Origin: Chitinophagales bacterium
GTDB taxonomy: Bacteria > Bacteroidota > Bacteroidia > Chitinophagales > JADJOU01
Assembly: GCA_025455685.1 (NCBI GenBank)
Contig: JALOMB010000013.1
Coordinates: forward strand, 1 to 45,516
Direction of reading: 5' to 3'
Length of the DNA: 45,516 nucleotides
The notes below the pieces were generated by a model. The model saw nothing but the letters and a program-made list of their open reading frames with translations, was not told the DNA's origin and did no database searches. The translations under genes and the position numbers were made by a program. Shown here piece by piece: positions 1 through 45,516 of the stretch (position 1 is the first letter of the stretch; each line of letters starts with the position of its first letter).

Positions 1-26
1 TTTAGAAGAAATGTATGTAACATAAT

Positions 27-902
27 ATGGAAAATCCTTTTTTTTCTATCATTATACCGACTTATAATCGCGCCGATTTGCTTTTGGATACCTTGAAATC
101 TATCCAAGCGCAGACTTTTGCGGATTTTGAATGTATTATCGTAGATGATGGAGGTCGAGACCATACTGAGGAAGTCGTTAAATCCTTAGAAGACCAAAGG
201 TTTCGCTATTATTGGAAAGAAAATGCGGAGCGTGGCGCTGCTAGAAACTATGGTGCGGCCTTAGCCAATGGGAAATGGCTGAATTTCTTCGATAGTGATG
301 ATTTGGCGTATGATTTTCATTTGGAAAAGGCTAATCAAGCTGCGGTAACTGAGACATATGAGATTTTTCATACGAGTTATGATTATTATATTGATGGAAA
401 ACACGCTAAACCTTCTATACAAATTGGGCGATTAAATGAAAAACTCATGAAACAAAATATTTTGAGTTGTAACAATGTATTTATACCCAAGCAAATTTTT
501 GAGTTGCATAAATTTTCGGAAAATAGAACTTTGTCGGCATCTGAAGATTGGGAATTATGGGTTAGATTGGCACAAAAATATACAATTATTGGTTTGGCTG
601 AAGTTACTTCTTCTATTGTGCAGCATTCTACGAGAAGTATGGCTTTAGCATCAGGAGAAAGTACTTATAAGCGTTACATGGCTTATTTATACGAAATGAA
701 TAAGTCAAGAATTCCAGATAATATCCAAAAATCCGTATCCGCAGAGATGATATCATTGGCATCGCTACAGTATGCGCTAGAAGGCAAAACTGGCAAGGCT
801 TTTGAGCATTTGATAGACGCCCTCAAATTAAATCCTAGTTTGCTTTTTTCCAGACGATTCTTGGCGATAGTCAAGCATAGTCTAAGGGCTATTTTCATAT
901 AG
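27..902 (+). CDS. Glycosyltransferase family 2 protein
   Basis: N-terminal FFSIIIPTYNRADLLLDTLKSIQAQTFADFECIIVDDGG and DSDD motifs are typical of GT2/GT-A enzymes. Confidence 0.93.
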   Translation: MENPFFSIIIPTYNRADLLLDTLKSIQAQTFADFECIIVDDGGRDHTEEVVKSLEDQRFRYYWKENAERGAARNYGAALANGKWLNFFDSDDLAYDFHLEKANQAAVTETYEIFHTSYDYYIDGKHAKPSIQIGRLNEKLMKQNILSCNNVFIPKQIFELHKFSENRTLSASEDWELWVRLAQKYTIIGLAEVTSSIVQHSTRSMALASGESTYKRYMAYLYEMNKSRIPDNIQKSVSAEMISLASLQYALEGKTGKAFEHLIDALKLNPSLLFSRRFLAIVKHSLRAIFI

Positions 903-992
903 TGTTTGCCTTGTATTTGCCATAGTATGTTTTTTATTTCGATGTTAATTTTTAACCCTTGAATTTTATAAATGGAAATAGAATTTATGCTG

Positions 993-1000
993 TATTTTTG
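993..1000 (+). promoter_or_regulatory. Candidate Bacteroidota -7 box (TATTTTTG) of the XRE gene
   Basis: Matches TAnnTTTG, 34 nt upstream of the ATG at 1034. Confidence 0.45.
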
Positions 1001-1033
1001 TTTAAATATTAATTCTTCAAAAAAATACTTTTT

Positions 1034-1381
1034 ATGAATAAATTACCCAAAAAATCAAAAGAGAAATCTTCGGTCAACGAGTATATGAAAAAAATTGGAA
1101 GTTTCATTAGATATAATCGTATCCTCCAAAATAAATGTCAAGAAGATGTATATTTAGAAGCAGGGATCAGTAAATCCACATTGAGTTTGCTCGAAAGAGG
1201 CTATAATACTAGTATGCAGACGATAATTAAAATATTAAAAGTATTAAATGTTTCAGACGTCTTAGATTCTTTTCATATTTCAGATTCCGTCCCTAAGCCT
1301 AAACTCAAAAGAAAACCAGCTACTATTAATCCAAATAAAACCAAAAAACCTAGACAAGGTCGTAAGAAAGCTTCGAAGTGA
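1034..1381 (+). CDS. Helix-turn-helix XRE-family transcriptional regulator with basic C-terminal tail
   Basis: IGSFIRYNRILQNKCQEDVYLEAGISKSTLSLLERGYNTSMQTIIKILKVLNV is an HTH_3 pattern; tail rich in K/R/P. Confidence 0.88.
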   Translation: MNKLPKKSKEKSSVNEYMKKIGSFIRYNRILQNKCQEDVYLEAGISKSTLSLLERGYNTSMQTIIKILKVLNVSDVLDSFHISDSVPKPKLKRKPATINPNKTKKPRQGRKKASK

Positions 1382-1611
1382 TAGGCGTGTATGTTTTCTT
1401 GTTTATTTGGAAATGAAAAAATCGATGTTTCTTGCTCTCTGAATCTTTCGGTCGTATTCATTTGGTCGTTTTCAAAACGACTACAATAGATTAGGATTTA
1501 ACTTCAAAGCTTTTGGCTTTTAACCCTGACAATTGAAATCGCTGTAAATGATTACCAAATCTAATGTAAGCGAGTTTTGCTTAAGCCCTAGATTGATTGC
1601 AAAATAACCTA

Positions 1612-1680
1612 TGTTTCCTATCATTCCTATATGGTTTTATTATTTTTATCCACATAGAAATAATAGAAAGGATAGTTTTT
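1612..1680. repeat. Upstream copy of a ~69-bp direct repeat flanking the ATPase gene, imperfectly palindromic
   Basis: tgtttcctatcattcctatatggttttattatttttatccacatagaaataatagaaaggatagttttt; nearly identical to 3171-3238; weaker similarity continues to about 1712. Confidence 0.9.
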
Positions 1681-1720
1681 TTCTTATTTGCTTAGATAAA
1701 TTCTACACAAAAAACTTCAT

Positions 1721-1810
1721 AATTCGGCGTAAAAATTGAATTAGTATTTCAGAATTAGACGTAAAATTTGAATTAGCATTTCAAAATTCGGCGTAAAATT
1801 TGAAATACAA
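1721..1810. repeat. Three tandem copies of a 32-bp repeat (third copy diverges at its 3' end)
   Basis: Units 1721-1752 aattcggcgtaaaaattgaattagtatttcag, 1753-1784 aattagacgtaaaatttgaattagcatttcaa, 1785-about 1810 aattcggcgtaaaatttgaaatacaa. Confidence 0.9.
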
Positions 1811-1831
1811 AATATATTTTAGTTATATTTG
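1799..1831 (+). promoter_or_regulatory. Candidate promoter TTTG-N21-TATATTTG of the ATPase gene
   Basis: TTTG at 1799-1802 and TATATTTG at 1824-1831 match the Bacteroidota -33/-7 consensus with a 21-nt spacer. Confidence 0.65.
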
Positions 1832-1916
1832 TAGCCTAGTATGATACTTTAATGAATAAATCAAGACATCTTTTGTAGCCTAGTATGATACTTTAATGAA
1901 TAAATCAAGACATCTT
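1828..1916. repeat. 44-bp tandem duplication covering leader and first codons of the ATPase gene
   Basis: gtagcctagtatgatactttaatgaataaatcaagacatctt occurs at 1831-1872 and again at 1875-1916. Confidence 0.97.
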
Positions 1917-3146
1917 CTCAAAACGCTAAGAAACCTAAAAGAATCTTATTTAGGTAGAATTATCGTATTGACAGGAGCTAGACAAGTAGGTAAAACTACC
2001 TTGGTCAAAAATTTATTCTCGGATTATGTCTATATTTCCTTCGATGATCCGATTATGCGTCAGGATTTAGCTAAGCTGACAGCTTCACAATGGGCTAGGG
2101 CTTATCCAAGAGCAATTCTAGATGAAGTGCAGAAAATGCCGGATATTTTTGACAAAATCAAAGCTATTTATGATTTATCAGGTGAGGAGCGTTATATCTT
2201 GACTGGCTCTAGCCAAATTCTTTTGCTCCATCAAGTCAAAGAAACGCTAGCAGGCAGATGTAGTATCTATGAGATGTATCCGCTTACTTTACCCGAGCAG
2301 CTCACCTATTCATGGGAAGATAGTCCGAAACCTTCTTATTTGCAGCGGCTAGTCATGGGAGAAGCCATAGAGCCCATGCCGTCGTTTCGTTTAGAGCCTT
2401 CCTTTGAATTAAAGCTTGAGGCATATCAAGATTTTCTAAAATTTGGCGGTTTTCCAGCATTGATAGCGCATAAATTATCTTCAAAAGAGCGATACAAATG
2501 GCTTCAAAATTATATTAAAACTTATTTAGAAAGAGATATTCGAGATTTGGCGGACTTTCGCAAACTAGATCCTTTTGTCGATTTGCAGCGAATAAGTGCG
2601 CTTCAGACAGGGCAGCTAGTTAATTTTTCATCGTTGGGAAGACAGGCGAATATTCAATCTGCCACTGCTCAGAAGTTTTTGCAGTATTTATCGATTAGTT
2701 ATCAAACCTTAATGCTAAAACCGTGGTATAGGAATTCCTTAAAAAGACTATCCAAAATGCCGAAAATTCACTATTTAGATCCGGGTATTCAGCGGACACT
2801 CACCCTCAATCAATCAGAGAAACTCAATGGAAATGAATTTGAGTCAGCGATCATAGCAGAAATCTACAAACAGATTAAAGCCGTGGATATCACTTGTCAT
2901 TTTTATCATTTACGTACTAGTGACGATAGAGAAGTTGATTTGATTTTAGAATTAGAACAAGGCTATATCGCTATAGAAATAAAACAATCATCCAAGATTT
3001 CTCCCCAAGATTCAAGACATTTGAGGCATTTATCTGAAATTTTGGATAAGCCGATACTTTATGCGTTAGTATTGTCCCAAGACTATGAGACGAAATTTTT
3101 TGAAGAAAGGATTACGGCGATGCATGCAGCTCATGTTTTAACTTAA
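1896..3146 (+). CDS. AAA-type ATP-binding protein with DUF4143-like C-terminal region (PD-(D/E)XK-like)
   Basis: Walker A GARQVGKTT, Walker B RAILDEVQK, sensor ILTGSSQ; C-terminal REVDLILELEQGYIAIEIKQSS resembles a PD-(D/E)XK core. Confidence 0.9.
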   Translation: MNKSRHLLKTLRNLKESYLGRIIVLTGARQVGKTTLVKNLFSDYVYISFDDPIMRQDLAKLTASQWARAYPRAILDEVQKMPDIFDKIKAIYDLSGEERYILTGSSQILLLHQVKETLAGRCSIYEMYPLTLPEQLTYSWEDSPKPSYLQRLVMGEAIEPMPSFRLEPSFELKLEAYQDFLKFGGFPALIAHKLSSKERYKWLQNYIKTYLERDIRDLADFRKLDPFVDLQRISALQTGQLVNFSSLGRQANIQSATAQKFLQYLSISYQTLMLKPWYRNSLKRLSKMPKIHYLDPGIQRTLTLNQSEKLNGNEFESAIIAEIYKQIKAVDITCHFYHLRTSDDREVDLILELEQGYIAIEIKQSSKISPQDSRHLRHLSEILDKPILYALVLSQDYETKFFEERITAMHAAHVLT

Positions 3147-3170
3147 TTTTTTGACATAAATTTTGTACTT

Positions 3171-3238
3171 TGTTTCCTATCATTCCTATATGTTTTTATT
3201 TTTTTAGCCACATAGAAATCATAGAAAGGATAGTTTTT
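3171..3238. repeat. Downstream copy of the direct repeat flanking the ATPase gene
   Basis: tgtttcctatcattcctatatgtttttatttttttagccacatagaaatcatagaaaggatagttttt; begins 24 nt after the ATPase stop codon. Confidence 0.9.
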
Positions 3239-3304
3239 ATTTGATTTGGTTCGATAAATTTTCTAAGCTACCTAAGTGTATAAAAACTAAAACGCAATAA
3301 TTCA

Positions 3305-4495
3305 ATGCCCAAAAACATCTTATATCTTTCGCATGATGGCATGACCGATGCTTTAGGTCAGAGTCAAGTCTTGACCTATTTGATTAGACTTGCTCAAAAA
3401 GGTCATCAAATTCATCTGATTTCCGCGGAGAAAGGCCACAGGTTAGATAAATTTTCTTCTAAGATTCAGACACTCTGTGATCAAGCCAAAATCCATTGGT
3501 ATCCATTAAAATACCATAATTCCATACCTATTTTGCACACTTTCTGGGATATGTATCAAATGAAGTCTCTAGCTTCTAGGATTATCGAGCAATATCAAAT
3601 TCAGATTATACATGCAAGAGGATATATTACGTCGATTGTTGCACAGCAACTCAAAAAAAGTTATGGGGTCAAGCATATTTTTGATATTAGAGGTTTTTGG
3701 CCAGATGAGAAACGTGATGCAGGGGACTGGAGTCGAGATAAATGGCTTATGAGTCAGGTTTATGATTATTTCAAACGAAAAGAGATTGATTTGTTTGGTC
3801 ATGCGGATTATGTAGTTAGTTTGACAGAAGCGGGCAAAAACCATATAGTCTCTCATTTCTGCAAATCTAAAGCGCTAGTAGGTGTCATTCCGACCTGTGT
3901 CAATCATGATTTATTTGTGGTGAAGAGTCAAGTAGAGAATTTGGCCTTTCGTCAGCGAATAGGAATTTCGGAATCGACGAAGATTTTCTTATATTCAGGT
4001 GCTTTGGGTACGGATAAATACGATATAAATATACTTAAACAAGCGTTTTCTTCTTATCGGGAGATTTATTCGGATTCCTTATTGTTGATTTTGTCCAAAG
4101 ATGATTTGAATTTTATTTTTGATTCGTCATGGCAAGTTAAGGTGCAGTATAGTCCATTTGAGCAGGTAAGAGACTACATTAATATTTCAGATTTGGCATT
4201 TGTGTTTTATGGATCGGGTTGGTCAAATATCGGCAGAAGTCCTACGAAGCTCGGAGAGTATTTGGCATGTGGGACGCCGGCAGTGACTTATGGCAGTATG
4301 GGTGATGTGGCTACTTTAGCGAGTTCTATGGCGATTTATCCGATTGAATCCTTAAAAGAGGATGATTTTAGGAAAATTATTGCTCAAATCGAAGGTAAAA
4401 ATTTGTCTCGGGAGGAAATTGCGGCACAGAGCAGGGAGTATTATGGTTTAGAAAGGGGCATTGATTTTTATGATGAAATTTATGGAAATATTTAA
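3305..4495 (+). CDS. Glycosyltransferase (GT4-like)
   Basis: ILYLSHDGMTDALGQSQVLTYLIRLAQKGHQIHLISAEK N-terminus; C-terminal SPTKLGEYLACGTPAVTYGSMGDV. Confidence 0.9.
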   Translation: MPKNILYLSHDGMTDALGQSQVLTYLIRLAQKGHQIHLISAEKGHRLDKFSSKIQTLCDQAKIHWYPLKYHNSIPILHTFWDMYQMKSLASRIIEQYQIQIIHARGYITSIVAQQLKKSYGVKHIFDIRGFWPDEKRDAGDWSRDKWLMSQVYDYFKRKEIDLFGHADYVVSLTEAGKNHIVSHFCKSKALVGVIPTCVNHDLFVVKSQVENLAFRQRIGISESTKIFLYSGALGTDKYDINILKQAFSSYREIYSDSLLLILSKDDLNFIFDSSWQVKVQYSPFEQVRDYINISDLAFVFYGSGWSNIGRSPTKLGEYLACGTPAVTYGSMGDVATLASSMAIYPIESLKEDDFRKIIAQIEGKNLSREEIAAQSREYYGLERGIDFYDEIYGNI

Positions 4496-4498
4496 TTT

Positions 4499-5203
4499 AT
4501 GAAAGAAAGTTTTAAGTTGTTTTTAAAAAGAAGAGGATTTTTTTGGAAAATTTATATGAAGTTTTTTTATAAATTCTCTTATACAGAACTGGCAATTAAA
4601 GAAATTTTTGATTCAAAACAAATCAATTCATTTGTTCAAGTGGGTTCAAATGATGGAATATCAGGTGATCCTTTTTTTAAATTTATCAAATCTAAGCCTA
4701 TTCCATCAGTTTTTATAGAAGCTATTCCGTCTCTTTTCGAAGAACTTAAGAAGAATTATGGGTTTAATGAAAATTACAACTTTGTAAATTGTTTTGTAAG
4801 TAATGATGAGGAAAAGAAAGAAATATTTTACTTTGAACAAGTCATAGAAAATAATTATCCTAAATGGATTCTTCAATTAGGTTCATTTAATCCTAATCAT
4901 GGAAATGATTTATTTGAAAAATATCCAAAACTTAAAAAGTCTAGTCAAAAAGTAGAATCTAAATCCCTTAAAAAAATTTTTGAACAATTTTTTAAACCTC
5001 ATTTTCTTCATATTGATACGGAAGGTTATGATTATGAAATTTTAAAAAGTATAGATTTTAATTTTCATAAACCTAAATATATTATGTATGAATTTGTGCA
5101 TTTAAATAACGAAGATTTACTTTTTTCACAAGAATTATTGAAAAAACAAGGTTATCAGTTACAAAAGTTTGAAACAGATATTTTAGCATCACTGACTAAA
5201 TAA
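4499..5203 (+). CDS. FkbM-family methyltransferase
   Basis: FVQVGSNDGISGDPFFKFI, VFIEAIPSLFEELKKNY and FLHIDTEGYDYEILKSIDF are FkbM-type motifs. Confidence 0.88.
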   Translation: MKESFKLFLKRRGFFWKIYMKFFYKFSYTELAIKEIFDSKQINSFVQVGSNDGISGDPFFKFIKSKPIPSVFIEAIPSLFEELKKNYGFNENYNFVNCFVSNDEEKKEIFYFEQVIENNYPKWILQLGSFNPNHGNDLFEKYPKLKKSSQKVESKSLKKIFEQFFKPHFLHIDTEGYDYEILKSIDFNFHKPKYIMYEFVHLNNEDLLFSQELLKKQGYQLQKFETDILASLTK

Positions 5204-5206
5204 AAA

Positions 5207-6295
5207 ATGAAAACAAAGAAATCCATAGCAGTCGTTTGTCCTTATCCGGAAGGCGTCTCCCCAAATCAACGCCTCAAATACGAACAATACTTCGAATCGT
5301 GGCGAGAAGCCGGCTGGGAAGTCACCGTATATGCCTTTCAGACCTTGAGATTCTATCAAATCAATCCCCATAAATCAAGAACACTAGAAAAAGTCTTTTG
5401 GACGATTTATGGCTATCTCAAAAGGCTTTTATTGATTTTTAAACTCCGAAAATTCGACATCGTCTATACCTTTCTCTATGTGACGCCATTTGGACCACCA
5501 ATTTTTGAGATGATATATCGCAAATTAGCCAAAAAAATGATCTATGATATCGATGATTTGGTCTTTTTGGGCAATACAAGCGAAGCCAACTCTTGGATTT
5601 CGAAGCTAAAGGGCAGAAAGAAACCAATTTATCTCATGAAGCATTCCGACCATATCATCACATGTACCCCTTATTTAGATGATTTCGTCAGACAATATAA
5701 TATGAATACGACAGACATTTCTTCTACTATAAATACAGATTTGTATCAAATTTCCAATGAGCCAAAACAAGGAAAAATCACGCTAGGATGGAGCGGAAGT
5801 CATAGCACCGCCAAATACCTAGATTTACTGAAACCCGTTTTTTTAGAGTTGCGAAAAACCCATGAGTTCAAACTCATCGTCATGGGCGCCTTATCCTATG
5901 AAATTCCAGAAATAGAAATAGAGCTCGTGCCTTGGTGTGTCGAAAACGAAGTAAAAACCATACAGCGTTTTGATATAGGTCTATATCCTTTGCCTGATGA
6001 GTTATGGGTTCACGGCAAATCGGGTCTAAAAGCCCTCCAATATATGGCTTGCGGTGTGCCTACTGTAGCCGCCAAGGTAGGTGAAGCGATCAAAAGAGTA
6101 GTCTTGCATCGAGAAAATGGACTCTTGGTTTCAAGCGAAGCAGAATGGCTTCAGGGACTAAAAGAACTCATGGATAATGAAGATTTAAGAAAAAAATTAG
6201 GTCACAATGGCAGAGCTCATGTAGAGAAATATTATTCTATCCACGCCAATAAGCCTATCTATCTTGATATTTTAAATTCGAATTTACCTTCTTAA
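5207..6295 (+). CDS. Glycosyltransferase (GT4/GT1-like)
   Basis: IAVVCPYPEGVSPNQRLKYEQYFESWREAGWEVTVY; GLKALQYMACGVPTVAAKVGEA nucleotide-sugar binding region. Confidence 0.9.
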   Translation: MKTKKSIAVVCPYPEGVSPNQRLKYEQYFESWREAGWEVTVYAFQTLRFYQINPHKSRTLEKVFWTIYGYLKRLLLIFKLRKFDIVYTFLYVTPFGPPIFEMIYRKLAKKMIYDIDDLVFLGNTSEANSWISKLKGRKKPIYLMKHSDHIITCTPYLDDFVRQYNMNTTDISSTINTDLYQISNEPKQGKITLGWSGSHSTAKYLDLLKPVFLELRKTHEFKLIVMGALSYEIPEIEIELVPWCVENEVKTIQRFDIGLYPLPDELWVHGKSGLKALQYMACGVPTVAAKVGEAIKRVVLHRENGLLVSSEAEWLQGLKELMDNEDLRKKLGHNGRAHVEKYYSIHANKPIYLDILNSNLPS

Positions 6296-7212
6296 TGTAT
6301 CCGATACTGAATTTTCATCAGGTACTGATGAATAAAACTTTTTTTGTATTGTCTCCTTCTGAAGCTAGAAAAGCGCTTTTGTTTGACAATCTAGAAAAGG
6401 TACATATACGAAACATAAGGAATTTTGCGGTTTTGAGTTTTTTCAAACATATATTTCGATTTCGATATAGTACTCAGCCAAACCTAATAGCTGTTTTTCA
6501 TATTTGGTCGCTAGGATATCATCATTTTATCATGGAGGTACTTCCCAAAATTCTCTTGCATCAGCGATTTATTCGAGACCATGTTTTACTAATTCCAGAG
6601 CATTGTCCTAGATTCATCACCGATACTTTAGCCATGCTCCAGATTCATAATACGCAAGTAATTCAAGGAGTAACGCTATATCGAGACTTACGCATTATCC
6701 CAAATCTAAACTCTGGAGAATATACAACGGAGCAAATTAAATTACTACGAGCCTTTTCCCAAGAAGTAGGAAATCCAAAACACAATTCCCGAAAAATCTA
6801 CGTGACGCGAAGAAATGCAAGAAGTCGTAAAATATTTAATGAAGAAATTTTATTGGATTTTTTAAGTAAACAAGGCTTTGAGATACTAGAACTCGAAAAC
6901 CTAAGTATTCAGGCTCAAATTGAGATGTTTCGCTCTGCTACTGTATTCGTTTCTATTCATGGTGCTGCTTTGACCAATATGGTCTGGATGCAAGATAGAT
7001 CTAAAATTATTGAAATCATGCCTTATTCAAAAGAAAATCACAGCGAAAATTTATGTTATGAGCGACTAAGTCATGCGCTTAATTTCTCTTATCATAAGGT
7101 ATATGCAGATAAAGTAGATTTATCTCAGAGTTTTGATAGGTGTGATGTACGCTTATCACAGCCTCAGTTTGATGAAATTCTTAATCACCTGTCCTTGAAA
7201 TATATAAAATGA
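6295..7212 (+). CDS. Glycosyltransferase family 61 (DUF563-like) protein
   Basis: KIYVTRRNARSRKIFNEE and FVSIHGAALTNMVWMQDRSKIIEIMP; start overlaps the previous stop (TAATG). Confidence 0.85.
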   Translation: MYPILNFHQVLMNKTFFVLSPSEARKALLFDNLEKVHIRNIRNFAVLSFFKHIFRFRYSTQPNLIAVFHIWSLGYHHFIMEVLPKILLHQRFIRDHVLLIPEHCPRFITDTLAMLQIHNTQVIQGVTLYRDLRIIPNLNSGEYTTEQIKLLRAFSQEVGNPKHNSRKIYVTRRNARSRKIFNEEILLDFLSKQGFEILELENLSIQAQIEMFRSATVFVSIHGAALTNMVWMQDRSKIIEIMPYSKENHSENLCYERLSHALNFSYHKVYADKVDLSQSFDRCDVRLSQPQFDEILNHLSLKYIK

Positions 7213-8012
7213 ACCGCATAATAAGTCTGCTTGTTTTAATTTTATTTATCTTGGCTGGGATAAATTTTTATTACAATCGTTTGCCAAACTATCAAATTTC
7301 AGGCTATACCAATGCAATAGAAGATTATGATTTTAGATTAAATCGCTTAAATACTGTAGGTAAACTTACAAGTTATGTAGATTCAGTATATGGGAGTTCA
7401 GAAATTAAGGCTAAGGATACACTTCTTTATGCAGAGACTATGGCCAAAATAATTCGGTTGAGATTTTATCATGGCGCTACGATATATTCTTGGAAGCAAA
7501 ATTGGGTGCTCAGTCTTTTGAAACATTTTCATGCTCACGCGATGCATATCGTTTTGCCAGATGATATTCTAAAATACTCTCAGGCTATGTGTTCGCAGCA
7601 GACCATAGTAGCTTTAGAGATTTTAAATAAACGAAAATTTACTTATCGCTCTATAGGATTTTACGATTCTACTTCTGGTTCAGGACATTTTGCCTTTGAA
7701 ATTAAAATCAATGGAAAATGGCATTTTTTCGATACAAATCTCGAACCTGATTTTAATGAGTTGCATCAGTTATCAAGACCAAGTATTATTGAGATTTCTA
7801 AAAATCAGGAAATTTTTGATAGGATTTATTTGTCAAATGTCCCTCTGACTTTGATATCCAATAATTTTATTTATGCTGACTCATCGATACCGACTGCGAA
7901 TAGAATGAGGTTTATTCATGTTTTGTCTTTTTTAGTAGCCTATACAGCATGGTTTTGGCTAGGTTTTATTTATATTATGTATCAAAAATGGCAAAAGAAA
8001 AATTCTTATTAA
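7209..8012 (+). CDS. Membrane-anchored transglutaminase-like protein (putative)
   Basis: N- and C-terminal hydrophobic segments; CSQQTIVAL...GHFAFEIKINGKWHFFDTNLEPDF gives the Cys-His-Asp order of transglutaminase-like folds; ATGA overlap with the GT61 gene. Confidence 0.6.
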   Translation: MNRIISLLVLILFILAGINFYYNRLPNYQISGYTNAIEDYDFRLNRLNTVGKLTSYVDSVYGSSEIKAKDTLLYAETMAKIIRLRFYHGATIYSWKQNWVLSLLKHFHAHAMHIVLPDDILKYSQAMCSQQTIVALEILNKRKFTYRSIGFYDSTSGSGHFAFEIKINGKWHFFDTNLEPDFNELHQLSRPSIIEISKNQEIFDRIYLSNVPLTLISNNFIYADSSIPTANRMRFIHVLSFLVAYTAWFWLGFIYIMYQKWQKKNSY

Positions 8013-9106
8013 AGGACCACCTTTTCAATCCTACCAAAGTGACTCAGCTCGCTAAAGAAATATCATCGGTATATCCTGATTTTCCCAAGGAGAAATTTAT
8101 CAAAGCGTGTATCTCCGAATTTCCTAAGCTAGAGCTCAAAGCTCGAATAGATTTCATGGTTTCACAACTCAGGCTATCCTTGCCCCATGACATTTCTTTG
8201 GCAATTCAGCTTATCATTCAAGCTTTGCCTCAACCGCTTGACCCTAATCAAACAGACAATGATTTCGGAGATTTTATCTATGCGCCTTATGCTGAATTCA
8301 TTGCTGCTTATGCTTGTGATTCCCTAAATTTAAGACTTGCTTTGAATGCTTTGAAAGAAACAACTAAACGGTTTAGTGCTGAAAATGCTATAAGGTTTTT
8401 TATCAATGCTTATCCAGATCAGACCTACAAGACCTTATATGATTGGTCAAAAGACGAGAATTATCATGTCAGAAGACTGTGTAGCGAAGGGACAAGACCC
8501 AAACTACCTTGGAGTGCCAAAATTAATACGCCAATTGAAATGGCGTTACCGATTTTAGAAGCTTTGCATGCAGATAAGACACGCTATGTTACACGATCTG
8601 TAGCCAATCACCTCAATGATTTGTCCAAAATTTATAAAGACCTAGTGATTTCCTTGCTCAAATCATGGCATGTAGCTAAGCTTCAGACTAAGTCTGAGTT
8701 GGATTTTATTACCAAACATGCTTCAAGGACATTAATCAAACAAGGTAATGAAGATGCTTTGGCTCTTATCGGTATTCAACCTACTCAAGTAAATATTCAT
8801 CGATTTGACCTGCCAGAAGAAGTACCGATGAATTCCAAACTTATTTTTTCCCTTGAGCTCAGTGTGCCAAATTCTACGGATTTGCTTATAGATTATATTG
8901 TTCATTTTCCTTCAGTTAAACGTCCAAGTCAGAAGACCTTCAAGCTCAAAACCCTTTTTGTAGAAGCAAATAAAAAGATTATTATAGAAAAATCTCATAT
9001 GTTTCGAGATGATAGGTCAACCAAAAAATTGTCAAAAGGTCTTTACATCATAGAAATTCAGATAAATGGAAATATTTATACGTCAAAAAAAGTAAAAATT
9101 ACTTAA
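7988..9106 (+). CDS. AlkC-like DNA alkylation repair protein with C-terminal Ig-like region
   Basis: HEAT-like repeats with YHVRRLCSEGTRPKLPWSAKI; C-terminal beta-rich extension. The MAKEKFLLKDHLF start at 7988 is preferred over the 7949 ORF start. Confidence 0.82.
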   Translation: MAKEKFLLKDHLFNPTKVTQLAKEISSVYPDFPKEKFIKACISEFPKLELKARIDFMVSQLRLSLPHDISLAIQLIIQALPQPLDPNQTDNDFGDFIYAPYAEFIAAYACDSLNLRLALNALKETTKRFSAENAIRFFINAYPDQTYKTLYDWSKDENYHVRRLCSEGTRPKLPWSAKINTPIEMALPILEALHADKTRYVTRSVANHLNDLSKIYKDLVISLLKSWHVAKLQTKSELDFITKHASRTLIKQGNEDALALIGIQPTQVNIHRFDLPEEVPMNSKLIFSLELSVPNSTDLLIDYIVHFPSVKRPSQKTFKLKTLFVEANKKIIIEKSHMFRDDRSTKKLSKGLYIIEIQINGNIYTSKKVKIT

Positions 9107-9134
9107 ATTACTAATTAGATTAATTCTAAATAAC

Positions 9135-9142
9135 TATCTTTG
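9135..9142 (+). promoter_or_regulatory. Candidate -7 box TATCTTTG of the heme oxygenase gene
   Basis: Matches TAnnTTTG, 19 nt before the ATG at 9161. Confidence 0.5.
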
Positions 9143-9160
9143 TAAAAAAAATTAGATCTT

Positions 9161-9700
9161 ATGAGTTCAACTATTCCATTAAAAGAAGCCACGAGTGAAA
9201 AGCACAGAATTGCCGAGCAGAAGCCGTTTAATCAACGCATGTTTCGCGGTCAACTTACTCAAGCAGAGTATTTAAGTTATTTATATCAGCATTTAGAGGT
9301 ATTTCAGGCTATAGAGTCAGGCAATTTGCCTCATGAAGGTCTAGCACGTGTTTCCAAAATCAAAGAAGATATTGCTGAGCTTGAAGCTCAAGGAATTAAT
9401 GGTAATGAGGTTTTACCTGCGACCAAGGAATATGCAGCATATTTACGAAACCTTTCAGCAGCAGAGCGTTTGCCACATATTTATCTCAACTATTTAGCGA
9501 TATGTTATGGGGGACAAATGATGAAAAAAGTCGTACCAAGTACTGGAAAAATGTATGATTTCGATGATATGATGGCTTGTGTAGGGTCTATTAGAGCCGT
9601 ACAAAGTGATGATTGGGCAGACGAAGTCAATTTAGGCTTTGATTATAATATAGCTATCTTTGATGCGCTCGAAGATAGTGCTAATAAGCTTCAAGCTTAA
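9161..9700 (+). CDS. Biliverdin-producing heme oxygenase
   Basis: STIPLKEATSEKHRIAEQKPFNQRMFRGQLTQAEYLSYLYQHLEVFQAIE with a proximal His, and YGGQMMKK as the distal helix. Confidence 0.85.
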   Translation: MSSTIPLKEATSEKHRIAEQKPFNQRMFRGQLTQAEYLSYLYQHLEVFQAIESGNLPHEGLARVSKIKEDIAELEAQGINGNEVLPATKEYAAYLRNLSAAERLPHIYLNYLAICYGGQMMKKVVPSTGKMYDFDDMMACVGSIRAVQSDDWADEVNLGFDYNIAIFDALEDSANKLQA

Positions 9701-9704
9701 ATTT

Positions 9705-9890
9705 ATGGAGTTTCTAAAAGATTTGGGGATAGTAGGTTTTTGGTTTTTCTTGATCAAAGGAATCTTATGGCTTATTTTGTTTGGATGTCTTTATTTTGGG
9801 TTTATAGACTCAGAAAAGTTTTCAAAAATCCAGGACAAAATGAGTTTCTTTAAGCGAAAGCCAAAAAACGATAAACATACTAATTTGTAA
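9705..9890 (+). CDS. Small membrane protein (61 aa)
   Basis: MEFLKDLGIVGFWFFLIKGILWLILFGCLYFGFI...; ATG at 9705 lies 4 nt after the heme oxygenase stop; preferred over the 9660 start. Confidence 0.65.
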   Translation: MEFLKDLGIVGFWFFLIKGILWLILFGCLYFGFIDSEKFSKIQDKMSFFKRKPKNDKHTNL

Positions 9891-10524
9891 ATATGTAGTT
9901 TACGATATTAGCACCCATTTCTAAGGCTTTTTGCCTTATTTCGGGTGTATCTTGGTGTACATCAGGATTTTCCCAGCCATCTCCTAAATCTGTTTCGTAG
10001 GTGTAATAAACCACTAAGCGACCTTCATAAATGAGACCAAATCCTTGAGGAGGTTTATTGTCATGAGCGTGTATTTTCGGAAGACCTTGTAAGAATTTAA
10101 ATTTCTGATGATATATCGGGTGATTTATCGGTAGTTCTTGCCATTGAAGTTCAGGGAATACCTTTTTCATTTCTCTTCTCACCGATACATCCATGCCGTA
10201 ATTATCGTCGATATGGAGAAAGCCTCCAGAGATGAGGTAGGTTCTCAGGTTTTCTACCTCTTGGTTTGAGAAGAATACATTGCCATGACCAGTCATGTGA
10301 AGCATAGGAAAACTATAAATCTCTGAACTTCCTACTTCTACAGCAGGTGTTTCTAAATCTAATTTAGTTTGAATTTGTGCATTGCAGAATTTGACCAGGT
10401 TTGGCAATGCACTAGGATTGGCATACCAATCACCGCCGCCTTTGTATTTAAGTAGGCCTATTTTCTGCGCTTGGAAGCTTCCGATGTATATCAGTAATAA
10501 AAGGCTTAGCCCTTTTTTTATCAT
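9880..10524 (-). CDS. DUF4159-domain protein with signal peptide
   Basis: YKGGGDWYANPSALPNLVKFCN and GGFLHIDDNYG...VVYYTYETDLGDGWENPD. Confidence 0.85.
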   Translation of the reverse strand: MIKKGLSLLLLIYIGSFQAQKIGLLKYKGGGDWYANPSALPNLVKFCNAQIQTKLDLETPAVEVGSSEIYSFPMLHMTGHGNVFFSNQEVENLRTYLISGGFLHIDDNYGMDVSVRREMKKVFPELQWQELPINHPIYHQKFKFLQGLPKIHAHDNKPPQGFGLIYEGRLVVYYTYETDLGDGWENPDVHQDTPEIRQKALEMGANIVNYIFTN

Positions 10525-11381
10525 TCCAAAGTAATAATCTCGTATTTGTTAAACTCACTATTATATCTGAGGTAAAAGTCACCCTCTTGAGATTTTAGGG
10601 TTCCTACATCACCTTTTACATTACTAAATGCAGGATTTTCTGTGATTTCTAGAGATCCTTTTTTGTATTTATCTACATTGACCAAAGAGTTTAGCACTTG
10701 TGAAAATACAAGATAAGGCTCATTTGTGGCTTTATTTGTAGAGATAACCAAGATTCTTGACATGCTTTGATTTTTGTTCTCTATACAGACGAGATAATCT
10801 TCTATTTTATCTCCATTAAAGTCTCCAACTGACAAAGTTTTTTTGACTCTATTATGGTCTTGAGACACGAGATAATTTTCTGAGTCTTCGTATTTGTTTT
10901 CAATAATTATTTTTTTGACCCCGCTTTTGAGTTCTTTGAAAGGAGAGAGGGAAAAGAAGGTTTTAAAATCAGAAAACGAATAATTATCTACAAGCGTAGA
11001 CCGGGTTACATAATAAAAAGGCTCTGTAGGATTGGCTTCATTTACGGGTTTGGTAAGATAGACTTTTACATTTGAGTTCGATTCATCAACATAGTAGTCT
11101 TTGGCATATAGTTTGGTGCCAAAATTCATAACTTGAACAGGCGTACTTGATTTATCAGGCGTACTTCTCAGATTAGTTTTATCGGCTATCGTGAATACTT
11201 CCATATAGGTCTCATAATCGCCTTCTTCTCCATCCATTAGCGTTTCTGGATTTTTGATCGTATCTTTTTTTAAGGTAGAATCCGAAGGGTTTATAGAGAC
11301 AGAAGCTTTATCTGCGCTACTATCACAGCTATTTAAGGTCAAAAGACCTAAAAATAAAAGAATAAGAAAATTTTTATTCAT
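10521..11381 (-). CDS. Lipoprotein with SH3-like segment and VCBS/FG-GAP-like motif
   Basis: Lipobox-like LLTLNSCDSS; TIADKTNLRSTPDKSSTPVQVMNFGTKLYA is SH3b-like; VGDFNGDKIEDYLVC. Confidence 0.65.
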   Translation of the reverse strand: MNKNFLILLFLGLLTLNSCDSSADKASVSINPSDSTLKKDTIKNPETLMDGEEGDYETYMEVFTIADKTNLRSTPDKSSTPVQVMNFGTKLYAKDYYVDESNSNVKVYLTKPVNEANPTEPFYYVTRSTLVDNYSFSDFKTFFSLSPFKELKSGVKKIIIENKYEDSENYLVSQDHNRVKKTLSVGDFNGDKIEDYLVCIENKNQSMSRILVISTNKATNEPYLVFSQVLNSLVNVDKYKKGSLEITENPAFSNVKGDVGTLKSQEGDFYLRYNSEFNKYEIITLE

Positions 11382-11398
11382 ATTAAGAAATTTATTGT

Positions 11399-12940
11399 TT
11401 ATTTTGCAATGTTTACGGCTCTTTTTTCGCGGATTACAGTGACTTTTATCTGACCGGGATAAGTCATTTCCGTTTGAATTTTTTGAGCAATTTCAAAAGA
11501 TAACTCATCAGCTTCTAAATCAGCTACTTTGTCAGCTTCTACGATTACTCTGAGTTCTCTACCAGCTTGAATAGCGAAAGCTTTTTCTACGCCATTATAG
11601 GATTTGGCGAGTGTTTCGAGTTCTTGAATACGCTTGAGGTAGTTTTCCATCACTTCTCTTCGCGCACCAGGTCTTGCACCAGAAATCGAATCACAAGCCT
11701 GAACGACTCCTGAAATTAAAGAAGTCATTTCGATATCATCGTGATGAGCGCCTACGGCATTGCAGATATGTGGATGTTCACCATATTTTTCGCAGATTTT
11801 CATACCGAGTAGCGCGTGTGGGTGCTCAGACTCTTCATCAGGTACTTTCCCGATATCATGGAGGAGACCGGCTCTTTTAGCCATTTTGGGGTTTATACCC
11901 ATTTCTGCAGCCATAGTAGCGGCTAAATTGGCTACTTCTCTAGAGTGCATCAAGAGATTTTGGCCGTAACTCGATCTAAAGCGCATTCTTCCTACATATC
12001 GCACTAATTCAGGATGCATGCCTTGAATATTGAGGTCTAGAATAGTTCTTTCGCCGACTTCTACGATATGATCTTCGAGTTGTTTTTTGGTTTTTTCTAC
12101 GATTTCTTCGATTCTAGCAGGGTGAATTCTACCGTCTTGTACTAGTCTATGTAGGGATAATCTAGCTACTTCTCTCCTAATCGGATCGAAACCAGAAATG
12201 ATAATAGCTTCTGGGGTGTCATCTACGATGAGTTCACAGCCTGTCGCGGCTTCGATTGCTCGTATATTGCGACCTTCTCTACCGATGATTTGACCTTTTA
12301 GGTCATCACTTTCGAGATTAAAAATCGATACGGTGTTTTCTATCGTATGCTCAGATGCGGTACGCTGAATGGTTTGAATAATTATTTTCTTGGCTTCTTT
12401 ATTCGCTTTGTTGATCGCATCATCATAGACTACCTTGGCTTGTTTGAGTGCTTCGCTTTCCACGCGTTCTTTGAGAGATTGGAAGAGCTCTTCTCGAGCT
12501 TGTTCTTTGGTAAGGCCAGAGATTTTTTCTAATTCTTGTTGATAAGTTTGATGTTTCTTGTCCAAAACATCTTGTTTTTGTTTGAGGTCTTCAATTTTAT
12601 TCGATAATTCAATTTTTAAAGTATCTATCTCTTTTTCTTTTCTGGAGAGGGTTTCGGATTTTTGATTGAGTTGGTTTTGGCGGTTTTTTAGATCGAGTTC
12701 TTTTTGGTTGATTTTAATATTCTTTTCATTGTTGAGTTTTTCGAACTCTGCGGTTTTTTTAATGATTTCTTCTTTAGCTTCGAGAATTTTGTCTTTTTTG
12801 AGTGTTTCAGCATCTAGTCGTGCTGTTTCGAGAATTTTTTCGGCTTCTTTGGGATCGAAATGATTCGAAGATTTTTTACCGAAGAAGTATCCTAGTCCTA
12901 TACCTAAAATACCTGCTAATATTGAGATTAAGATTTCCAT
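11399..12940 (-). CDS. rny: Ribonuclease Y
   Basis: N-terminal TM and coiled coil, KH segment [49 protein letters not shown] motif GLLHDIGKV. Confidence 0.97.
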
Positions 12941-12984
12941 GAGGTTTTTGTTTATTAGTGAATAAAAAAAATAGCACTCAGAAA

Positions 12985-13260
12985 TTAGGCGTCTAATGCA
13001 TATTCGATATCTGTAAACGTTTTTTCCCAGAGCAAAGCATTTTGCTCCTTGGTAATTTGAGGTAAAGATAGGGATTTGAGGAGAATCATGGCCAAAGCAT
13101 CTTGATAATCAATATCTTGAAATTTATTTTGTAATCCTTTGATTTCCTCATTTATCTTATCTACTAAGTTTGCCATAGTGGCTCTGTCACTTTGAGATAC
13201 TTTGATATTGTATGCTCTATTTGCGATATTGATTTCAATTGAAATTTTTTCGAGTGACAT
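12985..13260 (-). CDS. zapA: Cell division protein ZapA
   Basis: [42 protein letters not shown]...QDALAMILL; adjacent to rny. Confidence 0.85.
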
Positions 13261-13274
13261 GAATCTTGATATGT

Positions 13275-13547
13275 TTACTTTTCTATTAAATTAATACATT
13301 CGTCTATTTCCTTGATATATTTATTGAGTTTATTGATTAAAAATTCTTTATTGTCCGCTAAGATAACACTTTTTTCTAAATTTTTTTGATTTTTTTCTTT
13401 AAATTCTAGATAAGCCTTATCCATTTTGGTCTTTAGGTATTCATTTTCTTTTTGAAGTTGCGTAATTTGACTTTGATATGCGTTATTATCTTTTTTAAGT
13501 CGATATATTTTTTCTACGATATGCGCCAATCTTTTTTCAGAAAACAT
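13275..13547 (-). CDS. Short coiled-coil protein, possible ZapB-like division factor
   Basis: Heptad-rich 90-aa ORF, 14 nt upstream of zapA in the same direction. Confidence 0.6.
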   Translation of the reverse strand: MFSEKRLAHIVEKIYRLKKDNNAYQSQITQLQKENEYLKTKMDKAYLEFKEKNQKNLEKSVILADNKEFLINKLNKYIKEIDECINLIEK

Positions 13548-13558
13548 AAGCTAAGAAT

Positions 13559-14137
13559 TTAGGCTTCGATTACTTCTAGGACTTCAGGCACCATTCTTCT
13601 CAAAAGAGATTCTATGCCAGATTTGAGGGTGACACTACTCGAAGGGCATCCACTGCATGAACCAAGCATTTTTAGTCGTACCACACCATTTTCAAAGCTT
13701 TGAAATGCTACTGAGCCACCATCTCTTTCTACCGCAGGTTTGATGTATTTGTCTATGATATCTTGGAGTTTTCCTTCGATAGTATCTAAATCATAAGGGC
13801 TAGCAGAAGTATGTGTGTCTAAGAAACCTTTGGTAACTATTTCTAGTTCATTGACCAAATACATTTTCAGAAAGTTTTTGATAGGTTCGAAGTATTCATA
13901 CCAATCGATAGTGTTGTTTTTAGTAATCGAGATGAAGTTTTGGGAAATGAGAATTCCGTTGATCCAGTCAAATTTCTCGTAAAGGCTTTTGGCTAGAGGG
14001 CTTTGGTCCTGATTTTCGTTGCGCTTAGACTCGAAGGTCATTTCAGGCAGCATCATTCTGTCTGTGATAAATTTAATACTATCGGGATTAGGGGTTTGTT
14101 CGATATAAATTTGAATTGAATTTGCTTGCGTATTCAT
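13559..14137 (-). CDS. NifU/Nfu-type Fe-S scaffold protein
   Basis: N-terminal IYIEQTPNPDSIKFITDR (Nfu_N) and C-terminal RLKMLGSCSGCPSSSVTLKSGIESLLRRMVPEV. Confidence 0.95.
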   Translation of the reverse strand: MNTQANSIQIYIEQTPNPDSIKFITDRMMLPEMTFESKRNENQDQSPLAKSLYEKFDWINGILISQNFISITKNNTIDWYEYFEPIKNFLKMYLVNELEIVTKGFLDTHTSASPYDLDTIEGKLQDIIDKYIKPAVERDGGSVAFQSFENGVVRLKMLGSCSGCPSSSVTLKSGIESLLRRMVPEVLEVIEA

Positions 14138-14152
14138 ATTAAAGTATTATGT

Positions 14153-15220
14153 TTAGAAATAATTATCTTCTGATTTTAACTCGATTTTGTTTAATTTATT
14201 GGCTTGGATATCCTGATATAATTTTCGGTTCTTTAATATAGGTTTAATGGCAAGTAACGCATGGAGAGTAGGTCGCTCATCACATAAATCATAGGAAATG
14301 CTATCTATAGCCGTTCCGTGATCAGGGCTTGTACGAACCAAAGGAATGCCAGCAGTAAAATTCACTCCTTCAGAGCCTGTAATGTATTTAAATGGAGTCA
14401 TCCCTTGGTCGTGATACATGCAGAGTACAGCATCAAAATCGAGATATTTTCGGCTACTAAAGAAACCATCTGCGCTAAAAGGCCCACTGCAAATAAATCT
14501 TTCTTCTTTGAGTTTCTCAATAGTTGGAATGATAATTTTTTGTTCTTCATTTCCAAATTTTCCATGATCTGAGTTATGAGGATTCAATCCTAAAACTGCG
14601 ATTTTGGGAATATATATTTGAAAATTTTCTTGTAGAATTTGACCTAGGGTTTTGATTTGAGTATAGAGTTTGTCTGAGGTAATATGGGAACTTACTTCAT
14701 TTAGCGCGATATGAGAAGTAGCAAATGCTACTTTCATTTCATCACTAATCATCAGCATCATAGACTTGGATGCGTATTTTTGGGCTAGATACTCTGTGTG
14801 GCCGATAAAATTAGCCAGAGGAATGACGGATTTATCTATTGGTGCTGTCATTAGGGCATCGATAAGACCTTTTTGGTGAAACTCAATGGCTTTGTCGAGC
14901 ATGGCTAAACTCATAGATCCTGAGGCTGCATTTGGTTTTCCAGGAGTAATATCGAGTTTTTCTTCGGAATGACACACTACTAAATTTAGGTTTTTGGCTT
15001 TTAAGGAGTCCAATTCTGTAATCGTTTGAAACTGAGCTTTGAAATTAGGCACCAGGTTTCGATAATATTGAATGATATCAGGATGTCCGAAAACATAAAT
15101 ATTATACAAGGTCATCAAACGTTCGTATTGCAAGGCTTTTAATACGGCTAAAGGCCCTATACCATTGAAATCTCCTAACGTAATGCCAATATTTGGTTTC
15201 TTTTTCAGTTCTGAACTCAT
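14153..15220 (-). CDS. pdxA: 4-hydroxythreonine-4-phosphate dehydrogenase
   Basis: NIGITLGDFNGIGP, GHTEYLA, CMYHDQGMTPFKYI, VRTSPDHGTAID. Confidence 0.95.
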   Translation of the reverse strand: MSSELKKKPNIGITLGDFNGIGPLAVLKALQYERLMTLYNIYVFGHPDIIQYYRNLVPNFKAQFQTITELDSLKAKNLNLVVCHSEEKLDITPGKPNAASGSMSLAMLDKAIEFHQKGLIDALMTAPIDKSVIPLANFIGHTEYLAQKYASKSMMLMISDEMKVAFATSHIALNEVSSHITSDKLYTQIKTLGQILQENFQIYIPKIAVLGLNPHNSDHGKFGNEEQKIIIPTIEKLKEERFICSGPFSADGFFSSRKYLDFDAVLCMYHDQGMTPFKYITGSEGVNFTAGIPLVRTSPDHGTAIDSISYDLCDERPTLHALLAIKPILKNRKLYQDIQANKLNKIELKSEDNYF

Positions 15221-16650
15221 AAAGTAGTATATCTCGATTTAGCAAATTGGTACAGTAACCTTACCCCGAAGCCTGTACCACCTTTGATCAAATAATCTTT
15301 ATCAGAACCTTCGTTGAAGGAAGGTCCTGCTATATCTATATGTATCCAAGGGTAGGAAACGAAATGGGATAGAAATTTTCCTGCTGTGATACTGCCTGCC
15401 TCTCTTCCACCTATATTTTTGATGTCCGCTATGTTTGATTTGATCATTTCATCATAGTCCTCATAAAATGGCAATTCTGCGACTCGTTCATGTACTTCAT
15501 CCCCAGCTTTTCTGATTTGATTGAAGGCTTGTAAATTTGCTGTGCCCATAATGGCAGCTGCAGGAGAGCCTATTGCGATAACTTGTGCCCCGGTAAGGGT
15601 AGCCATATCCAAAACAATATCAGGTTTATACTTAGACGCGTAACTCAATGCATCTCCTAAGATTAATCTACCTTCAGCATCTGTATTGAGTATTTCTACT
15701 GTTTTGCCATTATGCATCGTGATGATATCGCCAGGCGTTATGGCATTGCCTCCTGGTCTATTGTCAGTAGCAGGTATAAGCGTAATGGTATGAATAGGTA
15801 ATTTATTCTTAGCTATAGCATAAATGGCAGACATTACGGCAGCACTACCAGCCATGTCAGATTTCATCGTATCCATGGATCCAGCAGTAGGTTTAAGGGA
15901 TAAACCACCCGTATCGTAAACCACCCCTTTGCCTACTAGTACGAGCGGTTGTTTATTGACAGCATTCTTAGGTTTGTATTCCATAATTGTAAATGTAGGC
16001 TCATCTGGAGAACCCATATTTACAGCGATTAAACCACCAAATCCTTCTTTTTTAATTCTTTTCTTATCCCATACATCTACGGAGATACCGGCATCTTTTC
16101 CTAGTTTTTTTGCTTGATTAGATAAATCTCCTGCATTAAGTGTCAGCACAGGTTCGTTGACTAAATCTCTAGCGATATAAGTGGCTTCTAACAAAGTATT
16201 TAACTCTTGAAGGTCTTGTTTTGTTATTTTCGGATGAGCACAAGATATAGTGGATAAAGCTTTTTTCTTTTTACTCAGGTATTTGTCAAATCGATATTGA
16301 TGTAGGGCAAGTCCTTCGAGCAGACACAAAGCGAGTTCTTTGCTAAGCGAAGCACACTCTATATGTACTGAGTTTATTTCAAATTGATTGATAATTTTAC
16401 CTAAATTGGCACCTAGCTTTCTTGCGGATTCTTTAGACTTTGGGGATAAACCATTTGCGTCAAGTTTTGCTAAGATATGAGTCATGGAAGGTGTAAGAAA
16501 TGGATAAACAGGTGCTGTTTTTTGGCCTAGCCAAGTGTCAAACCCAGAAAAAGAGATACTTTTACCTTGTGTAGCACTTGGATTAATCCAAATGGTAGCG
16601 GAAGGCTTCTTAGCTTCTAACTGAATTTTAGGCGGTTGATTGAATTTCAT
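15217..16650 (-). CDS. M17 leucyl aminopeptidase
   Basis: VGKGVVYDTGGLSLKPTAGSMDTMKSDMAGSA and NTDAEGRLILGDALSYA signature. Confidence 0.95.
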   Translation of the reverse strand: MKFNQPPKIQLEAKKPSATIWINPSATQGKSISFSGFDTWLGQKTAPVYPFLTPSMTHILAKLDANGLSPKSKESARKLGANLGKIINQFEINSVHIECASLSKELALCLLEGLALHQYRFDKYLSKKKKALSTISCAHPKITKQDLQELNTLLEATYIARDLVNEPVLTLNAGDLSNQAKKLGKDAGISVDVWDKKRIKKEGFGGLIAVNMGSPDEPTFTIMEYKPKNAVNKQPLVLVGKGVVYDTGGLSLKPTAGSMDTMKSDMAGSAAVMSAIYAIAKNKLPIHTITLIPATDNRPGGNAITPGDIITMHNGKTVEILNTDAEGRLILGDALSYASKYKPDIVLDMATLTGAQVIAIGSPAAAIMGTANLQAFNQIRKAGDEVHERVAELPFYEDYDEMIKSNIADIKNIGGREAGSITAGKFLSHFVSYPWIHIDIAGPSFNEGSDKDYLIKGGTGFGVRLLYQFAKSRYTTL

Positions 16651-16675
16651 AGTGTAAATTTTTTTCTTTCAGATG

Positions 16676-16683
16676 CAAAACTA
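16676..16683 (-). promoter_or_regulatory. Candidate -7 box TAGTTTTG of the M17 aminopeptidase gene
   Basis: CAAAACTA on the + strand, 25 nt upstream of the minus-strand start codon. Confidence 0.45.
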
Positions 16684-16733
16684 ATACATTTAAAATCAAA
16701 TTGTTTAATATTGTGGGTTAAAAATTTAAAATT

Positions 16734-17492
16734 TTGAAGTTTAAAAAATCTTTAGGACAGAATTTCTTGGTAGATCAGACCATGTTATCGAGAATTTCAG
16801 AGACTATAGCATCTCTAAATGCTACAGAGATATTAGAAATAGGGGCAGGACATGGAGCTTTGACACAAGCTATGGGTGACTTAAACCAAATGAATTACTA
16901 TATTTGCGAATTAGACGATAGATTTGTCGAGGTGCTCAAGCAGCAGTTTCCTTCTGTCAAGGCTATTTTTCATGAGGATTTTCTCAGATTTGATTTTAGT
17001 AAAATTCCGCATCAAAATTTTTCTATCATTGGAAATTTTCCCTATAATATTTCGACTCAAATCATATTCAAAATTATAGAAAATCACCTGAAGGTAGATA
17101 GTATGGTCGGCATGTTTCAAAAAGAAGTCGCTAAAAGAATTTGCGCTAAGCCAAAATCAAAAGATTATTCCGTCTTGAGTATTATCGCCCAAATGTATTA
17201 TGATTGTCACTATGAATTCGATGTCCCCAATACTTGCTTCGAGCCTGTCCCCAAGGTCACTTCTGGGATAATCTCTATGAAGCGAAAACCCTTAGACGAC
17301 GTATCGTTTGAGTATCATCAAGTCAAAAAACTCGTCAAAGCAGTCTTCAACCAAAGACGAAAAACGCTAAGAAATTCACTTAAAAGTGGACAAATTCAAT
17401 ATGACCAAACCGTTTTCGAGCCTTATCTAGCGCTTCGTCCGGAGCAAATCAGTTTAGCTGAATTTCTCCATTTATCACAATACATTCAATAA
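16734..17492 (+). CDS. rsmA: 16S rRNA (adenine1518-N6/adenine1519-N6)-dimethyltransferase, TTG start
   Basis: KKSLGQNFLVDQ, EIGAGHGALT, GNFPYNISTQI; the start codon at 16734 is TTG. Confidence 0.95.
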   Translation: MKFKKSLGQNFLVDQTMLSRISETIASLNATEILEIGAGHGALTQAMGDLNQMNYYICELDDRFVEVLKQQFPSVKAIFHEDFLRFDFSKIPHQNFSIIGNFPYNISTQIIFKIIENHLKVDSMVGMFQKEVAKRICAKPKSKDYSVLSIIAQMYYDCHYEFDVPNTCFEPVPKVTSGIISMKRKPLDDVSFEYHQVKKLVKAVFNQRRKTLRNSLKSGQIQYDQTVFEPYLALRPEQISLAEFLHLSQYIQ

Positions 17493-17506
17493 AATTTACT
17501 TTATAT

Positions 17507-18421
17507 ATGTATGCCTTACTCACCGAAAGTTTTCATCCAGATTTATCTCTAGGTTTAAAAAAACTCGATTTTCAGGTAGATGAGATATTATGTGATAATG
17601 TATCGATAAAAGAAATTATCGGGAAATACACTGTTTTGGTGGTCAATAGCGGAATTCGAGTCGATGAAGATTTGCTCCAAAAAGCGACAAAACTCCGTAT
17701 TGTCTTGCGTGTAGGCTCGGGTATGGAGCATATCGATATTCAGGCATGTCAGCTCAGGGGCATCGAAGTCTATAGTAGTCGTGGGGGAAATGCTAATGCT
17801 GTGGCGGAGCATGTATTTGGGATGATACTTATGAGTGCCCATCAAATACATCTCGCTCAGAATGATATGATAGCGGGCAAATGGGTCAGGGAGAATCATA
17901 GAGGTATTGAAATTTCAGATAAAACCTTAGGTATTATTGGTTTAGGAAAAGTCGGTAGTCGCTTGGCTCAGATTGCCTTAGGTTTTGGAATGAAGGTTTA
18001 TGGTTATGATATAGACACTTCTATTTTGATAGAAGGAGTGCATCATATTGAGGATCAAGAGATTTTTCGACATGCAGATATTATCAGTTTTCATGTACCG
18101 CTGACAGAAAAAACGTATCATCTAATCTCTAAAACAAATTTACAAGCTTTAAAATCCGAAGCATGGCTTGTCAATACTGCACGTGGCGGGATAATGAATC
18201 TAGAAGACACCTTGTCATGGCTCCTTACAAATCCAAAAGCAAGGGCATTTTTAGATGTTTTCCCAGTAGAACCTTATCAAACATCAGATATAGTCAAGGA
18301 TTTAGTCAAAAAAAACCAATTAATTCTAACGCCTCACATCGCAGGTTGGTCACAAGAATCTCATAAGCAAAATTCCTTGATTTTACTTGATTTTATGAGG
18401 AACTTTAAAAAAACTTTATAA
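17507..18421 (+). CDS. D-2-hydroxyacid dehydrogenase (phosphoglycerate dehydrogenase-like)
   Basis: LGIIGLGKVGSRLAQIALGFGMKVYGYD, SFHVPLTEKTYHLI, LVNTARGGIMNLE. Confidence 0.93.
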   Translation: MYALLTESFHPDLSLGLKKLDFQVDEILCDNVSIKEIIGKYTVLVVNSGIRVDEDLLQKATKLRIVLRVGSGMEHIDIQACQLRGIEVYSSRGGNANAVAEHVFGMILMSAHQIHLAQNDMIAGKWVRENHRGIEISDKTLGIIGLGKVGSRLAQIALGFGMKVYGYDIDTSILIEGVHHIEDQEIFRHADIISFHVPLTEKTYHLISKTNLQALKSEAWLVNTARGGIMNLEDTLSWLLTNPKARAFLDVFPVEPYQTSDIVKDLVKKNQLILTPHIAGWSQESHKQNSLILLDFMRNFKKTL

Positions 18422-18439
18422 AACTTATAATTTTTTTTA

Positions 18440-18447
18440 TATATTTG
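18440..18447 (+). promoter_or_regulatory. Candidate -7 box TATATTTG of the TonB-receptor operon
   Basis: Matches TAnnTTTG, 20 nt before the ATG at 18467. Confidence 0.55.
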
Positions 18448-18466
18448 TGATTAAATTTCTAAAAAA

Positions 18467-21400
18467 ATGAACGTGAAGCCAAGTCGTAATTTTTTAAAGT
18501 ATTTAACAACATGTTTTTGGGTTGTTTTTGGGTTTAATTCCTTGATGGCACAAGGAGACATTCAAGGTCAAGTCAAGGATGGTAATGGAAATCCTGTTGG
18601 TTTTATCTATGTAGTAGTCGTCGAAGATCCAAATTCCAAAAAGAAAACTTCCAAAGGAGGAAGAACGGATAAAAATGGATTTTATTCTATCAAGAACCTG
18701 CAACCTGGTTCATATTACCTTATGGCTAAGAGCTTAAAAGCCGAGTCTATCGAAGAGGTAACGGTTTTGAGTGGGAGGACAGCGACACAGAACTTCGTCT
18801 TAGAAGAAAAAACTACGGTAATCAAAACCATAACCGTCAAAGCCAAAAAAGAAGGCGGCAAACCTAAGCTTTTCGATCTAACTACACCAAAACAAGAAGT
18901 AATCACAGCAAAAGAAATCAAAGAAAATTCTGTGAGAAATGTCAATGACTTAGTAGGCGCTACAGGTGGTTTGGTTCAAGAAGATTTTGGGTCTAGTATC
19001 AATGTAGGTGGTGCTAGAGATGATGCCAATGTGTATATCATCGATGGAGTCAAGCAAACTGGTTTGACCAATATTTCACCAAATTCAATTCAACAAATAG
19101 AAGTAATGACTTCAGGTGTACCTGCTAAATACGGCGACGTCACCGGAGGTGTGGTCAGTATCACGACCAAAGGCCCGTCGAGTAAATTCAAAGGAAATGC
19201 TGAGGTGCTTACTTCGCAATTTTTAGATCCTTTTGGCTATACGAATGCCAATGTAAACCTCACGGGTCCGATAGCATGGTTCAAAGATATCAATGAAGAA
19301 ACTAAAAAAGTAGAAAAAGGCGATGTCAGATTAGGGTATTCTTTTAACCTAGAATTTCAACATGAAAAAGATAGATTTCCATCCTACCAAGGCTCTTGGA
19401 AAATTCGAGATTCGGCTTTTAGAGCCATCGAAAATTCTCCTTATCTCCTCGCAGAAGACGGCAATACCATAATCCTAAGACAAGAATTACTCAGAACAAA
19501 AGATTTCGAAAGGATATCTGCGAGACAAAATACTTCTGGCAATATTTTAAGACTCAATACTAAGCTCGACTTCAAAGTCAATCAAAAAGGAACAAATCTA
19601 ACCCTTGGCGTTATTGCTATCGGTGATAGATACAGAGACTTCATCAATCGATATGCTTTGCTCAATTTCGAGAATAATCCTGTAGTACAAAACACCTCTA
19701 TCAATGGTTTTCTTAGGCTCTATCATCCTCTGTCTAATAAAGACTCCCAAGTCAATAAACAAATACGAGATGCGAATTTAACCCTTCAATTTGATTATAG
19801 TAGAAATTACAATGAAGTTTATTCTCATACCAATGGCACTAATCCTTTTAATTACGGTTATGTAGGGAAATTTGAAGAAATTACTGACCTCAATGTACAG
19901 TCTCCAGAGAATAGACAAAGAGGATTTGATACAACGTCAATTTATTTTGCACCAGATGAATTTCTCAGACTACCTGCGCCACAAATTGTTTTAGGAAGAG
20001 TTTCAAAAGACATTCGATTTACACCGGGCACCGTTAATCCGATAATGTCCAATTTGACCAATGAGTTCATCAATCTATTGAGAGCTAATCCAAGTTTGGG
20101 CAACCACACTACAAATATGATCGCACTTCAGGCTAGAGGAGCTATAGTCAATGGAACAAGAGCGAACGACAATTTGCATGGTTTGTTCTTTCCGTATGGA
20201 AGAACTTATGGTGGATTTAATAATGCCTTGGAACAGCAGTTTCGTTTGACAGGTAATATCAACTTTGATTTTTATCCAAAAAATGCAAAAGGATTTAATA
20301 AACATACTATTGAAGCTGGTTTCGAAGTAGAACAAAGGATCAATGCCTTTTATGCTCATAACCCGATTTCTATATGGCAAGTCGCTCAAAACTCCGCTAA
20401 TGCTCATCTCGTACAAGACATTAAAAGAAATTATAACCCACTTTTGGTCATGCAAAATGGTACCGTAAGAATGAGATTAAATGAATATCTCAATCAAAGT
20501 GATGTCGTCTTTCAGCCTTTGGACTCTATATATTATGACAAGGAAGTCTCCAATGGCAATCAATCTGAATTTTCTAGAAATCTCAGAGCATCATTAGGTT
20601 TAGATTCCCTTACTCGAATTAATGTCAATGAACTCAATCCAAATCAAATGAATGTCGGCATGTTTTCAGCTGATGCCTTGCTCACTTCAGATGCCTCTCC
20701 AATATTTACTGGATATGACTTCAAAGGAAATTTAGTGCCTTTTGGGACCACTTTCAATGATTTCTTTACGGAAAGAGACGCTAGAGGTAATTTCACGAGA
20801 AAAGTTGCGCCGTTTACTCCGACGTATATCGCAGGATATATTCAAGACAAATTCCAGCTCAAAGACATCAATTTCAATATAGGTCTTCGCGTAGATTACT
20901 TTAATTCCAATCAAAAAGTACTTCGAGATCCTTATGTCCTAAATGGCGTAAGAACCCTTTCTCAGGTAGATGGTAAACTCAACCCACTCGGAAGACATCC
21001 AACGAATGTAGGTGATGCCGCAGTCTATACCAATAATATTACCAACCCTACAGCCATAACAGGATATCGTCTAGGTAACCAATGGTATGATGTCAATGGA
21101 GATCCGTTGCCAAATGCTCAAACTGTCTTAGATAATTCTGGAGGGCAAATCAAACCTTATTTGGTAGGAGATAATGATGAGGAAAGAGCCAAAAACAATA
21201 TTACCTCAGCAACCTTCGATCCAGATAGAATCTTTAGAAATACCAATGCACAGATCAATATCATGCCTAGAATTAATTTCACCTTTACGATTAATGAGAA
21301 TTCCATGTTTTTCTCACATTTTGACGTTCTTACTCAGCGTCCTAATGAAGGAACACTTTTGGCAAATCCACTTGCTTATTATAGAGTATTTGGTCTAAGA

Positions 21401-22381
21401 CAAGGTACTTTTATCAATAATCCTGATTTGCTCACACCTAGAACCGTAGATTTAGAGTTTGGTTTCAAACAAAAACTCAATGACCGCTCCGCCCTTACCA
21501 TTAATTTCACCTATAAAGAATATCAGAATCAATTACAAATTACCCGATTAATCGGAGCTTATCCCTTTGATTATTTAACTTTTGCTAATACGGACTTTTC
21601 TACAGTCAAGGCGATGGTATTGAGTTATGATTTGAGAAGAGGGCAGACGAATTTCAGAATGAAGGCCAACTATACCATGCAATTTGCCGAAGGTACAGGA
21701 AGCTCTCAGACTTCTCAGCTCAATCTAATTAACTCTGGTCAAGGAGCTATCAAAACGATTTATCCCCTAAACTTCGATGTGCGTCATAATTTCAACTTAA
21801 ACTTAAATTATAGATTCTCAGATGAAGATGATTATAGAGGCCCTGCTAAACTTAGAAAATATCTAGAAAACTCAGGTATAGATATCAATGCAAATCTACG
21901 TTCAGGTACGCCTTTTACCTTACAATCCAATGTCACTCCGGATGCTAATATCTCGTCTGTACTCAGAGGAATCACCCTCGGAGATATTAACTCTGCTTCT
22001 AAGCCTTGGCGTTATAATGTAAACTTGAAGATAGACAAAGATTTCAAATTGAAATTTGGTACCATCAAAACCGATTCAACGCAAAAAGGTGCTCAAGATA
22101 CCCGAAAAGTAGTACCACTCAATGTGTATTTGCAAGTGACTAATTTACTCAATACTGAAAATATATTAGAGGTCTATCGATTTACGGGCTCTCCCTATAC
22201 TGATGGATACCTCAATTCTGATTTAGCAGCAAATGAGTTCACGACCAAAGAGCTCATCAATCGAGGCTACGGTCAGTCGTTTAGAGATTTGTATCGTATC
22301 GCTTTAGAGATTCCTAATGATAGAAATTCTTATTTTGCTAGACCTAGGATTATTCAGCTTGGGGCTTCTATATCCTTTTAA
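18467..22381 (+). CDS. TonB-dependent receptor with carboxypeptidase-regulatory-like N-terminal domain
   Basis: QGDIQGQVKDGNGNPVGFIYVVV...GFYSIKNLQPGSYYL; plug VNDLVGATGGLVQEDFGSSINVGGARDDANVYIIDGVKQTGL...GVPAKYGDVTGGVVSITTKG; barrel ends with F. Confidence 0.93.
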   Translation: MNVKPSRNFLKYLTTCFWVVFGFNSLMAQGDIQGQVKDGNGNPVGFIYVVVVEDPNSKKKTSKGGRTDKNGFYSIKNLQPGSYYLMAKSLKAESIEEVTVLSGRTATQNFVLEEKTTVIKTITVKAKKEGGKPKLFDLTTPKQEVITAKEIKENSVRNVNDLVGATGGLVQEDFGSSINVGGARDDANVYIIDGVKQTGLTNISPNSIQQIEVMTSGVPAKYGDVTGGVVSITTKGPSSKFKGNAEVLTSQFLDPFGYTNANVNLTGPIAWFKDINEETKKVEKGDVRLGYSFNLEFQHEKDRFPSYQGSWKIRDSAFRAIENSPYLLAEDGNTIILRQELLRTKDFERISARQNTSGNILRLNTKLDFKVNQKGTNLTLGVIAIGDRYRDFINRYALLNFENNPVVQNTSINGFLRLYHPLSNKDSQVNKQIRDANLTLQFDYSRNYNEVYSHTNGTNPFNYGYVGKFEEITDLNVQSPENRQRGFDTTSIYFAPDEFLRLPAPQIVLGRVSKDIRFTPGTVNPIMSNLTNEFINLLRANPSLGNHTTNMIALQARGAIVNGTRANDNLHGLFFPYGRTYGGFNNALEQQFRLTGNINFDFYPKNAKGFNKHTIEAGFEVEQRINAFYAHNPISIWQVAQNSANAHLVQDIKRNYNPLLVMQNGTVRMRLNEYLNQSDVVFQPLDSIYYDKEVSNGNQSEFSRNLRASLGLDSLTRINVNELNPNQMNVGMFSADALLTSDASPIFTGYDFKGNLVPFGTTFNDFFTERDARGNFTRKVAPFTPTYIAGYIQDKFQLKDINFNIGLRVDYFNSNQKVLRDPYVLNGVRTLSQVDGKLNPLGRHPTNVGDAAVYTNNITNPTAITGYRLGNQWYDVNGDPLPNAQTVLDNSGGQIKPYLVGDNDEERAKNNITSATFDPDRIFRNTNAQINIMPRINFTFTINENSMFFSHFDVLTQRPNEGTLLANPLAYYRVFGLRQGTFINNPDLLTPRTVDLEFGFKQKLNDRSALTINFTYKEYQNQLQITRLIGAYPFDYLTFANTDFSTVKAMVLSYDLRRGQTNFRMKANYTMQFAEGTGSSQTSQLNLINSGQGAIKTIYPLNFDVRHNFNLNLNYRFSDEDDYRGPAKLRKYLENSGIDINANLRSGTPFTLQSNVTPDANISSVLRGITLGDINSASKPWRYNVNLKIDKDFKLKFGTIKTDSTQKGAQDTRKVVPLNVYLQVTNLLNTENILEVYRFTGSPYTDGYLNSDLAANEFTTKELINRGYGQSFRDLYRIALEIPNDRNSYFARPRIIQLGASISF

Positions 22382-22407
22382 CGTGTAATTATTTAAATTT
22401 TTATATT

Positions 22408-25400
22408 ATGAAAACAATACTATTAAACTCGAAAATCCTACAGAAAAGCTCTTTTGGGCTTGGATTTATCTTTTTTGTTTTCTTCGCTCAGGCTAGAGAA
22501 TCCGTTTCAGTGGATAAATCTAAGACCAATAATCCTCAAACTTTGACTCAGAGAGTAGGTGATTGTATCGCAGGTGCTGCGCAAACCGACCTCAATATCA
22601 ACAACGTAAGAGCCAGAATGCTCAATACAGGAGATATGTGGTGGGATAGAAATACCGCAAAATATGGGGTTCCTAAATTAACTCAAGATCAAATCAGAGC
22701 TGGATTTCAGCAAGTAAATGCGCTTTTTTCTGGGGCACTATGGATTTCAGGTTTGGATAATGCAGGTGCATTAAGAGTAGCCGCGCTTAGATTTAGTAGT
22801 AGTGGTGCAGATTTCTTCCCTGGTACGCTCAATAGTCAAAATTTAGGCGATATCAATCGTGCTAAATGTCTTCGATTTGATCAGCACTTCAATGTTTTTG
22901 GTAGTGAGATTAAGGAATTTATCGCTACGCAAGGCGGTACGGTCTCTGATAATATTAAATATTGGCCAGGTTTAGGAAATCCACATTTAATCAGTGACAA
23001 AGGATTTAATGAAAGTGATTTAAATGAAGTTTTAGCGCCATTTTATGATGCTAATGATGATGGAATTTATAATTATGAAGATGGTGATTATCCTTCGGTC
23101 AATCAAGTAAGTTCAGCAGAAAAACCTATTGGCGTCATAGCAGATCAAATGATTTTTTGGGTGACTAATGATTTTGGAAATCAACATACCAATTCTCAAG
23201 GAGCACCTTTATCAATTCAAATCAATAATCTAGCCTTTGCTTATGCGACTTCAGATGAGCTCAATAATATGACTTTTTATAAGTATGAAGTAATTAATAA
23301 ATCTGGTGTAAATTATAATCAAACTTATATCTCTCAATATGTAGATCCCGATATGGGAAATTATAACGATGACTACGTAGGTTGTGACACCACACATGCG
23401 GTAGGATATGTTTATAATGCGGATGCTATAGATGAAGATGTGACTCAAGCAAAAGGTTACGGAACGGAAAAAATTCCTGTAGTCGGAGTTGATTTCTTCC
23501 AAGGTCCAAAAGACGATATCACCAATCAACCTTTAGGTATGTCTTCGTTTGTGTATTTCGTAAATTCATCTGGTAATCCTCTGAGTGATCCAAGTACAGC
23601 TACAGAGTATAGAAATTTCCAAAGAGGAAATACCAGACAAGGAAATCCGATGACCTTAGGTGGAAATTGTACGGGGGGAACTGTGCCTACTAGATTTTGT
23701 TTTCCAGGAAATCCTGCAAATTCGACTGAGTGGTCCATGTGTTCTGCTGCAATTCCAAAAGGTGACGTTCGTTGGGTTCAGACCTCAGGACCGTTTACTT
23801 TCGAGACCGGCTCTGTAGAGGATGTCATTGTAGGCGTGGTTTTCGATAATTTTGCTCCATATGATGGATGTAAGGTAGATATCAATCGTTCTTTTCTCCC
23901 TGCTGACGAAAAAGCACAGCGTCTTTTCGATGCGAACTTTGAAAATATTGCAGGTCCAGATGCCCCTGAATTAACGATTATTTCAGGAGATGGGACATTG
24001 AATTTTAATATCAATAATATCAAGAATAATAATGTCTCTGAATCTTATAGCGTTTATTCCCCTCCTATTCCTAGAAAACCGTCTATCGTAGACTCTACTT
24101 ATAAATTCGAAGGGTATTTAATCTATCAGGTTTCTGACCCATCTAAAATTTCTACGATAAACGATTTGAGTAATCAAAATTTAGCGCGTCAAGTAAAAAA
24201 AATGGACGTTAGAAATTCAGTTTCAGGTATGGTATATAATCTTAGAGCAGACAGGACGAATCCTCTACAAATAGTTTTAATACCTTCATATTCCATAGAA
24301 TTAGATAATCGAGGAATCGAAAGAAATTTCTCTCTTCGAGAAGATTTATTTGAATCGGAAGGCAATAAATTTCTCGTTAATAACAAAACATATTACTACG
24401 CCGTAGTTGCTTTTGCCTACAATAACTATGTCGATGGGCAAGATGTACAGCTCGAGAAACTTAAATTTAGCCCTACCATCAAAATTTTTAGTGCCATTCC
24501 ACAGAAACTCGACGGATTTGTTCAGGGGACTCGTGCAAAATTTGGTGAAGAGCTTCCTATAAAGAGAATTCAAGGTTATGGTTCAGGAAGTTTTTATATA
24601 GAGCCGACCGATTCCTCAGTAGCGAAAATTATTCAAGATGGGTCTTTATTAGAGTTGGATTACCAAGCTGGCTTTGCACCAATAAAAGTAACTGTTGTTG
24701 ATCCGTTTCAATTAAAGAACCATGCTTTTAGATTACTCATCAATGATTCCTCTAAAGTTTCTAATTCTGATAGATTAAGAACAGACTCATCTTCTTGGAC
24801 GCTTGAAGTACTCGATGATAATAATGACGTCGTAGAGACGATTTATTCAGAAAGAAATATCTCAAGACCTTTTACGCAGACTATAGTTTCTAATTCAAAT
24901 AATGTTCAAAAAAGATATGGTCTGTCTATTTCCGTTCCTATAGCAGATTCTTTGGCTGGTTATCGTTCTAATTCAAATCCAGTTTATGGCGTGCATAGTG
25001 CGACAATTGAATATGAAGATAACCTAAATAAATGGTTTTATCTCTTCAAAGATGAAGATCGTACAAATTATAATTGGATTCGTGCCGGTCAATCTTACAA
25101 TAACTTCTTTACTTCGCATTCTAGCTTCAATAGAGTAGGAAATACCATAGTTTATTCTGACCCTACTTCTAAATTTGAAGGTATTTTGGATAAAGGTCTT
25201 GCGCCTTATTGCCTCACCGCTAATAGCTCTATAACAGAAATACCAGCTGGAAGTGGAAGAGACAATCCACTTGCAGATGCTTTGTTTACTTCGTTTGGTC
25301 CTGGTTTTAAATGGCGCTATGTGACTTCGAGATATCTTGATTCAGCGCGTTTTGAAGGGCCTGAAAACAATTTAGATTCTTTGATTAGCTTTAATTTGGT

Positions 25401-26442
25401 CATTACACCAGATAAAAACAAATGGTCTCAATGTGTCGTGCTCGAAACAGGTGAGTTTGCAACCTCTAATATAGGAGGTGCGCGAAAAGGTCAAATCAGA
25501 CAAAGTGAATCTGTCGATGCCGACGGCAATATCATACCAGGTGAGATAGGACGTGGATATTTTCCTGGCTATGCTATAAATGTAGAGACTGGAGAACGAG
25601 TTAATGTCTATTTTGGTGAAAATTCCTCTATTGTAGGTACCTATGGTGCTAATATGAAATGGGATCCATCACGCGATACCATTACGCCTCAAGGTGTTGC
25701 TTTGCTCGGAGGTAGTCATTTCGTTTACATTACCAATTCTCGCTATGATGGAGGACAAAAAGACCAACAAATTCTTGTAGATAATTTTAATAAAACCTCT
25801 GGTACCGGACGCGATGAAATTCTAAATCCTGCAGTAGCTCAAGTTTATAAGTCTTTTGCTTGGACCTTTATTCCTATTTTAAATAGAAATCTCGATATTT
25901 ATAATGATAATGGCGTCTATACCATACCGAGTAAAGTAAGTATAAAAGTCCGTGTTTCTAAACCATTTACTGCCTATGATGGAAATTCACCAGTAAACGA
26001 CAAAACACTTATTTATGGTTTTGATACCAGAAACCTCACCTCACAAAAGAAATCTAATGATGCTTTATCAGAAGCATTTCAATCGATGAAAGTGGTTCCT
26101 AATCCATACAATGCTTATTCTATCTATGAGAATACACCAATACAGAATTTAGTAAAAATTGTAGGTGTCCCTGATCAATGTAAAATCTCAATTTATACCA
26201 TAGATGGTGTATTGGTTCGCACTCTTTCACGTGATTACCAAGAGAGTTTAAATCAAATTTATGCAGTAGATGTAAGTGGTGGAAAAGCCAGTACTGAAAA
26301 CGCTATAACTTGGGATTTGAGAACAAATGCAGGTGTACTCATATCTTCAGGTGTCTATAATGTCTTGGTAGAAAGTGCCTATGGAACTAAGAATCTTAAA
26401 TTCTTCTGTACCATGAGATCTCCTGATGTATCAAATTTTTAA
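22408..26442 (+). CDS. Large secreted surface protein with T9SS/FlgD-like C-terminal domain
   Basis: Signal peptide; NNVRARMLNTGDMWWDRNTAKYGVPK and ALFSGALWISGLDNAGALRVAALRF; C-terminal VVPNPYNAYS...CKISIYTIDGVLVRTLSR...ITWDLRTNAGVLISSGVYNVLVES. Confidence 0.75.
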   Translation: MKTILLNSKILQKSSFGLGFIFFVFFAQARESVSVDKSKTNNPQTLTQRVGDCIAGAAQTDLNINNVRARMLNTGDMWWDRNTAKYGVPKLTQDQIRAGFQQVNALFSGALWISGLDNAGALRVAALRFSSSGADFFPGTLNSQNLGDINRAKCLRFDQHFNVFGSEIKEFIATQGGTVSDNIKYWPGLGNPHLISDKGFNESDLNEVLAPFYDANDDGIYNYEDGDYPSVNQVSSAEKPIGVIADQMIFWVTNDFGNQHTNSQGAPLSIQINNLAFAYATSDELNNMTFYKYEVINKSGVNYNQTYISQYVDPDMGNYNDDYVGCDTTHAVGYVYNADAIDEDVTQAKGYGTEKIPVVGVDFFQGPKDDITNQPLGMSSFVYFVNSSGNPLSDPSTATEYRNFQRGNTRQGNPMTLGGNCTGGTVPTRFCFPGNPANSTEWSMCSAAIPKGDVRWVQTSGPFTFETGSVEDVIVGVVFDNFAPYDGCKVDINRSFLPADEKAQRLFDANFENIAGPDAPELTIISGDGTLNFNINNIKNNNVSESYSVYSPPIPRKPSIVDSTYKFEGYLIYQVSDPSKISTINDLSNQNLARQVKKMDVRNSVSGMVYNLRADRTNPLQIVLIPSYSIELDNRGIERNFSLREDLFESEGNKFLVNNKTYYYAVVAFAYNNYVDGQDVQLEKLKFSPTIKIFSAIPQKLDGFVQGTRAKFGEELPIKRIQGYGSGSFYIEPTDSSVAKIIQDGSLLELDYQAGFAPIKVTVVDPFQLKNHAFRLLINDSSKVSNSDRLRTDSSSWTLEVLDDNNDVVETIYSERNISRPFTQTIVSNSNNVQKRYGLSISVPIADSLAGYRSNSNPVYGVHSATIEYEDNLNKWFYLFKDEDRTNYNWIRAGQSYNNFFTSHSSFNRVGNTIVYSDPTSKFEGILDKGLAPYCLTANSSITEIPAGSGRDNPLADALFTSFGPGFKWRYVTSRYLDSARFEGPENNLDSLISFNLVITPDKNKWSQCVVLETGEFATSNIGGARKGQIRQSESVDADGNIIPGEIGRGYFPGYAINVETGERVNVYFGENSSIVGTYGANMKWDPSRDTITPQGVALLGGSHFVYITNSRYDGGQKDQQILVDNFNKTSGTGRDEILNPAVAQVYKSFAWTFIPILNRNLDIYNDNGVYTIPSKVSIKVRVSKPFTAYDGNSPVNDKTLIYGFDTRNLTSQKKSNDALSEAFQSMKVVPNPYNAYSIYENTPIQNLVKIVGVPDQCKISIYTIDGVLVRTLSRDYQESLNQIYAVDVSGGKASTENAITWDLRTNAGVLISSGVYNVLVESAYGTKNLKFFCTMRSPDVSNF

Positions 26443-26481
26443 TCAAACGAAGCCTATTCCTTTATATATAAATTTATTGAA

Positions 26482-28623
26482 ATGTTTAAAAAATTGTTTT
26501 TTGGCGTATTTTTATCAATTAGTCTGAGTTTATTTGCTGGTAATTCAGATAGAGCAGGACAGGCAGGTGCTTATGAACTGCTTATGAATCCTCAAGCACG
26601 TACTATGGGTATGTTTGGTATCAATTCAGCTTCGGTCAGAAGTGTAGATGCCTTTGGCTCAAATATAGCTGGATTGGCCTTTACTAAAAATATAGCTGTA
26701 AATGCGAATTATACCTCATGGCTCACAGGCTCCAATACCGGTATAATCAATATAGGTGTAGGCGGAGAAGTCTCTAAAAACAATGTTTTAGGCTTTCATA
26801 TCAATTATTTAGATCTCGGCAATATAGATATCACAACTACTGCAGGAGGGACACAAGTCTTAGGACAGGTAACCCCTTTCTTCATGAATCTTGGCTTGAG
26901 CTATGCTCGTAGATTTAGTCAGTATGTCAGTGCAGGTATGACGATGAAGATGATTACCGAAGGTATAAGCAATATTGGAGCGACAGGGGTAGCCCTTGAT
27001 GCAGGATTGCAATACACGACAGGCGAGAAGAATGATATTCATTTTGGTGTGTTTTTGAGAAATTTAGGTTTTCCAATGGTTTATAGTGGTGATGGTCTAA
27101 CCTATAAACGTCCACCTTCTTCAGGTTCAGGCTATGAATTACCCTTTAATCAACGTCCGGCAAAATTTGAATTGCCAACTCAGTTTTCTATAGCCGTTAC
27201 CAAAGATTTTTATTTTGGTACGACACCCGAAAAAGGATCTGGGTTTTGTAATCCTCAGCATAGACTCTCTGTATCAGCTAATTTCCTGTATAATGCCTTT
27301 GGAAAAGACAATTTTGGATTAGGTGCAGAATATGGATTTCAAGAAAGATTTATGATTAGGTTAGGTTATTTGTATGAAGACCAACCAATTGGTGATGCCT
27401 CTACACGAGCTCATTTAGGTTTAGCAGCCGGAGTTTCAGCAGACATATCCCCTTCAAAAGATATTAAAAATGGTCGTAAAGTCTTAGAGATTTCCTATAA
27501 TTATAGACCATCTAGAGTATTTATGGGATCACATAATGTAGGTTTGGCCTTCCACTTCAACAAATACAACCCTTGTGATGTATTTGAATCAGCTAAAAAA
27601 GTAGCAGAAGAAATCAAAGATGCCGATGATAAAGCAAAAGATAAAGCAAAAGATAAACCGAGTGATAAGCCAAAAGAGATAATAATTCGAGATACCGTAA
27701 TTATTGACAAAACACCTCAAACTGAAACCCAAGTCAAAGAAATTAACACAGTTTTAAAAGGATTTTCTAATAAAATTAACTTTAAACTCGCTTCAAATGA
27801 GCTTAATGAAAGATCAAAAGGCGTTCTAGATGTAGTAGGAGATATCATGAATAACTATCCTAATGAGCGTTTTGGCATAGAAGGACATACAGATGAAATG
27901 GGTACCGCAGAAAATAATATGAAATTATCTATGAGAAGAGCTTATGCAGTAGCGGATTATCTAATCGATGTCAAAAAAGTAAATCCAAAAAGTATTGTAG
28001 TCGATTATTTCGGAGAAGAAAGACCTATCGCGGATAATAATTCAGAAGAAGGTAGAAAACTCAATCGAAGAACAGAGATTTTCATTATTAGTAAATCTAG
28101 TAATTCATCTTCGAATAAAACAGAAGTCAAAACAGTTAATAATCCGATTAGGACTAAACCTAATCTTCAACCTACTAAACAAGTGGATAAGCCATCAAGT
28201 GATTTGACGCCAAAAGAATCGGATAATATTCCAAAAGTACCAACGGCTAAAATTTCTGAAACCAAAGAAGAAAATGAAAACCCTTTAGCAGATTTTGCCT
28301 CGACTATTAAGTTTAAAGCAGGCAATGACTCTTTGTTAATTTTTTCTGTTCGAAATATCAAAAAACTCTCAGATTATTTGAAATCTTTCCCAGGAAAAGT
28401 ACTCATGATTTCGGCACATACTGATAATAGCAAATATGCTATAGACAATATGACTTTGTCAAGAATGAGAGCGGAAGCAGTCAAAAAAGAATTAATGGCT
28501 AATGGAATAGACGAAAAGTTCTTGAAGATAGAATTTTTCGGAGATACCCAACCAAGAGATGCCTCAAATACAGAGGATGCACAAATTCTTAATCGAAGAG
28601 TTGAGTTAAGGTTTTTAAATTAG
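26482..28623 (+). CDS. PorV/PorQ-family outer-membrane protein fused to two C-terminal OmpA-like domains
   Basis: N-terminal GAYELLMNPQARTMGMFGINSASVRSVDAFGSNIAGLAF (PorV-like); OmpA motifs GHTDEMGTAENNMKLSMRRAYAVADYL...LNRRTEIFI and AHTDNSKYAIDNMTLSRMRAEAVKKEL...LNRRVELRF. Confidence 0.85.
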   Translation: MFKKLFFGVFLSISLSLFAGNSDRAGQAGAYELLMNPQARTMGMFGINSASVRSVDAFGSNIAGLAFTKNIAVNANYTSWLTGSNTGIINIGVGGEVSKNNVLGFHINYLDLGNIDITTTAGGTQVLGQVTPFFMNLGLSYARRFSQYVSAGMTMKMITEGISNIGATGVALDAGLQYTTGEKNDIHFGVFLRNLGFPMVYSGDGLTYKRPPSSGSGYELPFNQRPAKFELPTQFSIAVTKDFYFGTTPEKGSGFCNPQHRLSVSANFLYNAFGKDNFGLGAEYGFQERFMIRLGYLYEDQPIGDASTRAHLGLAAGVSADISPSKDIKNGRKVLEISYNYRPSRVFMGSHNVGLAFHFNKYNPCDVFESAKKVAEEIKDADDKAKDKAKDKPSDKPKEIIIRDTVIIDKTPQTETQVKEINTVLKGFSNKINFKLASNELNERSKGVLDVVGDIMNNYPNERFGIEGHTDEMGTAENNMKLSMRRAYAVADYLIDVKKVNPKSIVVDYFGEERPIADNNSEEGRKLNRRTEIFIISKSSNSSSNKTEVKTVNNPIRTKPNLQPTKQVDKPSSDLTPKESDNIPKVPTAKISETKEENENPLADFASTIKFKAGNDSLLIFSVRNIKKLSDYLKSFPGKVLMISAHTDNSKYAIDNMTLSRMRAEAVKKELMANGIDEKFLKIEFFGDTQPRDASNTEDAQILNRRVELRFLN

Positions 28624-28727
28624 TTTGGATTTCTAAAACTTAGCTTATTTTTGCTTTTCTTACTTTTATGGAAGCCTTCATAGGTATTCTTTGAGAAGAT
28701 TAATAGGTTGTTTTGTAAATAAATCCT

Positions 28728-28735
28728 TATATTTG
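28728..28735 (+). promoter_or_regulatory. Candidate -7 box TATATTTG of greA
   Basis: Matches TAnnTTTG, 76 nt upstream of the greA ATG. Confidence 0.5.
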
Positions 28736-28761
28736 CATCATTATTATACTTGATAAATTTT

Positions 28762-28790
28762 AAAAGGCATTTCATTCAGAGATGTCTTTT
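28762..28790 (+). promoter_or_regulatory. Hairpin in the greA 5' leader
   Basis: aaaaggcat / atgtctttt, 9-bp stem with one G-U pair and an 11-nt loop, located between the candidate promoter and the ATG. Confidence 0.5.
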
Positions 28791-28811
28791 AATTTCTAAA
28801 AAACTAAAGAC

Positions 28812-29279
28812 ATGACGGTATTTTTATCAAAAGAAAGTTATGAAAAATTCAAAAGCGAGCTAATTTATCTCAAAACAGAAGGTCGTAAAGCCACAGGTGA
28901 TGCTTTAGCTGAAGCAAGAGAAAAAGGTGATTTGAGTGAAAATGCTGAATATGATGCAGCTAAAGAAGACCACGCTAAATTAGAAAAGAAAATTGCAGCT
29001 TTAGAACATGCGCTTCTCGACGTAAGAATTTTGGAAGATCATGAAATAGATACTTCTACAGTGACTATTCTCACCAAAGTAAAAGTTTTCAATGAAAAGC
29101 TCAATAAAGATATTGAGTACCAGATCGTTTCTGAGATTGAGTCAGATTTCAAAGAAAGAAGACTATCAGTGACTTCTCCAATAGGTAAGGGTTTACTCGG
29201 TAAAAAAGTAGGTGACATAGTGGAGATTAGTACCCCTGCAGGCATGATGAAATATAAAATTCTAGAGATTTCTAAATAA
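28812..29279 (+). CDS. greA: Transcription elongation factor GreA
   Basis: EAREKGDLSENAEYDAAKEDHAKLEKKIAALE and SPIGKGLLGKKVGDIVEISTPAG. Confidence 0.97.
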   Translation: MTVFLSKESYEKFKSELIYLKTEGRKATGDALAEAREKGDLSENAEYDAAKEDHAKLEKKIAALEHALLDVRILEDHEIDTSTVTILTKVKVFNEKLNKDIEYQIVSEIESDFKERRLSVTSPIGKGLLGKKVGDIVEISTPAGMMKYKILEISK

Positions 29280-29280
29280 A

Positions 29281-29679
29281 ATGGCGAGTATATTTTCTAA
29301 GATTATTAGAGGAGAGCTTCCTGCTTATAAGATATACGAGGATAATGATTTCATCGCGTTCTTAGATATTCAACCTTTGGTTTTGGGACATACCTTATTG
29401 GTGCCTAAACTAGAAATTGATAAAATTTGGGATTTACCAAGTGATATACTAAGTCGCTATATGCCTATAGCACAGCAGATATCTGCCGCAATTGATAAGG
29501 CTTGCCCTTGTTCAAGAGTAGGTGTGGTAGTTATGGGATTGGAGGTTCCCCATGCTCACATGCATTTAATACCGATGAACCACCCTAATGATTTAGATTT
29601 CAGACGTCCTAAATTGTCTTTGAATCAAGAAGAAATGACTGAAATTCAACAAAAACTGATAAATTTATTACCAATATGA
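29281..29679 (+). CDS. HIT family protein
   Basis: SIFSKIIRGELPAYKIYEDNDFIAFLDIQPL and a histidine triad, VPHAHMHLIPM. Confidence 0.95.
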   Translation: MASIFSKIIRGELPAYKIYEDNDFIAFLDIQPLVLGHTLLVPKLEIDKIWDLPSDILSRYMPIAQQISAAIDKACPCSRVGVVVMGLEVPHAHMHLIPMNHPNDLDFRRPKLSLNQEEMTEIQQKLINLLPI

Positions 29680-30656
29680 GACAGATTAAATATAGAGACG
29701 CTATCCGCGAAGCAATGCAAGAAGAAATGCGAAAAAATCCCAAGATTTTTCTCATGGGAGAAGAAGTTGCAGAATACAACGGCGCTTATAAAGTAAGCCA
29801 AGGCATGTTAGATGAATTTGGTGAGAAGCGTATTATCGACACGCCAATATCAGAACTCGGTTTTGCTGCAGTAGGTGTAGGTGCTAGTATGAATGGAACT
29901 ATTCCTATTATTGAATTTATGACATGGAATTTCGCACTACTAGCTATAGATCAAATTATCAATCACGCATCTAAAATGATGGCTATGAGTGCCGGTCAGT
30001 TTACTTGTCCTATTGTTTTTCGAGGCCCAAATGGTTCGGCAGGTCAGCTGGGTGCGCAGCATTCTATGGCTTTTGAATCTATGTATGCTAATATTCCTGG
30101 GCTTAAGGTTATTTCTCCTTCGAACGGATTCGATGCCAAAGGGTTATTAAAATCAGCAATTCTCGACCCTGATCCTGTAGTTTTTATGGAATCAGAAGTC
30201 ATGTATTCAGACAATTGTGATATCCCTGAAGAAGAGTATTATTTGCCAATTGGTAAGGCATCAGTAAAACGAAGCGGAAAAGATTGTACAATTGTAAGCT
30301 TCAATAAAATGATGAAGGTAGCTTTGGAAGCTGCAGAACACCTCGATCAAGAAGGTATATCCTGTGAAGTAATCGATTTAATGACTATTCGCCCTTTAGA
30401 TTTTCAGACCATAGTAGCATCTGTTCAGAAAACAAATCGTTTGGTAATCGTAGAAGAAGGCTGGCCTTATGGTTCAATAGCTTCTGAGATCACATATCAA
30501 GTTCAGAAACACGGATTTGATTATTTAGATGCTCCGATCAAAAGAATTTGTGGTGCCGATTCATCCATGCATTATGCCCCAAATTTGGTCGAAGCTTATT
30601 TACCAAACGCTTCTAGAGTAATTCAGGCTGTGAAGTCCACGCTTTATTTACTCTAG
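29676..30656 (+). CDS. pdhB: Pyruvate dehydrogenase E1 component, beta subunit
   Basis: REAMQEEMRKNPKIFLMGEEVAEYNGAYKVSQGMLDEFGEKRIIDTPISELGFAAVGVGASMNG. Confidence 0.92.
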   Translation: MRQIKYRDAIREAMQEEMRKNPKIFLMGEEVAEYNGAYKVSQGMLDEFGEKRIIDTPISELGFAAVGVGASMNGTIPIIEFMTWNFALLAIDQIINHASKMMAMSAGQFTCPIVFRGPNGSAGQLGAQHSMAFESMYANIPGLKVISPSNGFDAKGLLKSAILDPDPVVFMESEVMYSDNCDIPEEEYYLPIGKASVKRSGKDCTIVSFNKMMKVALEAAEHLDQEGISCEVIDLMTIRPLDFQTIVASVQKTNRLVIVEEGWPYGSIASEITYQVQKHGFDYLDAPIKRICGADSSMHYAPNLVEAYLPNASRVIQAVKSTLYLL

Positions 30657-30707
30657 TTTAGATTTTTTTAGCAGTCGGGTTTTTGTTTTGATTTAGTGCA
30701 CATCAGC

Positions 30708-33700
30708 TCAAAAGCTTGCACCAAACTCTAAATTCATAGATTGAATATATCTTTTGTTGATTTGATTGTATCGCCCTTGATAAATTAAATTTAAACTAAG
30801 CAATTTTCCTAAACTTTGGTTTATATTCATTTGAGCCACGATATTTTCTCCTCTATCCAAGCCATTGAGCATGCTTAACTCGACTTGTGGATTTTGGATA
30901 TTATATTGATAATCTGCTTTAATCCATTTAAGTTGCGCATCAATAAGTAATTTCTTAATCGTCCATTTTAGCCCACTTCCTACATCCCATATAGGTACCC
31001 ATTGCTGCGATGTAGATTTAAAATTATATTTGATATTGATATTGGCGATTAAATTGTTTTTGATTTGACATTGAATTTGCTCTGAAATGGAATTGTCCAC
31101 CATAGAAAAATTTCTTTCATTAAAAAATTCTGAACTCTGATTTCTAAGTTGATGAACTACTTCCGTTGTGGTTTTAAATTGTCTATTAATAGAATTTCTC
31201 AGAGTAATTCCATAACTTTTTAAGGCATTTCCTTCTAGTCCATTTGTCAAAAGGTTCTTATAATCTAAGTAATTGTGATAGAGATTAAGAGATGTGTTTG
31301 GATTATTTTTCAAGACATGAATTTGATGCTGAAGATATACTCTAGATTCCATCAAATCTTCCTGTTCTAGCTTTCCTACAGGAGCTACGAATTCTCCAAA
31401 TGTTTTATCTATACTCGCTATAGTTTTTCTTTGGAAATCCACTAGGAGCGAGTACTCTATGTTGTTGAGCCATTTACCAAGTCTGTTATTTGAGTTATAG
31501 AGAAGTGCTCTAGGGGTAAAAGTATAATTTCCTTTGAAATTTACTTGATTTACAGGCACAAACTCTAGCAATGTCGTATAGAACTTGATATATTTATTTT
31601 CTAGGGCAAATTGAGAGACATAAGCTTCATCAAGTTCGAAAATCCCGTTTCCGTTCAAGTCATTCCATGCATACGTCCCTATTCCATTGACTGCTCGTAC
31701 ATAACTGAGTTGCGTAGCTTGTTCCCTACCGGCTTTGAGTTCATACTTTGAGTTCATAGTCATCAAGCCCTTCAAAATCTGACCTTGATGCGTAATCTGA
31801 CCTAAATAGTTGTGGTTTAATTCTGAGCCATATCTTACTTTATCATCGGTTTGGAGATTTCGATAACTGAGGTTCGCCGTGAATTGATTTTTCTTTAGCC
31901 CTGAATATTTTAAATTTGCTTCGATTTGATGCGCAGCCATAGAGTGCTTGTCTTTGTCGACATAGATGCCGTATTTCTCAAGCCTCAAGCCATAAGATAT
32001 ATCGTATTGAAAAGATTTGTATTTACTACTCTGTGATATTTTTATATCTTGCCAATAGAAACTTTCGGGTAGGGTTCCGGTATCATTATATCTTTTATTA
32101 AATTCAATTTTATGGCTTATTTCTAAGGATTTATTCGTATCGATAGCATAGCGCAACCGCTGAATTGGTCTATAAAACTGAATTTTCTGTACAGAATTTT
32201 CTGCAAGAAGCGTTCGTAAATCAAAATTATAGCGCCATTTTTTAGAAATTTCCCATTGCCCCCCTACAAAGTTTTCTAAGCCTCGATATCGACCGTAAAT
32301 CAATGCCTGAGATGTGTTCTCGATACGAAATTTTTCTTTTTGATACGAAATTTTTGCTTTGGTAATATTCATATGATGTTCATTTCTATTGAAGAATGGA
32401 AGATTCCAGTCTCGAGAAAATTCTAAACTTCTAAATCGCTGAATCGCTTCAAATTGTTTGCTTGAAAAGTCATTAGATAAATTAATTGTAATGGCTTTGC
32501 TTAAGGCTAAATCCAAAGTGTGGTATGCGGCAAATCCATGGTTTTTTTCATTGTCCAAAGCACTAAAAGTATTTGGGTCAATCGACGTATAACTTAGCTC
32601 CTGAGCGATCTTGGTCTTGTCATTTGGTCGAAAAGCTAAACCGGATATAGCCTGCAAACTGCTTTTGGGTGCAGGGATTAAAGATATGGGAGCGTAAGCA
32701 CCTTGTTTGATTCCATTTATAGGCGCTATAAATTGATACACGACACCATTAGCCGAAGATGAAGCAATACTATAATCTCCTTGATTTTCCCCTACGAAAG
32801 TAAAAACTGCAGAATAAGCCGAATCTGTTTTGCTCGTAGCCAAACGAAGAATATCCCTATAAGTTCTACCTAAAACCGTGGTATCGATTCGTCTGTAGAG
32901 CACTCTTGTCTCATCCCAAGTGGTTTTATTATAGTTCTGAATCAGGGCTAAATCTGTTTGATTTCCAATTTGCGATAGAAGACTTATGGCAGATGAGTCT
33001 AATTTGGTGTTAAGCGGTTGTGTTTTGACGTCGGATTCGAAAAAAACCTGATGATATGTCGACCAGTTTTTTTTCTCAAAACTTACATCCGTATATTGAA
33101 ACTCTACTACTAATCGCATGTCATGAGTGATCATTCTCTTATTGGTGAAGGTAATTTGTCCGATATTATAGTCTATAATATAGTCGTTGTTTTCTCCTCT
33201 TTTAAGCAAGACTCCATTCAGATATACTCGCTCTGTACCTGATATAATAATGAGAAAAACTTCGGCATTATTGCCTAATAATCTATAAGGACCTTGATTA
33301 TTTTCGACTACGGGCAAAACATTTCTAGCGAATACACCCCGAGTAATAGCTATAGAACCACCAAAAGTCAAAGAATTTTCTTTAGTTGTGTCTTGATATT
33401 GATATTGGAAGCCTTGGAGCTTTCTGTCGAAATGCAAATATCGAGAATTCTTGATTTGAGCAATGTCAAAATCACCAACATTTAAAGTATGTGGTTTTTT
33501 TTTGATTTGAATGAAAATTCGGTCAAACTCCTGAAGACTATATGAATTTCCATCAGCTTGAATCGGAATGTTTTGATCAGATATATTGGCTGAGACTTCT
33601 GTGCCGTTGGCGAGTTTGCCTCCTAGCGAGAAGTTCATGCCGCTTTGCAAAGAAGTAGAAATATTATTTCCTAGTGTCATCCCCCTGACGATAGAACCCT

Positions 33701-34094
33701 TATATACCAAGCCGCCTAAATCTAAAATGTCGTTTTGCTCTGAATTATTTCTCATAGTCGTATTTGTATCGACAGGGTTCAATCTATGAGTTGTTTTGGG
33801 AATTTCTAAGGGCAAAATTCGCCAATAAACTAATAAAGTATCGTGAACCGAATATGGAAAAACAATCTTATGAGTTTTTTGATCGTAAACAAAGCTGTAT
33901 TGTCTTTGAGGATGCGTAAGGCTTTTGATTTCAATGCTTTGTGGTATCACAAAATCTGCAGTGAGCCAAATGAATGAGTCATCAACGAAGATAACCTGAG
34001 ATTTTTTGTTAGAATAAGGACTCTGAGCTTCTACAGCACCAAGCCAAATCCAAAACACCAACCCCAAAAAAGCTCTAAAACATTTAAAAAACAT
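30708..34094 (-). CDS. Large predicted outer-membrane beta-barrel protein with SprA-like N-terminal motifs
   Basis: Signal peptide; SGTERVYLNGVLLKRGENNDYIIDYNIGQITFTNKRMI; long alternating beta-strand C-terminal half ending MNLEFGASF. Confidence 0.65.
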   Translation of the reverse strand: MFFKCFRAFLGLVFWIWLGAVEAQSPYSNKKSQVIFVDDSFIWLTADFVIPQSIEIKSLTHPQRQYSFVYDQKTHKIVFPYSVHDTLLVYWRILPLEIPKTTHRLNPVDTNTTMRNNSEQNDILDLGGLVYKGSIVRGMTLGNNISTSLQSGMNFSLGGKLANGTEVSANISDQNIPIQADGNSYSLQEFDRIFIQIKKKPHTLNVGDFDIAQIKNSRYLHFDRKLQGFQYQYQDTTKENSLTFGGSIAITRGVFARNVLPVVENNQGPYRLLGNNAEVFLIIISGTERVYLNGVLLKRGENNDYIIDYNIGQITFTNKRMITHDMRLVVEFQYTDVSFEKKNWSTYHQVFFESDVKTQPLNTKLDSSAISLLSQIGNQTDLALIQNYNKTTWDETRVLYRRIDTTVLGRTYRDILRLATSKTDSAYSAVFTFVGENQGDYSIASSSANGVVYQFIAPINGIKQGAYAPISLIPAPKSSLQAISGLAFRPNDKTKIAQELSYTSIDPNTFSALDNEKNHGFAAYHTLDLALSKAITINLSNDFSSKQFEAIQRFRSLEFSRDWNLPFFNRNEHHMNITKAKISYQKEKFRIENTSQALIYGRYRGLENFVGGQWEISKKWRYNFDLRTLLAENSVQKIQFYRPIQRLRYAIDTNKSLEISHKIEFNKRYNDTGTLPESFYWQDIKISQSSKYKSFQYDISYGLRLEKYGIYVDKDKHSMAAHQIEANLKYSGLKKNQFTANLSYRNLQTDDKVRYGSELNHNYLGQITHQGQILKGLMTMNSKYELKAGREQATQLSYVRAVNGIGTYAWNDLNGNGIFELDEAYVSQFALENKYIKFYTTLLEFVPVNQVNFKGNYTFTPRALLYNSNNRLGKWLNNIEYSLLVDFQRKTIASIDKTFGEFVAPVGKLEQEDLMESRVYLQHQIHVLKNNPNTSLNLYHNYLDYKNLLTNGLEGNALKSYGITLRNSINRQFKTTTEVVHQLRNQSSEFFNERNFSMVDNSISEQIQCQIKNNLIANINIKYNFKSTSQQWVPIWDVGSGLKWTIKKLLIDAQLKWIKADYQYNIQNPQVELSMLNGLDRGENIVAQMNINQSLGKLLSLNLIYQGRYNQINKRYIQSMNLEFGASF

Positions 34095-34170
34095 AGCAAA
34101 AAAAACACATACCTAAACTCATTGAATTTATGTTTGTATAAGGAGTTAACGTAAAAAACTAATTAATTGT

Positions 34171-35613
34171 CTATGTTCTAAAAATTTCAGGTTGAATTTT
34201 TCTCTTTTTCTCAATATCACATGGATGGTCAAAAAGACATTTTTCTTTGATGAGTTCACTGACGACTTTTGGGACATACGCTTCCCAATTTCCAGAATCT
34301 GTTCGAATCATCTCAATGATAGCGTTGGAATCTATCAAAAGATTATTCTTGTCATAATGAATATAATCGACGATGAGATTATTTTCGAGCAAGAAATTAT
34401 ATAAGTGCTTCATATGACTATCCAAAGGCAGGGTTTTAGAAGTATAAATTTCATTTTGGCCTTTGGGTTGAAAAGGATAGGCATAGAGTTTTACTTTTTG
34501 ATTGAATAAATGTCCAAACTGTAATAATAAATCTGAAATTGGATTTTCGTAGTTACGTATATCGAAGATTTGTTTTAGATTCATGACACCGAGCAAAATT
34601 CCAATGCAAAGTGGTTTGACTTCTTTGAGAAATATCGTAAGCTCATGATGCTCTGGAAAATTAGTAACCAAAACAGGATACCCAATATTACAGATCATTT
34701 CTGCTCTATCCAAGAAATCTTGATAAGAAATTTTTTCGTTGAGCGATAGATTTTTTAAAGTAATTTCACAGATGGTCTCTACTTGTTTTTCTTCTAAAGC
34801 ATTATGTTCTATAAACAATTTCCGACCTTGTTCTATAATATCCATATTGAGATTGGTAAAAGGCTTGAAACGCGCCCTAAGAATGCAAATATTTTTTTTA
34901 TATAAGAAATCTTTTGGTTGAACAATATCGCCATTCGGAAGAAAACATGCCACTTGGCTATATCCTTTACTCACTAACGCTAACGCAATTAATCTCTGGT
35001 CTAAATCACCAAAAGCAGGGCCTTTTAACCTCATCATATCTATTTCTATACTATTAATAGGCATATTATCCATGAGTGAATTCAGAAAGGTATCTGGATC
35101 ATCGTAGTATGCATAACAAGCATAGATTAAATTGACGCCTAATATCCCAAGAACATGATATTGAAGCGAGGCATCACTGTCTAGGAGTTTGACATGTATA
35201 GTCGCATTACTAGCTTCAGCACCTGGCTTGTCTTGGAATTTTACCCCTAACCAGCCATGTGGTTGATTGTTTTTTCTATAGTTCAATGAGGCTACGGTAT
35301 TTGCGAAGCTAAAATACCTTTTTTCATCACTCTGTCCTAGTCGCTCAAGCAGTAAATCATATTCGTGATCGAGCATTTTATAGAGCCTGGATTTCGAAAC
35401 ATAGCGTCCGTCGGCTTCTTCACCATAGATTGCATTACTAAATGTCATGTCATAAGCGCTCATAGTTTTAGCTATAGTTCCTGATGCACCACCGGCACGA
35501 AAGAAATTTCTAGCGACTTCTTGACCCGCACCAATTTCAGCTAAAGTACCATAAAATTTAGGATCGAGATTGATTTGTAAAGCTTTGCTTTCTATAGTTC
35601 GTTTTTCAGACAT
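34171..35613 (-). CDS. Conserved protein of unknown function
   Basis: 480-aa ORF with the conserved-looking N-terminus KALQINLDPKFYGTLAEIGAGQEVARNFFRAGGASGTIAKTMSAYDMTFSNAIYG. Confidence 0.8.
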   Translation of the reverse strand: MSEKRTIESKALQINLDPKFYGTLAEIGAGQEVARNFFRAGGASGTIAKTMSAYDMTFSNAIYGEEADGRYVSKSRLYKMLDHEYDLLLERLGQSDEKRYFSFANTVASLNYRKNNQPHGWLGVKFQDKPGAEASNATIHVKLLDSDASLQYHVLGILGVNLIYACYAYYDDPDTFLNSLMDNMPINSIEIDMMRLKGPAFGDLDQRLIALALVSKGYSQVACFLPNGDIVQPKDFLYKKNICILRARFKPFTNLNMDIIEQGRKLFIEHNALEEKQVETICEITLKNLSLNEKISYQDFLDRAEMICNIGYPVLVTNFPEHHELTIFLKEVKPLCIGILLGVMNLKQIFDIRNYENPISDLLLQFGHLFNQKVKLYAYPFQPKGQNEIYTSKTLPLDSHMKHLYNFLLENNLIVDYIHYDKNNLLIDSNAIIEMIRTDSGNWEAYVPKVVSELIKEKCLFDHPCDIEKKRKIQPEIFRT

Positions 35614-35646
35614 GGATTAAGAAGATTTTTAAATTTAACATAGTCA

Positions 35647-35654
35647 CAAAAGTA
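35647..35654 (-). promoter_or_regulatory. Candidate -7 box TACTTTTG of the unknown-function gene
   Basis: CAAAAGTA on the + strand, 33 nt upstream of the minus-strand start. Confidence 0.45.
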
Positions 35655-35782
35655 GTAAAAAAAACTAACTTATGTAGCTAAATAATTCTAAAATAGTTTT
35701 TTACTTGTATCTTACTTAGGACAGGATTATAATTTTTGTGTAGATTTCTAAAATTACTAAGGCGTTTTAAATAAAAAAATCG

Positions 35783-35790
35783 TAAATTTG
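35783..35790 (+). promoter_or_regulatory. Candidate -7 box TAAATTTG of secDF
   Basis: Matches TAnnTTTG, 32 nt before the ATG at 35822. Confidence 0.5.
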
Positions 35791-35821
35791 CCGACTTATC
35801 ACTAAATATCACTATAATTTT

Positions 35822-38800
35822 ATGAAACAAGGACAAGGATTTGTGCGGTTTGTATTTTTTTCGATGCTTTTTATAAGCATTTATTATTTATCTTTTACGA
35901 TAGTAAACATGAAATTTGAGACTGCAGAGCAGGCCTATGCAGATAAAATGCTCTCTACCTTACCAAAAGGACTATCCTCTGATTCTATTAGCTTCATGAA
36001 TCAAGAATTCAAAAAGAGATTTAGAGACTCATTCCAAAATAAACCTTTTTTAGACTTAGGTATTTTCGAGTATAATTATAAAAATATCACTAAAAATAAA
36101 CTTAATCTCGGTCTAGACCTAAAAGGCGGTATGAGTTTCGTACTCGAGGTCAATGAAGAAAAGTTATTGCGATCACTATCGGGCAAAGCTACCCATCCTA
36201 CCTTCGAACAAGCGCTCACTTTAGCTACTCAAGCGCAAAGAAATTCTCAAACAAGCTATATTAATTTATTTTTGGCCAATCTCCAAAAAGTCGATCCAAA
36301 CTTCAAAATTGCTTCCCTTTTTGCCTCAAATCCTTTGCTAAAAGATAAAATATCTACATCAGATGATAACGCAAAAGTGATGGAAATCCTCAAGCCTAGC
36401 ATAGAAGCCTCTATTCAGAACACTTATAATGTGATCAAACAAAGAGTCGATCAGTACGGTGTAGCAGAATCTTCTGTATCGCTACAAGAAGGCTCTAATA
36501 GAATTATCGTAGAGCTTCCTGGCGCAGACGACCTAGAAAGAGTTAAAAAAATGCTTGAGTCATCTGCTAAACTTGAATTTTGGTTTACTTATGATAATTT
36601 AGAAATTGCTAAAAGCCTAGAAGCAGCAAATGAAGCCTTAAGAATTATAGAAACATCAAATAAACCAAATCAAGCCAATGATAATCCAAAATCAGATTCT
36701 ACACAAAATTCCAAAGATTCTAGTGACATAGACGATATTCTCTCAACTTCTGCTACCAAATCCAATGCAAAAACAGATACTTCCAATCTAACTTCAGAAA
36801 CCAATCCTTTGTATGAAGTCTTTACACCTAGTGTAGATCAAAAGACCAATAATTACGCTCCAGGCCCAATTGTCGGTTATGTCAATAAGAAAGACCTAAT
36901 TAAAGCCATGGAATTGTTTAATCGTGATGAAGTAAAAAATAAATTTAGAGGGGATGTTGTTTTTGCTTATTCCTATAAGCCTGTTGATGATGAAGGAAGA
37001 TTTTATCAAGTATTTGCTCTCAAGAAATATAATGATGGACCAGCTTTAGCCGGAAATGTAGTCACTAACGCAAGAAAAGAGACAGATCAATTTAATAAAC
37101 CCTCTATCGGCATGGAGATGAATTCTCAAGGCGCTGCACAATGGGAAATGATTACCGAAATGGCATCCAAAGACCCTAGAGGCAAGCAGTCTATAGCTAT
37201 AGTAATGGATGGTGTCGTTTATTCCTCTCCAACGGTAAATGATAAAATCTCTGGAGGTCGTTCTCAGATTACAGGCTCATTTACTCCTGAAGAAGCTAAT
37301 GACTTATCTAATATATTGAATTCCGGTAAAATTGATGCTTCAGTCAAAGTCGTCCAAGAAGAAGTCGTAGGTCCATCTCTTGGTGCAGCTACTATTAAAT
37401 CAGGTATTTTAGCGCTTTTTGTAGGTTTGATATCTATCTTTGTCTATATGTTTGTCATGTATCGACAAGCAGGTATTGTCACTCAAATTGCACTTGCTTT
37501 CAATCTAGTGTTTTTACTAGGTGTTTTGGCATCTATCAAGGCAACACTTAGTCTTCCGGGTATCGCAGGTATTGTGCTTATCATTGGAGCGGCGGTCGAT
37601 GCTAATGTAATTATCTATGAGCGAATCAAAGAAGAACTTAGATTAGGAAAAGGCATTTGGGAAGCTATTAAATTAGGTTATCAACATTCATTTAGTACGA
37701 TTTTCGATGCGAATATGACGACCTTGATTACTTCATTGACCTTGATGTTCTTTGGTTATGGTCCTATTCGTGGGTTTGCTTATACCCTTACTTTTGGTAT
37801 TTTGACTTCTATCTTTACTGCCGTATTTGTAACTAGAGAAATTTATAATTTATATCAAGATAGAGGTAAGTCATTTTCAATAAATACCAATACATTTATC
37901 GATAAATGGTTTTTGAATTCTTCGTTCCAATTCGTAGCGAATAGAAAAAAAGCTTATATCTTTATTGCTTCCTTTATTATAGTAGGACTTATTTCTATCG
38001 TAGTTAGAGGTTTTGATTTTGGGGTAGAATTCAAAGGAGGTAAATCCTTCGTATTAGGCTTCGACCAAGACGTAGATTATGTAGCAGTCAAAAAATCATT
38101 GGACAAATCACTAGACGGCAAAACTATTGTGAAATCCTTTGGAAGTGCTTCTAATCTTCAGGTTACAACGGCTTATCTGCAAGACGATATGACCAAATCT
38201 CAGAATCAATCTGATTCTATAGTGCTTCAAAAAGTCTATGAATCAACGCAGGCCTTCTTCAAAAACAAACCAACTTTCGAACAATTTATTAAAAGCAGTG
38301 TGTCTAACTCCCGTAAAATTGGCGCATCTATAGCAGATGATATCTCTCGTTCATCGAGAAATGTCACCATGATTGCATTGGTTTTGATCTTCTTGTATAT
38401 TACTATTCGTTTTAGAAAATGGCAGTTTGCTGCAGGAGCTATTATCGCCTTATTGCACGATACCTTGTTTACCTTAGGTGTTTTGTCGCTATTTAAAGAT
38501 ATTATGCCGTTTTCTCTTGAAATCAATCAATCTATCGTAGCAGCAATCTTGACTATTATTGGTTTCAGTACTAATGATACAGTAGTGATTTTCGATAGGA
38601 TACGAGAGTATATGAATCTCAAGCCAAATCAATCTTTGGATTTGACAATCAACGATGCGATTAATAATACATTAAGTAGAACTTTGATGACGGCATCCAC
38701 GCTATTTTTGGTAAGTTTAGTATTGTTTGTCTTTGGTGGAGAATCAATTCGAGGTTTTTCTTTTACCATGCTCATAGGTATTTTTGTAGGAACTTTGTCT

Positions 38801-38860
38801 TCTATTTTTATTGCTGCTCCTATAGCCTTGGATTTGATCAAAATTACCGAAAAGAAGTAA
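35822..38860 (+). CDS. secDF: SecDF fusion, protein translocase subunit
   Basis: SecD part NLGLDLKGGMSFVLEV and GAAVDANVIIYERIKEEL; SecF part VRGFDFGVEFKGGKSFVLGF and GFSTNDTVVIFDRIREYM. Confidence 0.96.
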   Translation: MKQGQGFVRFVFFSMLFISIYYLSFTIVNMKFETAEQAYADKMLSTLPKGLSSDSISFMNQEFKKRFRDSFQNKPFLDLGIFEYNYKNITKNKLNLGLDLKGGMSFVLEVNEEKLLRSLSGKATHPTFEQALTLATQAQRNSQTSYINLFLANLQKVDPNFKIASLFASNPLLKDKISTSDDNAKVMEILKPSIEASIQNTYNVIKQRVDQYGVAESSVSLQEGSNRIIVELPGADDLERVKKMLESSAKLEFWFTYDNLEIAKSLEAANEALRIIETSNKPNQANDNPKSDSTQNSKDSSDIDDILSTSATKSNAKTDTSNLTSETNPLYEVFTPSVDQKTNNYAPGPIVGYVNKKDLIKAMELFNRDEVKNKFRGDVVFAYSYKPVDDEGRFYQVFALKKYNDGPALAGNVVTNARKETDQFNKPSIGMEMNSQGAAQWEMITEMASKDPRGKQSIAIVMDGVVYSSPTVNDKISGGRSQITGSFTPEEANDLSNILNSGKIDASVKVVQEEVVGPSLGAATIKSGILALFVGLISIFVYMFVMYRQAGIVTQIALAFNLVFLLGVLASIKATLSLPGIAGIVLIIGAAVDANVIIYERIKEELRLGKGIWEAIKLGYQHSFSTIFDANMTTLITSLTLMFFGYGPIRGFAYTLTFGILTSIFTAVFVTREIYNLYQDRGKSFSINTNTFIDKWFLNSSFQFVANRKKAYIFIASFIIVGLISIVVRGFDFGVEFKGGKSFVLGFDQDVDYVAVKKSLDKSLDGKTIVKSFGSASNLQVTTAYLQDDMTKSQNQSDSIVLQKVYESTQAFFKNKPTFEQFIKSSVSNSRKIGASIADDISRSSRNVTMIALVLIFLYITIRFRKWQFAAGAIIALLHDTLFTLGVLSLFKDIMPFSLEINQSIVAAILTIIGFSTNDTVVIFDRIREYMNLKPNQSLDLTINDAINNTLSRTLMTASTLFLVSLVLFVFGGESIRGFSFTMLIGIFVGTLSSIFIAAPIALDLIKITEKK

Positions 38861-38943
38861 GTCTTAAGACGTATTGAAAATCATACTTAAATTGAATTTT
38901 TGGGTTTTCACTGAAACTTCAGACAAATTGAATTTTTATTAGT

Positions 38944-41688
38944 ATGAAGGAAATATTTATCAAATCAGCCAAAACGAATAACCTAAAATCTATTGATTTA
39001 AGTATTCCAAAAGGAAAATTTATCGTAGTTACGGGAGTGTCTGGAAGTGGTAAATCTTCTTTGACCATCGATACACTCTATGCCGAAGGTCAGAGAAAGT
39101 ATATTGAATCGATGTCTAGTTATGCCAGACAGTTTCTCAAAAGGCTTGATAAGCCTGATGTAGCCTATATTCAAGGTTTGTGTCCAGCTATTTCTATCGA
39201 ACAAAAAGTAATCGCTACTTCGAGCCGCTCAACGGTCGGTACGATGAGCGAAGTTTTCGAGTATCTCAGATTATTTTATGGTAGATTAGGCAAGACTTAT
39301 AGCCCTAAAACGAATTTAGAAATAAAAAAACACGAAGTATCGGATGTATTGGCACTAATTAAGTCTTTTGCAAAGGATACTAAATCTTTTGTAGGGTGGC
39401 AATTGAATTTGAGTGAACTCAAATTAGAAACAATTCAAATTCTAATTTCAAAGGGTTATTCTCGAGGTTATTTTCGTCAAGCATTTTTTAATCTAGAAGA
39501 TTGGTCAGACAAACTGCCCAAATTCCAAAAAAATGATTTGCTTTATTTAGTCGTGGAGCGCTTTGTGATTAGTGAAGCGCTCGATGAAGACAATCTAAAA
39601 AATCTTGCTGATACGATTCAAACAGTATTTCAAGAGAATAATGGAGATGCTGTGGTTCATGACCTAACTTCAAGCCAAACCTTTCATTTCAATAATAAAT
39701 TTGAAGATGAATTTGAACGATATGAAATCCCAAGCCCTCAAATGTTTAATTTTAATAATGCTTATGGCGCCTGCTCATCATGTGAAGGTACAGGGATAAC
39801 ACATGGAATTAGCGAAGATTTGGTAATCCCCAATAAGTCCTTGTCTGTATATGAAGGATGTGTGGTTTGCTGGAAGACCCCTAAAATGAGCAAATACCAA
39901 AAAGATTTTATTGATGTGGCTCGGGAAATAGATTTTCCCATTCATAGACCTTATATTGATTTGACGCAAGAAGAAAAGGATTTACTCTGGCATGGAAATC
40001 AAAATATTCAAGGAATATTTCAGTTCTTCGAAATGATATGGTCCAATCAACGCCAAATCGAATATAGAGTACTCTATTCTCGGTATCGAGGCAAAACTGT
40101 TTGTCGCGATTGCAAAGGCTCTAGACTCCGAAAAGACGCACAATATGTCAAAATTGGAGGCAAATCAATTGTAGATTTAGTGAATTTATCCCTAGAAAAC
40201 CTATTGTCATTTTTCAAAGATTTGCAGTTAGACGATTTTCAAACTAAAGTCGGCAGTCGTTTGATTTTTGAAATTACCAATCGATTAGAAATATTAATTT
40301 CACTAGGTCTAGGCTATTTAACCCTTAATAGAGAATCTGGCACCCTCTCCGGTGGTGAAAGTCAGCGAATAAACCTAGCAAGGGTCATTGGCAGTAGTCT
40401 AACTGATTCGCTTTATATTCTTGATGAGCCCTCAATAGGACTTCATCCAAGAGATACAGATAATCTTGTAAAAGTGCTTTTATCATTAAGAGATTTAAAC
40501 AATACGGTAATAGTCGTAGAGCATGAAGAAAGAATCATGCGGGCCTCGGACTATTTGATCGATATCGGACCAAAAGCAGGTATTCACGGTGGAGAAGTAG
40601 TTTTCGCTGGAAATTTCGCAGATATCTTTTCTTCTAAATCCCTGACAGCTCAGTATCTCAACGGAGATAAATCAGTAATGAGAAAATTTCCAAAGATTAA
40701 ACCTACAAAATTCATCGATTTTTCGGGTATCACACATCATAATTTAGTCAATGTCTCGGTCTCTATTCCATTAAATGCCATTACTGTGGTATCAGGAGTC
40801 TCTGGAAGCGGTAAAACTTCGTTAATTAGAGATGTAATCTATCCTGTACTCGCCAATAAGGTCGAAGACAATCAACCTATAAGAGGATATTATGAATCTG
40901 TTCAAGGGGATTTTAGTCAATTTCATATAGTAGAAATGGTCAATCAGCAATCTCTAGGGAAATCTTCTAGAAGTATTCCTGTGACTTATACCAAGGCCTA
41001 TGATTATATTAGAGATCTTTTTGCAAGTCAAGTCCTATCTGCACGTATGGGTTTGGAAGCCAAAGATTTTTCTTTTAACGTGCCAGGCGGAAGATGTGAG
41101 ACATGTCAAGGCGATGGAAGTATCACTGTAGAAATGCAATTTCTAGCGGATGTCACTTTGGAATGTGAAGCATGTCAAGGAAAAAAATTTCAAGACCATG
41201 TTTTAGAGGTTTCCTACAAAGGAAAGAATATTTTTGATGTTTTATCGATGAATATTGACGAGGCTTTAGTGTTTTTTGAGGAAAACGCTACAATTTATGA
41301 TAGGATTTTGCCCCTTCAGCAAGTAGGTTTGGGTTATTTGTCTTTGGGACAGAATATTTCCTCGCTTTCTGGTGGAGAAGCTCAGCGGGTCAAACTAGCG
41401 AGCTATATGATAGGTCATTTGAAACAAAAAGTATTTTTTATCTTTGATGAACCTACCACAGGCCTTCATTTCGAAGATGTACAGCAGTTAATGAATTGCT
41501 TTGAATTTATGGTACAAATGGGGCATACCATAGTCATCGTAGAGCATAATTTAGATGTGATTAGAAACGCAGATTGGAACATAGATTTAGGGCCTCAGGC
41601 AGGAAACAAAGGCGGACAAATCATGTATCAAGGACCTTGTGATAAGTTTGCGTCATGTCAAAATAGTCTCACGGCTTCATTCCTGTGA
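38944..41688 (+). CDS. uvrA: Excinuclease ABC subunit UvrA
   Basis: VTGVSGSGKSSLTIDTLYAEGQRKYIESMSSYARQFL; two ABC signatures, LSGGESQRINLAR and LSGGEAQRVKLAS; zinc motifs CSSCEGTG...CRDCKGSRL and CETCQGDG...CEACQGKKF. Confidence 0.96.
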   Translation: MKEIFIKSAKTNNLKSIDLSIPKGKFIVVTGVSGSGKSSLTIDTLYAEGQRKYIESMSSYARQFLKRLDKPDVAYIQGLCPAISIEQKVIATSSRSTVGTMSEVFEYLRLFYGRLGKTYSPKTNLEIKKHEVSDVLALIKSFAKDTKSFVGWQLNLSELKLETIQILISKGYSRGYFRQAFFNLEDWSDKLPKFQKNDLLYLVVERFVISEALDEDNLKNLADTIQTVFQENNGDAVVHDLTSSQTFHFNNKFEDEFERYEIPSPQMFNFNNAYGACSSCEGTGITHGISEDLVIPNKSLSVYEGCVVCWKTPKMSKYQKDFIDVAREIDFPIHRPYIDLTQEEKDLLWHGNQNIQGIFQFFEMIWSNQRQIEYRVLYSRYRGKTVCRDCKGSRLRKDAQYVKIGGKSIVDLVNLSLENLLSFFKDLQLDDFQTKVGSRLIFEITNRLEILISLGLGYLTLNRESGTLSGGESQRINLARVIGSSLTDSLYILDEPSIGLHPRDTDNLVKVLLSLRDLNNTVIVVEHEERIMRASDYLIDIGPKAGIHGGEVVFAGNFADIFSSKSLTAQYLNGDKSVMRKFPKIKPTKFIDFSGITHHNLVNVSVSIPLNAITVVSGVSGSGKTSLIRDVIYPVLANKVEDNQPIRGYYESVQGDFSQFHIVEMVNQQSLGKSSRSIPVTYTKAYDYIRDLFASQVLSARMGLEAKDFSFNVPGGRCETCQGDGSITVEMQFLADVTLECEACQGKKFQDHVLEVSYKGKNIFDVLSMNIDEALVFFEENATIYDRILPLQQVGLGYLSLGQNISSLSGGEAQRVKLASYMIGHLKQKVFFIFDEPTTGLHFEDVQQLMNCFEFMVQMGHTIVIVEHNLDVIRNADWNIDLGPQAGNKGGQIMYQGPCDKFASCQNSLTASFL

Positions 41689-41734
41689 GAAAACCCATAA
41701 TCTCAGGTTAAGGTGTCTAGAAATTATTTTTATC

Positions 41735-42637
41735 CTAATTTTGAGATGCTCTATACTCCAATGGCGTTTTGCCTACTTTTTGTTTAAATAATTTATTGAA
41801 ATACTGCGGATATTCAAAGCCCAATTCATAAGCAATTTCATTTACTGATTTTTCGGTGTGCAACAATTCTTGTTTCGCTTTTTCTAAGATATAATGATGG
41901 ATATATTCTTGGGCATTTTTACCTGTTTCTTTCTTTATTAAATCGCTCAAATAACTCGATGATAAATGAATCTGTTGTGCTAAATATTTTACGGTAGGAA
42001 TATTCTGTACACTGGTTAATGGTAAAGAATAATAATGATTTAAAACCTCTAATACTTTAGAAATCAATTGCGTGTTTTCTGAAGTTCGTGTAATAAATTG
42101 TCGTTGATAATACCTTTGGCAGTAGTTTAAAAGAAGTTCAATAGCCGACACTATAATAAACTGGCTATGTTGATCTATATTTTCTAGTATTTCATTTTCT
42201 ATTTTATCGATACATTCTTTTAAGATTGTCTTTTCTTTGTCTGATACGTGAAGGGCTTCTGCAATGTCGTAGTTAAAAAAAGTATATTGATTGAAATGGT
42301 GGATCAAAGAAGTGTTTCTGATTAAATCGGGATGAAAAAACAAACCCCAACCCATTTTATCGGGTCTTTCTTCTTCATCAGAATCTATTTCTATCATTTG
42401 ATTGGGGGCAATGCAAATCAAATTGCCTTCCTGAAAATCAATGGTTTTTCTGCCATATTTGAAGGAGTTTTTACAATAATTTTTAAACATTATAGAATAA
42501 AAATCGGTAGTAATTTTAAGATGTTCCTGTTGCGGGTGATTCATTTTAGAAAAGTCTAAAACAGCCACCAGGGGATGTTTACTCTTGCCTAATTGAAAGA
42601 ACTCATACAAATCTGAGATGCTTTTTAGTTGAATCAT
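41735..42637 (-). CDS. AraC family transcriptional regulator
   Basis: C-terminal VKYLAQQIHLSSSYLSDLIKKETGKNAQEYIHHYILEKAKQELLHTEKSVNEIAYELGFEYPQYFNKLFKQKVGKTPLEYR. Confidence 0.96.
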   Translation of the reverse strand: MIQLKSISDLYEFFQLGKSKHPLVAVLDFSKMNHPQQEHLKITTDFYSIMFKNYCKNSFKYGRKTIDFQEGNLICIAPNQMIEIDSDEEERPDKMGWGLFFHPDLIRNTSLIHHFNQYTFFNYDIAEALHVSDKEKTILKECIDKIENEILENIDQHSQFIIVSAIELLLNYCQRYYQRQFITRTSENTQLISKVLEVLNHYYSLPLTSVQNIPTVKYLAQQIHLSSSYLSDLIKKETGKNAQEYIHHYILEKAKQELLHTEKSVNEIAYELGFEYPQYFNKLFKQKVGKTPLEYRASQN

Positions 42638-43140
42638 TTTATTAGAACTTTTTCTGAAAATGTGTTTAAATAACTTAAATATTCATAACCCCGCCTTTCT
42701 GCAAAAAAATCTAAACAGAGTACTATACTGGCCTGAATAAATAAACCTAACCCTATACCACGCCAAAAGGTATCATTCATCGAGCTGTACATCAATAGAA
42801 TACCCATAAAAATCAAAGCGATTTCTGTATATCTAAAAACCACAAAATTACGCATTACTTGTTCCATTCTTGGAATTTCTACTGTTTTGATTTTTTGTGT
42901 ATCAGATTGTATGAAGTTTTCTACTCTTATGATGTCCTTTGGGCTTCTGGTAACAATAGTATAACCCACAATAAACTCAAGGCAAGCCACCACAAAAAAA
43001 GGAATGGCTACCCCTTTCCAAAAAGAAGTTTTAAGTACAAAAACAAAATAAACCGCCAATGCAAAAGCTAAAACACCCACTAAAATAAATAGATAACTTT
43101 CGGCTTTTTCGCCACTAAAATATTTTAAAACGGGATTCAT
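42634..43140 (-). CDS. Small integral membrane protein
   Basis: About four hydrophobic segments; MNPVLKYFSGE start at 43140 gives an ATGA overlap with the upstream DJ-1 gene and is preferred over 43176. Confidence 0.75.
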   Translation of the reverse strand: MNPVLKYFSGEKAESYLFILVGVLAFALAVYFVFVLKTSFWKGVAIPFFVVACLEFIVGYTIVTRSPKDIIRVENFIQSDTQKIKTVEIPRMEQVMRNFVVFRYTEIALIFMGILLMYSSMNDTFWRGIGLGLFIQASIVLCLDFFAERRGYEYLSYLNTFSEKVLIK

Positions 43141-44009
43141 TTTGTTTTGATTTTTTTTAATAATTCTTTTGCACATAAAATGCCAAATTCATTGGCTGCC
43201 TTTGGGCTGGCACCCGTTATCAGGTTTCTGTCAATAAAGCACGAATCATCGGCTTTTTTATTTATTATGGTTACACCTAATTGTGTAAGCTTTTTTCCAA
43301 AAATCCAAGGTATAGGCCCTGGCATATAACCTATTAAAGGGGTTTGCTTGTCCACCGAATCGGGAAAGGCGGCTATTTTGTAGCCACTGTAAATAAATTT
43401 AGTAGAATCGGAAGAGTCAGAGGCAGCCAATAGTGCCGCAGGCCCGTGGCAAATGCTCATCATCGTTAAATTTTTGCTTTCCGACCATCGAATGAGTTTT
43501 CCTAAGTCTTTATTTTCGGGTAAACCAAGCATTGCACCGTGTCCGCCTGGTATAAATACACCAACATAAGAGGTGTTGTTTTCCATCTCATTATTTACAA
43601 AATCCGATAAACTTTTTGGGGTTTCAAACTTATTTCTAAAAATATTAAAAATAGTATTAACAGCTTCATCTTTTTCTGGAAAAGCCCACATTTCAATTTT
43701 TGCCGATTTTCCCGAAGGTGTAAACACATCTATATCAAAACCAGCGCTTTGTAGATGTAGCATAGGCAAAAGCATCTCTACCGGATGATTTCCTGTAGAA
43801 AAATAGGTACCGTTTGCCATTTTCATATGGCGATCTTCCGTACAAATCATCATTACTTTTAGATGGGTATCGCTGTTTTTAACTGCAAAATCCACTTTTT
43901 TATAGTTGGTTTTTGCGGAAGTAGCCAGTTTTAGAGCCAAAATAGAAGGGCTAAAAGCCCCATCTTCTGTAGGTTGTGGGGCAATGCCCAGTAGTTTTTT
44001 GATCATCAT
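43137..44009 (-). CDS. DJ-1/PfpI superfamily protein (type 1 glutamine amidotransferase-like, HchA-like)
   Basis: VGVFIPGGHGAMLGLPEN and nucleophile elbow MMSICHGPAALLAA. Confidence 0.92.
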   Translation of the reverse strand: MMIKKLLGIAPQPTEDGAFSPSILALKLATSAKTNYKKVDFAVKNSDTHLKVMMICTEDRHMKMANGTYFSTGNHPVEMLLPMLHLQSAGFDIDVFTPSGKSAKIEMWAFPEKDEAVNTIFNIFRNKFETPKSLSDFVNNEMENNTSYVGVFIPGGHGAMLGLPENKDLGKLIRWSESKNLTMMSICHGPAALLAASDSSDSTKFIYSGYKIAAFPDSVDKQTPLIGYMPGPIPWIFGKKLTQLGVTIINKKADDSCFIDRNLITGASPKAANEFGILCAKELLKKIKTK

Positions 44010-44028
44010 TTTTTGTTAAATATAATCA

Positions 44029-44325
44029 TTAAATTCCTTTCCATTTATTAATTTCGGGCATTTTTTCCAGTAATTCAGGTAAAGCTGCCAATGCAGTTTG
44101 TACGTGATCGGTTGCCCAATGTTTAGCTTCTTCAGCTTCACTTTCCCAAACTTCATAAGACGTAAATTCACAATCGTTTGCACTATTTTGCAGATAAAAA
44201 TAGTCTTTACACCCTTCTTCCTTACTATTGGTTTCTTCGGTTAAACGCTTCATCAATGCTAGCGATTCTTCCATTTTGTCTTTCTTGATTGTAAACTTGG
44301 CGGTTACATAAAATTTTGTGTTCAT
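44029..44325 (-). CDS. Antibiotic biosynthesis monooxygenase (ABM) domain protein, putative quinol monooxygenase
   Basis: FYVTAKFTIKKDKMEESLALMKRLTEETNSKEEGCKDYFYLQN...FTSYEVWESEAEEAKHWATDHV. Confidence 0.9.
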   Translation of the reverse strand: MNTKFYVTAKFTIKKDKMEESLALMKRLTEETNSKEEGCKDYFYLQNSANDCEFTSYEVWESEAEEAKHWATDHVQTALAALPELLEKMPEINKWKGI

Positions 44326-44355
44326 TTTGTAGTGCTATCTATATTTAAAGAAAAA

Positions 44356-45171
44356 TTAAAGTCCAAATTGAGATTTAATGCCGCCAATAAAGGTTTCATC
44401 ATCAAATTGTTTTCTGTTTGCCATTAGCGTTTTTGCATCTTCGCCTGCGGTATATCTCAGTTGCTTTTTACCATCGGTAGCGGCTTCAAAAATCACATTT
44501 GCCACCACACTAGCAGGTGACGCGTTTTGTGACATTACAGGCATAGCTGCCATTAGTGCGCCTACTAGGGGCTGGTATTCGGTTTGAGATTCGTCATTCG
44601 AAAAGTCAAACGAACGACCTCCAAAATCGGTAGCTATCATACCGGGTTCTACGATTTTTACTTGCCCACCAAAAGATTCAACCTCAAAACTCAAAGATTC
44701 TGAAATACCCTCAACAGCAAACTTTGTACCGTGATACAAAGATCCTAAAGGAAAGGTCATTTTTCCACCAATAGATGAAATGTTTATAATCATTCCTTTT
44801 TTGTTCTGTCTGAAATGCGGCAATACTGCTTTGGTTACGTCTATTAACCCTAAAACATTGGTATTGAATTGTTTTTGTATTTTTTCTCTGCTAAACGACT
44901 CTAAAGGTCCATAAGCGCCATAGCCTGCGTTATTCAACAAAACATCAATGCTTCCAAATTTTTCAATGCCTAAAGAAACCGCTTTTTCTATAGAGCTTAC
45001 ATTCAAAACATCTAATTGAGCCACCAAAATATTCGGTAATTGATTGAGTTCTGTTTCATTATCTGGGTTTCGCATGGTAGCAATCACATTCCACCCTTTA
45101 GATTGAAATAATTTTGCCGTTTCTTTTCCTATACCACTGCTGGCACCTGTTATTAAAATAGTCTTGTTCAT
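44356..45171 (-). CDS. SDR family oxidoreductase
   Basis: TILITGASSGIGKETAKLF, VLLNNAGYGAYGPLE, catalytic region NISSIGGKM...YHGTK. Confidence 0.96.
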   Translation of the reverse strand: MNKTILITGASSGIGKETAKLFQSKGWNVIATMRNPDNETELNQLPNILVAQLDVLNVSSIEKAVSLGIEKFGSIDVLLNNAGYGAYGPLESFSREKIQKQFNTNVLGLIDVTKAVLPHFRQNKKGMIINISSIGGKMTFPLGSLYHGTKFAVEGISESLSFEVESFGGQVKIVEPGMIATDFGGRSFDFSNDESQTEYQPLVGALMAAMPVMSQNASPASVVANVIFEAATDGKKQLRYTAGEDAKTLMANRKQFDDETFIGGIKSQFGL

Positions 45172-45197
45172 TTTTTATGATATTTAAAATTATACTG

Positions 45198-45205
45198 CAA
45201 AACTA
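45198..45205 (-). promoter_or_regulatory. Candidate -7 box TAGTTTTG upstream of the SDR operon
   Basis: CAAAACTA on the + strand, 26 nt upstream of the minus-strand ATG. Confidence 0.45.
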
Positions 45206-45288
45206 TCTCAATATATAAAGAGCGAGATAATACAAATTCGGGATATTTGTATGGTTTTTGGGGAACATAAAAAGAGTCGTGCATTTTT

Positions 45289-45516
45289 CTACAGCCATAT
45301 TGGTTTATAATCTAAATTACTGGGCGTTTCTATGTAAAAAAGTTCACCTTGAAAATCAATTTCTAAAGTGTTGTGATTTGAAATTCTTATGGCATCATCC
45401 GTTTCTATAGGTTGATGGTCTGCCCAACCTTTTCCGTTTAGCACGTAAAAAGTGTAACTCATTGTTTCGTTGAGGTTTAAGCTGGTTTTGGTTTGTTCCT
45501 TAAAAATGAGTTTTTT
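45289..45516 (-). CDS. Partial cupin-like protein, truncated at the window edge (not in the ORF track)
   Basis: Reverse-strand translation KKLIFKEQTKTSLNLNETMSYTFYVLNGKGWADHQPIETDDAIRISNHNTLEIDFQGELFYIETPSNLDYKPIWL-stop. Confidence 0.6.
   Translation of the reverse strand, partial: KKLIFKEQTKTSLNLNETMSYTFYVLNGKGWADHQPIETDDAIRISNHNTLEIDFQGELFYIETPSNLDYKPIWL

Follow-up and report, generated by a model that had tools for sequence, protein, structure and literature searches.

A PorV-family outer-membrane barrel carrying two OmpA-like domains, encoded next to a giant candidate surface protein in a Chitinophagales bacterium

PorP/SprF barrels hold type B substrates of the type IX secretion system (T9SS); in Porphyromonas gingivalis, PorE bridges the PorP barrel to peptidoglycan, and it has been proposed that non-mobile substrates are thereby tied to the wall via a PorE-PorP bridge (PMC9143113). 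The crystal structure of PorE shows how the wall is gripped, with Asp576, Asn584 and Arg591 holding diaminopimelate (PMC7192894). The C-terminal domain of PorZ is reported to stay uncleaved and bound to PorQ, a PorV-family barrel (PMC10202324). Here we describe a protein in which a PorV-family barrel and two OmpA domains form one chain. It is encoded in a 45,516-nucleotide stretch of DNA (the window, to which coordinates refer unless another contig is named) from a draft Chitinophagales genome, 86% complete in 161 contigs. The reading we prefer, and hold with somewhat better than even confidence, is that this protein carries and anchors one dedicated client, the giant encoded by the preceding gene. 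Through it, a large secreted surface protein is probably fastened to the cell wall.

The reading frame at 26482-28623 (forward strand, as are all its parts) runs from an ATG to a TAG stop without internal stops and encodes 713 aa. It begins with a signal peptide (about residues 1-20, ending in LSLFAG, by inspection; 26482-26541), followed by an AGN at the mature start that is conserved in all homologues. Next come a PorV/PorQ-family beta-barrel (residues 21-360; 26542-27561), a K/D-rich and mostly disordered linker (361-428; 27562-27765), an OmpA domain (429-536; 27766-28089), a disordered S/K/P/T-rich linker (537-603; 28090-28290) and a second OmpA domain (604-713; 28291-28620). The 70 residues 361-430 hold 14 K, 9 D and 6 E. 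An AlphaFold2 model from 13 sequences has barrel strands from residues 69 to 360, two separate OmpA folds and low-confidence linkers at 372-414 and 538-599; its mean pLDDT is 64, and therefore the relative placement of the domains is not reliable. Thus the order proposed by an earlier sequence-only reading, a barrel followed by a K/D-rich linker and two separate OmpA domains, is borne out by family models, composition and predicted structure. The fusion is no assembly accident, because four other genomes of the same family encode the full-length architecture, with about 48% identity when aligned over the entire length; in a fifth, at the edge of a contig, only the C-terminal half is present.

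That reading had also called the barrel PorV-type, which is right at the level of the family and wrong for PorV itself. The family model NF033709 matches residues 32-359 with 123.3 bits (cut-off 90; 1.5e-35), but the barrel reaches only 67.4 of the 250 bits needed for the PorV equivalog (NF033710) and 67.1 of the 220 needed for PorQ (NF033711). The PorV2 equivalog (NF052325, cut-off 325) is absent among the 25 matches listed for the protein, and the PorP/SprF family PF11751 gives 16.7 bits against a gathering cut-off of 22.3. From the PorE set of lipoprotein, TPR, beta-propeller, carboxypeptidase-regulatory and OmpA parts, it has the OmpA part only. A match to some non-PorV family had been allowed for; domain and fold searches instead put the PorV family first. 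A PDB profile search with the barrel finds Flavobacterium johnsoniae PorV (6h3i) at 7e-15 and nothing comparable after it, with FadL-type channels at 0.045 or worse, and Foldseek with the fusion model returns PorV chains on top (8gl6_F ahead of 6h3i_F), followed by OmpA C-terminal domains and, after these, FadL. The barrel belongs to an orthologous group of PorV-family barrels that has no name, is conserved throughout the class and very seldom carries OmpA. Two barrels of the Bacteroidota BAM complex were considered and rejected as its identity. BamG is a FadL-type barrel universally conserved in Bacteroidota, and BamP is restricted to Flavobacteriaceae (PMC12611786). No copy of the barrel described here turned up in 93 of the 396 genomes of the class sample, and almost all of these are at least 90% complete; the barrel's PDB profile search, which finds PorV, found no BAM chains.

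The window protein is not the PorV of this genome, which has a separate PorV, PorV2, PorQ-like protein and SprA. A search for a canonical porV, suggested earlier, located it on contig C1 (404 bits), adjoining porU (993 bits). The PorQ-like protein lies on contig C68 (177 bits versus the PorQ cut-off of 220), PorV2 on contig C160 (NF052325, 358.5 bits, cut-off 325) and SprA on contig C49 (2014 bits). The gene for PorV2 (L056:1418-2626, reverse strand) adjoins obgE. Four PorV-family members were found in the genome, the window barrel included, and it is the only one near no equivalog model.

Both C-terminal domains belong to the OmpA family by profile and by binding site. PF00691 matches the protein at 5e-37 in two stretches, which a genome search places at 27781-28068 and 28312-28596 with 78 and 56.9 bits (cut-off 27.2). 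Each domain keeps the Asp-Asn-Arg triad at the exact PorE spacing (+8, +15): Asp471 (27892-27894), Asn479 (27916-27918) and Arg486 (27937-27939) in OmpA1, and Asp648 (28423-28425), Asn656 (28447-28449) and Arg663 (28468-28470) in OmpA2, all on the forward strand. The motifs first pointed out in each domain are confirmed (HTD at 469 and 646, LSxxRA at 482 and 659, NRR at 528 and 704). With the triads intact, the view that both domains bind peptidoglycan gains support, and the barrel is likely fixed to the wall through them, as judged from these residues. A further suggestion, that AQILNRRVE in OmpA2 in place of RKLNRRTE signals divergence of the pair, fared less evenly, since that stretch lies outside the triad; OmpA2 has diverged all the same, as indicated by its long branch and by replacement of the triad Arg by Met, with Asp and Asn kept, in four sister-genus genomes (L035, L036, L037 and L038). 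The Arg is retained in a fifth (L039) and in the window, and the OmpA1 triad is intact in all sister-genus genomes compared. The OmpA domain tree has too few columns to settle two questions, whether OmpA1 and OmpA2 arose as tandem copies (support 65/31) and whether every fused OmpA domain goes back to a single source (p-AU 0.48).

The barrel gene is the last of a conserved trio on one strand. Upstream of it lie a TonB-dependent-receptor-like protein of 1304 aa with CarboxypepD_reg and Plug domains (18467-22381, forward) and a giant protein of 1344 aa with an apparent Sec signal peptide (22408-26442, forward), separated by 26 bases from each other and by 39 bases between giant and barrel. In a scan of named genomes queried with the barrel alignment, whose loci include Chitinophagales, Saprospiraceae, Flavobacteriales and Bacteroidales, a giant (about 1,340 aa) is encoded upstream in the same direction in 76 of 80 barrel loci; in L166, which is among the 76, a further ORF separates giant and barrel. 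The remaining four loci begin no more than about 210 bases from the end of their contig. The neighbours of this architecture had been named as a point to look into, with no mention of either the giant or the TonB-receptor-like partner. Relatives from many families share the order KsgA, hydroxyacid dehydrogenase, TonB-receptor-like protein, giant, barrel, GreA, HIT. In the window, the GreA-like gene (an orthologue of which is downstream in 70 of 80 loci) lies at 28812-29279 and the HIT-family-like gene at 29281-29679, both forward; these two are probably not part of the function. In different orders alike they immediately follow the barrel, a stability of gene order that is unusual around genes for surface proteins. 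Further along, the reverse strand at 30708-34094 encodes a 1128-aa outer-membrane-like protein with no Pfam family above cut-off, a weak local SprA match (TIGR04189, 19.3 bits, 33096-33248) and an SprA-like repeat motif, VYLNGVLLKRGENNDYIIDYNIGQITF.

Across the class, the barrel is present in 303 of 396 sampled genomes, nearly always in single copy. SprA occurs in 302 of these 303, and 11 of the 12 SprA-negative genomes are without the barrel. This co-occurrence is confounded by clade and is no independent proof of a T9SS role, because entire families are without the barrel whether or not they have SprA. In the sample, about 82 SprA-positive genomes do not carry it, and it is missing from the SprA-positive genomes of two families (f53 and f59).

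No Pfam domain scores above cut-off in the four giants searched, the window copy included, and a family conserved class-wide with no Pfam domain in four members deserves its own model. Across homologues, conservation covers the final 120-130 residues, with the pattern VVPNPYYAYS.YE...VKITNLP..C....W.L.N.....ASG.Y.IHV...G....KWFG..RP.DL..F, and the window giant ends in an additional conserved tail, which reads KWFG.xRPxDLxxF in most homologues. At E<=0.1, the C-termini of all 45 homologues match the final part of the PorZ model, those of 39 the type A sorting-domain model TIGR04183 and those of 37 the PorU model. The window giant matches the PorZ model alone (E 1.2e-5, 23.9 bits, model end only) and, unlike those 39 homologues, has no TIGR04183 match at this threshold. 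Both its low PorZ score and the extra tail weigh against the carrier-and-anchor reading. An AlphaFold2 model of its last 240 residues (45 sequences, pLDDT 73.5) is closest in the PDB to PorZ (5m11, 1.6e-5) and PorU (6za2, 2e-4), with a chain of the T9SS NucA-substrate complex at rank 8. Profiles and modelled fold together mark residues about 1217-1344 (26056-26439, forward) as an Ig-like C-terminal sorting domain of the kind found on T9SS substrates.

These features can be combined into a mechanism. The giant would pass through Sec first and then, by means of its C-terminal domain, through the SprA of the T9SS. The PorV-family barrel would take this domain from the translocon and keep it uncleaved at the outer surface, by analogy with PorQ, which keeps PorZ, and with the PorP/SprF-type barrels, which keep type B substrates. 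Retention on the barrel, and not release, is proposed because the PorZ domain stays uncleaved and binds PorQ. The TonB-receptor-like protein may be a third partner of the surface complex, as its constant place in the gene order suggests. In this lineage, the C-terminus of the barrel, expected in the periplasm from the topology of PorV and FadL, would run on through two flexible linkers, each leading into an OmpA domain. These domains, given their intact binding residues, would take hold of the stem peptides of peptidoglycan, and the complex would be held at the wall and not drift in the membrane.

The OmpA domains could also be the whole point of the protein, which would then staple the outer membrane to the wall as OmpA does, with the PorV-family barrel as a membrane anchor only and no T9SS traffic. 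Two domains with intact triads would suit this role, and many proteins of these genomes bear an OmpA domain, with 9-25 PF00691 matches in each genome. However, the barrel is 35-43% identical to its orthologues in other families, most of which lack OmpA and hold the same place in the trio, and therefore its own function is under constraint; besides, the genome already has ten PF00691 matches outside this ORF. We thus regard a staple as unlikely. The constrained barrel might instead serve T9SS in general, as a PorQ-like attachment subunit that ties the secretion or attachment complex to the wall for all cargo, comparable to PorE. The PorZ- and PorU-like domain of the giant fits such a subunit, as does the partial match of the PorQ model to the barrel and its orthologues (58-94 bits versus 220), but PorV, PorV2, a PorQ-like protein and PorU are already encoded in the genome, and the roughly 82 SprA-positive genomes without the barrel mean that T9SS does not need it. 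This explanation seems to us no better than the staple and, if anything, slightly worse.

Least probable in our judgement is an uptake complex, in which the giant would capture a ligand, hydrophobic or large, for import by a TonB receptor and a FadL-like barrel. The Plug domain of the first trio gene and the place of the FadL family as second structural neighbour of the barrel would agree with import, but the profile search puts PorV far ahead of FadL-type channels (7e-15 versus 0.045 or worse), and the giant bears a secretion-type C-terminal domain. A dedicated carrier and anchor for the giant accordingly remains our preferred reading.

Fusion to OmpA is rare: two domains are found in the family of the window genome and one in two other Chitinophagales families (f5 and f8). 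A search for the same architecture in the order, class and named-genome samples returned the two-OmpA form from a single family and orthologues mostly without OmpA elsewhere. Among 399 genomes of the order sample, 235 have the orthologous barrel and at least 17 have a barrel frame long enough for OmpA, namely five in the family of the window genome (two OmpA domains, 713-722 aa), ten in f8 and two in f5. The ten f5 and f8 fusions examined at full length, two of them from the named-genome scan and grouping with f8, have one OmpA domain each, and linker lengths differ between the two families. Six long frames outside Chitinophagales (G717, G748, G570, G509, G406 and G581) were rejected as fusions: their barrels stop without OmpA and the extra length is upstream sequence. 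Among the barrels listed elsewhere in the class, the long-framed ones that were examined end without OmpA.

In the barrel tree, the family of the window genome forms a clade with full support, the fused rows require four changes, and forcing all of them into one clade is rejected (p-AU 2e-128). The tree thus favours repeated gain of the fusion with at least one loss. That loss, a secondary loss of the wall anchor, is seen within the f8 group (L134:4572-5822): the ORF there terminates within the Lys-rich linker, GreA comes next and no OmpA is found downstream. An ancestral fusion lost many times is the less favoured history, for which this one visible loss can be cited. Wall anchoring is not essential to the trio, because the trio works without OmpA in most of the class. 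We put at about even chances the broader idea that the trio, with a giant bearing a retained PorZ-like domain, is a class-wide unnamed outer-membrane machine of most Bacteroidia that OmpA fusion bolted to the wall independently in several Chitinophagales lineages.

A search of open-licence papers found no description of the fusion or of the trio, which is weak evidence of novelty. If our reading is true, the fusion is a one-chain version of a carrier plus wall anchor so far described from separate proteins, PorP and PorE. It also draws attention to a trio whose barrel occurs in roughly three of every four Bacteroidia genomes sampled and for whose largest member there is no domain model. As a natural experiment, the fusion predicts a carrier meant to stay put, unlike PorV.

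Compared with PorV and PorQ, the barrel is of the same family over its whole length, the PDB structure nearest to it in fold is PorV within a substrate-bound complex (8gl6), and its proposed hold on the giant would resemble that of PorQ on the C-terminal domain of PorZ; however, it falls below both equivalog cut-offs, PorV, PorV2 and the PorQ-like protein are separate genes here, and known PorV and PorQ have no OmpA domain. With OmpA, Pal and OprF it shares two full PF00691 domains, whose folds match structures of Capnocytophaga OmpA, OprF and Pal, but here they stand in tandem on a PorV-family barrel and not on an 8-strand barrel or a lipid. Another close system is PorE-PorP-PG1035 of P. gingivalis (PMC9143113), where, as we propose here, an outer-membrane barrel holds a T9SS substrate and is tied to peptidoglycan through OmpA, the Asp-Asn-Arg site being the same. 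There the barrel is of the PorP family and the OmpA part belongs to a second protein, PorE, a lipoprotein with TPR and propeller, and the substrate has a type B domain; here a PorV-family barrel and two OmpA domains make up one chain, and the giant ends in a PorZ/PorU-like domain.
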